Position numbers and translations under genes: made by a program
From: Lacrimispora celerecrescens
GTDB lineage: Bacteria; Bacillota; Clostridia; Lachnospirales; Lachnospiraceae
DNA length: 48,765 nucleotides
NCBI RefSeq assembly: GCF_000732605.1
Contig: NZ_JPME01000039.1
Coordinates: forward strand, 1-48,765
Direction of reading: 5' to 3'
In this document: positions 1-48,765 of the stretch, piece by piece
Position numbering within the stretch: position 1 is the first letter of the stretch
Layout of the letters: each line of letters opens with the position of its first letter
The notes under the pieces: model-generated
Seen by the model: the letters and a program-made list of their open reading frames with translations, nothing else
Database searches by the model: none
Told to the model about the DNA's origin: nothing

Positions 1-171
1 AGACGTACAAAAGTAGTAGGAACGTTCCCTGATGGTCAGTCCGCCCTTATGTTGGTATGTGCCCGTCTACGCCATGTGGCGGGAACCTGGTGGGGTGCTA
101 AACTATATATGAATATGAAACATCTTGATCAAATGCAATCTGCTGAAGAAGCAGATCACATAGCCGGTTAA
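1..171 (+). mobile_element. IS256/Mutator-family transposase, C-terminal end only
   Basis: Frame 1 is open from the window edge to a TAA at 169-171. It encodes the C-terminal end of an IS256 (Mutator)-type transposase: it begins RRTKVVGTFPDG, continues ALMLVCARLRHVAGT, then YMNMKHL, and ends in IAG. That ending is the family's conserved tail. The 5' part lies outside the window, so it is unknown whether the full transposase is intact. It sits beside other broken mobile-element pieces. Family assignment is by recall of the conserved tail, with no search run. Confidence 0.8.
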
Positions 172-190
172 CTTTCCGGTAGCCAAATGG

Positions 191-445
191 CTAAATTGAA
201 TTTGCGAAAAATCCTTGACAGTACCCCGGAAAGTGGTCGAACATTTTCCTGGACTGGGAAGGCGTACAGTGGTTTGTCTGCTTAAATGTCCGGTTAAAGG
301 AAGGGAGACTGGAGAAGCCGGACTGCATGGCTACGTCCATGATAGACAGGTCGGGATTCTCCAGCAGCTTTGTTGCTTTTCCTACTCTCTGGGCAGTGAT
401 GTATTCGGGGAATGACATCTGAGAACCTATGCCTGAAAACAAACC
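191..445 (-). pseudogene. AraC-family regulator remnant (C-terminal HTH only)
   Basis: On the minus strand about 80 codons match the second half of an AraC/XylS DNA-binding domain: SFPEYITAQRVGKATKLL, then the second helix-turn-helix with IMDVAMQSGFSSLPSFNRTFK and a degenerate GxTPxxxR end (CTPSQSRKMF). No sensor domain precedes it. The reading frame upstream runs into the IS3-like remnant lying on the opposite strand, so the gene was cut by rearrangement. It is unlikely to make a functional regulator. Confidence 0.6.
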
Positions 446-690
446 ATGAAGACCAAGACGTACTTTCACTACCCAGTTTAAGCAACAGATTGTAGATCTT
501 TATCGTACCGGCAAGAGAAAGTGCGATATTGTTAAGGGAGTATGATATTTTAAAGCAAGCAGCGCTGATCATGGTCCACTCTGTCGAAGGCAAGCAGTGG
601 CTGTATATCTTCATCAGGAAAAATTTCTGTTATACAAATCGAAAACTTGACAATTGTCAGATTTATATTATACTATTAATTATATGTTAT
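424..690 (+). pseudogene. IS3-family (IS150-like) OrfA transposase remnant
   Basis: Starting at ATG 424, the sequence reads like the start of an IS3-family OrfA: TQFKQQIVDLYRTGKRKCDIV is open at 449-523 after an out-of-frame start. A one-base shift then gives REYDILKQAALIM, which fuses the normal N-terminal REYD to the distal leucine-zipper motif DILKQAALIM and so skips the middle of the protein. A possible trace of the following OrfB region (KQWLYIF) comes next. There are therefore at least a small insertion near the start, one frameshift and one internal deletion. The element is dead. Confidence 0.65.
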
Positions 691-812
691 TTGAAACTCT
701 ATGTGTTTTTTAAAATAATAAATAAAATAAGTTTGTATTAAAGAAATAAATTCAAATTTAATTCAAGGATAACTTATTTGAAATACATTTTCTTTGATAT
801 GTATATTTTCTT
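640..812. other. AT-rich intergenic stretch, no gene seen
   Basis: Very AT-rich sequence between the IS3 remnant and the promoter of the L25 gene. Short open frames run through it, but none has a ribosome-binding site, a plausible composition or a recognisable motif. Confidence 0.5.
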
Positions 813-841
813 TTGACAATTTTATTTTGTTATGTTATATC
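813..841 (+). promoter_or_regulatory. Putative promoter of the L25/Ctc gene
   Basis: TTGACA at 813-818 is followed after 17 bases by TATATC at 836-841. The start codon lies about 95 bases downstream, preceded by a strong site, AGGAGG, at 921-926. The -35 hexamer is perfect and the -10 is weak. Confidence 0.5.
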
Positions 842-934
842 ACATTGAAATTTAGGTAACAGGTTTTCATCATTGAATCATAAGATTTTAGATGATTGCC
901 ATAATATAATTATAAATCAAGGAGGCTTATAACT

Positions 935-1528
935 ATGGAAAATACTGGAGTTATGAACGTTGAGTTAAGAAAAAGTACCAGAAAGGGTGACAATAATCAG
1001 TTAAAAAGAGAAGGATATTTACTGGGAAACATAGCTGGTAAAGGTGTTGATTCAATCTCAATAGCTGTTAAGAAAGATGTATTTAGAAGATCAATGAAAG
1101 AGTTTGGCCGGAATGGCATTTTTAAACTGGTTGTTCCTGATGGACAGAGTTATACCGTAATGGCAAAAGAAATACACATTGAACCTGTTAAGAACGAAAT
1201 TGCTCATTTGGATTTTCAAATGGTATCTTTTTCGGAAAAAATCAAACAGGAAGTGGCTATAAAAATTACCGGAGCAGAACTTCTTGAGTCAAAAAGGTTG
1301 TTGATTAACAGTACCATAGATTCAATTTTACTGGAGGGCTTACCTCAGGATATTCCCGATGAAATAGAAATTGATGTTTCTAATATGGAGGCTGGTGAAA
1401 GTATTCAATTTAGTGATGTTAAACTTCCGGAAGGACTTACCTCAACTATTGATCCGGAACAAAAAATGATAACAGTTGTTGGTTCTAAGATACGTGAAGC
1501 AGTTGAAGGTGAAGCGGCCGAAAGTTAA
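935..1528 (+). CDS. rplY: 50S ribosomal protein L25 / general stress protein Ctc
   Basis: The 197-residue product has the two-domain layout of the long (Ctc/TL5-type) L25 family. An N-terminal L25 beta-barrel (about residues 8-95) contains LKREGYLLGNIAGKG and the IHIEPVKNEIAHLDFQMV segment. A C-terminal beta domain (about 100-190) contains GLPQDIPDEIEIDVSNMEAG. L25 binds 5S rRNA in the large ribosomal subunit, and the long form is linked to stress in Bacillus. The tail is acidic (VEGEAAES), as usual for Ctc. AGGAGG lies 8 bases before the ATG. It is monocistronic, with its own promoter and a terminator just after it. Confidence 0.92.
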   Translation: MENTGVMNVELRKSTRKGDNNQLKREGYLLGNIAGKGVDSISIAVKKDVFRRSMKEFGRNGIFKLVVPDGQSYTVMAKEIHIEPVKNEIAHLDFQMVSFSEKIKQEVAIKITGAELLESKRLLINSTIDSILLEGLPQDIPDEIEIDVSNMEAGESIQFSDVKLPEGLTSTIDPEQKMITVVGSKIREAVEGEAAES

Positions 1529-1590
1529 GAGGAATGACGGCATTCACTTTTCATATGAAAATATTATAAGAGCCTGATGAATATGTGAGA

Positions 1591-1627
1591 AGCCGCCGTT
1601 GCGTATATTTCTAACGGCGGCTTCTTT
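1591..1627 (+). terminator. Rho-independent terminator after rplY
   Basis: A 10-bp perfect stem, AGCCGCCGTT pairing with AACGGCGGCT, has a 12-base loop and is followed by TCTTTT. It ends three bases before the stop codon of the convergent arsC gene, so it terminates rplY and could also separate the convergent transcripts. Confidence 0.85.
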
Positions 1628-1629
1628 TA

Positions 1630-2019
1630 TCAGCTTAATTCTTTTGCCAAATCCCTAATTTTTGTCTCAATAACACGGATTGTTTCAATAAATTCTTGAT
1701 CGTTTTTTCCAGTTGGGTCGCTCAATCCCCAATCCTCACGGCGCTTACAGGGTAGGAATGGGCATTGGACGTTACAACCCATAGTCACCACGATGTCCAC
1801 GGGCGGAATTTCTGACAAGAGCTTACTATACTGTGTCGCTTCCATATCAATATTATAAAGCTGTTTCATTAGGCGCACAGCGTCTTGATTAATTTTAGGT
1901 TTGGTTTCCGTCCCTGCCGAATAGCACTCCATAACATCACCTGCAAGATGGCGGCCTAATGCCTCTGCAATTTGGCTGCGGCAAGAATTATGAACACAAA
2001 TAAATGCTACCTTTACCAT
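1630..2019 (-). CDS. arsC: Arsenate reductase, low-molecular-weight phosphatase type
   Basis: This 129-residue protein reduces arsenate to arsenite in the cytoplasm so the efflux system can remove it. The N-terminus carries the phosphatase-loop signature CX5R (C8-VHNSC-R14, then S15). A distal Asp-Pro (LSDPTGK) supplies the general acid of this fold. The resolving cysteines lie in MGCNVQCPFLPC; their spacing differs from the S. aureus enzyme, so which pair forms the relay disulfide is not certain. It is the last gene of the ars operon, 13 bases after arsA. Length is normal for the family (about 130-140). Confidence 0.92.
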   Translation of the reverse strand: MVKVAFICVHNSCRSQIAEALGRHLAGDVMECYSAGTETKPKINQDAVRLMKQLYNIDMEATQYSKLLSEIPPVDIVVTMGCNVQCPFLPCKRREDWGLSDPTGKNDQEFIETIRVIETKIRDLAKELS

Positions 2020-2032
2020 ATCATTTGTCCTT

Positions 2033-3769
2033 TCAAAGTGTTAATAAACGGTCGCCTTTGATTTCTTCGGCACTCCATGAAATTAATGCAAATTTACCAT
2101 CAGCATGTTTATCAACACGATTAAGCCATTCTACCTCATTTGCCGCCTTTGCTGCCAACATAGGATTGGTGGTACCTGTGCCGTACAAGGATTGGTTGAT
2201 AATCCACCATTGCGCAGATATACCAGCTCGCTTCAAATCGTCCTCCAAACGCAATGCCTCGTAAACAGGTGTTGCTTCGGGCAAAGTTACAATAAGAACT
2301 TCGGTTTCGTCAGATTTCAGTCTTGGTAGAAGCTTCTGAACGGATTCCGGGATTTCACCTTTTGTTCGCTGTATTTCATGATTGTAACTTTGAGTGGACT
2401 CCAGCAAAAGAAGAGTATGGCCAGTAGGTGCCGTATCAATCACCACTACCTGATCGTCGGCTTTATCAACTATTTCTGCAAAGGCACGAAACACAGCAAT
2501 TTCCTGAGTACAGGGAGAGCGTAGATCTTCCTCAACATAGGCAATATCTCCATCGCTCATACCAGACGCACGGGCCTTACCGATTACTTCGGACTGGTAC
2601 TTTTTCAGTTCTTCGGCCTCGTCGATATGGCTCATAGAAATGCCGCAGTTTTCGTCCAGTACAAATTTCAGATGTGCGGCGGGGTCGGTGGTTGTAAGAT
2701 GAACTTTTTCTCCGCGCTTTGCAAGGCCCAAAGCCACAGCAGCAGCAATAGTAGTCTTTCCTACGCCACCTTTGCCCATCGTAAAAATAACGCGCTTACC
2801 GCTTGCTGCCAGTTCGTCGATCACATGATTCAACGTGGGTACATGAACGGCGTTTAGCGTTTCGGTGTGTACAGTTACATGATCTGTATTCAGTAAAGCA
2901 CGCACATTTTCAAGCCCTGTGACGTTATAGGCACGTAAGGGTACCATATGGAGAGGCAGCGTTTGCAAACTATCGGGCATAACGCTAAGTGCTGCCTGCT
3001 GTTTTTCATACAGGTTCAAAGAAAGCGAATCGCTATATTCAGTCAGCACACCATTGATAATCAGCATTTGATTGCGGACCCCTAGTGAAGAAAGCTCGCC
3101 GGAAGCCCGTGCTGCTTCTTTGAACGGTGATGTTTCTGGGCGTGTTACAAGAATTAATGTAGTCAGGTTCCCATTTGCCAGAGTTTCCACAGCCTCCTTA
3201 TAAATTGCTTTTTTGCTCTCCAAGCCGGAAAGTTGGCCCAAACAGGACGCACCGTGAGTGCTCTCGCTGATAAAGTCACTCCATGCTGATGGAAGCTGAA
3301 GCATACGTAGGGTGTGACCGGTGGGGGCGGTGTCAAAAATAATATGGTCATATTCCTTTTGTACCTTGCTGTCTGTGATAAAATTGGAAAATTCATTGAA
3401 CGCTGCAATCTCCACAGTGCAGGAACCGGAAAGCTGTTCTTCCATGTTAGCGAGAACAGCGCCAGGAAGTTTGCCACGATAAGGAGCAATGACGCTTTCC
3501 CGATATTCTGCAGCGGCTTGTATTGGGTCGAGATTTGCCACAAACAAATTAGGCACATCAGGAATCGGAGTCCCCTTGTTTGTTAGCTCTAGTGAGAACA
3601 CATCCTGTAAATTAGAAGCTGGATCGGTACTGATTAGCAGCACCCGCTTACCGCTGTCTGCCAGAGACACAGCAGTGGCGCAGGCAACGCTGGTTTTACC
3701 AACGCCGCCCTTGCCAGTATAGAAAAGGTATTTTGTAAGTCTGATAGTACGAGGGTCGAACAAATTCAC
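2033..3769 (-). CDS. arsA: Arsenite-transporting ATPase ArsA
   Basis: ArsA is the soluble ATPase that energises arsenite efflux and takes As(III) from ArsD. The 578 residues form two homologous halves, each with a deviant P-loop (GKGGVGKTS near residue 18 and GKGGVGKTT near 332) and the switch motif DTAPTGHT. The three metalloid-binding cysteines known from the plasmid enzyme appear in context: GSCTVEIA, GASCLGQ and SPCTQEIA. The start is GTG at 3769, one base after the arsD stop, so the two are probably translationally coupled. It pairs here with Acr3 rather than ArsB, as is common in Firmicutes. Confidence 0.95.
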   Translation of the reverse strand: MNLFDPRTIRLTKYLFYTGKGGVGKTSVACATAVSLADSGKRVLLISTDPASNLQDVFSLELTNKGTPIPDVPNLFVANLDPIQAAAEYRESVIAPYRGKLPGAVLANMEEQLSGSCTVEIAAFNEFSNFITDSKVQKEYDHIIFDTAPTGHTLRMLQLPSAWSDFISESTHGASCLGQLSGLESKKAIYKEAVETLANGNLTTLILVTRPETSPFKEAARASGELSSLGVRNQMLIINGVLTEYSDSLSLNLYEKQQAALSVMPDSLQTLPLHMVPLRAYNVTGLENVRALLNTDHVTVHTETLNAVHVPTLNHVIDELAASGKRVIFTMGKGGVGKTTIAAAVALGLAKRGEKVHLTTTDPAAHLKFVLDENCGISMSHIDEAEELKKYQSEVIGKARASGMSDGDIAYVEEDLRSPCTQEIAVFRAFAEIVDKADDQVVVIDTAPTGHTLLLLESTQSYNHEIQRTKGEIPESVQKLLPRLKSDETEVLIVTLPEATPVYEALRLEDDLKRAGISAQWWIINQSLYGTGTTNPMLAAKAANEVEWLNRVDKHADGKFALISWSAEEIKGDRLLTL

Positions 3770-3770
3770 C

Positions 3771-4148
3771 TTAGCAGCAACCCCCTTTACAGCAGCAGCT
3801 ATCGCTACTTTGTGCCTTTTCCACTGGTTTTCCCAGCAGGTCGGCAGGTAGGCCTAACCACTCCGTAAACTCCGCATTGGTGGGGTATTTGCCGGTCAAA
3901 ACGATCTTTCCGTCCATTACGGTAACGGGTAAACCGTCCGGACCTTTGTCGTTAATGAAGTCATTCACGACTTTATTATTCACAAACTCCATAGGTGCGC
4001 TGTTGAGATTAAAGCGATCAACGGTTACGCCATGCTTTTTCAACGTGTCAAGAACAGTAGAGATACGAAGCAATTCTGGGTCAACCCCTACTCCGCAAAG
4101 TCCAGTCGAGCAGCACATAGCAGGTTCAAAAATTTGCATTGTTTTCAT
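3771..4148 (-). CDS. arsD: Arsenic metallochaperone ArsD
   Basis: ArsD carries As(III) to ArsA and can act as a weak repressor. The start chosen is ATG 4148, because AGAAGG lies 8 bases upstream and the protein then begins MKTMQIFEPAMCCSTGLCGV, the standard ArsD start. The essential cysteines fall exactly at 12, 13 and 18. The C-terminus adds two further cysteine clusters (SCCCKGGCC), seen in many full-length homologues. The open frame extends 46 codons upstream, but that extension has no ribosome-binding site and does not resemble ArsD. The product has 125 residues. Confidence 0.93.
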   Translation of the reverse strand: MKTMQIFEPAMCCSTGLCGVGVDPELLRISTVLDTLKKHGVTVDRFNLNSAPMEFVNNKVVNDFINDKGPDGLPVTVMDGKIVLTGKYPTNAEFTEWLGLPADLLGKPVEKAQSSDSCCCKGGCC

Positions 4149-4296
4149 AAAATTACCTTCTTTCATTAAATTTATTTTAGAATCGCGTCCCGTGAGGAAG
4201 CGTTCTAGATTAGCAGGAAGCGTGTAGGGGAGGCTATTATGCGGGACCCCTCCATAAATTGTACGCAAGATACCATCTATAACCATTACTTTTGGG
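4149..4296. other. Gap between arsD and the repeat-protein gene, no gene seen
   Basis: This 148-bp gap inside the ars operon is in frame with arsD for most of its length but shows no convincing start or domain. It holds a weak imperfect hairpin (AGGGG / CCCCT near 4229-4256). No copy of the ArsR operator was seen here. Confidence 0.4.
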
Positions 4297-4485
4297 TCAG
4301 TTTAAACCACACATATTGTTTACGTTGTACTTCTTTGCACTATCCTCTGATACTCCATTCATATTGTTTAAACTATATGGAGTTTTTATATCATTTGTGG
4401 TACTGTTCATATTATTTAGCCTATAAATAGCCTGCTGGTTGTTTGACACATCATTCATGTTATTAATGCTCAATTCTCCAACCAT
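4297..4485 (-). CDS. Small tandem-repeat protein of the ars operon, unknown function
   Basis: I do not recognise this family. The start is ATG 4485, with AGGAG 7 bases before it, giving 62 residues; the longer open frame lacks a site. From residue 7 the protein is built of three full 16-residue repeats and one half: INNMNDVSNNQQAIYR, LNNMNSTTNDIKTPYS, LNNMNGVSEDSAKKYN and VNNMCGLN. Each begins with a hydrophobic residue then NNMN, and has Tyr at position 15. There is one cysteine, no signal peptide and no membrane segment. It lies between acr3 and arsD on the same strand, 34 bases after acr3, so it should be arsenite-inducible. Any role in metalloid handling is inference. Confidence 0.7.
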   Translation of the reverse strand: MVGELSINNMNDVSNNQQAIYRLNNMNSTTNDIKTPYSLNNMNGVSEDSAKKYNVNNMCGLN

Positions 4486-4519
4486 ATAAATTCTCCTTAT
4501 CAATGTGACCCTGCTAAAG

Positions 4520-5581
4520 CTATTGTTTGACATTGGGTTCTGGGAACCAATGGGTGGTTTTATTTGCTATTTTCACAAGAAAAAGCATTACGGGTACTTC
4601 AGTCAAAACCCCAACGGTAGTAGCAAGCGCAGCGGCGGAGCTGGTACCGAACAGGGCGATTGCCACCGCGACAGATAGTTCAAAAAAGTTTGATGCGCCG
4701 ATCATTCCAGCTGGTGCGGAAATGGAGTAGGGCAGCTTCATCAGTCGGGCAGCATAGTAAACGATAAAGAAAATCAGAAACGTCTGAATAATCAGAGGTA
4801 CAGCGATTAAGACAATGTGTAGTGGATTGCGGATTATAGTTTCGCCTTGGAACGCAAAAACCAGTACAAGCGTTAATAATAGTCCTATCGTTGTAATACC
4901 ATCAAATTTTTTAACAAAAGAATTGCTAAAATATTCTTCACCTTTCTTTTTAATGACCAGTGTACGGGTCAGCATTCCACCTGACAGCGGAATTACTACA
5001 AACAGCACTACCGATAAAATTAGAGTATCCCACGGTACTGCAACATTGGAAACACCAAGCAGGAATTTTACAATGGGTACAAAGGCTACTAAAATAATAA
5101 GGTCGTTTGTTGCTACCTGTACAACGGTATAAGCAGGATTCCCATTCGTTAGGCTGCTCCACACAAAAACCATGGCAGTACATGGAGCAGCTCCCAAAAG
5201 TACCGCTCCTGCCAGATATTGCGTTGCCAAATCTGGCGAAATAAATGCTTTGAAAATTACAAAGAAAAAAAGTGAAGCTAATGCATACATTGTAAATGGC
5301 TTAATAACCCAGTTAGCAATCCATGTGACATACAACCCTCTGGGATTTTTTCCGACATTTTTAATACTTTGAAAATCTACTTTCATCATCATAGGGTAAA
5401 TCATCAGCCAGATTAAAACTGCCATCGGTATAGATACTTTGGCATACTCAAACTGATTCAGAAAAGCAGGAATAGCTGGCAAATATTTTCCTATTATTAC
5501 CCCCACTACCATGCAAAGAATAACCCATACGGTAAGATATTTTTGAAAAAAACCTATACCTGTTTGTTTTTCGGATTTCAT
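4520..5581 (-). CDS. acr3: Arsenite efflux transporter, ACR3 family
   Basis: Acr3 is a ten-helix membrane carrier that exports arsenite. The 353 residues show the expected alternation of hydrophobic helices and the conserved stretch GAAPCTAMVFVWSSL, whose cysteine (near residue 133) is essential in characterised members. The region APAGMIGASNFFELSVAVAIA is also diagnostic. Length matches the family (about 350). AGGAG lies 9 bases before ATG 5581. It is the second gene of the operon, 111 bases after arsR, and an extra copy of the arsR operator motif lies in that gap. Confidence 0.95.
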   Translation of the reverse strand: MKSEKQTGIGFFQKYLTVWVILCMVVGVIIGKYLPAIPAFLNQFEYAKVSIPMAVLIWLMIYPMMMKVDFQSIKNVGKNPRGLYVTWIANWVIKPFTMYALASLFFFVIFKAFISPDLATQYLAGAVLLGAAPCTAMVFVWSSLTNGNPAYTVVQVATNDLIILVAFVPIVKFLLGVSNVAVPWDTLILSVVLFVVIPLSGGMLTRTLVIKKKGEEYFSNSFVKKFDGITTIGLLLTLVLVFAFQGETIIRNPLHIVLIAVPLIIQTFLIFFIVYYAARLMKLPYSISAPAGMIGASNFFELSVAVAIALFGTSSAAALATTVGVLTEVPVMLFLVKIANKTTHWFPEPNVKQ

Positions 5582-5600
5582 ATAATTATACTCCTGTCAT

Positions 5601-5619
5601 ATTGAATTTTTTCTATATA
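5601..5619 (-). promoter_or_regulatory. Second ArsR-type operator copy, upstream of acr3
   Basis: Sixteen bases, GAATTTTTTCTATATA at 5604-5619, are identical to 6027-6042 in the arsR promoter. The surrounding inverted repeat (ATTGAA-TTTT-TTCTAT, 5601-5616) has one mismatch relative to the promoter copy. It lies about 20-40 bases before the acr3 start and could form an internal control point. Confidence 0.5.
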
Positions 5620-5692
5620 ACGACAAATTTTTTATCGGTGCCAAATTTCCCTAAGGAACATGACACCGACAGCTGCGGTGACAGCAATGCAT

Positions 5693-6010
5693 CTATATAT
5701 CACCACCTTTACGATGGCAAATGCAATCGGGTTTTGAAGTGAATATCTCCCCTAACTGCTGATAAAAAGCTTTTAGGCGTTCATCATTCAATGAGTAATA
5801 AATCCATTTACCCTCGGGCCTTGCTTTCACTAAACCAGCGCTCATCAATACTTTCATATCATGGGATAGGGTTGGCTGGGTAATATGAAATCTCTCCAAA
5901 ATATTACAGGCGCACAGTTCACCGCAAGAAAGCATATCAACAATTCGTAATCGTTTTGGATCGGACAAAGCCTTAAGGACTTTGGCATTCTCAATATATT
6001 TTTCTTCCAT
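5693..6010 (-). CDS. arsR: Arsenic-responsive repressor ArsR
   Basis: This 105-residue winged-helix repressor belongs to the ArsR/SmtB family. The first part contains LKALSDPKRLRIVDML and the metalloid-sensing motif ELCACNI (C33 and C35), matching the CxC site of plasmid ArsR. The recognition helix is ITQPTLSHDMKVL, followed by the wing GKWIYYSL. The C-terminus holds an extra CIC pair. Binding of As(III)/Sb(III) is expected to release it from DNA. It is the first gene of the operon and sits just below the operator, so it is autoregulated. Confidence 0.93.
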   Translation of the reverse strand: MEEKYIENAKVLKALSDPKRLRIVDMLSCGELCACNILERFHITQPTLSHDMKVLMSAGLVKARPEGKWIYYSLNDERLKAFYQQLGEIFTSKPDCICHRKGGDI

Positions 6011-6021
6011 AGTACAACCTC

Positions 6022-6044
6022 ACATAGAATTTTTTCTATATATT
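6022..6044 (-). promoter_or_regulatory. ArsR operator at the ars promoter
   Basis: The inverted repeat ATAGAA-TTTT-TTCTAT at 6024-6039 lies immediately downstream of the -10 hexamer, over the expected transcription start. This is the usual place for an ArsR-type operator. The same core recurs before acr3. Confidence 0.65.
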
Positions 6045-6073
6045 ATTGTATGCTGTAAGAATAGAAATGTCAA
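6045..6073 (-). promoter_or_regulatory. Promoter of the ars operon
   Basis: On the minus strand TTGACA (6068-6073) and TACAAT (6045-6050) are separated by exactly 17 bases. This is a near-consensus sigma-A promoter, which fits a gene set kept off by a repressor rather than turned on by an activator. Confidence 0.85.
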
Positions 6074-6167
6074 TATAGTTTTATTTTTTATCTAATCTAT
6101 ATTTTTAGTCGGAGTTGGAGCACGGACTATTTGGAGGAGGAGAGGGCCTACGATAGTATTATATGAG

Positions 6168-6309
6168 ATGGACTTGGTGGAGAACGGGAAGATGGAAGAG
6201 GAAGCATGTAAAAAAGTAGATTTGATGCTTGCCCGAATTAAAAAGTTGATAGAAGATGATAGTAATCAATATTCAAGTAAACGCCAAATTTCCTCTAGGC
6301 TAATTGAAA
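6168..6309 (+). pseudogene. Possible gene fragment, Glu/Lys-rich helix, unrecognised
   Basis: About 47 codons from ATG 6168 encode a charged, likely helical stretch (MEEEACKKVDLMLARIKKLI). The frame runs into a strong hairpin terminator at 6310-6329, so the real coding part must end before it or the gene is broken. There is no good ribosome-binding site. Just upstream (6110-6160) another frame gives a similar acidic segment (YLEEERAYDSI), consistent with a frameshifted 3' remnant. Function unknown, and it may not be a gene. Confidence 0.25.
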
Positions 6310-6336
6310 ACGCCGCTTTTCAGCGGCGTGAGTTTT
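6310..6336. terminator. Bidirectional hairpin terminator
   Basis: A perfect 7-bp stem, ACGCCGC / GCGGCGT, has a six-base loop, with GAGTTTTT on the plus side and TTTTC on the minus side. It can end the minus-strand recombinase transcript (stop at 6376) and any plus-strand transcript from 6168. Confidence 0.65.
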
Positions 6337-6375
6337 TGAACAAAAAATTATTTTTAGTTTTTTACTTATAATTTG

Positions 6376-7434
6376 TCAATTTGTTTCACGTAGTTTTACC
6401 TTATTTCTGGCACTGCGCCGGCGTTCGTCTTCCAAAGCAGCGTAGTGTTTTTTGGTGGTGTTGACATCTGAGTGTCCTAAAACATCTGCAACCAGATAGA
6501 TGTCCCCGGTTTCTTTATACAGACTTGTTCCATAAGTGCTTCGCAGTTTATGTGGTGTGATCTTTTTCAAAGGTGTTACGAGTCTAGAATATTTCTTTAC
6601 CAGATTTTCAACGCTGCGGACTGCGATCCGTTTCTTTTGAAGGGATAGGAAGAGGGCTTTTTCATGACCTTCCTCAGGAATGACGAAACTGCGTTCGTCC
6701 AGATAATCAAGAAGGGCATCCTCAACTTCAGTACCAAAGTATACGGTGACTTCCTTTCCTCCCTTTCTATGAATCCGGATCCCGCCATTTTTTAAATCAA
6801 TATCATCGACATCAAGTCCGACACACTCAGATACCCGGATCCCAGTTCCGAGCATAAGAGTCAATAGGGCCAGGTCACGGATTTTAGTTTTCGCATGATA
6901 AGCCTTTTGCTTCTCTGTTAAAGATTCCCCACTTTCTACTTCATCAAGCAAGAGAGCTACTTCATCAATATCCAACCGGATAATATCCTTTTCATGCAGC
7001 TTTGGAAGCTGCACCAGAGCAGCGGGATTTGTTTGAAGCCGCTCATTTCGGTAATAATAATTATAGAAGCTCTTTAAAGAAGAGACTTTTCGCATGATTC
7101 CTCGTTCTTTGTTGGTTACTTCCTGATTTTTATCATTAAAACGGTATTTTAAATATTCCATGTATTCTTCGATGTCCACAACCCGAAGTGAATCCAGGTG
7201 GTCTAAAGTAATATCTTGAACCTGAAGTTTACCTATAACAGGGTTTTCCTTTATTAGAAAGTCAAAAAATACTCTTAGATCATAAGCATAAGCGATTCTG
7301 GTTCTGGAAGAAGTGCGAGGTTCAATTCCCCTGAAGAAATCTCCGCAGAAATTGGGAAGTTCCTTTACCAACTGGCGCAGGTGTTTTACGTTTTCAATAT
7401 CTTTTTGCTGATGGTAGGAGAGAGAAGAACTCAT
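6376..7434 (-). CDS. Tyrosine recombinase (XerC/D/XerS-like integrase)
   Basis: The 352-residue protein has an N-terminal SAM-like core-binding domain (about 10-135) and a C-terminal catalytic domain (about 150-345). The full catalytic set is present: R200 (GTGIRVSE), K224 (RKGGK), H295 and R298 (HKLRST), H321 (LGHSD) and nucleophile Y331 (KKHYAAL). Size and layout resemble XerS-type single recombinases and Lachnospiraceae Xer paralogues more than phage integrases, which usually carry an arm-binding domain. It could resolve chromosome dimers or act on a local site. No mobile-element cargo is visible, but an 11-bp inverted repeat with a 16-bp spacer lies about 250 bases upstream. Confidence 0.88.
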   Translation of the reverse strand: MSSSLSYHQQKDIENVKHLRQLVKELPNFCGDFFRGIEPRTSSRTRIAYAYDLRVFFDFLIKENPVIGKLQVQDITLDHLDSLRVVDIEEYMEYLKYRFNDKNQEVTNKERGIMRKVSSLKSFYNYYYRNERLQTNPAALVQLPKLHEKDIIRLDIDEVALLLDEVESGESLTEKQKAYHAKTKIRDLALLTLMLGTGIRVSECVGLDVDDIDLKNGGIRIHRKGGKEVTVYFGTEVEDALLDYLDERSFVIPEEGHEKALFLSLQKKRIAVRSVENLVKKYSRLVTPLKKITPHKLRSTYGTSLYKETGDIYLVADVLGHSDVNTTKKHYAALEDERRRSARNKVKLRETN

Positions 7435-7687
7435 AGTTGGACCTCGTTTCTTATATTATATAGATTGATAAATGTTTTCCGAAAGACCAGTCATTTATAT
7501 TTACCTCAATAATTATTTAAATTGACTTAGTATATATCGTCTGATTCTTAGGCAAAGGTGTTTAAAGAGCTTTATGTACATTGGTATAAAGAGTGTAAGG
7601 AGTGGTAGCATAATGGGATAACAGTAATCAAGATTATGTGAGATAAAATCCTTTAAGTTATAAAAATGTTGACCTTTGTTTATCTTA

Positions 7688-7725
7688 CTAACTATTCGTT
7701 AAACTAGACTTTCGCGAATAGTTAG
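7688..7725. repeat. 11-bp perfect inverted repeat with 16-bp spacer
   Basis: CTAACTATTCG (7688-7698) and CGAATAGTTAG (7715-7725) are exact reverse complements separated by 16 bases. There is no T-run on either side that would make it a clear terminator. It lies upstream of the tyrosine recombinase gene. Confidence 0.7.
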
Positions 7726-7804
7726 AAAACACTATATTAATCTTACCATTTCTGCAAATAATAATAATGAAAAAAATTCACTGTTGCTATTAACCGAAAA
7801 AAAA

Positions 7805-7900
7805 ATTTACTGCTGTTTTGTCGTTTACCATTCGATACTTTTCATTAAGTATACCATATTGGAATTATCCAGTCCAATGATATTATAAAATGATGCATAG
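7805..7900. repeat. Dispersed intergenic repeat, copy 1
   Basis: Shares TTTACTGCTGTTTTGTCGTT, CATTCG, a CATTAAGTATACCATATT-like block, AGTCCAATGATATTATAAAA and TGATGCAT with copies near 16849-16950 and 42690-42792. No coding capacity is seen. Confidence 0.7.
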
Positions 7901-7952
7901 CATAAGAATTTCGACACTCGGAACAAGTCTACCAAACGTTCCCTGAATAATT

Positions 7953-8126
7953 TTATATAATATCATCAGGATCAATAAAAAGCCAGTTACCTAAATTCCA
8001 TTCCTTTATCATACTAGAATGTAATGCTTTGAAAGAAGATTTTCTACGTATAACTTCTCTTCCATTACAATAGGGACAGATTGCGTTCCCATCTACTCAG
8101 ACTTTCACAGAACATTTCCAAGTCAT
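7953..8126 (-). pseudogene. Zinc-ribbon protein remnant (PF14311-like)
   Basis: On the minus strand the frame from ATG 8126 reads MTWKCSVKV, a TGA stop, then VDGNAICPYCNGREV, and later FKALHSSMIKEWNLGNW, ending in DPDDII. The WKC...CPYC pair followed by a (M)xKEWxxxxN segment and a final PxD is the pattern of the repeated 'probable zinc-ribbon' domain. Only one repeat survives and it contains an in-frame stop. This is inference from motif spacing. Nothing upstream restores a full gene. Confidence 0.5.
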
Positions 8127-8182
8127 ATCACACTTTACAATCTATATCCTTGATGGATTTTTTCGCTTTTGGTATTTTTATA

Positions 8183-8235
8183 GATGGTTTAAGCATGTAT
8201 TGCACTTAAAAAAACGACAAAACTATATCACTTTG
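8183..8235. repeat. Dispersed intergenic repeat, copy 2 (partial)
   Basis: The block starting GATGGTTTAAGCATG and ending AAAAAACGACAAAACTATAT then CACTTTG is nearly identical (a few substitutions and one indel) to 15865-15916. The left arm that pairs with it in the second copy is degenerate here. Confidence 0.7.
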
Positions 8236-8306
8236 TTTTGGTGTTTTTGGACCTTGTTTTAATATTTGACCTCTTTATAAAACATTTATATGGTATTACT
8301 CTTCTG

Positions 8307-8543
8307 TCACTTTTTAACATACGCAAAGCAGCACTGTGATTTATCAATTACTTCCTTAACACTTTTTCCAGTTGTAATCACCAGCAGACTGCCTACACTA
8401 ATATTCTTCTCAGGGTTAATCTTCTCAATCTTAATCCAGGTTTTCTGCTTTTCCCTGAAAAACCAGCTGGTACTCTTCCACTTTCGGGGCACAGTGTCGG
8501 TTGCTCGTTTGGATACAATTGCATAATCTCTGCTGAGTATGCA
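8307..8543 (-). pseudogene. Unrecognised 3' gene fragment
   Basis: A minus-strand frame, open back to a stop near 8544, encodes about 75 residues ending SQCCFAYVKK, with the fairly protein-like stretch IKIEKINPEKNISVGSLLV. There is no start codon with a ribosome-binding site and no domain that I recognise. It could be the 3' end of a deleted gene or chance. An 8-bp inverted repeat (ATTGCATA / TATGCAAT, 8518-8545) overlaps its 5' end, just after the histidine kinase stop. Confidence 0.25.
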
Positions 8544-8555
8544 ATGTCATGGGTT

Positions 8556-9930
8556 CTAACCCTGCTTTCTGGAGAGATTAAGGGTTACGGTGGTGCCTCT
8601 TCCATATTCGCTTTCAATGGAGAGGGTCCCCCCATGAAGGGTCATGATCTTTCGGGAGATGGCAAGTCCCAGACCTTCTCCCACGGATTTTTTATCCGCC
8701 TTGTAAAAGGATTGGGTTATATATTTTAAATGCTCTGCTTTTACTCCGACCCCCGAATCCCGTATGACCAGGCTGACACAGTGATCTTCCATGGTCTGAG
8801 TGATGACGATGTCGCTGCTTTTTGGCGAAAATTTTATGGCATTGTCCAGCACGTTTAATACCACCTGCTTTAACTTATCCCAGTCGGCTTCTATGACAAC
8901 TGGAGTAGTTTCCGTGATCAGATGGATATTCTTTTTTTCTGCCTTTTTTAAAAGTTCAAAGGTCACTTTTTCTATCAGCTCATCAAATGGAACAAAAGAG
9001 AGGGATAAACTCATCCGGTCAGACTGGTATCTTGAAAAATCGAGCAGGCTTTCCACCAGGCTGATCAACCGCTCGGTTTCTTCGTCTATAATCTTCAGGC
9101 CGAACTTCATTTCGTCCTCTGTAAGGCCTTCAGGGTCTCTCATGGTTTCCGCCCAGCCCTTGATTCCGGTGAGCGGGGTCCGTAGCTCATGGGATATGGA
9201 AGAGATGAAATCATTTTTCATGTGGTCTGCCTTTGTGATCTCATCTGCCATATAATTAAGCATATCTACCAACTCCCCTGCTTCATAGGGGTAGGATTGT
9301 TCGATTTTTTCTTTATAATTTCCCTCCGCCATTCGTTTTGTCAGCATGATAATGCTCTTTAAGGGTTTTACAATGGAATTGCCCAAGTGAAAACTGACCA
9401 GGAATACGAGAAATGCAACCAGTATGCACACTACCAATCCCCAGGACAAAAGCTTATAGATTCTGGCATCCGTATCAGTCAGGGATACTTCGTATTTTAA
9501 AACACCTGTAATCTGTCCTTCATATAGAAGAGGCGTATAGACAGACATGATTTTTTTCGCCGCCATTTTCTGGTTTTTCTATGTGATAAACCGTATGGAA
9601 CCGAAGAACATCAGTGTCAATGGTTTCGGTTTTTTCTGCCAGATATCCAGTAGAGGATTGGATCATCTGTCCGTTTCGTGTCAGCAGAGAAAGGGCTGCA
9701 TCATCCATTTTATAGGCTTTGATAATGGCATCGCTTTCTTCTGCCAGCTGCAAACTGGTAAAGTCCCCCTGCTGTGTCCAAACAGGTAAAACAGCTTCTG
9801 AATGATTTTTTACAGTATCGGAGATTTCCTGATAAAAGTATCGTTTCATCCCAATGCCAAAAAAGACCATGACAAGTGTCAGGGTTAGAACGATCAAAAA
9901 CATAAAATAAAGAACAACCTTCCGCTTCAT
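8556..9930 (-). pseudogene. Sensor histidine kinase, interrupted by a +1 frameshift in an A7 run
   Basis: If one A is removed from the run at 9551-9557 (seven A on the coding strand), a single 457-residue kinase results, reading NGGEKIMSVYTPLLYEGQ across the junction. Order: short N-terminus, membrane helix 1 (VVLYFMFLIVLTLTLVMV), extracytoplasmic sensor of about 130 residues, helix 2 (LVVCILVAFLVFLV), HAMP, HisKA with SSISHELRTPLTG, and an ATPase domain with NVLDNAIKFS, DSGVG and GEGLGLAIS. The start is ATG 9930 (AAGGAG 8 bases before), 4 bases after the response regulator stop. As given, translation makes the sensor half only. It could be a sequencing error, real decay or phase variation. 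Confidence 0.85.
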
Positions 9931-9934
9931 GGAT

Positions 9935-10621
9935 TTACTCCTTCCATAAATAACCATAACCCCATTCCGTACATAAATATTTAGGGGAAGAAGGATCCGG
10001 TTCTATTTTTCGGCGGATCCGGCGGATGTTTACATCCACCACCTTTGGATCGCCGGAATAATGGGTTCCCCAGACTTCATCAAGGATCTGATCTCTAGTA
10101 AATTCCTGATTTTTGTTGTTCATAAAAAATTGAAGCAGACAGCTTTCCGTAGGAGTGATCCTGATCTCAATACCGGAACAGGATAATTTGTTACGTATAC
10201 TGTCAAGAGAAAAGGGCCCTGATCGGAGGATTGTAGGTGCAGCACTTACCGTCTTATAATCCAGGCGGCGTAGCAGGGACAAGATTCTGGCTTCCAATTC
10301 CTTCATATGAAACGGTTTTGTCAGATAATCATCGGCACCGAGGATAAGGCCTTTGACCTTATCCTCATCCTGAGACCGGGCGGTCAGCATGATGATGCCT
10401 GCCGCAGGATCCAAGACTCTTATTTCTTCACAAACGGTAAATCCGTCTATGCCGGGAAGCATAAGATCCAGGATCACAACATCGATCTTCTGGCTCTTAA
10501 AAAGCATAAGTGCTTTCTCACCGGTTTCTGCTTCCAGGACATGATATTCTCTTTTCTTTAAGTTCAGGCAGACAAAACTACGGATTGACAGTTCGTCTTC
10601 CACTACCAAAATTGTTTTCAT
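9935..10621 (-). CDS. Response regulator, OmpR/PhoB family
   Basis: This 228-residue transcription factor has a receiver domain (1-118) with acid pocket E8/D9, phospho-acceptor D52 in VVILDLMLPGIDG, T80 and K102 (LTKPF). A C-terminal winged-helix DNA-binding domain (about 130-226) contains LTPTESCLLQFF-type and VDVNIRRIRRKI motifs. It is expected to be phosphorylated by the adjoining kinase. It sits between a lipoprotein gene (12-base gap) and the kinase (4-base gap), so the three are one operon. Target genes cannot be told from sequence; the operon itself is a likely target. Confidence 0.93.
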   Translation of the reverse strand: MKTILVVEDELSIRSFVCLNLKKREYHVLEAETGEKALMLFKSQKIDVVILDLMLPGIDGFTVCEEIRVLDPAAGIIMLTARSQDEDKVKGLILGADDYLTKPFHMKELEARILSLLRRLDYKTVSAAPTILRSGPFSLDSIRNKLSCSGIEIRITPTESCLLQFFMNNKNQEFTRDQILDEVWGTHYSGDPKVVDVNIRRIRRKIEPDPSSPKYLCTEWGYGYLWKE

Positions 10622-10633
10622 GTGCGTGTTACC

Positions 10634-11872
10634 TCAGTTTATTTCTTCTTCCATCAGATGGAATGCGCTTGTTGGAATTTTTGTCTCTTCCTTCCATTCC
10701 GAGTAAAAGACTATGTCTTTTGCGGTTCCAAGAACAGTACTGTTAGCAGGGACGGCATCCTGTGGCGCCCATTTTACCTCGAATAAAACCTTATCTCCTA
10801 CGGTAGAAATCAGGTGGATTCCATTGTCCAGCCGTTTGATGGTTACATTCTCATGAAGCTCTGTCGGTATGGTGACATAAAAGTGGCGGCCGCTGTCAGA
10901 ATAACGTTCCTCTACTGTCTGAAAGGAACCATCGGAACAATAATCCTTATAAGTGTAAAGGAAAGGGATATCTGCCATGGCAGCGTCTTCATAACCTTTT
11001 GGGATGTACATTCCTCCAACCTCTACGATTCCATCTCCATTGATATCCCTGCTGTAGAGCGGATAGGGTTTCATAAGAATGCTGTCAGAAGGATCGCCTA
11101 CCTTTTTTAAATTGCCGTTTTCATAAACAATGATCTCTGTCAGCATGGAATGTGCGCCTATCCCGCTGTCCGCAAACAATGCTTTCTTTCCATCGGCCAA
11201 TGTTCCTAAGGCAACATGCTCTAACGTTCCTTCCGGATCCAGTTCGATCTCAGAGATGGGGTTTATTCTTCCTTCCGCATAGGAATAGAGTCCGGCGGTC
11301 CGCATTTCGTTCTCTTTTTTCGATAGTACCATAAGATCAGGCATCTGGTCATCATTAAAATCAGAGATCTGAAGTGTATCGTAAGAAAGTTCCGCTTTCT
11401 GTTCCAAAGTGCCGTTTTGCAGTTCGTAAATATAAAGCTGGTTGTCATGGCCGGAATCGGACAATCCGCCGCCTAGGGTGACTTCCTGCGTTCCGTTGCC
11501 GTCTAAGTCAGCAAGGTCAAATGTATCAACATCAATAAATCCGGTTTCCATATCCGCTTTTTTCTGCCAGGCTCCGTTTTCTTTTACCAGAAACATCATA
11601 TGGACCTGACGGTTGTCATTTGGGTCCCTGTATAAGAGAAAGGCTTCCTGATTCCCATCCTTATTTAGGTCTTCCATGTAAATGCTCTGTTTTTTCTCCG
11701 CTTTTTTTGGCGTCAGCAGTTCTGCTCCGGCAGGAAGAAATTCTCCTAATGCTGCCACTTCATCAATCGGCTTTGTCAAGGTGTTGTCTTGTCTGGGGGC
11801 TTTCTGACAACCGGCTAACAGGACCGTGCCAGCCATTAGGATTGATATCATTGCGGTATATTTTTTGTTCAT
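10634..11872 (-). CDS. Lipoprotein with FG-GAP/VCBS-like repeats, part of a two-component operon
   Basis: The 412-residue protein begins with a lipoprotein signal peptide ending in the lipobox LLAGC (Cys near 22). The mature part has repeated calcium-loop-like motifs typical of FG-GAP/VCBS beta-propeller repeats: DLNKDGNQE, DLADLDGNGTQE, DFNDDQMPD and DINGDGIVE. A beta-propeller anchored outside the membrane is the likely form. Its place directly before a response regulator and kinase suggests that it senses or modulates the signal read by the kinase, which is inference. No enzymatic motif was seen. Confidence 0.8.
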   Translation of the reverse strand: MNKKYTAMISILMAGTVLLAGCQKAPRQDNTLTKPIDEVAALGEFLPAGAELLTPKKAEKKQSIYMEDLNKDGNQEAFLLYRDPNDNRQVHMMFLVKENGAWQKKADMETGFIDVDTFDLADLDGNGTQEVTLGGGLSDSGHDNQLYIYELQNGTLEQKAELSYDTLQISDFNDDQMPDLMVLSKKENEMRTAGLYSYAEGRINPISEIELDPEGTLEHVALGTLADGKKALFADSGIGAHSMLTEIIVYENGNLKKVGDPSDSILMKPYPLYSRDINGDGIVEVGGMYIPKGYEDAAMADIPFLYTYKDYCSDGSFQTVEERYSDSGRHFYVTIPTELHENVTIKRLDNGIHLISTVGDKVLFEVKWAPQDAVPANSTVLGTAKDIVFYSEWKEETKIPTSAFHLMEEEIN

Positions 11873-11981
11873 TTTTGTGCTCCTTTTCTTTCAATTATGT
11901 ATTCCTGGCTGATATCCCTGATAGGGTTCCACCTTCTTTTATTTAAAATTCACCGGTAGGTGGAGATTTTTGCTGTTGCGA

Positions 11982-11996
11982 ATACTACTGTAGTAT
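11982..11996. promoter_or_regulatory. Palindrome upstream of the lipoprotein/two-component operon
   Basis: ATACTAC-T-GTAGTAT is a perfect 7-bp inverted repeat around one central base, 110 bp before the lipoprotein start. It overlaps a possible -10 (TATACT on the minus strand). The half-site ACTAC/GTAGT resembles BlaI/MecI-type operators, but the spacing is shorter. Confidence 0.4.
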
Positions 11997-12073
11997 AACT
12001 GTTATTTTCCATAAATGGGTTACAAAAAAGTTACAGCTTTATGTAAGAAGAGATTTTCACATTATTTAATAAA

Positions 12074-13456
12074 CTATATATTTTTGCTTTCAAAAGTTTT
12101 AACATGTGCTACACTACTTTTTGCCTTGCCTATACGCTCCCATTGGTCAGTTTTGTATTGTGCAAATGACAGAATATCATTAATCGCCCAACCTATGGGT
12201 ACGGCGTACAATACCATTTGAATTCCATAGCGCGGAGCCAATGTGATAGCTATGATAACGCGGATGGCCAGATTGGCGAGGTTTGCTATAGTAAACATTT
12301 TCATATCACCTGCACCACGCAATACGCCGTCTGTTGCCATTTTTAACCCAAGCAGGGCATAGAAAAAGCCCATAAATTGCAAATAACTTGTTCCCACCTG
12401 CCGCGCAAGACCAGTCCCCTCACTGCCCAGAAATAGCGTAATGATAGGGTTATACAGACCTTCCAATAGTAGACCAATGAATAAAGCAAACAGAATTACC
12501 ATCAGCAGTCCTGCTCGGTAGCCCTGCCGCACTCGCTGATGTTTACCCGCACCTAGGTTCTGCGCGGTAAACGGTGACATTGCATTTCCAATGCTTATCA
12601 TTGGCACCAGACAGAGGCTTTCGACCCGCATGGCTGCTGAAAAGCCTGCCAACATTTGAGTGCCAAAACCGTTAACAACTGACTGCACCAGCATCATACC
12701 GATAGATACGGTGGACTGCTGCAGAATGGAAGGTAAGGCAATAGCAGCTATTTTTTGTAGCTCACGTGCTGATTTACCCTTAGCTATGGTATCGTCATAG
12801 CTATGCATCTCCCTCAAAAACAAAAGAAAAGATGTAGCTGCCGCAATACCTTGTGCAATCAGTGTGGCCCATGCAGCTCCTGCAATTCCCATATTCATTG
12901 GTCCGACCATATAAATGTCCAGACCAATGTTTAAAACCGACGAAAAAATCAGTAAATACAGCGGGATACGCGAACGACCCAATGCATTAAACATCGCAGC
13001 AACCACGTTATATAAAAACAAAAATGGCAATCCATAAAAATAGATATTTAAATATTCTACCGCCATGTCCAAAATATCTCTAGGCGTCTGCAGCCAGATT
13101 AGAATGTTGTAACTGCCTAAAATACCAACTACTCCCAGCAGGATGCTGAGTGTCAAAAAGATAAAGAGCGAAAGTCGGATTGTTCTCTTCATATCCGCAT
13201 ACTGCCGAGCACCAAAATAACGACTGGTCAAAACTGAAGCGCCGATCCCCCCACCGATTGCTATTGAAATAAATACTGTTGTTAACGCATATGACGCACC
13301 GACAGCGGCCAGTGCGTCCTCGCCGACCATACGGCCAACCACCATGGAGTCGACCATGGTATAAAACTGCTGAAACATATTGCCAATGATAATAGGCAAA
13401 GCTAGAATAAAAAGCGCTTTGAAGGGTTTATCATGAATCAGATATTTTTTACTCAT
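12074..13456 (-). CDS. MATE-family multidrug efflux transporter
   Basis: A 460-residue integral membrane protein with 12 predicted helices in two homologous halves, typical of MATE exporters that expel cationic drugs using Na+ or H+ gradients. Diagnostic stretches are PIIIGNMFQQFYTMVDSMVV near the N-terminus and the A-[VA]-GAS motif that follows. Start ATG 13456 is preferred over TTG 13462, because AGGAGG lies 10 bases before the former and only 4 before the latter. Its promoter shares an operator-like element with the nearby TetR-type gene, so it is probably that regulator's target. Substrate unknown. Confidence 0.92.
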   Translation of the reverse strand: MSKKYLIHDKPFKALFILALPIIIGNMFQQFYTMVDSMVVGRMVGEDALAAVGASYALTTVFISIAIGGGIGASVLTSRYFGARQYADMKRTIRLSLFIFLTLSILLGVVGILGSYNILIWLQTPRDILDMAVEYLNIYFYGLPFLFLYNVVAAMFNALGRSRIPLYLLIFSSVLNIGLDIYMVGPMNMGIAGAAWATLIAQGIAAATSFLLFLREMHSYDDTIAKGKSARELQKIAAIALPSILQQSTVSIGMMLVQSVVNGFGTQMLAGFSAAMRVESLCLVPMISIGNAMSPFTAQNLGAGKHQRVRQGYRAGLLMVILFALFIGLLLEGLYNPIITLFLGSEGTGLARQVGTSYLQFMGFFYALLGLKMATDGVLRGAGDMKMFTIANLANLAIRVIIAITLAPRYGIQMVLYAVPIGWAINDILSFAQYKTDQWERIGKAKSSVAHVKTFESKNI

Positions 13457-13471
13457 TGTCAATTAACCTCC

Positions 13472-13509
13472 TGTATAATAGAAAGCTTCTCTTTACCAAT
13501 TCTATGGTA
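13472..13509 (-). promoter_or_regulatory. Promoter/operator of the MATE gene
   Basis: On the minus strand TTGGTA (-35, 13494-13499) and TATACA (-10, 13472-13477) are 16 bases apart. The -35 lies in the inverted repeat TACCA-N6-TGGTA (13494-13509). The sequence from GCTTATACCA through AGAATTGGTAAAGA to AGGAGGTTAAT is closely matched in front of the tetR gene. Confidence 0.65.
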
Positions 13510-13563
13510 TAAGCTATGCTAGTTTTAGATACTGTGGATTAGTTCTAATCTCCTACCACTTGA

Positions 13564-13634
13564 TGATTTACGAAAGGCGCTAACCATAATGTTGCCGTTT
13601 CCTATGTGGCAACATTATGGTTAGAGTGATTTAC
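13564..13634. repeat. 17-bp perfect inverted repeat flanked by 8-bp direct repeats
   Basis: CTAACCATAATGTTGCC (13580-13596) and its exact reverse complement (13608-13624) are separated by 11 bases. TGATTTAC occurs on both sides (13564-13571 and 13627-13634). No T-run follows on either strand. It lies between the flavin oxidoreductase stop and the MATE promoter. Confidence 0.7.
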
Positions 13635-13661
13635 CAAGTCTTAATCTTGACTTTTAATAGT

Positions 13662-14717
13662 TTATTTTGAAAAAAAGAGTTTTCTTCCGGGGCATTTATC
13701 GGAATTAACCCTCCACATGCAGGTTTTGCAGTATAGGCAGGTACCCACATCCCGTCCTGACTTGGCATCGTTTGCCCAGTTCGGATTTACCAGAGTTCCT
13801 CTCCCAATGTCGACCATGTCTACACCGGTTTTTTGCAGAATTTCCTCAGCCTGTTCCGCGGATGTGATTCCTCCTACAGCGAAAACTGGAATGGAAACTC
13901 TTTTTCTGATTTCCTGTGCTGCGTAAATGCGGTCACTAAAAGGATAATTTTCGGGCTTTTCAGGATAGGATCTCTGTTCAAATCCATAGGAAATATCCAA
14001 AAAATCAACACCGTTTTCTTCAAGTTCTACCGCATGGGCAATGCTGTCTGCAAGAGTGGGCTCAAATGCCCCCAGACGTACCCCAATCACAAATGATTCC
14101 GGAACCCGACGACGAATTTCGCTAATGATCTCCAGTGCAAACAGGGATGGCTGCTTGCCGTAGACATCGGTTCGCCTGTTGACAAGAGTATTGTAAAACT
14201 GAGAAATTAAGTAGTTGTGACATGCATGAATTTCCACCCCGTCGTATCCGGCCTTTACTGCACGCTCTGCTGCAGTAACAAAAGAGTGCTGGATACGGTG
14301 CAATTCTTCAATGGTCAACGCACGGGCCTGTTTTTCCTTACCTTTGACATTGCAGGTGATATCGCTTGGACATACAGTATCCTCCATGAAACCAAAGACC
14401 CCCGCGTGATGGAGCTGCACAAAAATAGGAGTGTGATACTGATGAACGGCATCGGTAATTCTTTTAAGCCCCTCAATGTGCCCATCTTCCCAAATGCCGA
14501 GCTGGGTGTCTGTGAGCCGGCCGGTCCGTTCCACGCAGGTGCCTTCCTGAATAATAAGGCCTGCCCCGCCCTTAGCCATCTCCCTATAGTGTTCAGTTTG
14601 TCGGTCAGTTACAGTGCCGGTATCATCCGCCCAGTGATAAACCACCATGGGTGGGACGGAAATACGATTTTTTAAGGTCAGATTATGAATAGTAAGAGGT
14701 TGAAAAAGTTGTCTCAT
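13662..14717 (-). CDS. NADH:flavin oxidoreductase, old yellow enzyme family
   Basis: The 351-residue TIM-barrel FMN enzyme starts at ATG 14717 (AAAGGAG 8 bases upstream; an earlier in-frame start lacks one). Family marks are LKNRISVPPMV at the N-terminus, LQLHHAG-type (FVQLHHAGVFG), AGYDGVEIHACHNYLISQFYN and the FMN phosphate region VDIGRGTLVNP. Such enzymes reduce alkenes of unsaturated carbonyls, nitro compounds or quinones. The C-terminus carries four cysteines (C-x2-C-x2-C-x8-C), recalling the Fe-S motif of the 2,4-dienoyl-CoA reductase branch but followed by no further domain. A TetR-type operator fills its promoter, so induction by a toxic electrophile or drug is likely. Confidence 0.9.
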   Translation of the reverse strand: MRQLFQPLTIHNLTLKNRISVPPMVVYHWADDTGTVTDRQTEHYREMAKGGAGLIIQEGTCVERTGRLTDTQLGIWEDGHIEGLKRITDAVHQYHTPIFVQLHHAGVFGFMEDTVCPSDITCNVKGKEKQARALTIEELHRIQHSFVTAAERAVKAGYDGVEIHACHNYLISQFYNTLVNRRTDVYGKQPSLFALEIISEIRRRVPESFVIGVRLGAFEPTLADSIAHAVELEENGVDFLDISYGFEQRSYPEKPENYPFSDRIYAAQEIRKRVSIPVFAVGGITSAEQAEEILQKTGVDMVDIGRGTLVNPNWANDAKSGRDVGTCLYCKTCMWRVNSDKCPGRKLFFSK

Positions 14718-14759
14718 AATTAAATCTCCTTTACAGTGCAAGTTTTAAGATGTTACTAT

Positions 14760-14788
14760 ATAATAAACTAAACGTTTAGTTTTGTCAA
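14760..14788 (-). promoter_or_regulatory. Promoter of the flavin oxidoreductase with embedded palindromic operator
   Basis: On the minus strand TTGACA (14783-14788) and TATTAT (14760-14765) have a 17-base spacer. The perfect 18-bp palindrome AAACTAAACGTTTAGTTT (14765-14782) occupies that spacer, so a bound repressor would block polymerase directly. Confidence 0.8.
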
Positions 14789-14832
14789 TCCTTGTTTTTT
14801 TATTAAATCTATTATATAATAAACATTGCTTA

Positions 14833-14871
14833 TACCAGAGAATTGGTAAAGAAAAGCTATGACTCTATAAT
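14833..14871 (+). promoter_or_regulatory. Promoter/operator of the tetR gene
   Basis: TTGGTA (14843-14848) and TATAAT (14866-14871) are 17 bases apart. The -35 overlaps the inverted repeat TACCA-N6-TGGTA (14833-14848), the same arms and spacing as at the MATE promoter. AGGAGG follows at 14875-14880. Confidence 0.7.
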
Positions 14872-14888
14872 ACGAGGAGGTTAATAGA

Positions 14889-15461
14889 ATGGCAGAAAAA
14901 GGGCGTCCCAGAAGTGAAAAAACTGAAAAAGCTATTCTTGCGGCGGCATATAAGCTTTTAATGGAGGATGGATTTCAGTCGGTAACAGTGGATAGTATTG
15001 CAAAAGAAGCTGGTGTTAGTAAGGCTACAATTTACAAATGGTGGCCAAACAAGGCTTCTGTTGTAGCAGATAGCTTTTTTGCGGCGGCACAGCAGCGTAT
15101 ACACACACCAGATACGGGATCGGTAGAAAAGGATCTTTTACTACAGCTTGGCAATCTGAGTGATTTTTTGGAAACAGATAGAGGGCGTGTAATCACTGAG
15201 CTCATAGCACAGGGACAATTTGATCAAGATGTGGCAAACGCCTATCGGACACGGTATTTCGCACCACGTCGTCTGGAAGCACGGGAAATTTTACAGCGAG
15301 GATTGGACAGAGGAGAACTAAAAAAAGACATGAATATTGAACTGAGCATTGATTTGATTTTTGCCCCGCTATTTTATCGAATGCTGGTAACGGGTGCTGA
15401 AGTTGACTCTGATTTTATAAAAAATGTAGTTTTCTACGTCCTTACAGGCATTAAGGCATAA
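14889..15461 (+). CDS. TetR/AcrR-family transcriptional regulator
   Basis: The 190-residue regulator has an N-terminal TetR helix-turn-helix (about 12-58: ILAAAYKLLMEDGFQSVTV, then IAKEAGVSKATIYKWWPNK) and a C-terminal all-helical ligand domain (about 80-190). The WWPNK ending and the ERGR-like DRGRVITELIAQ segment resemble the AcrR subgroup with a C-terminal TetR_C domain. It is divergent from the oxidoreductase gene, with operators before it, before the oxidoreductase and before the MATE gene. It most likely represses its own gene and one or both of the others. The ligand is unknown. Confidence 0.92.
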   Translation: MAEKGRPRSEKTEKAILAAAYKLLMEDGFQSVTVDSIAKEAGVSKATIYKWWPNKASVVADSFFAAAQQRIHTPDTGSVEKDLLLQLGNLSDFLETDRGRVITELIAQGQFDQDVANAYRTRYFAPRRLEAREILQRGLDRGELKKDMNIELSIDLIFAPLFYRMLVTGAEVDSDFIKNVVFYVLTGIKA

Positions 15462-15592
15462 TAGTCTCACTGCCCGTAGAACACTGGCTTCCCATCTAGT
15501 CCTTGTGCCCTTCCAGAAGTTACCTTTAGAAGTAATCTGGAAAAGTAAGAACATCCTCATATGGACCGGTGGACCGGTCGGAGCCAAAACAG

Positions 15593-15636
15593 GCGCCAGT
15601 CCCATATTCTCTTTCTGGGACTGGCGCTTTTCTTTT
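15593..15636 (+). terminator. Terminator after the tetR gene
   Basis: GCGCCAGTCCC (15593-15603) pairs perfectly with GGGACTGGCGC (15617-15627), followed by TTTTCTTTT. It lies about 130 bases after the tetR stop. A short tandem GGACCGGT repeat at 15563-15578 precedes it. Confidence 0.85.
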
Positions 15637-16143
15637 AAAAACCGGCCAGCTTGTCCTTGAAAGAATTACTACTTCCTCTTCTCTTCCATTGAAATATATT
15701 TATGAATCTGTATTTGACGTTACCTTTTGAAGCCGTTACTTGTATTTTTTATATTTGCTTTTATAAATATTTCATTCTAAATATGTAACACTGTTTTAAT
15801 ATAGTACTACTTTAGATCACGCTCTATACCTTTGAAAGGTTTTGTCGTTTTTTCCATCACTATTGATGGTTTAAGCATGCAGTGAACTAAAAAAACGACA
15901 AAACTATATCACTTTGAATTTCCAATGATATTCAAAAAAAATGATGCATTTTTCTGCGCACTCCTCTACAATGCAGTCAAGGCTCAATTCAATACTGTTT
16001 TACTCATTACTACTTTGGCACATAAAGAACAGGACTATTCATTACCGTAGATATATCTACTTTAACAATAGCCCCGTCTTAAAATATTTTATACTTTTTT
16101 CATGATTCTTCATGACCTTAGAAACTGTAAAAATCAATGATAA
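15637..16143. other. Intergenic stretch, no gene; dispersed repeat in the middle
   Basis: No supportable coding region. The stretch contains dispersed-repeat copy 3 (15839-15975). The rest is AT-rich and without recognisable motifs. Confidence 0.5.
15839..15975. repeat. Dispersed intergenic repeat, copy 3 (hairpin form)
   Basis: A perfect 15-bp inverted repeat, GTTTTGTCGTTTTTT (15839-15853) and AAAAAACGACAAAAC (15890-15904), spans 66 bp. Its inner half and right flank match 8183-8235. The following part (CCAATGATATT, then AAAAATGATGCATTTTTCTG) matches the distal end of the copies at 16849 and 42690. Confidence 0.75.
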
Positions 16144-16592
16144 CTATTTTTTGTCTTCAAATACTATCCAAATTGGAAATTTATAAATTTCATTCCAATC
16201 TTTATCCCGATATGAGAATCCAAAATACATAGGCTCTTTAGATAAACTTTCAAAATCGTCTGATAAAACTGGAACATAGCTGACAAATCGCCCGCATATT
16301 CTTCTTTTGAATTATAAACAGTTGAAGTAATGGATGTTGCATTTGTATCAGTTGTTACGATATCAAAAATACGATACTTATTATCACTATTTTTCTCTGG
16401 CCTTTGAACAACAATTGCAGGTGTGGTTTGGCCGTTAATTGTAATATCTCTTCCCTCAATAAAACCTGGCACCATTATCTGATAATTTGTATCTCCCCAG
16501 TTAACAGCCTGATCTTCAGCGGCGCTTGCAGGAATAATCAACATACCAGCAAGTAATATTGTTGTAAATATAACCCTAAAAAACCCCTTCAT
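16144..16592 (-). pseudogene. Small secreted protein, frameshifted
   Basis: From ATG 16592 (AGGAGG upstream) the protein has a clear signal peptide (FFRVIFTTILLAGMLIIPASA, cleaved after ASA) and a beta-rich domain of about 80 residues. Near 16290 one base is missing: switching frame there replaces a nonsense-like tail with RFVSYVPVLSDDFESLSK, then EPMYFGFSYRDKDWNEIYKF, ending in FEDKK at TAG 16144. This restored end is far more protein-like, giving about 149 residues. I do not recognise the family. Flanked by dispersed repeats. Confidence 0.65.
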
Positions 16593-17008
16593 ACTTAAAC
16601 CTCCTTTTTTAAACATAATATCATAATAAATTTAATATACAATACTATTTTATTGAAATTTCTTGGCCAACGTTCTGATCTCAAGATGAAGGCGGCGCTG
16701 GCATTCTAGCTGTTGATCTTAATTTCAGTGTCGCATATAACATCAAGCAGTTTTGTCGTTTTTCAAATATCTACGACAAAACCCTCCTGGCCCAGTATTT
16801 ATAAGGACTCCCAGACTTCCAGAGTTTTGTCGAAAATTTTTTGGTTTTATTTACTACTGTTTTGTCGTCATCCATTCGCTGCAATTCATTACGTATACAA
16901 TATTAGCATTATCCTAGTCCAATGATATTTATAAAAAATGATGTACTTTTCCGCGCATTCCTTTACAATACGTACAAGGATCCATATTACTTAAATTGGC
17001 ATAATAAT
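16593..17008. other. Intergenic stretch with dispersed repeat, no gene seen
   Basis: Between the small secreted-protein gene and the end of the glycan gene run. No supportable gene. Most of it is made of dispersed-repeat sequence (16750-16990) with several TTTTGTCG motifs. No clear terminator for the long minus-strand gene run was found. Confidence 0.5.
16750..16990. repeat. Dispersed intergenic repeat, copy 4 (compound)
   Basis: GTTTTGTCGT (16750-16759) pairs with ACGACAAAAC (16783-16792). Two further TTTTGTCG motifs follow (about 16824 and 16860). From 16849 the sequence parallels copy 1: TTTACTACTGTTTTGTCGTC, CATTCG, CATTACGTATACAATATT, TAGTCCAATGATATTTATAA and AAAATGATGTA, then CGCGCATTCCTTTACAATAC. 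Confidence 0.75.
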
Positions 17009-18586
17009 TCATTCAAACGTCTCTACTGTAACTTCATTTGTAATAAACCGATATTTAAAACGTACTGCCATATTATCTTTCTCCGTGGTAAAATGTGCCT
17101 TATTGCCTGAGCCACTTCTGGGATATTTATCTTCCTGATAGGTAGCTGACAACGTTCCGTAAGTTGCTACCGAATAATCATAGGTCCCTGCAAACGGTAT
17201 AACCACAGACAATGTATAGGTGTTGTTACCTATGTAATACATCCGGGTCACTTCGCTGTTAGAATCGTTTTTTACTGCTCCCACATGAGACTGAAAACTT
17301 CCATATACCACTATTTTCTCCGGCAGCTTCATTCCGGTCCTTTCATCATAGACTTCACCGGCTCCATAGCGGATGAGCATCTCTGGATTGGCCGCTTTTT
17401 TTCTCAATTCATGATCAGTGGCCCATAACCGTTTCGCTGTCTCCTCCTGACTGAATCCCATGGGGCAATCGGAACTCTTCCGGTTTATCTGATAAAATTT
17501 CTGACTGTCCGGTTTCCCGTTGTCAGCTCTTATTCCTGTGACCGCCCCATCTCCAAGCATACGGCGAAATGGCAGTTCAAAGTAAGCATTGGGATTATTA
17601 ATCTCTGTCCATTTGTAAGTATACTCGAGAAAGTGATTTCGGCTCTCTTCTGACTGATTGGCAAACCAGGCAATCTGATCATATCCCCACCAATCCCTCC
17701 ATGCCAGCTCTTCTCTTGAATAGGAATCCCGGTCTTCCACCACTAAACCGCCCCAATTATCATACTCCATCAAATAAGGCATAGTGTCTGCAGACCAACC
17801 ATTGGGGTTTTCTCCCCCTTCACTGTAGCCCTCTCTCACCAGCACCAGCTTCTCTCCGGGTACTTCCAGAAGAGGAACTCTGGTAAATGGCATAGCGTGA
17901 TAATCAAACAGCAGCTTTCCACGGATATTTACGCCATGGGTATGGGCATCTAGAAGCACCTTGTGCCTTCTCCCATGTACTTTGGCATATTCCCGTATCA
18001 TGGCAAAAAGCTGCGCTGTCTTTTCCATACCCGGATCATGCGCTGTGTATAGATGCACCTGTCCCATATGCAAAGCTTCATATCCACAGTCAATATATCT
18101 GGTTGCACGGTAATAAAACCACATCTGCGCTTCCTGGCGGGAAAGATCCGGGATACCTCCATTTTTAGACGGATCTTCTCTGCGACTTATATAACCGGAG
18201 GATTCATCCGCAAACAATGCCTCCTGCAACCGAAAGGTTCTCTCTTCCGGCTTCATCCCAAAAGCTTTGAATACATAGTCCGGTATCCTGATCTCCTCCA
18301 TCCGCTCCACAATCCACTCAAACACGCAGGCCTGAAGAATAATCTCAGGATCCACAGCATGTACTTTTTCTGCCAGTTCTCTGGAAAGACGAAAATGCGC
18401 TTCGTCCTCCATTGGCATATACCATATGCCGGATGCCCTACCCAGAAATTTTACGCCCATCTCTTTGATAACGCGCAGATCATCGGTAAGGGTTTTACTT
18501 TCGAATAATCCTGCTGCAGTTACACAACGTGACAGATAGCTCTCCAGCACTTCCCTTGATATCGTTTCATAAAATACAAAATCCAT
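17009..18586 (-). CDS. Uncharacterised protein, possible TIM-barrel glycosidase, last gene of glycan operon
   Basis: I do not recognise a named family. The 525 residues have no signal peptide. The first 330 or so look like a TIM-barrel glycosidase: conserved-looking strand ends (VKFLGRASGIWYMP, ILQACVFEW, KVLLDAHTHG, PYLMEYDNWGG) and many exposed aromatics and acidic residues. The last 110 or so (from KIVVYGSFQSHVG) look like a beta-sandwich. It is on the same strand, 15 bases downstream of the M17 peptidase gene, at the end of the mannosidase gene set, so a cytoplasmic role in glycan breakdown is plausible. Function inferred only from context and fold-like features. Confidence 0.55.
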   Translation of the reverse strand: MDFVFYETISREVLESYLSRCVTAAGLFESKTLTDDLRVIKEMGVKFLGRASGIWYMPMEDEAHFRLSRELAEKVHAVDPEIILQACVFEWIVERMEEIRIPDYVFKAFGMKPEERTFRLQEALFADESSGYISRREDPSKNGGIPDLSRQEAQMWFYYRATRYIDCGYEALHMGQVHLYTAHDPGMEKTAQLFAMIREYAKVHGRRHKVLLDAHTHGVNIRGKLLFDYHAMPFTRVPLLEVPGEKLVLVREGYSEGGENPNGWSADTMPYLMEYDNWGGLVVEDRDSYSREELAWRDWWGYDQIAWFANQSEESRNHFLEYTYKWTEINNPNAYFELPFRRMLGDGAVTGIRADNGKPDSQKFYQINRKSSDCPMGFSQEETAKRLWATDHELRKKAANPEMLIRYGAGEVYDERTGMKLPEKIVVYGSFQSHVGAVKNDSNSEVTRMYYIGNNTYTLSVVIPFAGTYDYSVATYGTLSATYQEDKYPRSGSGNKAHFTTEKDNMAVRFKYRFITNEVTVETFE

Positions 18587-18601
18587 CTATCGTTTCCTTT
18601 C

Positions 18602-19963
18602 TCACTGTTTTTCCAGAAATTTCACTATAGTAATGATGCCGGCCCCGCTGGCCCCCTCCCTCATTTCCTCAGTTTCAGAGCGTATCACAGATGGTCCCAC
18701 CATATCCAGATGAATCCACCGGGTTCCCGGTTCCACAAACTTCTCCAGAAAGCAGGCCGCCACACTGGCTCCGGCGACTTTTCCCGGCGCATAATTGGCA
18801 AAGTCTGCGACTGAACTTCGCTCCAGAAGCTTATGATAACAGGAGTCCAGGGGAAGCCTCCAGAACTTCTCTTCTGACTCCCTGGCAGCCTTCAGCCAGT
18901 GATTCAACAAATCTTCATCATTTACAAATAACCCGGTAAATGAATCTCCCAGTGCGGTATGAACCGTATAGGTCAGCGTCGCCATATCAAGCACAAAAGC
19001 CGATTTTTGCTGCTGTGCATAGGTGATACCGTCACAGAGCACCAGCCGGCCTTCTGCATCCGTATTATAAATCTCAACAGTTTTTCCGGCCAGTGTCGTA
19101 ATTACGTCTCCCATTTTTACCGCATCGGAGCTGATGACATTTTCTGCCAAAGTTAAGATTACCATAAGATTCTTTTTTACTTTATTACGTACCAGGATTT
19201 CAAAAGCTTCAAGCACGCCTGCGGCTCCGCACATATCAAACTTCATGCCGGTCATACCCTCCATGGACTTTAAGTGGTATCCGCCGGAATCAAACATCAG
19301 GCCTTTTCCCACCAGCGCAATCCGTTCGCCTCCCGGCAGTCCTTCATACTGAAGAATCACCATGGCTGCCTCCCGGCTGCTTCCCTGGTTTACAGCCAGC
19401 AAACCACCGCAGTTCAATTCTTCCAGTTCCCGATTCCTTAATGTCTGGCAGAAAACGCCAAGGTTTTCTGCCAGATTTTCGGCATAGAGGACCAGATCCT
19501 CCGTATGCAGATAATTGTTCGGAAGATTCCCCAGAGTACGGGCATATCCCCTGCATTTACCCATGTTTTCCCCTCTGAAAAGAATCTGTTTCCACGTTTT
19601 ATCCGATATTCCTGTATATCTGTCTTCCCTTTCTTCAATAGTCCCATTGTTACCCACAACAAAGGTATAACAGGTTTCTCCATAATCAGCCAGGCCATCA
19701 CGGTTCTCATAAATTTCTTTGGGGCTCAGACCTTTTAATGCCTCTTTATGAAAGCAGTAAGCCCCATCATACAGGCCGCAGACTCCATGTTCTACGGCCT
19801 GTGTCAGTTCTTCCGTTGTGAATCCCAGCTGATCCAACCGAATCTGACAGTCACCTTCCCCTTTCTTTCCCAGCTTTCTGAAAAAAGAAAACAGTGATTC
19901 TCCATGTTCCGGACGTAAGTTCCTGCTTTCGGGGACAGGGCTGCGGGTGATTTGTATTCTCAT
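18602..19963 (-). CDS. Leucyl aminopeptidase family protein (M17)
   Basis: The 453-residue protein is an M17 dinuclear-metal aminopeptidase, a cytoplasmic enzyme removing N-terminal residues. Metal and active-site motifs are all seen: LVGKGLMFDSGGYHLK (Lys and Asp ligands), MKFDMCGAAGV, the signature NTDAEGRLVL, and a following Gly-rich helix. The N-terminal domain is shorter and diverged compared with PepA. Start ATG 19963 is preferred over GTG 19969, since AAGGAG lies 8 bases before the ATG. It is 16 bases downstream of the alpha-mannosidase gene. In this setting it may trim the peptide part of imported glycopeptides, which is inference. Confidence 0.88.
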   Translation of the reverse strand: MRIQITRSPVPESRNLRPEHGESLFSFFRKLGKKGEGDCQIRLDQLGFTTEELTQAVEHGVCGLYDGAYCFHKEALKGLSPKEIYENRDGLADYGETCYTFVVGNNGTIEEREDRYTGISDKTWKQILFRGENMGKCRGYARTLGNLPNNYLHTEDLVLYAENLAENLGVFCQTLRNRELEELNCGGLLAVNQGSSREAAMVILQYEGLPGGERIALVGKGLMFDSGGYHLKSMEGMTGMKFDMCGAAGVLEAFEILVRNKVKKNLMVILTLAENVISSDAVKMGDVITTLAGKTVEIYNTDAEGRLVLCDGITYAQQQKSAFVLDMATLTYTVHTALGDSFTGLFVNDEDLLNHWLKAARESEEKFWRLPLDSCYHKLLERSSVADFANYAPGKVAGASVAACFLEKFVEPGTRWIHLDMVGPSVIRSETEEMREGASGAGIITIVKFLEKQ

Positions 19964-19979
19964 GTTCACGGCTCCTTCT

Positions 19980-22900
19980 TTATTCCAGTTCCAGCAGCAA
20001 AGTCTTTATTTCATAAGGCTTCAGCGGTACTTGAATCTCTCCCGGGTTAAACATTGTCTCTTCTTCCATCAGATTACACTCACACCATTGTTTCACCGGC
20101 AGTATGCTGCTGATTTTCACATCACATCTTCTTCCTTCAAACTCATGGAAGCGAAGTATGATGCGTTCTCCGTTTTCTTCACGTTTCAGCGCATCTACAA
20201 CCAGATTCTCCTGATTAAATGAAATCCAGCTCTCACTTCCCAGTCTGTTTTGACCCGGCTTTCCGGTCAGCGGATTATTTAAATCAAATGCCTGCTGCTC
20301 AATGCCCGCCTGATACCATTCCTTATCATGAGGCAAAATTGCATACGTAAATTCATGGGTTCCAAGGTCTGCTGTATAATCTGGATCCACTGCAGATTTT
20401 AAAAGAGTCAAGCGGATGGTATCCTCTTTTACATCGTGGCCATACTTGCAGTCATTTAACACGGCCATTCCATAGCCGGTTTCCCAGATATCCACCCATT
20501 TGTGAGCTGCCACCTCAAACTTAGCAGCTTCCCAGGTTGTATTTCTGGTAATCGGCCTGCGGATATTTCCGTTTTGAATATCAAACCGGGCATCTACCGC
20601 ACGTACATCCACGGGAAAGCTGGCCTTTAACAACTTCTGACGCTCTTGCCAGTCTACGATCGTCTTAAAATCAATCCGCGGACTTTCTTCATACAGGCAC
20701 ATCGTCTGCCGAATCCGGGATTTATGATATAGCCAAGTAAACTCCACTTCCCAGCCCAGACTATGTTTTCTGGTATTGACTTCAATGCAGTTCTCCACTG
20801 TCTCTCTTTTTAAGTCAATGGTAGGCTCCAGTTCCCAGGCATCAAAACATCTGGGTTTGTCTTCAAACATCTGAAGCACGTTGGCGTATTTCCCTTCCGG
20901 AAGAACTTCCCGCTCTGCTTTTTTATCGAAGATACGGTTTAACTGACCCTTTTCATTCCAGGAAATCGTGTAAAATGGCGTATCAATCTGAGATGCTCCT
21001 ACCTTAGAATATGAAAGCTCCGCACCGGTATGCCCGGCTTTTGGGGGCACCAGGCGGAAAGCGTAAAATGAGAATGGCTGTAACTGGAAAACCCATATAA
21101 GCACCCCGTTTTCTTTCCAGACTGCTTTTACTTCCTGACCGTCTTCATCTATCACCATATACCCTTTATAATGAGAAAGCTCTGTATCGGTCATACGGAT
21201 AAGAGCTGCCCCGCTTCTCACCCAGTTCGAGTTATTGAACACCGTATAACATCCTGCTTCCGGTACATAAAGCGCCTGATTCACCGCTTCCATGGTTTCC
21301 TTTATCAGCTGCAGGGCCCGGCCGTATTCCACATGGCTGTCCTCATACACTTCTTTAATAGAAGAGCCTGGAAGAATATCGTGGAACTGATGGCACAGCA
21401 CAATTTTCCACGCTTTTAAAAGATTATTATAATCATAAGGTACTCCCGCAGTTACCCCGGCCAGTACGGAAAGCATCTCTGTATCACGAAGAAGATATTC
21501 CATTCTCCGGTTCATCTTCTTATTGTAGGCTTGGGAAGTATAGGTCCCCCTGTGAAACTCCAGATACAATTCGCCATCCCACACGGGAATATAGCCCTCC
21601 ATAGGATTTTCTTTCAATGTCCGGTTTAGACGGCGGAAATATTCCGTAGGCATCTCCATCTTAACATGGGGCAGGCCGGGAATCTTGCCGGCGGCTTCTG
21701 CCTGTTTTATCTGGGTTCTGGTAGGGCCGCCTCCCCCATCACCGAATCCAAAGGAAATCAGCAGATCTTTATTGGTATCCTTATTTTTATACTGCTCCCA
21801 CACACCCTTTATGGCGTCTGGACTGGTATTGCCATTATAGGTATAGTAGTCCTCTCCCGGATCTGTTGTTGTGATAAAATGGGCCGTCACTTCAGTTCCG
21901 TCCATTCCTTTCCAGCGGAAGGTATCATAAGGCAGACGATTGGTGTCGTTCCAACTTATTTTTGTGGTCATAAAGGTATCTATCCCAGATTTTTTTAAAA
22001 TTTGGGGCAGTGCCCAGGAGTATCCGAACACATCCGGGAGCCATAAGTATTCGCTTTCATAACTGAATTCCTGTCTAAAGAATTTTTTTCCAATAAGAAT
22101 CTGACGAATGATAGATTCTCCGGAAGCTAAGTTGCAGTCGCACTCCACCCACATGGCTCCGGAGGGTTCCCATCTCCCCTCTTTCACACGCTTTTGAATG
22201 TATGTATAAATATCAGGATAATCTTCCTTGATAAACTCGTATAACTGTGCCTGTGTCTGAAGAAACCGATATTCAGGATACTTCTCCATAAGCCGGTTCA
22301 CGGTAGAAAATGAGCGTGCAGCCTTTTCTCTTGTATGGCGCAGCCGCCACAGCCAGGCCACATCGATGTGCGTATGTCCGATCAGACTTACGTTCACGTC
22401 CGGCTTTCCCCTGCCATCCATCTTTGAGTCAAGAAACTGCCAAGCTATTTTCACAGTCTCATAAAATTCTTCACTTCCGGGCTCTGTAAAGTTAATCTTG
22501 GTAAAAGTATGGACCAGAATATTTAAGATCCATTCTTTATACTCATTTCCCACCGGCAGCAAGTCATATGTCTCAAGTGCCGCCTTTGCCAGATAATACA
22601 GATCATCTGTGGGATGATCAAGAATTCCTATCTGCACCCGGCGGATTTCCATCATCTTTTCCTCAGGAATTCCTCCGCCGCTTAGTCCCGACCACAGACG
22701 AAATTTTAACTCCTGGAAATTGCCATTTACTGCCGGCTCCAAAAACACTTCATGGTGATTTCCGTCCACTGCCTGATAAGGCTTTCCGTTTAAGTACAGT
22801 AAACTCTCGAAATCCCCGTTATTTCCTGTTCCGGTCCGGGCACCGAAGTCAAACAGTCCCAGTACCTCTTTATCGTTCCATTCCTGGGGAATCTCTACGT

Positions 22901-23111
22901 CAGCAGTCAGCCAGTTATAACGATCCCATCCCTTCCAGCAAAAACCGGTTTCCACCGGCTGTCCTGCCCCTTGGGGAATTCGGTTGCCTATTGTCCCATG
23001 ATCCTCCCATAATAACAACCCTTCCAGGTCTTTTCTGTCTCTATATCTAAGGCTTTCCAGCTCTTCTATGATATTTTTAATTCTGTCCCGATTGTGAAAA
23101 TCAAATGGCAT
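19980..23111 (-). CDS. Alpha-mannosidase, glycoside hydrolase family 38
   Basis: The 1043-residue protein has no signal peptide and should act in the cytoplasm on imported alpha-mannosides. GH38 marks: GHTHIDVAWLWRLRHTREKA (His and Asp zinc ligands, about 253-272), the nucleophile Asp in YLWLPDVFGYSWALPQ (about 365), and a zinc-ligand His near HDILPGSS. A helical middle domain follows, then C-terminal beta-sandwich domains. Length matches bacterial and vacuolar type enzymes (about 1000-1050). The ATG overlaps the end of the preceding GH4 gene by 11 bases with GGAGG inside that gene, so the two are translationally coupled. Confidence 0.95.
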   Translation of the reverse strand: MPFDFHNRDRIKNIIEELESLRYRDRKDLEGLLLWEDHGTIGNRIPQGAGQPVETGFCWKGWDRYNWLTADVEIPQEWNDKEVLGLFDFGARTGTGNNGDFESLLYLNGKPYQAVDGNHHEVFLEPAVNGNFQELKFRLWSGLSGGGIPEEKMMEIRRVQIGILDHPTDDLYYLAKAALETYDLLPVGNEYKEWILNILVHTFTKINFTEPGSEEFYETVKIAWQFLDSKMDGRGKPDVNVSLIGHTHIDVAWLWRLRHTREKAARSFSTVNRLMEKYPEYRFLQTQAQLYEFIKEDYPDIYTYIQKRVKEGRWEPSGAMWVECDCNLASGESIIRQILIGKKFFRQEFSYESEYLWLPDVFGYSWALPQILKKSGIDTFMTTKISWNDTNRLPYDTFRWKGMDGTEVTAHFITTTDPGEDYYTYNGNTSPDAIKGVWEQYKNKDTNKDLLISFGFGDGGGGPTRTQIKQAEAAGKIPGLPHVKMEMPTEYFRRLNRTLKENPMEGYIPVWDGELYLEFHRGTYTSQAYNKKMNRRMEYLLRDTEMLSVLAGVTAGVPYDYNNLLKAWKIVLCHQFHDILPGSSIKEVYEDSHVEYGRALQLIKETMEAVNQALYVPEAGCYTVFNNSNWVRSGAALIRMTDTELSHYKGYMVIDEDGQEVKAVWKENGVLIWVFQLQPFSFYAFRLVPPKAGHTGAELSYSKVGASQIDTPFYTISWNEKGQLNRIFDKKAEREVLPEGKYANVLQMFEDKPRCFDAWELEPTIDLKRETVENCIEVNTRKHSLGWEVEFTWLYHKSRIRQTMCLYEESPRIDFKTIVDWQERQKLLKASFPVDVRAVDARFDIQNGNIRRPITRNTTWEAAKFEVAAHKWVDIWETGYGMAVLNDCKYGHDVKEDTIRLTLLKSAVDPDYTADLGTHEFTYAILPHDKEWYQAGIEQQAFDLNNPLTGKPGQNRLGSESWISFNQENLVVDALKREENGERIILRFHEFEGRRCDVKISSILPVKQWCECNLMEEETMFNPGEIQVPLKPYEIKTLLLELE

Positions 23112-24465
23112 TTTTCATTCCTCCATACGCTTCATCGTATCTATCCACCAGCTGCTTTGCCAATGAATAGGAATTCACCAGAGGATGCAGCGTCAGCGCT
23201 CTTATGGCAGTTTCTCTTGATTGTGTTTTCACAGCTTCAATCGTAAGTTTCTCATACCACTTAATCAGGCGTATCAATAAATAACAGTCTTCCGGCACCT
23301 CTTCGATCTTAACCGGACAAATACCATCCTTGGATACCAGACAGGTGGTTTCAATCACGTCCTGATCTTCAAGCCCCGGAATGCTTCCGTTATTTTCGAT
23401 GGAAAGCACAAGATACTTTCCCTCTTCCCTCTGCATTCCCTCGATGCAGTCCAGCATAACACCGGCATACCCCATGCCCTCAGGAACCTCAAGCTGTCCC
23501 TTTTCAATCAGCGGCCGCTTTTCAAGACCGGTTTCGATGCTCATGTAGGAGTTTTCCCTGAGCTGCATATAATAAAGGAAAACCTGCAGCGCTCCTTCCG
23601 GATCCCCATCCATATCCATGGCTTGCAGCTCCTCCATCATCCTGATATTGACGGCTTCAATCGTCTTTCCTCTGGTTGCTCCCGATATTTTTATATTTTC
23701 AAGTGCCTTTTCCCTATGGTAGTAATAATATAGGTATTCATTGGGAAGGAATCCAATCGAACGCAGCTGTTCCGGATCAAAAATTGAAAATTCCTGTATA
23801 TGCTTTAAAAACCCGTCATCGGCCAGAAGCTCCGGCAGGATTTCTTCCCCTTTCTTTTTTACGCTGCGAATCCAGGAGAGATGATTCAATCCGAAAAATT
23901 CCACGTAAAGCTCATCATCCGTCACTTCCAGTGCCTTTGCCATGCGGAATTTTGTGCTGCTTGGAGCATCACAGATTCCGATGACCCTGGAATATCCGGC
24001 ACTATGCAGCGCCTGAGTTACCAGACCCGAGGGATTCGTAAAATTAAAAATCCACGCCTCAGGTGCGTGTCTTTTTATCATCTCGCAGTATTTCAACAAC
24101 ACCGGTATTGTTCGCACAGCCATGGAAAATCCCCCTGCTCCTGTGGTTTCCTGACCAATAACTCCCAGGTCCAGTGCGACTGTCTCATCGATTACCCGGG
24201 ATGAATCTCCACCCACACGAAGGGTCGTTACAATAAAGTCTGCCCCCCTTATAGCCTCCACCGGATCAGATACAGCCCATAACTTTAAATCTTTCTGTTC
24301 ACGATTTACCACATGCTTACAGAGCTTTTCAATAATTTTCTGCTTTTCCTCCTGGATGTCATAGAGAACAACTTCATCGATATTTAGATTTTTATAACGT
24401 TTTAAAAGACCATTTATAAAAATAACGGTACGTACGCCCGCTCCTCCAATCACTGCAATCTTCAT
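23101..24465 (-). CDS. Glycoside hydrolase family 4 (NAD- and Mn-dependent glycosidase)
   Basis: The 454-residue protein uses the unusual redox-elimination mechanism of GH4. The N-terminal Rossmann fold has KIAVIGGAGVRT; the metal/active-site regions include TTGAGGFSMAVRTIP, FNFTNPSGLVTQAL, ICDAPSS (the position of the metal-binding Cys) and FFGLNHLSWI. It most resembles the 6-phospho-beta-glucosidase branch, but true specificity cannot be read from sequence. Because a PfkB kinase gene precedes it, the substrate may be phosphorylated internally. Start ATG 24465 has AAGGAGG upstream and overlaps the kinase stop by four bases. Confidence 0.9.
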   Translation of the reverse strand: MKIAVIGGAGVRTVIFINGLLKRYKNLNIDEVVLYDIQEEKQKIIEKLCKHVVNREQKDLKLWAVSDPVEAIRGADFIVTTLRVGGDSSRVIDETVALDLGVIGQETTGAGGFSMAVRTIPVLLKYCEMIKRHAPEAWIFNFTNPSGLVTQALHSAGYSRVIGICDAPSSTKFRMAKALEVTDDELYVEFFGLNHLSWIRSVKKKGEEILPELLADDGFLKHIQEFSIFDPEQLRSIGFLPNEYLYYYYHREKALENIKISGATRGKTIEAVNIRMMEELQAMDMDGDPEGALQVFLYYMQLRENSYMSIETGLEKRPLIEKGQLEVPEGMGYAGVMLDCIEGMQREEGKYLVLSIENNGSIPGLEDQDVIETTCLVSKDGICPVKIEEVPEDCYLLIRLIKWYEKLTIEAVKTQSRETAIRALTLHPLVNSYSLAKQLVDRYDEAYGGMKNAI

Positions 24466-25413
24466 TTTGCCATCCTCCTTTCTTTATAAGTCTGAATAAA
24501 CTCCATAAGCCTGCTCTCTGTGGGAAACCCTGTGTTTCCTCCAAGTGCAGTAACTGACAAAGCACCGCAGCCATTCCCGCACCGCAGAGAATCCTCTGGT
24601 GATTTTCCTTTTAAAAATCCATACAGAAATCCCGCATTAAAGGAATCTCCGGCTCCGGTGGTATCTATTGTCTCCACCGTATAAGCGGCTGCCTCATAAA
24701 TATCTTTCCCTTTTACGGCAATGGAACCCTGTTTTCCCATTTTAATCACTGCCAGTCGGCAATACGCTGCAAAATCCAGCGCGGCCTCTCTGGCATCATC
24801 TTTCCGCCCGTAATGCCGTGCTTCTGTTTCATTCATAAACAGTACGTCAATATATGGAAACAACTGATAAATCTCCCGTTTCCATTCCCCTGTGGAATCC
24901 CAGCCTAAGTCAAAAGAAACCGTAGCCTGTGTCTCCTCTTTGATTCGCCGGAGGAATCTTAGATAAGAATCGTGATTTGCCGAACCCGCATATCCTGTCA
25001 CATGAATATGAGAAGCATCATTTACCTTCTCTACATCCACGGTATCAATATTAATTCTTTCATTCGTTCCGCGAAAGGTTAAAAAAGACCTGTCTTTTTC
25101 GTTTGTAAAGCTTAAAGAAATGCCTGTCTTTTGTGTTTTGCTTGTTCGGAGAAGGGAATCGTCTATATTATTTTCCCGAAATATCTTTCGGATGAACGTT
25201 CCATAGAAATCATCCCCCACCTCCCCCTGGAACACGGGATGCAGCCCCAGTTACCCACACCCAATGCAAACAGGCGCCTCCGCCGCCTACAAAAGTCTCC
25301 ATAACCGGAACCTCGTTCTCCTGTCCCGGCTCAGGGAACTTTTCTACATCAGGTATTACAATATCAATATTTACATCACCGTAAACGTATAAATCCCATC
25401 TTTTTTTGTTCAT
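24462..25413 (-). pseudogene. PfkB-family carbohydrate kinase, broken by two single-base losses
   Basis: Reading from ATG 25413 (AAGGAG upstream) gives the PfkB N-terminus (DLYVYGDVNIDIVIPDV...ETFVGGGGACL). Adding one base near 25266 and one near 25251 joins it to LGLHPVFQGEVGDDFYG and the rest of the kinase, giving 317 residues. The C-terminal signature DTTGAGDSFNAGFLYG with catalytic Asp is intact. PfkB kinases phosphorylate sugars or nucleosides; the sugar here is unknown but mannose-related given the neighbours. Without the two bases, translation stops after about 67 codons. A second frame could start internally at 25235, but it would lack the substrate-binding half. Confidence 0.85.
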
Positions 25414-25431
25414 TCTCACTCCTTGGGATAC

Positions 25432-26420
25432 TCACCCTTTGACCGCGCCAATCATAGCGCCTTGGGCAAAATATTTCTGAATAAAAGGATAAACACAGAG
25501 AATCGGTACTGTTGTTACCACAACTGCTGCCATTTTTAATGAATCCGAAGTTACGGATGCCGTGTTATGGGCAAGTGCCTGCGCCACGGAAGTAACCTCA
25601 CGCTGAGAACTCATGGCTTTCGTCAGCATTTGCTGCAATACGGTCTGAACCGGCCATAACTTTGTATTACTCATATAGAATGCTCCGGCAAACCAATCGT
25701 TCCAGTGATTCACTGCCGTATAAAGTCCCACTACAGCAATTACCGGTTTACTTAAAGGGAGCATGATTTTTGTATAAATCTGAAAATAACCGCATCCATC
25801 AAGTTTTGCCGACTCTTCCAGACTGTCCGGTATCCCCTCAAAGAAGCTTCTCACCATAATAAGGTACGTTACACTCACCAGACTGGGAATTACGTATACC
25901 CAGAAAGAGTTCAGCAAATGCAAATTCTTATACTGGATATAAGTAGGAATCATACCGCCGCCAAACAACATGGTAAAGGTAATCAGAATCGTGATAGGCT
26001 TACGTCCGGGAAGATCATACTGTTTCAGTACAAAGCCTGCCATCGTAGTGACCATCAGACTTAAAAAAAGTTCCGATTCCTGTTCTCGCCAAAGTGATGC
26101 TATATGCATTCATGATGCTTCCGTCTTTAAATACCTCTTTAAAATTGTTTAATGTAAATTCTCTTGGCCAGAACCAGATACCGCCTCGGGCGGCGTCCTT
26201 TCCATCATTAAAAGAAAGAGCCAGTACATTTAAACACGGGAGCAGAATAATCAGACAAAGTGCAATGATTATAATATAAATTAATATCTGCATTGCCAGG
26301 TCCATTGGGTTTGTCTTTAAAATTTTTTTCATTCTCTGCCCAATCCTTTCCTCTTTCTTCGGGGGCCGCAAAATGAATCTTCTTACAAGACATAAGCCGC
26401 ATCTTATTGAATTTTTGCAT
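25432..26420 (-). pseudogene. ABC sugar permease, LplC/YtcP type, frameshifted
   Basis: The gene is readable as one 328-residue permease if two bases are removed: one in the seven-base T run of the coding strand (A7 at 26063-26069), which gives GIGTFLSLMVTTMAGFVLK, and one in a four-base run near 26370-26373, which joins KKIHL to RPPKKEERIGQR. The start is ATG 26420 with GGAGG 8 bases before it. Six membrane helices and the permease EAA loop (DSLEESAKLDGCGYFQIYTKI) are present. It is the second membrane subunit of the LplABC importer. The second lesion is less certain, because translation could also start at ATG 26332. Confidence 0.82.
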
Positions 26421-26438
26421 TTTGCGCCCCTCCATATC

Positions 26439-28187
26439 TTATTTATAAAATGTTACTGATTCCGGATTTTCATCGTAAACTTTTTTCACATGATTTTCAA
26501 ATCTTTCCACACCTGCTGCTTTAAGCTGAGCACGGAAGGACTCAATAATGGATTTTACCTCATCATCTGATTTTGCGAAGCATGCCTGTATGAAGGTTTC
26601 CTTCCAGTCCAGAAGCTCCATCTGCATCTTAACATCCGCCAGTTCATCTGCTGATAAGTATGCCGTGGCATCAAGCCCCGGAACCAGTTTCTTTTCCACA
26701 GGATAATCCCTGGCGATCGTTACACTTCTAGCGAAAGCGGACTCACCTGCGGATGCACCGGGACGTGGCTCCCCAAAGTTATCAATATTGTTTTTATTGG
26801 TCAGTACAAATTCAAAAAAGTAATTTCCTGAACCGCCAAGGCCTGAACCAACGGTATTAATCAGATAATCGGTATCGCCATCATTCAACTTTTTGACAAC
26901 CTCATCCTTTAGCCGCGGATAGCCGTCTACCATGTCATAGGATACTCCCTCAGCACCATACTGGGCGATGATCTGTCCTTCCTTTGTGGACAGCCAGTCA
27001 AAGAATTTGAAGATCTCTTCCGGATTCTCAGCATTTGCAGAAATTGCCATACATCCACGGTGAGACTTTCCGTGTACCACTTCCTTGTTGTCTCCCTGAA
27101 TATCATTCAACGGGCCAAGAGGTACCCAGTCATCACTTCCATATACGATTTCTTCATAGTTATGAACATCTGCCATGATTGCCGAGCTGTGATTTCTGGA
27201 AACTTCTTCTGCACGGGTGGAGTCCATGGTAAAGAACTCAGGATTCATAAGTCCTTCGTTAAGAAGCTTTCTGACAAAGTTAATCTGGTCATAAGCATAA
27301 TCTGTTTCAGCAATGTGTTTTACTTTTCCATCTGTATCCAGATTATAATTATCACTGACACCCCAGTGATATCCGGCGGTGATAAATTTCAGGGGATCTG
27401 CAGAACCACCCCAGTATTTCGGCCCCAATGGATATACATCATTGCCGTTATCATCCTTAAAGCCGCCTTCTTTAATCTTAACCAGCAGGTTATAAAAGTC
27501 GTCCTGTGTATTAATTGTTCTCGGATCAATACCAAGTGCATCCGCAATGGCAGACTGGATGTACATACCGCCCACATACTCTTCCTCCGCATTGTATTCC
27601 AGAGAACGGTCAATCTCGTCGATATTCATCTGCCACATATAAACACCGTCCAGATTTTTTCTGAACACAATATTATCATGGGTATCCTGCGGAAGGTAAC
27701 CATCTTCATAATATTTGGAATAGACCTTACTGTTCTTCATATAATCGGAAACATCTGCAAACATGCCATCCTTGGCAGCCTTATACAGCAGTGGGAATTC
27801 CTTTCTTGTGGAGTCATCCAGATAGCTGACAATCACATCCGGGATGGTTCCTGATGCAAATTGGGAAGCCATTACTTTTGAGTCACTGTCTCCGGGTGTA
27901 TATCGGACATCCAGTTTAATGCCCGTCAGCTCCGTAATCTTCTTCATTGTTTCCGTATTGTTAATATCATCCGGAAGCGTATTCCCGATATCGTCCACAT
28001 AGGCTTGAACCGTAATGGTACGGTCTGCAATCCAGGTATCCGGCTTATTGGAAGAATCTGTGCTGCTTCCTTCGCTCTTTGCAGTACTGCTGCTGTTACC
28101 CTGGCTGCTGCATCCTGCCAGCGTGGTCAACGCCATGGCTCCGGCCATAGACACTGCCAGCCAACGTTTTAAGGTTTCCCTTTTCAT
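26439..28187 (-). CDS. Extracellular sugar-binding lipoprotein of ABC importer (LplA-type)
   Basis: The 582-residue protein has a lipoprotein signal peptide with lipobox TLAGC (Cys 26) and a Ser-rich linker, followed by a type 1 extracellular solute-binding fold of about 530 residues. The length (over 500) is typical of the LplA/family 1 oligosaccharide binders used with LplB/LplC permeases. It should bind the imported glycan outside the cell. It lies between the two permease genes on the same strand. The ATPase subunit is not encoded here; such systems usually share an MsmK/MsmX-type ATPase encoded elsewhere. Confidence 0.92.
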   Translation of the reverse strand: MKRETLKRWLAVSMAGAMALTTLAGCSSQGNSSSTAKSEGSSTDSSNKPDTWIADRTITVQAYVDDIGNTLPDDINNTETMKKITELTGIKLDVRYTPGDSDSKVMASQFASGTIPDVIVSYLDDSTRKEFPLLYKAAKDGMFADVSDYMKNSKVYSKYYEDGYLPQDTHDNIVFRKNLDGVYMWQMNIDEIDRSLEYNAEEEYVGGMYIQSAIADALGIDPRTINTQDDFYNLLVKIKEGGFKDDNGNDVYPLGPKYWGGSADPLKFITAGYHWGVSDNYNLDTDGKVKHIAETDYAYDQINFVRKLLNEGLMNPEFFTMDSTRAEEVSRNHSSAIMADVHNYEEIVYGSDDWVPLGPLNDIQGDNKEVVHGKSHRGCMAISANAENPEEIFKFFDWLSTKEGQIIAQYGAEGVSYDMVDGYPRLKDEVVKKLNDGDTDYLINTVGSGLGGSGNYFFEFVLTNKNNIDNFGEPRPGASAGESAFARSVTIARDYPVEKKLVPGLDATAYLSADELADVKMQMELLDWKETFIQACFAKSDDEVKSIIESFRAQLKAAGVERFENHVKKVYDENPESVTFYK

Positions 28188-28223
28188 GTTTAAACCTCCC
28201 TTAAAAATATAATTATAAAAACA

Positions 28224-29150
28224 TTACCAAAGTCCGACCTCAGTAACCTTCTTACTGAGTTTATTGCATACTACGACCAATACAAGACCTACAAATCCCT
28301 GTATCAAGCCAATTGCAGTCGCATAACCAAACTGTCCGCCCTGAATACCGGTCCGAAGTACAAAGACATCGAGAGTATCCGCCAGTGACATGTTACCGGG
28401 CGTGCGCAGAAGCCAGATTTGCTCTACACCGGAGGAAAGCAGTCCTCCCACTCCCATGATGAACAGAAGGCCTATGGTTCCTCGTATACTTGGCAGTGTA
28501 ATATGCCACATCTTTTTTAACTTGCCGCAGCCATCCATTTCCGACGCTTCGTACAGAGAAGTATCCACCGAACTGATTGCCGCAAGATAGATAATGGAAT
28601 CCCATCCGATATTCCTCCACAAATCCATAGAAAACAGAATGCGGAAAAAATATTTTGCATCCATCAGGAAAAACGTACTTCCATCTCCTCCCAATGCTGA
28701 AATCGCCTGATTCAGCACACCTGTGTTGGGCGCCAGAATTCTCTGCAGCATCGTAACGATAATAATCGAAGATAGAAAGTGAGGCAGATATGTAACCGTC
28801 TGTGTAACCTTCTTGAACTTCATGCTGCGAAGCTCATTTAACATCAGTGCCAGTATTATGGCAAAAGGAAATTCCAAAATACATTTAATCACACCCACGG
28901 TTAACGTGTTTTTTACCAGCCTTGGAGCGTCATAGCTGGAAAAGAACGTCTTAAAGTACCTAAGTCCCACCCATGGGCTTCCCCAGATTCCTTTTTTAAA
29001 TGAATAATCCTTAAAGGCCAGTACCAAGCCTGCCATGGGTACATAGCAAATCAATATGTAGTAAACAATACAAGGCAGAAGCATCACATACAGCGGCCAG
29101 TATCGAAACAGCCTTTTTCCCAGCGGCTGTTTTGGCGGCTCATATTGCAT
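28224..29150 (-). CDS. ABC sugar permease, LplB type
   Basis: A 308-residue membrane subunit with about six helices. It shows the typical N-terminus RYWPLYVMLLPCIVYYILIC, the WVGLRYFKTFF segment of LplB proteins, and the cytoplasmic EAA loop (ASEMDGCGKLKKMWHITLPS) that contacts the ATPase. Length and motifs match LplB/YtcP partner permeases for oligosaccharides. The frame is intact, unlike that of its partner permease downstream of the binding-protein gene. Confidence 0.93.
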   Translation of the reverse strand: MQYEPPKQPLGKRLFRYWPLYVMLLPCIVYYILICYVPMAGLVLAFKDYSFKKGIWGSPWVGLRYFKTFFSSYDAPRLVKNTLTVGVIKCILEFPFAIILALMLNELRSMKFKKVTQTVTYLPHFLSSIIIVTMLQRILAPNTGVLNQAISALGGDGSTFFLMDAKYFFRILFSMDLWRNIGWDSIIYLAAISSVDTSLYEASEMDGCGKLKKMWHITLPSIRGTIGLLFIMGVGGLLSSGVEQIWLLRTPGNMSLADTLDVFVLRTGIQGGQFGYATAIGLIQGFVGLVLVVVCNKLSKKVTEVGLW

Positions 29151-29180
29151 AAAATATTCCCCCTTTTTGATGGCTTTTCT

Positions 29181-29960
29181 TTAAATCCATTCCAGCAGAG
29201 CGCAGACAGGATAATGGTCCGACAGCCATACGCCATCTTCCCTCTCCTCCCATTTATTCACGGACCGGCATCTAAGACCGGTGCTTTCACCTTTTAAGTT
29301 TCTGATAAAAATATAGTCTATACGCTCCGGTTCATCTTCCGGTTGAAAGCCGTGATAAGTAATTCCTATCCCATCAGTGATATTCCGATACTCCGGACGC
29401 TGCTTTATCTCAAGAAACTCTTCGCCCTCCGGCTCTGCATTAAAATCACCTGCCAGAATTACAGGTGCTTCAGGAAAAAGCTTTGCTTCCTCCACCTTTT
29501 TAAGTACCTGCCTTAGTCCCAGAATTCTTGCCTGCACTCCCTGATGGTCCAGATGAAGATTTAAAAGACGGAACACCTGTCTTTCCTCCAGATCTTCAAA
29601 CAACGTTTCAGTGCATACCCGGGGACAGATTGACTGTTCTTCATATCTGCTGGCAGGCCGGTAAGGCTGTAAAGAAAGCCAAAAGGTTTCCATGGAAATC
29701 AGATTCAGCCGTTTCTTTTTGTATGCCACAGCCACCTGTTCGTCCTCCAGCGTTTCACTTCTCCCGCATCCGACCACATAATAATCCTCTAATACGTCTT
29801 TTAACCATGCTGCTACATGAGGAAGCACCTCCTGAAAACAGATCAGATCCGGTTTCTCCTTTTGTATTTGTTTCAGGATCAGTGATTTTCGATATCGGAA
29901 ACTATTACCCTTATCCTGATCGTAATCACATCTTATATTGAATGTTACGAGTTTCAGCAT
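29181..29960 (-). CDS. Endonuclease/exonuclease/phosphatase (EEP) family hydrolase
   Basis: The 259-residue protein has the EEP fold signatures: TFNIRCDYD at the N-terminus, ICFQEVL (metal-binding Glu), LAGDFNAEP and the C-terminal SDHYPV with the catalytic His. Members cleave phosphodiester or phosphomonoester bonds in nucleic acids, sphingomyelin or phosphoinositides. No signal peptide is present, so it acts inside the cell. Its place in a glycan importer gene run, 30 bases before the LplB gene, suggests a small phosphorylated glycan substrate (for example a phosphomannose or phosphodiester-linked sugar). This is inference. Confidence 0.85.
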   Translation of the reverse strand: MLKLVTFNIRCDYDQDKGNSFRYRKSLILKQIQKEKPDLICFQEVLPHVAAWLKDVLEDYYVVGCGRSETLEDEQVAVAYKKKRLNLISMETFWLSLQPYRPASRYEEQSICPRVCTETLFEDLEERQVFRLLNLHLDHQGVQARILGLRQVLKKVEEAKLFPEAPVILAGDFNAEPEGEEFLEIKQRPEYRNITDGIGITYHGFQPEDEPERIDYIFIRNLKGESTGLRCRSVNKWEEREDGVWLSDHYPVCALLEWI

Positions 29961-29972
29961 ATTTGGCCCCCC

Positions 29973-30884
29973 CTATAACCAGAGCCATACAGGCTGACTC
30001 CACGCCTTTTTCCCATGAGAATCCTTAAGCGTCACACGTACATACTCCTCGTCGCCTTTCAGTTCAAACGCCCCCTCTGTTAAGTTTTCTGCATCACTGT
30101 GCAGATGGCCGCCCCGGTGAGGTGTCTGAAAATAGATGTCCTGACAGGCTGAACAGGTTACCACTGCCTGTTGATCTTTTACATAAAAGTCCTCAATCAG
30201 AGGACCGCTGGACGCGAAAAGGCTGCCATCTTTCAATGCCTCCATGATCCCTCTGTGAGTAAATTCCCTGGTTTTAACCATAACAAAACCGCCCAGACTA
30301 TGTTCTTCCAGATCATGTGCATCATCTGTAGCAAAGCAGTTAATCCTGTTTCTCACGAAGAGAAAATGGTCGTAGTACGATTCCGAGCTGCCGTTATTTG
30401 TTTCAAATTCTGATCCATGATTATAGATTTCCATTCCTATCATACCTTGCAGATACTTGATATCAACAGAGTCCACTTTCGACCAGTACGGATGTGCATA
30501 TAATGTGACATTTCCCTTCTGCCCAAAATATTCTATGATCCTCTCGGGGGTACTTAAGGCATTTCGCTTTCGCTCCTCCAGAAACGTATAACCTTCCGGG
30601 ATTTTATTGGTTTCCGGCAAGCCCAGCCCAACCAGATGATGATCCTTTCTCGCAGGAAGTTCTATATCCAGTTCTGTGCCCGGGAATACCAGAAAATCTT
30701 CCCTGCAAAGCTCAGGGTGGATTCCATACACCCAGTGATCCGTGATCGCCAGAAAATCATACCCTTTGCCACGGTAATGTTCCGCCACTTCCTCTGGCGT
30801 ATTCACCCCATCAGACCAGGTAGAATGGGTATGGAGGTTCCCTTTTTTATAGCTTCCCTCTTTATACAGAGTTCTCTTTTCCAA
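29973..30884 (-). CDS. PHP-domain metal-dependent hydrolase (CehA/McbA-like)
   Basis: The 303-residue protein shows the PHP metal-binding motifs in order: NLHTHSTWSDG, ITDHWVYG, PGTELDI, LYAHPYW and a late ATDDAHD. PHP enzymes hydrolyse phosphoesters or related bonds with a trinuclear metal centre. The start is TTG 30884, with AAGGAAG upstream; no in-frame ATG with a site exists nearby. It is the first gene of the long minus-strand run. A second PHP protein of almost the same length is encoded divergently at 31578-32485, so the locus has two. Confidence 0.85.
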   Translation of the reverse strand: MEKRTLYKEGSYKKGNLHTHSTWSDGVNTPEEVAEHYRGKGYDFLAITDHWVYGIHPELCREDFLVFPGTELDIELPARKDHHLVGLGLPETNKIPEGYTFLEERKRNALSTPERIIEYFGQKGNVTLYAHPYWSKVDSVDIKYLQGMIGMEIYNHGSEFETNNGSSESYYDHFLFVRNRINCFATDDAHDLEEHSLGGFVMVKTREFTHRGIMEALKDGSLFASSGPLIEDFYVKDQQAVVTCSACQDIYFQTPHRGGHLHSDAENLTEGAFELKGDEEYVRVTLKDSHGKKAWSQPVWLWL

Positions 30885-30898
30885 ATAAAGCTTCCTTT

Positions 30899-30947
30899 CC
30901 GGCCCTTCTCCTGGGCCTCTTGATTGTCTTCCAATATATGTAGTATA
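30899..30947 (-). promoter_or_regulatory. Putative start region of the glycan operon
   Basis: A -10-like TATACT lies on the minus strand at 30942-30947, but the matching -35 position is poor, which would suit a promoter needing an activator such as the YesN regulator. The untranslated leader holds a short GC stem, GGCCC / GGGCC, at 30901-30916. Confidence 0.35.
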
Positions 30948-31021
30948 TCAAAACATTGTTTTTCTCATAATGCACACAACTTTCAAAAAAACTGGATATT
31001 TCTACGATTGTTCTCCGATGC

Positions 31022-31050
31022 TTGACATTCCAAAAATGATTGCTTATTCT
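31022..31050 (+). promoter_or_regulatory. Promoter of the divergent two-gene unit
   Basis: TTGACA (31022-31027) and TATTCT (31045-31050) are separated by 17 bases, about 40 bases before the start codon at 31092. Confidence 0.6.
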
Positions 31051-31091
31051 TGACTGGAATCAACAAAAAATATAAATGGAGATATACGACT

Positions 31092-31562
31092 ATGGTTGAA
31101 ATGAAAACTGTCTATCAGGTCCAGGGAAAACTGTCAAAAGATTTTGTCGGGCAGATTTCCTATACCGTCTGTCTGGATGAAACCTATGAAGAACTGGATA
31201 TCGAATTTTTTTTCGGGCCCAGGCACTTTTCTCCCGAAGATATAACGCCGGGATTGAAACAAAGGCTGCTTGATTACTGTAAAGAAGCCTATGATTTAAC
31301 CTTATCTTCCCCGGAAGAACTTGAGAATGCCATCTATGGCCAGATGAAAACTGAGATTCATACACTGGCAATGTTAAACGATGAATTCATCGGATGCATC
31401 CATCGGCAACTGACCACCAGGCATATGCACTTTACTCCCGAAGAAGCTACAGAAGGCTGCATACCGCAGGCCTCTATTGAAGGCGTTTTAAAGGTTACAA
31501 TTCTGGCTTTTTCCGTGCTCCTTGATAACACGGATTACACCCTGACTGTGCGGGTACGATGA
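31092..31562 (+). CDS. Conserved-looking protein of unknown function next to PHP hydrolase
   Basis: The 156-residue product starts at ATG 31092 (GGAG 10 bases before; the frame is open 14 codons further but without a site). There is no signal peptide or membrane segment. The first 50 residues are beta-rich (YQVQGKLSKDFVGQISYTVC), the middle is helical and acidic, and the end has a hydrophobic strand (VLKVTILAFSVLLDN). I do not recognise a named family. It is followed after 15 bases by a PHP hydrolase gene and probably co-transcribed with it. It is divergent from the mannosidase gene run and so likely has a role in the same pathway. Confidence 0.65.
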   Translation: MVEMKTVYQVQGKLSKDFVGQISYTVCLDETYEELDIEFFFGPRHFSPEDITPGLKQRLLDYCKEAYDLTLSSPEELENAIYGQMKTEIHTLAMLNDEFIGCIHRQLTTRHMHFTPEEATEGCIPQASIEGVLKVTILAFSVLLDNTDYTLTVRVR

Positions 31563-31577
31563 TAGGAGGAACCTGAC

Positions 31578-32485
31578 ATGTATAAAAGACTGGAACTACA
31601 CAATCATACCAACGAATCGGATGCTTCCTGCACCTGCCGTGAACTGACGGAGCTTATGGCAGATGATCAAGTGGATGCTTTTGCTCTCACCGATCACAAT
31701 ACCATATCCGGACATAAAAAAATCCAGGCAATACTGGAAGAAACGCACCTGCCCATATCTTTTATTCCGGGCATGGAATATACAACTTACTATGGTCACA
31801 TTCTCTGCCTGAACTTAAAGGAGTATGTACCCTGGGAGAACATCAACAAACACAAACCGGAGCTGCTCTTTTTGGCTGCCCGCGCCAAAGGTGCACTGGT
31901 GGGTATCGCACATCCCTTTTCCTATGGCTGGCCTTTTGCCAGGGTTGCCGGTTTGTAATGACTGTTACTGACTATTCCTGCTGTGATTTTATCGAGATTT
32001 TCAATAATCCCGAACCCCTTCATGAGGTAAATGAAAAGGCTGTGATGCTCTGGGAATCTCTGGTGCTTTCCGGCGAAAAGCTATCTGCTACCTGCGGCAT
32101 GGACCTGCATGGCAACGGCTCTTTTTCCGGACATTACGCCACCTATATTCAGGGTGAAAAAGACGGTGACGTAAGCCAGGAACTGGCAGATGCCATACAT
32201 ACGCAAAAAACCTGGGTATGCAAAGGTCCTTTGCTGGAAATCCATAGGGAGAATGGCATGATTCATTTTACTCTTTACCAGACAAAAAAAACGGGATACA
32301 CTCTTGCCCTGCCTGAAGATTATATCATCACTCTGAAATCTGGTTCAGCCACCTTAACCTGCCATGTGCATGACCGGATTTCGGTAACTGAATTCGGAAA
32401 GGATACCATAATTATTCCAAAGCTTTACGAAAAAGAAGTCATTTTAGAAAACCTGGTGTGTGTAAGTCCGGTGATTTATTTATGA
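31578..32485 (+). pseudogene. Second PHP-domain hydrolase, frameshifted
   Basis: With one extra T in the run at 31934-31937 the gene is a single 302-residue PHP enzyme: ELHNHTNESD, ALTDHN, PGMEYTT, GIAHPFSYGWPF, then CQGCRFVMTVTDY and a later CGMDLHGNG, each in the expected order for metal ligands. As given, the frame ends at 31958 (TAA overlapping the next ATG), splitting metal-binding motifs between two peptides, so neither part should work alone. AGGAGG lies 8 bases before the ATG. Its length matches the PHP gene at 29973. Confidence 0.82.
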
Positions 32486-32607
32486 CTATGGGATTAGGCG
32501 CATATCACTAACGCAGATAGAGTTACTCCCGATGGTAGCGGTTAAAACTGCAGTTTTAAGGTACGCCATTGAATTGAGAAAGCCTGATACGGTTGATATA
32601 ATAGAAA

Positions 32608-32660
32608 AAACACCGTTTTTTAGTAGAGATTCTACAAAATTTAACGGTGTTTCCCTTTTT
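32608..32660. terminator. Bidirectional terminator between PHP gene and YesN gene
   Basis: AAACACCGTT (32608-32617) pairs with AACGGTGTTT (32643-32652). An inner stem GTAGA / TCTAC extends it, and T-runs lie at both ends (CCCTTTTT on plus; the complement of AGAAAAAAC on minus). It serves the two convergent transcripts and overlaps the stop region of the minus-strand regulator. Confidence 0.75.
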
Positions 32661-34270
32661 ACATCCTGTTTTGTTCCCGATAACCAAGAGGAGTCATACC
32701 TGTGTGTTTTTTGAATACACGGAAAAAATACTGACTGTCTTCATATCCGGTCCGCTTTGCAATATCTACCACGCTGAGTTCCGAATTCTCAAGCAGTTCC
32801 TGTGCCTTTTTGACTTTTAGTTCCGTAATATAATTCACAGCAGACTTTGAGGTCTCCGCTTTAAATATGGACGAAAAATAATTTGGACTCATACCATAGC
32901 TCATTGCTAAATCATTAATTGCGATATCTTCACTGTAATGTTCCTGAATATACCGGACCGCCATCTGGATTTTGCTCCTGGCATTCATGTCGTTCACAGC
33001 TTCTGCACGGACACACTCCATAATAATATCGGTAATACGCTGTTGGATTTCAGAAGCCGACTGAATCTGATCCGGCAGATTAAAACTCATCAACAGTTTT
33101 TCCATACTGGAAGCTTTTCTTTTCTTATCATAATGTTTAAGAATTACGTTTAAAATCCGCACCCACATAATTCTTAAATAAGGCGTCCCATACTTACGCA
33201 TCAGTTCTTCCGAAAAAATTTCCTGCAAAAGATTTTTTATCTTATGAATTTCATTTTTCTCCAAATAGGAATCCAGCAGATGAATCTGAGAAACCGGAAA
33301 TTTCTGTTCGCTGAAGATCCCGGTATCCTCATAGAAGTATAGATTGGAATCCCCATAAATGATTCTCTGTTTCAAAGCTCCAAGTGCTTCTGAAGCTGAC
33401 TTTCTTCCAAGTAAAAGCGTATATCTGCTCACCCCTAACGTCAGATAAATATTCATCCGCTTTTCCAGAACAGACCTCATCTCAAGGAAAATACGCTCCA
33501 CTTCATTCCTCAGCCTCTTTTCGTCCTCCATAAAAAAGATTGCATACAATTGATTATTGTCAGAAAGGCTGTTCACAATCTGTTTTCCGCAGGAAGATTC
33601 CAGTTCAAGGAGAACATTTCGAACAGAAAACCGTATTAAATCACAATCCATCCGGCGAAACTTCATATTGTCATAGGTTTCTCCGCTGATATGAATAACA
33701 GACAGCATCATAAACACATCTCTGCTGCAGTCACCGGCATCTATTCCGCAGACTTCGCTAAAACCCTTATAATCCATGGTTTCAGCTGAAGTGTCAAAAA
33801 GCAGTGCATTGATTGCCTTTTCCTGAAGGTATTCCTGCTTTTCCCGATCCATCCTCGTCTGCCTCCACATGGCGCTTCTGATTTTAGAATCCCGCTCCAT
33901 ATCCTGATATAGCTTCTTAAACGTTTTTTTTTAATTCTTCATTGGACAGAGGCTTCAACAGATAAGCTTTTACTCCCAGGCGAATTGCAGTTTCTGCATA
34001 AGAAAACTCTGCATACCCGCTCAAGACTACAAACTGCATGTCTTTTTGAAGCTTTTTTATTTCATGAATCAGGGTGAGCCCGTCCATGTCCGGCATCCTT
34101 ATATCCGTAATCACAATATCAATCGGATGATTTTCTACAGCCTCCAAGGCTGCCTTACCATTTGCTGCTTCAAATATTTCATAAGTATCAATTTTCAGAT
34201 ATTCCAGCCGTGCCCGCAATCCCTGGCGTATTAATTCTTCATCATCTACAATCAGTAAATTATGTCTCAT
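32659..34270 (-). pseudogene. YesN/AraC-type response regulator, frameshifted in an A9 run
   Basis: Removing one A from the nine-base run at 33924-33932 joins NEELKKTFKKLYQD and gives a 536-residue regulator. It has a receiver domain with D9/D10, phospho-acceptor D56 (ITDIRMPDMDG) and LLKP; a middle linker of about 280 residues; and an AraC-type double helix-turn-helix at the C-terminus (IAINDLAMSYGMSPNYFSSI, then VVDIAKRTGYEDSQYFFRVF). Start ATG 34270 has GGAGG 8 bases upstream and overlaps the kinase stop. It should activate the glycan operon. As given, only the receiver domain would be made. Confidence 0.87.
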
Positions 34271-36038
34271 CCGCCTCACCTCCTTTGACTACAGGAAGAC
34301 GAAGTGTAAACCGGCTGCCCTGATACGGATGACTTTTTATGATTATTCCATACTGCTCCCCACAAAACAATTTAATCCTCTGGTTTACATTCTTGATTCC
34401 TATGCTTTTATTTTTCTTTTTATCCGGTTCGGTGCTGTTAATATATGCGCTTAACGCTTCCACGCCCTGACTGTCCATGCCCACGCCGTCATCCTCAATA
34501 CAGATACAGAGCATATCATCTTTTTCATAAGCGGAGATTTCAAAAGTTCCTGTACTGGTCAGTTCACCCAAACCATGAACAATCGCATTTTCCACAATCG
34601 GCTGCAAGATAAACCTGGGAAGGTAATACTTCTGGTCATCCACCTCAATATTGTAGAAAACCTCAAAACGATTTCCATACCTGATTTTTTGAATAAAAAT
34701 ATAGTTCTTAATATGGGCCAGCTCCTGTTCCAGTGTTACGATCTCACCATAATCCTTTCCCAGGCTGTACCGGAAAATCTCCCCCAGCCTTTGACACATA
34801 TCACAAACCACGAATACCTGCTTCACTGCTGCAATAGAACTGATTGTCTCCAAGGTATTATATAGAAAATGAGGATTAATCTGCAGCTGCAGATTCAAAA
34901 GCTGGTTTTCCTTATTTTCCAGCTGTTGGATATAATTCTTTTTGATCAGCTGATCCAGCTTAAGCAGCATATGATCAAATTGGTGATCCAGTTCTGCAAT
35001 CTCATCTTTTCCTTTAATAGGAGCCTGTATGGTCAGATCTCCGGTTTCTGCTGTGCGGAACTTCTGAAGCAGAAGGGCAATCCGGGAGGAAAAACCTCTG
35101 CTGTACACATACGAACAGCCGATGATGATCAGGATCAGAACTCCTATTAGCGGGAGCACCAGCCACTGGATTTCTGCTCTTCTTTCCAGTATTTCCTTAT
35201 TGTTAAAAAGGAACAAAAGCTTCATCCCGTAGCTGTCTAAGTCTTTCTGCTCGACCACATAGGTGTTGATTTCCTGAATGGAACCGCTCTTTGGGTTTTC
35301 TTTGTCATGGTTCTTTAAATATGCCTGCAAAACCGGAGCAGTATCTGCATTAGTGGAATATAGTATCTCCGAATCCCCGCTATATGCAATTACATCATAG
35401 GATGCATTGTTGTCATGGCTTAAAGCGGCCGGTGCAAACAATTTTGTCATGTAAACATCCAGTTTTACAATTCCCAGCTGTGTTCTGGTCAGACTATCCG
35501 TGTCCAGTTTTTCTACTTTTTTCACTATGGATAAAAGAGGCTCTTTATCCCCCAGGACAAAGTATGAAAACCATCCCTCATCTACCGATTGTTCTTTCGG
35601 ATACCATATTTCCCTACCGGCCTCCTCTATCATAGAAGCCCTGTTTCCATATACAGGATTCTCTTTAACCATGGAGTAAACCATACAGTTTCTGATTTCG
35701 CTGTTTTTTTCCAACAGCAGAGATTTTGTTACCTCTTCGCTGATAATCTCTCCCCTGACATAAGGGTTTTGACTTTTATCTGCCAACGTGCTTAATATCA
35801 TCGTATTGTTGGAGATAAATCTTAAACTCTTCTGGTATTGTTCCAGCTTTTCCTCAATATTTTTCGTATACTGGGAAGTGATTTGGGCATGGTAGTCTTC
35901 CATCTCACTTATCACCATATTTTCCAGCATTCTGAACAAGAAAGTACCGACAATCAATATCGGTATCAGGCTGATCAGGAGAGAAAAAACAACCAGCTGC
36001 ATAAATATAGGCTTCGAATGTATCCATTCCAATTTCAT
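34260..36038 (-). CDS. Sensor histidine kinase, YesM family
   Basis: The 592-residue membrane kinase has helix 1 (FMQLVVFSLLISLIPILIVG), a large extracytoplasmic sensor region (about 40-285), helix 2 (WLVLPLIGVLILIIIGCSY), HAMP, then the His_kinase domain with the phospho-acceptor His in LQINPHFLYNTLETIS, and an ATPase domain with VENAIVHG and DDGVGMD. Such kinases usually sense extracellular sugars, often together with the binding protein of a nearby importer. It overlaps the YesN-type regulator gene by 11 bases and follows the GH125 gene after 48 bases, so the three form one unit. Confidence 0.92.
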   Translation of the reverse strand: MKLEWIHSKPIFMQLVVFSLLISLIPILIVGTFLFRMLENMVISEMEDYHAQITSQYTKNIEEKLEQYQKSLRFISNNTMILSTLADKSQNPYVRGEIISEEVTKSLLLEKNSEIRNCMVYSMVKENPVYGNRASMIEEAGREIWYPKEQSVDEGWFSYFVLGDKEPLLSIVKKVEKLDTDSLTRTQLGIVKLDVYMTKLFAPAALSHDNNASYDVIAYSGDSEILYSTNADTAPVLQAYLKNHDKENPKSGSIQEINTYVVEQKDLDSYGMKLLFLFNNKEILERRAEIQWLVLPLIGVLILIIIGCSYVYSRGFSSRIALLLQKFRTAETGDLTIQAPIKGKDEIAELDHQFDHMLLKLDQLIKKNYIQQLENKENQLLNLQLQINPHFLYNTLETISSIAAVKQVFVVCDMCQRLGEIFRYSLGKDYGEIVTLEQELAHIKNYIFIQKIRYGNRFEVFYNIEVDDQKYYLPRFILQPIVENAIVHGLGELTSTGTFEISAYEKDDMLCICIEDDGVGMDSQGVEALSAYINSTEPDKKKNKSIGIKNVNQRIKLFCGEQYGIIIKSHPYQGSRFTLRLPVVKGGEADET

Positions 36039-36086
36039 TCCAGGTATTCCTCCCGGTGCAGATATTTATAATTCATCCATAATTGT

Positions 36087-37379
36087 TCAGGACCAGAACC
36101 CTTGAATTGATAATTGATCCAGCAGTTCTGCAAATATTGAATTGGCCCAGGCAAACCAGTCCCTGGTAAACTCTTCCGGGTTCTCTGGGTTAAAGGACTC
36201 ATGCATATAGTTTAGACCGGCATGGGTAGCCGCTATCATTCTAAGACATTCCAGTATCTCATCCCTGTCAGCGGAAGTAAGTGCCTGCATCGTTAATCCG
36301 ATGTGCCAGATAAATCCTTTTGGTGTATGCGGGCTTCCAATGCCTCTGGCGTATGTACCGGTATAAAAATAAGGATTGTCCTCTGACAGGATGAATCTGC
36401 GGGTATTCCGGTAAATCTCATCCGAAGCATCTTTGTAGCCCAGATAAGGAATAGCCAGAAGGCTGGGGGAATTTGCGTCATCCATCAGAATATGATGTCC
36501 CATACCGTCTGTTTCATAAGCATAGATATCACCGTACTTTTCGTGATGGACAACTCCGTATCTCTCTATACCCTCTCTGATTTCCGCCAAGAGCTTTTGG
36601 CAGCTCCTGGCCAGTTCCTTATTTTGATAAACCGTTATGCATATTTCCTCTGCATAGGTAAGCGCGGTCACTGCCATCATATTTGCAGGAATCAGATACC
36701 CATAGACACACCGGTCATCCGAAGGGCGAAATCCAGACCAGGTCATCCCTGTATAGACGACTGGATTCCCTTTTCCCTCCATAGGAAGTGTATCGGTTTC
36801 CACGCAGTCACATCTTCGGAAAAAGTACTCTGATGTCTCATGGTGCTGTTCCGTAGTAAATACTTTTAAAATATTGTGAAGCATCTCTAAATACTTCTCA
36901 TCAAAGATATCCGCCTCTCCTGTCTCTTTCCAAAACTGCCAGGAAAGATAAACAGGGGCACATAAGGAATCCACTTCATATTTTCTTTCCCATACAGAGT
37001 CATTTAACTTTGTATCATCTTTATGTCCCGCACCGTTGGCGCTCTCATTAAATGCATTCGCATATGGATCGATACAGACCATCTCCGCCTGCTTTCGAAT
37101 AATGCCTTTTATAATCTGACACAGCTCCCTGTCCTTACCGGCATATTTTATATAGGGTTTTACTTGCGCTGCTGAATCACGCAGCCACATAGCCGGAATA
37201 TCCCCGGTGATTACAAAAAAGCTTTCATCATCCAGTCTTTTTACAGTCGTATCCATCGTATTTAAAAAGCATTGTTTTACTAAGGTTGCCAGTTCGGGAT
37301 ATACCTTTTTATATTCATCCTCCAGCTTCGCTCCCCTTGACAATAGAATATCCGGTGTTTTTTCTAACATTTTTTGCAT
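36087..37379 (-). CDS. Exo-alpha-1,6-mannosidase, glycoside hydrolase family 125
   Basis: The 430-residue protein matches GH125 (formerly DUF1237): ITGDIPAMWLRDSAAQVKPY, DPYANAFNESANGAGH, WERKYEVDSLCAPVYLSW, GMTWSGFRPSDD and a C-terminal HESFNPENPEEFTRDWFAWAN. Family members remove terminal alpha-1,6-linked mannose from N-glycan cores. There is no signal peptide, so it works on imported glycans together with the GH38 enzyme 13 kb away. It is the first gene of the unit with the YesM/YesN genes. Upstream lies a TATAAT with a palindrome at the -35 position. Confidence 0.93.
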   Translation of the reverse strand: MQKMLEKTPDILLSRGAKLEDEYKKVYPELATLVKQCFLNTMDTTVKRLDDESFFVITGDIPAMWLRDSAAQVKPYIKYAGKDRELCQIIKGIIRKQAEMVCIDPYANAFNESANGAGHKDDTKLNDSVWERKYEVDSLCAPVYLSWQFWKETGEADIFDEKYLEMLHNILKVFTTEQHHETSEYFFRRCDCVETDTLPMEGKGNPVVYTGMTWSGFRPSDDRCVYGYLIPANMMAVTALTYAEEICITVYQNKELARSCQKLLAEIREGIERYGVVHHEKYGDIYAYETDGMGHHILMDDANSPSLLAIPYLGYKDASDEIYRNTRRFILSEDNPYFYTGTYARGIGSPHTPKGFIWHIGLTMQALTSADRDEILECLRMIAATHAGLNYMHESFNPENPEEFTRDWFAWANSIFAELLDQLSIQGFWS

Positions 37380-37408
37380 CTGTTCACGTCCTTTCTATTA
37401 GTGATTTT

Positions 37409-37445
37409 ATTATACCAGATGGGGCGATATGTTGGCTAGAGCCAA
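37409..37445 (-). promoter_or_regulatory. Promoter of GH125-yesM-yesN with palindrome
   Basis: TATAAT lies at 37409-37414 on the minus strand. No good -35 is present; instead the 14-bp palindrome TTGGCTAGAGCCAA (37432-37445) occupies that region, suggesting activator or repressor binding. Confidence 0.5.
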
Positions 37446-37525
37446 TATGTACGTTCCAGTGCTGAGTTGTTTTTTCATTTCTGGATACAAGATGGTGTGA
37501 GTTAAAAGTGAATAGTATAAAAGCG

Positions 37526-37578
37526 CAGAAAACAATCTGCCCTGCAGCAATTTTTTCTTTTTTGCTACAGGGCAGATT
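37526..37578 (-). terminator. Terminator of the ABC-F gene
   Basis: On the minus strand AATCTGCCCTGTAGCAA pairs, with one mismatch, with TTGCTGCAGGGCAGATT across an A-rich loop, followed by GTTTTC. It lies 19 bases after the ABC-F stop codon. Confidence 0.6.
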
Positions 37579-37596
37579 AGGAGATTCAGAATGTTT

Positions 37597-39129
37597 TTAC
37601 CGTTTCTCTATATCAATGACCCTTTGTGCCCAGTCCTGATAAAATGCTTCTTCATGTGAAACCAGTAAAACGGTCCCCGGAAATTCCATCAAGGCTGTTT
37701 TTAAAGAGTCTTTTGCCTGAACGTCTAAATGATTTGTCGGTTCGTCCATAATCAGAAAATTACATGGCGTTAATGTCAATAGACACATTTTCACTTTCGC
37801 CTGTTCACCGCCGCTTAATGTCCCGATTGATTGCATAGCGTGCTTGCTCGAAATACCGCATCTGGCTAATTTTTTTCTAACGTCTTTTATTACCAGATTC
37901 GGATAAGCATCTGATACAATCTGAATGGGTGTTCTTGTTTCATCAAGCCATGACAAATCCTGCTCAAAATATCCAAGAGTTACTTGCTCAGAGTATTTAT
38001 ATATACCTTGCATGGACGGAATTTGCCCGACCAGAGTTTTTAACAGCGTTGATTTTCCAATTCCGTTAAACCCAGTAATTACCACCTTTTGTCCACCGTT
38101 TATATTAAAATCAATATCAGATAACACAGGGTAATGGTAGCCAATTGATAAGTGTTTAACTGTTAAATGCTCTGTATTTGTCAAGGGTAAGTCTGGAAAA
38201 TAAAAATATGGCTTTATTTCCTTCTGCGCCAAAGCTTCCATTTTTTCCATGCGATCAAGCTGCTTCTGGCGGCCTCTTGCCATTTTTGATTTTCGTCCGG
38301 CAATATTTTTTCTTATAAACTCTTCTGTCTTTTTGATTTCCTTTTGTTGTGTTGAATATTGCCTAATATAATCTTCTCGCAGCAAAGTTTTCTTTTTCAA
38401 AAACTCTGAATAGGTGCCATAATATTTTGTAATGGTATTATTATCTATATCACAAATACGATTTGTGATTTTATCTAAAAAGGCAAAGTCATGCGACACT
38501 ATCATAAAAGCATTTTCCAATCTTGATAAATAATCGGCAAGCCATGAAATGTGTTCCTTATCCAAAAAGTTTGTTGGTTCATCAAGCAAAAGAACATCTG
38601 GTTTTTCCAGTAGTAATTTTGCTAAAATTACCTTTGCACGCTGGCCGCCGCTCATTTGCTCAATCGGACGAGTAAGACCAATAGCAAGCAATCCCAATCC
38701 GTTTGCCACTTGTTCGATATGTGTATCAATCGAATAAAAATCATGTCTTTCAAGTTCTTCCTGAAGTTTTGCTGCACGTACCAAGTAGCTCATATCGCCG
38801 TTCGCGGCCATCTCATATAATGCGCCCATTTCTTTTTCAATCTCGTAAAGTCTTAAAAAAGCTGACTTTAAAAACTCTTTCATCGTTAAACTGTGGTCTA
38901 TTTCTGCATACTGGCCGAGATAACCAACAGAGATATTGGACTGCCAGATCATCCGTCCGGCATCCGGCATCACCTGTTCGGTGCAAATTTTAATTAAAGT
39001 GCTTTTTCCAGTTCCGTTCTGACCAACAATACCAATATGTTCGCCTTTGTTGAGGGTTAATTCCGCATTTTTGTAAAGTAAATTATCTCCAAAAGAATGT
39101 GATAATCCGTTAATTTCTAATAAACTCAT
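37597..39129 (-). CDS. ABC-F family ATPase (antibiotic-resistance ribosome protection type)
   Basis: The start is ATG 39129, giving 510 residues; the frame is open further into the leader but has no site there. Two ABC domains have Walker A motifs GQNGTGKST and GFNGIGKST, signatures MSGGQRAKV and LSGGEQAKV, and Walker B LLLDEPTNFLD and LIMDEPTNHLD. They are joined by a basic helical linker of about 80 residues (TEEFIRKNIAGRKSKMARGR region). No membrane segments, as in ABC-F proteins that displace drugs from the ribosome (Lsa, Vga, Msr, CplR groups). The antibiotic-attenuator-like leader supports a resistance role over a housekeeping one. Drug spectrum unknown. Confidence 0.88.
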   Translation of the reverse strand: MSLLEINGLSHSFGDNLLYKNAELTLNKGEHIGIVGQNGTGKSTLIKICTEQVMPDAGRMIWQSNISVGYLGQYAEIDHSLTMKEFLKSAFLRLYEIEKEMGALYEMAANGDMSYLVRAAKLQEELERHDFYSIDTHIEQVANGLGLLAIGLTRPIEQMSGGQRAKVILAKLLLEKPDVLLLDEPTNFLDKEHISWLADYLSRLENAFMIVSHDFAFLDKITNRICDIDNNTITKYYGTYSEFLKKKTLLREDYIRQYSTQQKEIKKTEEFIRKNIAGRKSKMARGRQKQLDRMEKMEALAQKEIKPYFYFPDLPLTNTEHLTVKHLSIGYHYPVLSDIDFNINGGQKVVITGFNGIGKSTLLKTLVGQIPSMQGIYKYSEQVTLGYFEQDLSWLDETRTPIQIVSDAYPNLVIKDVRKKLARCGISSKHAMQSIGTLSGGEQAKVKMCLLTLTPCNFLIMDEPTNHLDVQAKDSLKTALMEFPGTVLLVSHEEAFYQDWAQRVIDIEKR

Positions 39130-39184
39130 GTTAATCAATTTCCTTTCATTTCTGTTGTTAAACCAGCAACCATGTGTAAATACG

Positions 39185-39230
39185 CAAAAAGGCAGAAGAC
39201 AATACACATAAGTGTATTTACCTTCTGCCT
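39185..39230 (-). terminator. Leader terminator 2 upstream of ABC-F gene
   Basis: On the minus strand AGGCAGAAG (39222-39230) pairs with CTTCTGCCT (39190-39198), with an inner AATACACTTATGTGTATT hairpin, followed by TTTTTGCG. It lies before the ABC-F start, so transcription must read through it for expression. Confidence 0.7.
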
Positions 39231-39253
39231 CTCAGTTCTAAAAAACCGATATT

Positions 39254-39298
39254 AAAAAAAGCAAAAGGCTACGGACAAAACATTGCCCATAGCCTTTT
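39254..39298 (-). terminator. Leader terminator 1 (attenuator) upstream of ABC-F gene
   Basis: AAAAGGCTA / TAGCCTTTT stem (39290-39298 with 39263-39271), followed on the minus strand by GCTTTTTTT. A classical intrinsic terminator about 130 bases before the ABC-F start codon. Confidence 0.8.
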
Positions 39299-39316
39299 AT
39301 ACGCTAAATTTACACA

Positions 39317-39442
39317 CGGAAAGAAGCAATAGCATACCAATCGTATTAGTATGAATATTGCCCTGCTTTCCGATGAAATCTTAATGCGTCATCTATACGC
39401 TATACTCTGTACAATGTTTCATCGGTATGAATTGTACAGAGT
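39317..39442 (-). promoter_or_regulatory. Competing RNA hairpins of the ABC-F leader
   Basis: Three alternatives are visible. ACTCTGTACAAT (39404-39415) pairs with ATTGTACAGAGT (39431-39442) inside the leader ORF. CCGATGAAA (39370-39378) can pair instead with TTTCATCGG (39417-39425). A long stem joins 39317-39342 with 39347-39372. A ribosome stalled in the leader ORF would shift the balance. Confidence 0.6.
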
Positions 39443-39482
39443 TGAGTTTCTTTACAAGCTGATTAGTCAAATAGAAGTTCAT
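39393..39482 (-). CDS. Leader peptide of the ABC-F attenuator
   Basis: A 29-codon ORF starts at ATG 39482, with AAGGAGA 6 bases upstream, and ends at TAG 39395-39393. The peptide begins MNFYLTNQLVKKLN and contains VQFIPMKH. It lies directly after a near-perfect promoter and before the terminators, the arrangement of drug-sensing leader peptides upstream of resistance genes. One leader hairpin lies within its last two thirds, so stalling would alter folding. Stalling itself is inference. Confidence 0.65.
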   Translation of the reverse strand: MNFYLTNQLVKKLNSVQFIPMKHCTEYSV

Positions 39483-39511
39483 AATATTATCTCCTTTACT
39501 GAAACGCAGTC

Positions 39512-39540
39512 ATTATATCACAGGATTTTGGTGCTGTCAA
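39512..39540 (-). promoter_or_regulatory. Promoter of the ABC-F leader
   Basis: TTGACA (39535-39540) and TATAAT (39512-39517) on the minus strand, spacer exactly 17: consensus at both hexamers. A strong constitutive promoter suits regulation by termination rather than initiation. Confidence 0.9.
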
Positions 39541-39631
39541 ATTTCGGTCTGTTATCATCGTTTCATCTTTTCAGTATCACAGGTACTTTTCTGTATCACA
39601 GTTGAGAAAAGACCGCCACACCGCTCCCTTT

Positions 39632-39929
39632 TTATAATAAAGCATATTCTTTGTTCACAAATATAGCATTCAATTTCCATTTCATGCCTTTGCCGGTTTC
39701 CAGACGGATAGAAACAAGCCCATCCCTTTGCTGAATATAAGGAAGAATTCTGCATTGATATCGTCCTGCTTTAATTATGGCGCCATCCATCCTGGTTCCC
39801 TGCTCTGGAAGGCTTACCGTGGTCAGAGAATCCTCCTCTTCATCTCCCGAAATGACCAGAAAATCATATTTTCCTTTGGGCAGTTCTAATAAAAACTCTG
39901 TTAGTTCCGATTTTTGATGTGTTTTTCAT
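39632..39929 (-). pseudogene. Small unrecognised protein or gene fragment, frameshifted
   Basis: From ATG 39929 (AAAGGAG about 14 bases upstream) the frame shifts after six codons. Removing one base from the T5 run at 39911-39915 gives 98 residues, including ELTEFLLELPKGKYDFLVIS, GDEEEDSLTTVSLPEQG and GRYQCRILPYIQQRDGLVSI, ending VNKEYALL. The beta-rich pattern looks like a carbohydrate-enzyme accessory domain, so this may be the end of a lost larger gene. I cannot name the family. Confidence 0.45.
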
Positions 39930-40162
39930 CAATATGTATATTTCTCCTTTCTTTTTATTCTTTATTTTGTTTGTTTTATCAGATTTGTTATTGCCTTATG
40001 GATTCATTATAGCTAATATACGCATATTTGTATCTGCTTATATCGCCATAAAGTATGCGTATATACCCATTTTGGTCAAACTATCTAACTTCATGGTATA
40101 TTTATTGAAACTCATATACAAAGTGACCATATCATCCTGCCTTTATTCCTTTTATTTTCAAT
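39930..40162. other. AT-rich intergenic stretch, no gene seen
   Basis: Strongly AT-rich. A plus-strand open frame of 81 codons (39919 on) is hydrophobic by composition only and lacks a ribosome-binding site. No regulatory motif recognised. Confidence 0.4.
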
Positions 40163-40196
40163 AAAAAAGGGCACCAATCATTTCTGATTGATGCTC
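40163..40196 (-). terminator. Terminator after the small Cys-rich protein gene
   Basis: On the minus strand AGCATCAATCA pairs with TGATTGGTGC(C)C around GAAA, followed by TTTTTT. It lies 33 bases after the stop at 40229. Confidence 0.75.
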
Positions 40197-40228
40197 TGTA
40201 ATGTGTACTGACTTTTAATTTTATTTTC

Positions 40229-40588
40229 TTATTTAAGAAGGATGTCTTTCTTGTTAAGAATCGCTGCTACAGCAGCGCAAGCCGGACAATCACAATATTT
40301 CTCTCCGGCAGACTTGATTTCAATTGCATGTGCCGCGATATGCTTTGCAGTGTCCGCACCAAAAACCTGAATTCCAGCATCAGATTCTGCAAAGCCGATT
40401 AAACTGTCAATAGGCATTATATCTGCCTCAAGCTCATCAATATATTTCTTGGTTTCCGCGGCTTCCCTATCAGTTCCGATAGCGGCCAACCAGTTCTGAG
40501 CTGCTTCTTTTGCCTCACTGCTACATGATGGAGCACTTATTAATTCGTTTGTTTTTTCAACAACATAATTTAATAGATCCTTGTCCAT
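40229..40588 (-). CDS. Small Cys-rich protein (often labelled 'Hsp90' in clostridia, not a chaperone)
   Basis: Start ATG 40588, with AGAAGG upstream, gives 119 residues. The protein is helical: an N-terminal region (LLNYVVEKTNELISAPSCSS), a middle DREAAETKKYIDELEADIMP, and a C-terminal CDCPACAAVAAIL that could bind a metal or be redox-active. Similar clostridial proteins are, as I recall, commonly named 'molecular chaperone Hsp90', but no GHKL ATPase or any Hsp90 domain fits in 119 residues, so that name is misleading. It is 76 bases downstream of the GNAT-YoaP gene, on the same strand. Function unknown. Confidence 0.7.
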   Translation of the reverse strand: MDKDLLNYVVEKTNELISAPSCSSEAKEAAQNWLAAIGTDREAAETKKYIDELEADIMPIDSLIGFAESDAGIQVFGADTAKHIAAHAIEIKSAGEKYCDCPACAAVAAILNKKDILLK

Positions 40589-40664
40589 ATTGTATGCCTT
40601 CTTTCTTAGAATTTTTCTATATTTTACCATAGTTACTTTACCTTTGCAATTCAAAGTTGGTTGT

Positions 40665-41414
40665 TTATTTTTTGAGTATTCTCTCTAAGTAAGCGACATC
40701 TAACAAATTCACTGTCTCAAAAATCCCTTTATAAAACACACCCCAGTTATTGAAAACACAAGGCAATTCCTTTGCCTTTTGCAGCGTGTCCACTTGAATT
40801 AAGGATACAGGAATGTCATTTGTATCACAATATTTTTTTACCATCTCAATGTTTTGACAGACATAGGGACATTGCATATCATAATAAATTGTTAGTTCTT
40901 TGCTTTCGATTTCTTGGTTTTTAACCTGTTGTACAAACTTTGGCATTGTACCGTCAAAAGAGAGTGCAAGCAATTCATATCCGTGATCGGTAGTATCAAC
41001 AACCTTAAAACCAAATTTCTTTGCAAATGATTGGTCAGAAAGCCAGGCTTTTTGCTTATTTGCTCCAAGCATACAAACGCCGGATTTCCCCTTCTCTTTC
41101 GCATCAGCCAAACAATATTCCATCAGAGATTTTCCGTACCCTTGTCCTTTGGCACTGCCAGATACCCATAAGCAATACACATAATAATAGTTGTCACCAG
41201 TTATGGGAACCCAAGCAGTTTCAAGAGGAGCATATTCTATAAAAACTGTGGCCTTTGCATTTAACTTTCTAAAGACATGACCTTCATTCAATCGCTCTGA
41301 AAGCCATTTCCGCTTAGCGTCAATGCCTTGATGGGGCTTTTTACTGCGGATAATGCAGCATAAATGCTCATTGGCAAGGTTTTCTGTTGTTAAGTTTACA
41401 AAATCAGTATTCAT
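40665..41414 (-). CDS. GNAT acetyltransferase with C-terminal YoaP-like domain
   Basis: Start ATG 41414 (GAGGG 5 bases before) gives 249 residues. The N-terminal 165 or so residues are a GNAT acetyltransferase: YVYCLWVSGSAKGQGYGKSL holds the acetyl-CoA pyrophosphate loop (Gly-x-Gly-Tyr-Gly), followed by a FAKKFGFKVVD strand. The C-terminal 75 residues match the YoaP-like module: ELTIYYDMQCPYVCQNIE, a thioredoxin-like strand with CPYVC, and ending FNNWGVFYKGIFETVNLLD. The substrate is unknown; the CxxxC pair suggests a thiol-related or metal role. It is 20 bases after the M20 gene stop, likely in one operon. Confidence 0.82.
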   Translation of the reverse strand: MNTDFVNLTTENLANEHLCCIIRSKKPHQGIDAKRKWLSERLNEGHVFRKLNAKATVFIEYAPLETAWVPITGDNYYYVYCLWVSGSAKGQGYGKSLMEYCLADAKEKGKSGVCMLGANKQKAWLSDQSFAKKFGFKVVDTTDHGYELLALSFDGTMPKFVQQVKNQEIESKELTIYYDMQCPYVCQNIEMVKKYCDTNDIPVSLIQVDTLQKAKELPCVFNNWGVFYKGIFETVNLLDVAYLERILKK

Positions 41415-41434
41415 ATGCGCCCTCACTTTACGAT

Positions 41435-42661
41435 TTAATTTTCATCAATATGCAAAATCGTATTTAAAAGTACATTCGCTCCTTTTAAACAGCTTTCTAC
41501 CGGAGTATATTCGATCTCACAATGGCTGTGCCCTCCTACACTTGGCACGAATATCATGGTGGTGGGAACAAAATCTATAGCAAACTGCGCATCATGACCA
41601 GGGCCGCTGTATATTCTACGATTGGAATAGCCGCATTCCTGTGCACTAAATTCTACATAGTCAACCAGTTCGGTAGTAAAGCTCACGGTCTTACGTGCCC
41701 ATGCTTCCTCATAATTCACTTCGCATTGCTCCACAACGCTTGGAATTTTTTTAATAACTTCAAGTACCTGCTTGATCACTTCGGAATCCTGATGTCTCGC
41801 ATCCAGGGTAAATTTCACTTCATCCGGTATTATGGTGTGAATGTTTGGATGGGCAGAAATCTTTCCCGTGGTATAAACCAGTTTGCTATCCAACTTGTCC
41901 AGCTCATCATGGAGATATTGAATGGTTTTGACTGCGGCATAAAGGGCATCCTTACGATATTTCATAGGAGTCGTTCCTGCATGGCCAGCCTGTCCGGTAA
42001 AGGTAAATTCGTAATTGATCATACCGCAGACGCCTTCTACCACTCCTATATCGATCCCTTCTGCTTCCAATACCGGGCCCTGTTCAATGTGAAGTTCCAC
42101 CAAAGCCTTTGTTTTGGACGGATCAAGCCGGTTTTCTTCCTTTCCTTTAAATCCGCTTTTTTCCAAAGCCTCTCTGAACGTATACCCTGGAATGTCTTTT
42201 GCCTTCGAAGCCAACATAGTTTCCTTGTTAAATTTTCCACAAATAACACCGGAAGACATCATTGCCGGTTCAAATCTGGCGCCTTCTTCGTTGGTCCATA
42301 CAATGACCGTAATTGGATGCCGGTGTGGTATTTTTTCCTTTACAATGGTTTCTGCCACCTCCATTGCTGTTAAGACACCAAGAATCCCATCATAATTGCC
42401 GCCCTGGCGTACAGAATCCATATGGGAACCTGATACAATGGCAGGTAAATCTTCTGTTCCGGCAATGGTTGCATATATATTTGCCATATCGTCGGTTACA
42501 ATGGAAGCACCGATTGCCTCCATGCGTTTCACGAATTCTTTTCTTGCGGCTAAGGCTTCATCCGATAAGGAAAATCTGGTAATCCCACCCTTTCCTGTAT
42601 CTCCAAACCTGCTGAAGGTCTTAATCTTATCTTCCATTCTTTCATAATTGCACTGAATCAT
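41435..42661 (-). CDS. M20-family amidohydrolase (allantoate / N-carbamoyl-amino-acid hydrolase type)
   Basis: The 408-residue zinc-dependent enzyme belongs to the hydantoinase/carbamoylase branch of M20. Metal ligands appear in SGSHMDSVRQGGNYDG (His, Asp), VWTNEEGARF (Glu-Glu), LVELHIEQGPVLE (His) and GGHSHCEIEYTP (His). The dimer/lid domain contains FTGQAGHAGTTPM. Members release ammonia and CO2 from allantoate, ureidoglycolate, N-carbamoyl- or N-acyl-amino acids; the exact substrate cannot be told. AAAGGAGG lies 7 bases before ATG 42661. A copy of the dispersed repeat forms its upstream region and may supply the promoter. Confidence 0.92.
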   Translation of the reverse strand: MIQCNYERMEDKIKTFSRFGDTGKGGITRFSLSDEALAARKEFVKRMEAIGASIVTDDMANIYATIAGTEDLPAIVSGSHMDSVRQGGNYDGILGVLTAMEVAETIVKEKIPHRHPITVIVWTNEEGARFEPAMMSSGVICGKFNKETMLASKAKDIPGYTFREALEKSGFKGKEENRLDPSKTKALVELHIEQGPVLEAEGIDIGVVEGVCGMINYEFTFTGQAGHAGTTPMKYRKDALYAAVKTIQYLHDELDKLDSKLVYTTGKISAHPNIHTIIPDEVKFTLDARHQDSEVIKQVLEVIKKIPSVVEQCEVNYEEAWARKTVSFTTELVDYVEFSAQECGYSNRRIYSGPGHDAQFAIDFVPTTMIFVPSVGGHSHCEIEYTPVESCLKGANVLLNTILHIDEN

Positions 42662-42689
42662 GTTACATACCTCCTTTTATGTATCACAC

Positions 42690-42792
42690 ATGCTGTCGTT
42701 TTTTATTCATATCATTGGTTAAGTATACCATAATTGCATAGTCTTAGTCCAATGACTTTATAAAGATGATGCGTTTTTCTACGTAATCCTTT
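42690..42792. repeat. Dispersed intergenic repeat, copy 5, at the M20 gene promoter
   Basis: Contains TGTCGTTTTTTATTCAT, GGTTAAGTATACCATAATTG, TTAGTCCAATGACTTTATAA, then GATGATGCGTTTTTCTACG, parallel to copies 1 and 4. On the minus strand it holds TTGGAC (42747-42752) and TATACT (42722-42727), 19 bases apart, pointing toward the M20 gene. Confidence 0.65.
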
Positions 42793-42810
42793 CCAGTAAG
42801 AACTGGATAC

Positions 42811-42856
42811 AAAAATGGATGCTGCGAAACTAACTTTCGTTAGTGAAGCAGCATCC
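42811..42856 (-). terminator. Terminator of the PL8 lyase gene
   Basis: On the minus strand GGATGCTGC pairs with GCAGCATCC, with an inner CTAAC / GTTAG stem, followed by ATTTTTG. It starts 15 bases after the lyase stop at 42871. Confidence 0.85.
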
Positions 42857-42870
42857 ATTGATTTAATTAA

Positions 42871-45800
42871 TTATTGATTCCATACTCCATTGCTGTCAAC
42901 CAGCCAGCCATCTGGAGTCACACCATCCATGTATAATGATCCATGGGGGCGTGAGTGACCTTCCGGCTTTTTATATTCCCATTTCTCCTGGTTCAGTATC
43001 CAGCTGGATGAACCTTCGGTATGTGTGGTTAAATAATACCATTTTCCATCGATGCAATTCCAGCCTTCCGCCATAGCTCCGGAAGAATTCAGATAATACC
43101 AGGAACCGTCCATCTGATCAAGGACCCACCCGGTCTGCATGGCTCCATTTGAGCTCAGCCAATACCATTTTTCATCGATTAGAAGCCAGCCTGTTGCCAG
43201 ATTGCCCTTCTCATTGAAATAGTACCACTTTCCGTTCACTTTTTTCCAGGCAGAGCTAACGGTTCTTGATTCAGAGCTTCTGTCTCTATCCTGGCTTCCC
43301 TCTCCGTCCAGATTTGTTTTCCGGAATTCTCCGGTAATATAAGTATCCTGTTGGAGCACGAACTCATATGTTCCGTTTTTATCCGGTGACACAGTCTTTC
43401 CATTAACAGACAGACGTTTTAAACGATAGCCAATATCAGGAACTGCCTTTACAATCACCTTTGTTCCCTTTTTTCCTTCAGAGAGATTTGCAGTAATCCT
43501 GCCGCCTTCCAGGCTGTCATCAACGGATACTTGAAAGAGTTCTTCTTCTCCTGTCGTGATGTCTGTGATTAAGGTAACGGTTCCGTTATCTGTCAGTACA
43601 AATGAAATTTTATCCGTTTTGTGATTCCAAGATACGGGTAATTGTCTGGTTTCTCCATCTGCCCCCTTAAATGTCGCAGAAATGGAATGGCCGCCCTTTC
43701 CCTGATCCGGAATGTCCATCCACACTTTCACCGGAGCATTTAATGATATGAGCTTTTTGTTTCCGTACTTATCCTCCAGCTGAAGCTGAAGTCCGAAGGA
43801 CTTGCGGATTTCTTTTTCTGTCTCTGATCCATTGCCGTCTGTGACCGACATAACAGCAATACGGATATCCTGATCATCTTCCTCATCCTCAAAGAATTTG
43901 AAAGCGGTTGATGGAGACGCTTTCCTCGCATTGGAGGCTGTTGCTCTTACTGCATTGGAAGGAGTTGCAGTGCTTCCTGTAATTTTAATGGGTATGCTTA
44001 ACGCAGCTCCTGCAATCTGTATACCAGTAAGGTCTGTTTCTGTGGAATCCACTCTGCTGTCTATCATGCAGTCTTTTGCTTCCATCACGGCCTTATACAG
44101 TTCTTCTAATGTAATTAATTCATCCATTAAATACTTTGCCAATTCTTCATTCGAAACGGCAGTTAAGGCATTGACTGCTGACCGGATGGTTTTTTGTACC
44201 TTGTAATCGCTGTAATCATCGTTGTTCATTGCCTCTTTTACCGCATCTTCAATCAGAGACTGGACTTTTTGAATGTTTTTCGGTAATTCTGGTCCCACTT
44301 TTCCGCCTAAGGATACAAAGGCCTGAAGCTTTATCCCATTTTCCAGTTCAGCAGTCACGTTTAACCGGCTGCTTTCTTCAAAATCATCAATATCAAGACA
44401 GCCTTCTTCATCGATTCCGGTACCTGATTCCAGAGACTTATCTCCTGTGACTTTCCAGGTAATATTCCCTGCGTCATTGGTATAATCATTGACTGCAAAG
44501 GTCATACTTTGTCCGGGAGCAAGGGTAACGGCTTGTGGGTACAGGGAAGCCGCCAGCTGCATGGCTGCATAAGAATTGGAACCATTGGTTCCTTTGGCCT
44601 GAATGGTAAGTTTTGCTCCGTATTCTGTCAGTTCTGCCTTTACATTCTCGTCTGATGAAAGAATATCTGTCACAGGTTTATGTATTTCGATTACAATTGT
44701 ACCTGTATTTTTCATTGTTGGATCAGAAGCAGAGACAGTCAGAATTCCATTTTCATCTTCTTTTGCCATCATGGATGCAGCACCTTTGACAGAGAAGTCT
44801 CCAATTTTCGTAGCAGCATCTGTCCAGATGTTGGCTCCTAGTACATTTTCGGATCTGTCGTAAACAGCCTGCATCTGTGAAGTATTTGACAGGACTGTAA
44901 TTTGCGGTTCCCTGGAATACTGTTCGGTTTCTTCCGTGGTCATTCCTGGAAGGAGAACATACTCATATGCGGTATTTTCAGGATTTTTTCCATGGTCAAA
45001 CCACATTTCTAAATAGTTCTCTTCTGCTTTTCCATTTGATGTTCCGACCAGTGACCAGTCACCGGCATTCCTTGCTTTTCTCACTGATATGGTCTGAGAA
45101 CCGGCAGGGAAGTAATAACCGATATCGCTTCCGTCTGTGTTGCCTTCTAAATGGGCCCATGATACATCAGAAAGCGTAGTTCCTGACACATCCACTTTTC
45201 CGTCTACAATATCTTTTAAAGAAGCAGACTCTGTCATAAGATCTGTTGTCTCTCCATTAATGATCAGAGCATTGTCTCCATCCTGTTTCAGGCGCCTGTT
45301 TTCAATAATGCTTTCCACCGGATACTCTTCACCGGAATTGGATATGCCGGCTCCAAGACATACGATCTGTTCCCCAAGCATAAACCAGGATTTCTTAGCG
45401 GACAGATTAGGGGAATATGCCACGGCAGGAGAACCTTCTCCCTCTTTGACCCGGACTTCTCCTGTTAATGACATTCCGTTAATTCCGTCATTTCCTATGC
45501 TGCTGCCTCCGACCCAGGATTCCCTTGAACGGAAATCGCCGCCTTGGGCAAAGCCTGAGCTGTCCGGCTGACCGTTACCGATATTCTTGGAAACGAGGGT
45601 CGTTCCCGCCAATCGGAGTGGATTCACAGTATTCCAGAAATTTTCCGTATACTGTAAGGTATCCTGATTGTATAAGTAGGTCATACCGCTTCCCTGATGC
45701 CAGCCATACCGGTTTTCATGATTCATGATTTCCGTATTCTGAATTCGTTCAGAATACATTGATAATGCCATCAGGAACTTATCTGTCCGGTGAATGGCCC

Positions 45801-48612
45801 GGTCCATGAGAGGCAGATTTTTATGGATCGGAGCAACGGAGGTGGTAATGGAATCATCTCCCTGAATTTCCAGGGCCTTTTCCTTTATCGAGATATACTC
45901 TGCTCCGCTTAAGGTTTTAATAAATCCAGGATCAATCTCCATCCATGCTTTTAATGAGCTTTTTAATTCATCCTGTACTTCAAGGGAAACGGAATCCATA
46001 AGCTGGATCATAAGAACCATTGCTTCTCTTCCTGAATCCCGGTTACTGCCGGCAGGCCTGGATACAGAACGGCCTTTTAAAGAATCCAGCATCAGACCGT
46101 CATACATTCCATTCAAAAACCCTTCTTTCAAATAGAATTCCAGGTTTTCCTGCACTTCTCTGGGATACTCCCATGGTGTTCCGGCAAATAGAGGCGGCAT
46201 TCCTGCCCCGCCTTTTAAAAACTCAATTCCGTAGGACCCTATATATGGTACATGAGAATGGTCAAGATAAGAGCCATCGGCATAGAAACCGCTGTTATAA
46301 CCCTGATCCGCAATTTTGGTGCTGTCTTTTAAGCTCTGGATTATAAAAGTCTCTGAAGAAGCTTTTTGAGCCATGTAAACAAGCTCATTATCTTCTCTGA
46401 TAATTCCCAGTCCTAAGGCGGTCCTGGAACAGTCAATGATATTGGCTCCCTGAGCAGTCCGGTATCCCTGAGCGTGGGTGCTTCCGGTTCCAATGACGCC
46501 TTCATGATAAGGATCCGGCTGGAAGAAATAAAGTCCCTCGGTATAAAGGTTGATCTCTTCCTTTGTCAGCTGATCATGTATTAGCACCAATATTGGAATA
46601 AGATCTTTAGGAACACCGATTTCCCACGTCCACCAGTTATCCGTTTGGGTCTTTGGTGAGTAACATTGGGAGCATAAGTAGTTCATGATCTGCTTTATGT
46701 CCTTTAGCAGCTCATCATTTTGGTAATAGGGGTTCCCCTTTGCTGCATATGCCTTTGCCATTGCCAGCACCTTTTTAAAAGCCGGACGAAACTCCACCGC
46801 ATCATTCTCATAGGTAATCTCCGGGTTACCTGCCGCCCCTTCATCCTTAATCCAGGGGATTCCGGCACAGGTATCCTGTCCTTTATAAGCATACGCTTCC
46901 CATGCAGATTCTGCCTGAGCCTGGATGTCGCCAAGGATCGCACTGCCTCCATCAAGTTCCGTTAAATCATTTCCGATGAGGGAATCCTTCCACCGTTTGC
47001 GGATTGTCTCGTAATCTGCCGGTTCTGTCTGTGGCAGATTTGCTGGATCTTCATACAGGACTGTTACGTTCCACTTTTTTTGTTTTCCGTTTTCATCAGT
47101 GGCCAGTACTGTGACATTTCCTTTTTCATTTGCCATCAGCAGTGCGTCTTCACCGGAAAGCTTTTTAACAGAAGCAATGTGGCTTCCATCCGCATCTCCG
47201 GCTTTTCTGGTTCCGTCTGTTTCTCCCTCCAACAACTCTCTCTTAATTTTAGTACTTCCTGCATTGCGTACATAATTCCCGTCGGGCTTTGGTATTTTAA
47301 CTTCCCAACGGATGCTTCCGGATAATTCAGCCGGTTTTTCAATCCGTCCGTCTTCTCCTCTCACCAAAACAATCTCATCTCCTGTAATTGCTTCAGCTGC
47401 CTTTCCTTCAATGGTCAGAACCACCGGCTCGGATCCCATTTGGGAAGCATCAAATTTAAGGAAAATATTAGAGCCGAAAGAGGACTCTGCCAATGCCTGC
47501 TGATTTGAATTTGTCAGTATGCCTGCTCCACGGGTTTCCAGTGTTACCTCCAGATAACCACTTGTTTGGATGTCTGGCCTGGCGATACTAAGCGTCATAT
47601 TACCAGTCGAAGGATCTTTCTTTACGGTAAGTGCCATACTCTCATTCATGGTTAAGGGCACAACCTGATTATCCAGTCTGATGCTGTCGGATGACCACTT
47701 GTTTACAGATACAATTCCCTCTCCGATGCTGGAAGCAGCCTGTATCTGCGGTGTATTTATTAGAAGCCGTGAATCGGTTCTGTACAGACTATTAGTTGGA
47801 TAATCAGCAATTGTTTTCCCTGCGACCATGGTATACTGGTAGGTCTCCCCGGGCGTTATAAAAAACTCGGCTAACTGAGGTACATCAGAACCTTTCGTGT
47901 TCAGCCGATAGTATACGTTAGATTTACTCAGAGTGGATCCGACCTCCCCATCTCCAAATACATAGGACCATTGCAGCACATTACTGCCCAAGTCAGACGC
48001 GCTGAGCCAGTTTCGGGTATGGTTCCCTTTCGTTGGTGTATTGACGAGGGGAAGCCACTTGTTTTTATATGCGTCCAGTACTTTTCGGTATCCGTTTTCG
48101 GGATTTGTCAATGCCAGATTTGTACTTCCTGTAACCGGAATATTATCTACAACGGTTATGAGTTGCCCGCTGCCACCTGTTTCTGCCTTGATGCCTGCTC
48201 CGGCACAAAGGATTTCGCCGCCGAATAAAAACCAAGATTTAACGCCATGAACCTTATTCCCCAGCTGTACTCCTTGTACACCGTAAGTTTCCGAAAGTGA
48301 CTTCATTGACATTTCTGGTGTGATTTCAGCCCCTCGAAATTGGTTTCCCCCTTCCCAGAACATGGTTGTTCCAGGTATCAGTTCTTCATTCATGGTGTTC
48401 CATGCCAATGTCGTATCACTATTTTTTGATAGTGACAGACTTCCCCCTCCCACTGTAGGATTAATGGACGCAGCATATTGCCGTGTGTTTAATAATTCTG
48501 ATCCGGTTATTACCGGTAACGTCTGTCCGGCAGCTGGAACTGTCATGATCATCTGGATTGCCAGACACATGCTTGTCACCCGCTTCCACTTGTTCCTAAT
48601 CTTTTGCTTCAC
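42871..48612 (-). CDS. Secreted polysaccharide lyase family 8 enzyme with choline-binding-type repeats
   Basis: GTG start at 48612 (GGAGG 8 bases before), 1913 residues. Order: signal peptide (1-30); extra beta-sandwich copy (about 50-405); a linker domain; PL8 alpha/alpha toroid (about 535-975) with NWWTWEIG and DGSYLDHSHVPYIGSYG, where the Asn, His and Tyr of the catalytic set fall; central PL8 sandwich (about 980-1390); helical segment (about 1447-1515); SN/TP-rich linker (about 1545-1570); two small beta domains; and 5-6 Trp/Tyr-rich repeats (about 1785-1913, GKWYYFNEKGNLATGW type). PL8 enzymes cleave hyaluronan, chondroitin, alginate-like or xanthan chains. The repeats should hold it to the cell surface. 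Confidence 0.9.
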   Translation of the reverse strand: MKQKIRNKWKRVTSMCLAIQMIMTVPAAGQTLPVITGSELLNTRQYAASINPTVGGGSLSLSKNSDTTLAWNTMNEELIPGTTMFWEGGNQFRGAEITPEMSMKSLSETYGVQGVQLGNKVHGVKSWFLFGGEILCAGAGIKAETGGSGQLITVVDNIPVTGSTNLALTNPENGYRKVLDAYKNKWLPLVNTPTKGNHTRNWLSASDLGSNVLQWSYVFGDGEVGSTLSKSNVYYRLNTKGSDVPQLAEFFITPGETYQYTMVAGKTIADYPTNSLYRTDSRLLINTPQIQAASSIGEGIVSVNKWSSDSIRLDNQVVPLTMNESMALTVKKDPSTGNMTLSIARPDIQTSGYLEVTLETRGAGILTNSNQQALAESSFGSNIFLKFDASQMGSEPVVLTIEGKAAEAITGDEIVLVRGEDGRIEKPAELSGSIRWEVKIPKPDGNYVRNAGSTKIKRELLEGETDGTRKAGDADGSHIASVKKLSGEDALLMANEKGNVTVLATDENGKQKKWNVTVLYEDPANLPQTEPADYETIRKRWKDSLIGNDLTELDGGSAILGDIQAQAESAWEAYAYKGQDTCAGIPWIKDEGAAGNPEITYENDAVEFRPAFKKVLAMAKAYAAKGNPYYQNDELLKDIKQIMNYLCSQCYSPKTQTDNWWTWEIGVPKDLIPILVLIHDQLTKEEINLYTEGLYFFQPDPYHEGVIGTGSTHAQGYRTAQGANIIDCSRTALGLGIIREDNELVYMAQKASSETFIIQSLKDSTKIADQGYNSGFYADGSYLDHSHVPYIGSYGIEFLKGGAGMPPLFAGTPWEYPREVQENLEFYLKEGFLNGMYDGLMLDSLKGRSVSRPAGSNRDSGREAMVLMIQLMDSVSLEVQDELKSSLKAWMEIDPGFIKTLSGAEYISIKEKALEIQGDDSITTSVAPIHKNLPLMDRAIHRTDKFLMALSMYSERIQNTEIMNHENRYGWHQGSGMTYLYNQDTLQYTENFWNTVNPLRLAGTTLVSKNIGNGQPDSSGFAQGGDFRSRESWVGGSSIGNDGINGMSLTGEVRVKEGEGSPAVAYSPNLSAKKSWFMLGEQIVCLGAGISNSGEEYPVESIIENRRLKQDGDNALIINGETTDLMTESASLKDIVDGKVDVSGTTLSDVSWAHLEGNTDGSDIGYYFPAGSQTISVRKARNAGDWSLVGTSNGKAEENYLEMWFDHGKNPENTAYEYVLLPGMTTEETEQYSREPQITVLSNTSQMQAVYDRSENVLGANIWTDAATKIGDFSVKGAASMMAKEDENGILTVSASDPTMKNTGTIVIEIHKPVTDILSSDENVKAELTEYGAKLTIQAKGTNGSNSYAAMQLAASLYPQAVTLAPGQSMTFAVNDYTNDAGNITWKVTGDKSLESGTGIDEEGCLDIDDFEESSRLNVTAELENGIKLQAFVSLGGKVGPELPKNIQKVQSLIEDAVKEAMNNDDYSDYKVQKTIRSAVNALTAVSNEELAKYLMDELITLEELYKAVMEAKDCMIDSRVDSTETDLTGIQIAGAALSIPIKITGSTATPSNAVRATASNARKASPSTAFKFFEDEEDDQDIRIAVMSVTDGNGSETEKEIRKSFGLQLQLEDKYGNKKLISLNAPVKVWMDIPDQGKGGHSISATFKGADGETRQLPVSWNHKTDKISFVLTDNGTVTLITDITTGEEELFQVSVDDSLEGGRITANLSEGKKGTKVIVKAVPDIGYRLKRLSVNGKTVSPDKNGTYEFVLQQDTYITGEFRKTNLDGEGSQDRDRSSESRTVSSAWKKVNGKWYYFNEKGNLATGWLLIDEKWYWLSSNGAMQTGWVLDQMDGSWYYLNSSGAMAEGWNCIDGKWYYLTTHTEGSSSWILNQEKWEYKKPEGHSRPHGSLYMDGVTPDGWLVDSNGVWNQ

Positions 48613-48765
48613 ACAAAATTCCTCCTTTTTTATTAAATTGTTATATTAATGTCCCGAACCTGCTGGTAAGTTGTCCTACCTATACCATAAAAATAGTCAG
48701 AGATATAATATAAAAATTTATTTTATTATATGGAATTTTTTTAACAATAATAAATGAATTATTTT
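48613..48765. other. Upstream region of the PL8 gene
   Basis: AT-rich leader with a strong AAGGAGG at 48621-48627 (minus strand). No confident promoter hexamers or operator were identified before the window ends. Confidence 0.4.

Follow-up and report, generated by a model that had tools for sequence, protein, structure and literature searches.

A 62-residue repeat protein encoded between acr3 and arsD in Lacrimispora celerecrescens belongs to an unnamed family of small four-unit proteins

The small protein encoded between acr3 and arsD in the stretch of DNA analysed here (the window, 48,765 nucleotides of Lacrimispora celerecrescens contig NZ_JPME01000039.1) represents the ars branch of a family, as yet unnamed, of small proteins with mostly four units; the family is not specific to ars operons. 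The repeat is better described as a branch of this sparse family than as an arsenic invention, glycerol operons being its commonest context here. An earlier note, made from the sequence alone, had drawn attention to the gene; its observation is confirmed and its interpretation is partly supported. What is new is the sequence family, not a proven mechanism.

The repeat gene and its operon

Read along the reverse strand, the gene order is arsR, acr3, the repeat gene, a DUF2703 remnant, arsD, arsA and arsC (Table 1), and both the translation and the models matched by the neighbours agree with the placing of a 62-residue product between acr3 and arsD. We infer control of the operon by arsenite from the leading position of arsR. 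The arsC product matched the NCBIfam arsenate reductase models below cut-off only. In genome G409 the acr3–arsD slot holds a complete DUF2703 domain, within a 335-residue open reading frame that runs into arsD without a stop; in G408, judged by eye, only a DUF2703 remnant is apparent, as in the window. Two further ars operons, in G406 (L070) and G408 (L086), have 91–97% protein identity to that of the window, with no acr3 match between arsR and arsD. A 352-residue gene at 6376-7434 on the reverse strand, which looks by eye like a tyrosine recombinase/integrase, adjoins the window's operon; the operon may belong to a mobile segment.

Table 1. Features of the repeat gene and of the ars operon around it, in window coordinates
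Feature	Position	Strand	Basis
arsR-type (ArsR/SmtB-family) regulator, first gene of the operon	5693..6010	-	NF033788 over NCBIfam cut-off
acr3 (arsenite efflux transporter), immediately 5' of the repeat gene	4520..5581	-	TIGR00832, 385.7 bits
Shine-Dalgarno AAGGAG, 7 nt 5' of the repeat-gene ATG	4493..4498	-	sequence
Repeat gene, 62 codons and stop; ars type of the 4 x 16-residue NxMN family	4297..4485	-	sequence, homologues, dN/dS
Unit 1, INNMNDVSNNQQAIYR	4420..4467	-	translation
Unit 2, LNNMNSTTNDIKTPYS	4372..4419	-	translation
Unit 3, LNNMNGVSEDSAKKYN	4324..4371	-	translation
Unit 4, cut short, VNNMCGLN; Cys replaces second Asn	4300..4323	-	translation
C-terminal remnant of a DUF2703 (thioredoxin-fold) gene, in the gap between repeat gene and arsD	4149..4295	-	tblastn, 82% over 49 residues
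arsD, metallochaperone	3771..4148	-	NF033727 over NCBIfam cut-off; PF06953
arsA, pump-driving ATPase	2033..3769	-	TIGR04291 over NCBIfam cut-off
arsC-type arsenate reductase, low-molecular-weight phosphatase fold	1630..2019	-	PF01451 over Pfam cut-off

The translation of the gene (protein P0001) reads MVGELSINNMNDVSNNQQAIYRLNNMNSTTNDIKTPYSLNNMNGVSEDSAKKYNVNNMCGLN, followed by a stop. The motif (I/L/V)NNM(N/C) begins at residues 7, 23, 39 and 55, and Tyr occupies position 15 of all three full units, which bears out the description of three 16-residue units and a part unit given in the earlier note. That note called the repeats exact: the word holds for their spacing, which is 16 throughout, but not for their letters, 17 of 46 positions (37%) being shared from one unit to the next. 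This identity at a lag of 16 compares with a mean of 4.3 matches in shuffled sequences; 17 matches were reached at that lag by none of 100,000 composition-preserving shuffles and at any lag from 5 to 31 by one of 20,000, and every other lag in this range gives six matches or fewer in the protein itself. Tandem Repeats Finder called no DNA tandem array at the gene. The ribosome-binding site is present as the note had reported, and a purine-rich site of like kind also precedes the G176, G350 and G408 copies. The G+C content of the repeat gene is 0.32, against 0.40 for acr3 and 0.47 for each of arsD and arsA.

A wider family with all-or-none cysteine pairs

A second copy lies in the same genome, on contig C15 (L002 1489-1692; L052 7993-8196), where it encodes a Cys-paired protein of 67 residues, beginning MKIKKMDINNMNGITEDEDTTCGLNDMNC, between DUF1667 and dhaK of a glycerol operon. 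P0001 finds this copy at an E of 0.0014, and a profile made from ars-type and Cys-type sequences (A6) lists both kinds; most of the support for these matches comes from the repeated motif and its register. The C15 copy as query matched 153 proteins at E<=1 and the profile of both kinds 355 at E<=0.01, with 120 matches listed in each case. Among the matches listed are proteins of Lachnospiraceae bacterium, Roseburia, Pseudobutyrivibrio, Brotaphodocola and Clostridiales bacterium, all named 'hypothetical protein'.

We collected 184 proteins, among them that of the window and a translation from L057. Exactly four pattern matches are present in 134 of them, and the spacing between successive motifs is 16 in 403 of 503 cases and 15 in 71. 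The family consensus is (C/Y/F)-(G/S/A)-(L/I)-(N/T)-(D/N)-M-N-(C/G/A)-(L/V/I)-x-acidic linker-(K/T)-(T/S), and Met is present in 634 of 687 pattern-matched units, a count of matches to a loose pattern that includes false sites (one in P0001 and one in P0007). The window protein follows the family rule of four units at a spacing of about 16 with the core (L/I/V/W)-x-(N/D)-(M/L)-N, the second Asn being replaced in unit 4 as given in Table 1. One collected protein, P0129, has 168 residues and eight pattern-matched units, and looks like two tandem repeat proteins in one frame.

Searches of family libraries gave nothing above the cut-offs of Pfam and NCBIfam and no PHROGs match, and no relative was found among PDB sequences at E<=1. 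We rejected the weak Pfam hits of P0001 (Nuc_recep-AF1, E 0.033; DUF5568, E 0.096) and the CFEM hits of 10 of 73 members (best 0.026), all of which are below cut-offs and inconsistent. The 73 members touched 11 Pfam families at E<=0.1; their NCBIfam hits, in three families with one member each (best 0.029), were likewise set aside.

By whole-genome sampling the family is sparsely distributed. P0001 found matches in 4 of 392 genomes of the order and in 6 of 25 of the genus at E<=1, and the profile in 2 of 391 genomes of the class and 5 of 348 of the family, these being counts from a loose first-pass screen that may miss members. In three other genera, picked for having a hit, the Cys-type profile matched 7 of 10, 3 of 4 and 7 of 58 genomes. 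A DNA scan for three RAYATGAAY boxes matched 18 of 299 family genomes; the repeat family was recognised in G000, G642, G571 and G534, while the remaining matches look like unrelated low-complexity repeats, and a reversed control also matched several genomes.

Most units of the relatives in glycerol and ahpC contexts carry a pair of cysteines spaced as C-x6-C, formed by the residue two before the motif start, which is position 15 of the preceding unit, and by motif position 6. Across the 687 pattern-matched units, a set that includes related sequences, both positions are Cys in 407, neither in 277 and one only in 3, so that 684 of 687 are all-or-none; after dereplication to 374 distinct contexts the numbers are 167 both, 204 neither and 3 one only (167/2/1/204 as a two-by-two table). 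This pattern says that the two positions in all probability act jointly as a loop closure, for which a disulfide, a metal site and a covalent link are alike possible. Tyr at position 15 of the window protein is thus not arbitrary, given that relatives have the first Cys of the pair there. Outside unit 1, Cys-free loops mostly pair Phe, Tyr or His with Ala, Gly or Ser. The window protein has L/D, Y/S, Y/G and Y/G at the pair positions and no Cys there in any unit, so it too obeys the all-or-none rule, and its Tyr15 with Ser or Gly at position 6 is the Cys-free form of the clasp.

We also followed the pair on a rough tree of 127 distinct proteins with exactly four recognised units, from which P0001 (a false fifth match) and P0006 (one atypical unit) were left out. 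By parsimony the unit 3 pair changed state 8–9 times, 8 of the changes falling on branches shared by the two positions, and unit 1 has no Cys pair in any of the 127 proteins. Repeated cores in a short chain, together with a first unit that is always free of Cys, are what one might expect of a RiPP-like multi-core peptide precursor that is matured and exported, with unit 1 as its leader. This we consider very unlikely, since no maturase or peptide exporter gene was found beside the repeat gene (neighbourhoods read by eye, Pfam searches of 19 selected neighbours and a homology map), and no signal peptide is seen by eye.

The genomic contexts of the relatives were compared at 22 other loci, comprising two sets of stretches (8 and 14) and leaving out the ars-type stretches, L057, L064 and L065, and the Cys-type copy of G408 (L013). 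Fourteen lie in glycerol operons (three genera), six lie opposite ahpC (one genus), one is at a contig edge (L053) and one is an orphan (L110). In its full form the glycerol operon consists of a Trx/AhpF-like gene, the GlpP antiterminator gene, glpK, glpF, GlpA-like and GlpB-like genes, DUF1667 and the repeat gene, which in the window's genus has dhaKLM next to it on the same strand. DUF1667 precedes the repeat gene in 13 of the 14, and glpF does so directly in G406. Of the 20 loci in glycerol or ahpC contexts, 13 have a Trx (Thioredoxin_3)/AhpF-like gene, and several of the remaining ones end before its place; at the ahpC loci it is present in five of six, the sixth being cut by the contig end. 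The orphan, at L110 5985-6203 on the reverse strand (G1062), is a family member without Cys pairs (RRYTLTNMNG, RRYSLTDMNG) near a transporter-like gene, and the six other copies found in its genus face ahpC. A further divergent Cys-free member was found in G977 (L057), and neither of these two Cys-pair-free relatives has an ars or a glycerol context. By eye, a putative TPP riboswitch lies between the repeat gene and the transporter-like gene of L110.

These contexts bear directly on what the repeat could do in an ars operon. The earlier note suggested that Asn/Met-rich repeats might bind soft metal ions, but N-x-M-N is also kept in the glycerol and peroxide clusters, so Met is not tied to metalloids; As(III), moreover, prefers thiols to thioethers. 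Metal binding by Met as an arsenic device was rejected as the main reading on the same ground, the motif being equally kept in these relatives. An arsenic-specific sensor or carrier could instead depend on the single Cys of the window protein, Cys59, in the last loop (NMC), which would bind As(III) either unaided, within a homo-oligomer, or jointly with ArsD or Acr3 cysteines, the repeats serving only to oligomerise. This Cys is invariant across the seven rows of the ars-type alignment A4, in which the other loops have Asn, and the gene sits between those for a transporter and a metallochaperone. As(III), however, usually takes three thiols and there is one per chain; P0007, a more distant protein left out of A4, has Asn in place of the Cys; and since the Met/Asn motif is common to glycerol- and peroxide-linked relatives, the repeat itself is not an arsenic device. 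We therefore regard a sensor or carrier as unlikely. The prevalence of Met in the units, and the peroxiredoxin and Trx/AhpF-like genes near the Cys branch, would also suit a sacrificial buffer in which Met and Cys take up oxidants and Trx/AhpF-like and Msr enzymes restore them. Neither a 16-residue register nor conserved Asn would be needed for such a buffer, and a Cys pair is lacking from the window copy, so we consider this explanation unlikely too.

Distribution, selection and exchange among ars operons

The repeat gene recurs inside ars operons of different genera. Genome copies from the same genus are 87% (G408), 85% (G409) and, for the distant G397, 49% identical to that of the window, and copies beyond the genus are found in G350 (same family, other genus; 67%) and G176 (another family; 79%). 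Acr3 immediately precedes the gene, and arsD comes after it, in the window, G408, G409, G350 and G176. Homologues in other ars operons, on which the earlier proposal hung, are thus found in the same slot, and alignment of the ars-type copies shows the repeats to be kept. In G397 an acr3 fragment (L064 7762-7949, E 6e-18) comes just before the repeat gene, and the 16-kb stretch around it gave no arsD, arsA, arsC or arsR match; this copy, open behind a broken acr3, seems to have outlived its ars operon. Counting the other five operons and the G397 fragment, all six ars-type genome loci examined stand behind acr3 sequence, a link that rests on genome loci and that owes partly to shared descent and to exchange of a block of acr3 tail plus repeat gene.

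The metagenomic homologues include P0002 and P0003 (78 residues, 85%), P0006 (61, 43%) and P0007 (97, 41%), together with P0004 and P0005, which are truncated repeat proteins of 41 and 39 residues, one of them named Lacrimispora sp. by its source. From these truncated forms the gene seems to decay in some strains. In a survey of the genus, 20 of 25 genomes yielded 23 arsD loci, of which 3 have the repeat gene and 20 have no copy; both arsD loci of G397 are among those without it, and the closely related operon of G394 has only a short gap in the acr3–arsD slot. Elsewhere the slot holds an acetyltransferase-like frame (L069 and L075, by translation) or a DUF2703 gene (L087); DUF2703 matches came from G409 and G397. 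The repeat gene is conserved in some ars operons, as an accessory and dispensable component.

Among the five recent copies (window, G176, G350, G408 and G409), pairwise omega is 0.23–0.51 in ten comparisons, and amino-acid differences amount to 0.070 at motif positions against 0.264 in linkers. Against G397 the Nei-Gojobori value has reached its upper limit and cannot be relied on for a gene of this length, so codons were counted directly: of 25 same-residue codons, 16 are different in the window copy, with the motif kept. Given that omega is below 1 and that the motif was kept while the G397 codons changed, we conclude that the repeat gene is very probably a protein-coding gene, as predicted, under purifying selection. 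The conserved entity could in principle be RNA or DNA rather than protein, and synonymous divergence between the recent copies is indeed unusually low. With omega clearly below 1, the motif kept through the codon changes in G397, the same amino-acid repeat in distant relatives and no Rfam match within the gene (there were two sub-threshold hits only, both outside it), this is hard to credit. A translation-attenuation leader or RNA element was rejected because the gene is mid-operon and constrained at the protein level.

The low synonymous divergence is confined to one part of the operon. For the repeat gene pS is 0.28 against G176 and 0.29 against G350, while acr3, arsD, arsA and arsC give 0.67–0.80, and the lowest pS in 190 overlapping 62-codon windows of these four genes is 0.60 (G176) and 0.63 (G350). 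Same-residue codons that differ from G176 number 7 of 43 in the repeat gene and 153 of 262 in acr3, and the similar block of the alignment extends into the acr3 tail. Since only 7 of the last 25 same-residue codons of acr3 differ, the acr3 tail seems to travel with the repeat gene. The simplest reading is that the two were swapped between operons later than the remaining genes; the alternative is constraint on nucleotides. A comparison of G176 with G350 is a mosaic, with 0.13 for the repeat gene, 0.24 for arsD, 0.37 for arsA, 0.64 for arsC and 0.66 for acr3.

Such exchange raises the possibility that the gene is a small passenger, carried with the acr3 tail by recombination between operons and without a role in arsenic resistance. 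The gap in pS between it and every core gene, the accompanying acr3 tail, its presence at only 3 of the 23 arsD loci of the genus and the G397 copy that stands without a complete ars operon can all be read in this way. It is harder to square with purifying selection, with a kept ribosome-binding site, and with the same slot behind acr3 sequence in G397 despite the changed codons there, and on balance we think a passenger rather unlikely. Mobile-element cargo was rejected, as the ars-type query was unmatched in plasmids, phages and viral contigs; in one of these searches 76 stretches fit a pattern, none of which was confirmed.

A candidate adaptor and its nearest known analogues

Two AlphaFold2 runs, using alignments of 73 and 78 rows, gave mean pLDDT values of 59 and 64 and pTM values of 0.21 and 0.20. 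The stacked scaffold proposed in the earlier note, or a solenoid, is thus unsupported by any confident fold, a result that does not exclude one, just as low confidence does not prove disorder. A flexible scaffold of several motifs is conceivable.

Our best explanation, to which we give a probability of roughly 0.4, is that the ars branch is a multivalent, mostly disordered adaptor, redox-clasped in its relatives and permanently unclasped in the window copy; we infer the disorder, the chemistry of the clasp, the partner and the adaptor role itself. Four alike loops, a Cys clasp and a thioredoxin/AhpF-like gene nearby together suggest a conditionally ordered multivalent adaptor. Each member, of some 60–70 residues in four 16-residue units, would present in every unit a loop of eight residues, x-(G/S)-(L/I)-x-(N/D)-M-N-x, carried on a polar and flexible linker. 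Of these four loops, two or three are Cys-paired (C-x6-C) in the members linked to glycerol and peroxide genes, and the pair probably clasps the loop; the thioredoxin/AhpF-like protein encoded nearby may open and close it. In the ars-linked members, Tyr or Phe with a small residue replaces the clasp, which would leave the loops permanently unclasped. With the clasp lost, redox control through it would be gone from the ars branch, and as the Cys pairs are absent the window protein falls outside the redox part of the model. The adaptor would gather or tune a partner protein through its four alike motifs, and for the window copy the likeliest partner would be Acr3 or another protein of that operon.

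A more speculative extension of this adaptor model concerns the partners. The gene follows acr3 here and elsewhere sits in the operon of glpF, and GlpF-type channels conduct As(III), according to PMC1440775, so a membrane-protein partner is conceivable. One might then picture a modular adaptor family, switched by its clasp in glycerol and peroxide operons and locked unclasped in arsenic operons, whose partners could be metalloid-passing membrane proteins and which could tune the flux of As(OH)3 or glycerol. We offer this as a long shot.

The nearest analogue that we know of is CP12, described in PMC9406205 as a conditionally disordered adaptor of the Calvin cycle, of 80 residues, in chloroplasts and cyanobacteria; the same text reports that some CP12 proteins without the N-terminal Cys pair still form the complex. 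Like CP12, the family members are small, and their glp- and ahp-linked relatives are acidic, have Cys pairs at loop spacing and have a thioredoxin-type protein encoded close by. The CP12 core is AWD_VEEL, and CP12 binds GAPDH and PRK according to redox state. No AWD or VEEL string occurs in the 184 collected proteins, and no hit to the CP12 Pfam domain was found among 73 family members at E<=0.1. The pairs of the relatives are C-x6-C, while those of CP12 are separated by 7 or 8 residues; the window protein, with one Cys, has no disulfide-loop pairs of the CP12 type. The family also differs in its four-fold 16-residue repeat and in its organisms and operons. On the sequences, membership of CP12 is excluded, and we use CP12 as a working analogy only.

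Closer to hand, ArsD is also a small soluble protein of the same operon, but the repeat protein has no match to PF06953 or NF033727 and has one Cys. DUF2703 proteins share the position of an accessory gene in the acr3–arsD slot, and differ in having a thioredoxin-like domain with a Pfam model that the repeat protein does not match; PMC6514093 presents DUF2703 as a thioredoxin-type protein that may partner ArsC in Rhodococcus. The 'CGLNDMNC' proteins, for example HFG64_09250 [Lachnospiraceae bacterium] (P0016; source name, hypothetical protein), have the same architecture of four 16-residue units and the N-x-M-N core, and are homologous by profile search; unlike the window protein they have two or three Cys-paired loops, acidic linkers and, where seen, other operons. 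Among open-licence papers, judged by title and the start of the abstract, no description of the family was found, in keeping with the remark in the earlier note that no described ars component resembles this protein, and the motif string LNDMNC gave no paper in the open-licence literature. A term search of a survey of ars-operon transporters (PMC4435449) found neither 'small protein' nor 'Clostridi'.

The family amounts to hundreds of predicted small proteins without an accepted match in the libraries and PDB sequences searched. Its sharp sequence rule and its recurring places in operons make its function testable by a few deletions. If the window copy is a passenger, it would clearly illustrate how a tiny gene moves together with an acr3 tail. 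If instead the members are redox-clasped adaptors, the family would be a second, unrelated solution to the task that CP12 performs in photosynthetic organisms, and its ars branch would show how such an adaptor may be refitted to a new pathway through loss of the clasp.
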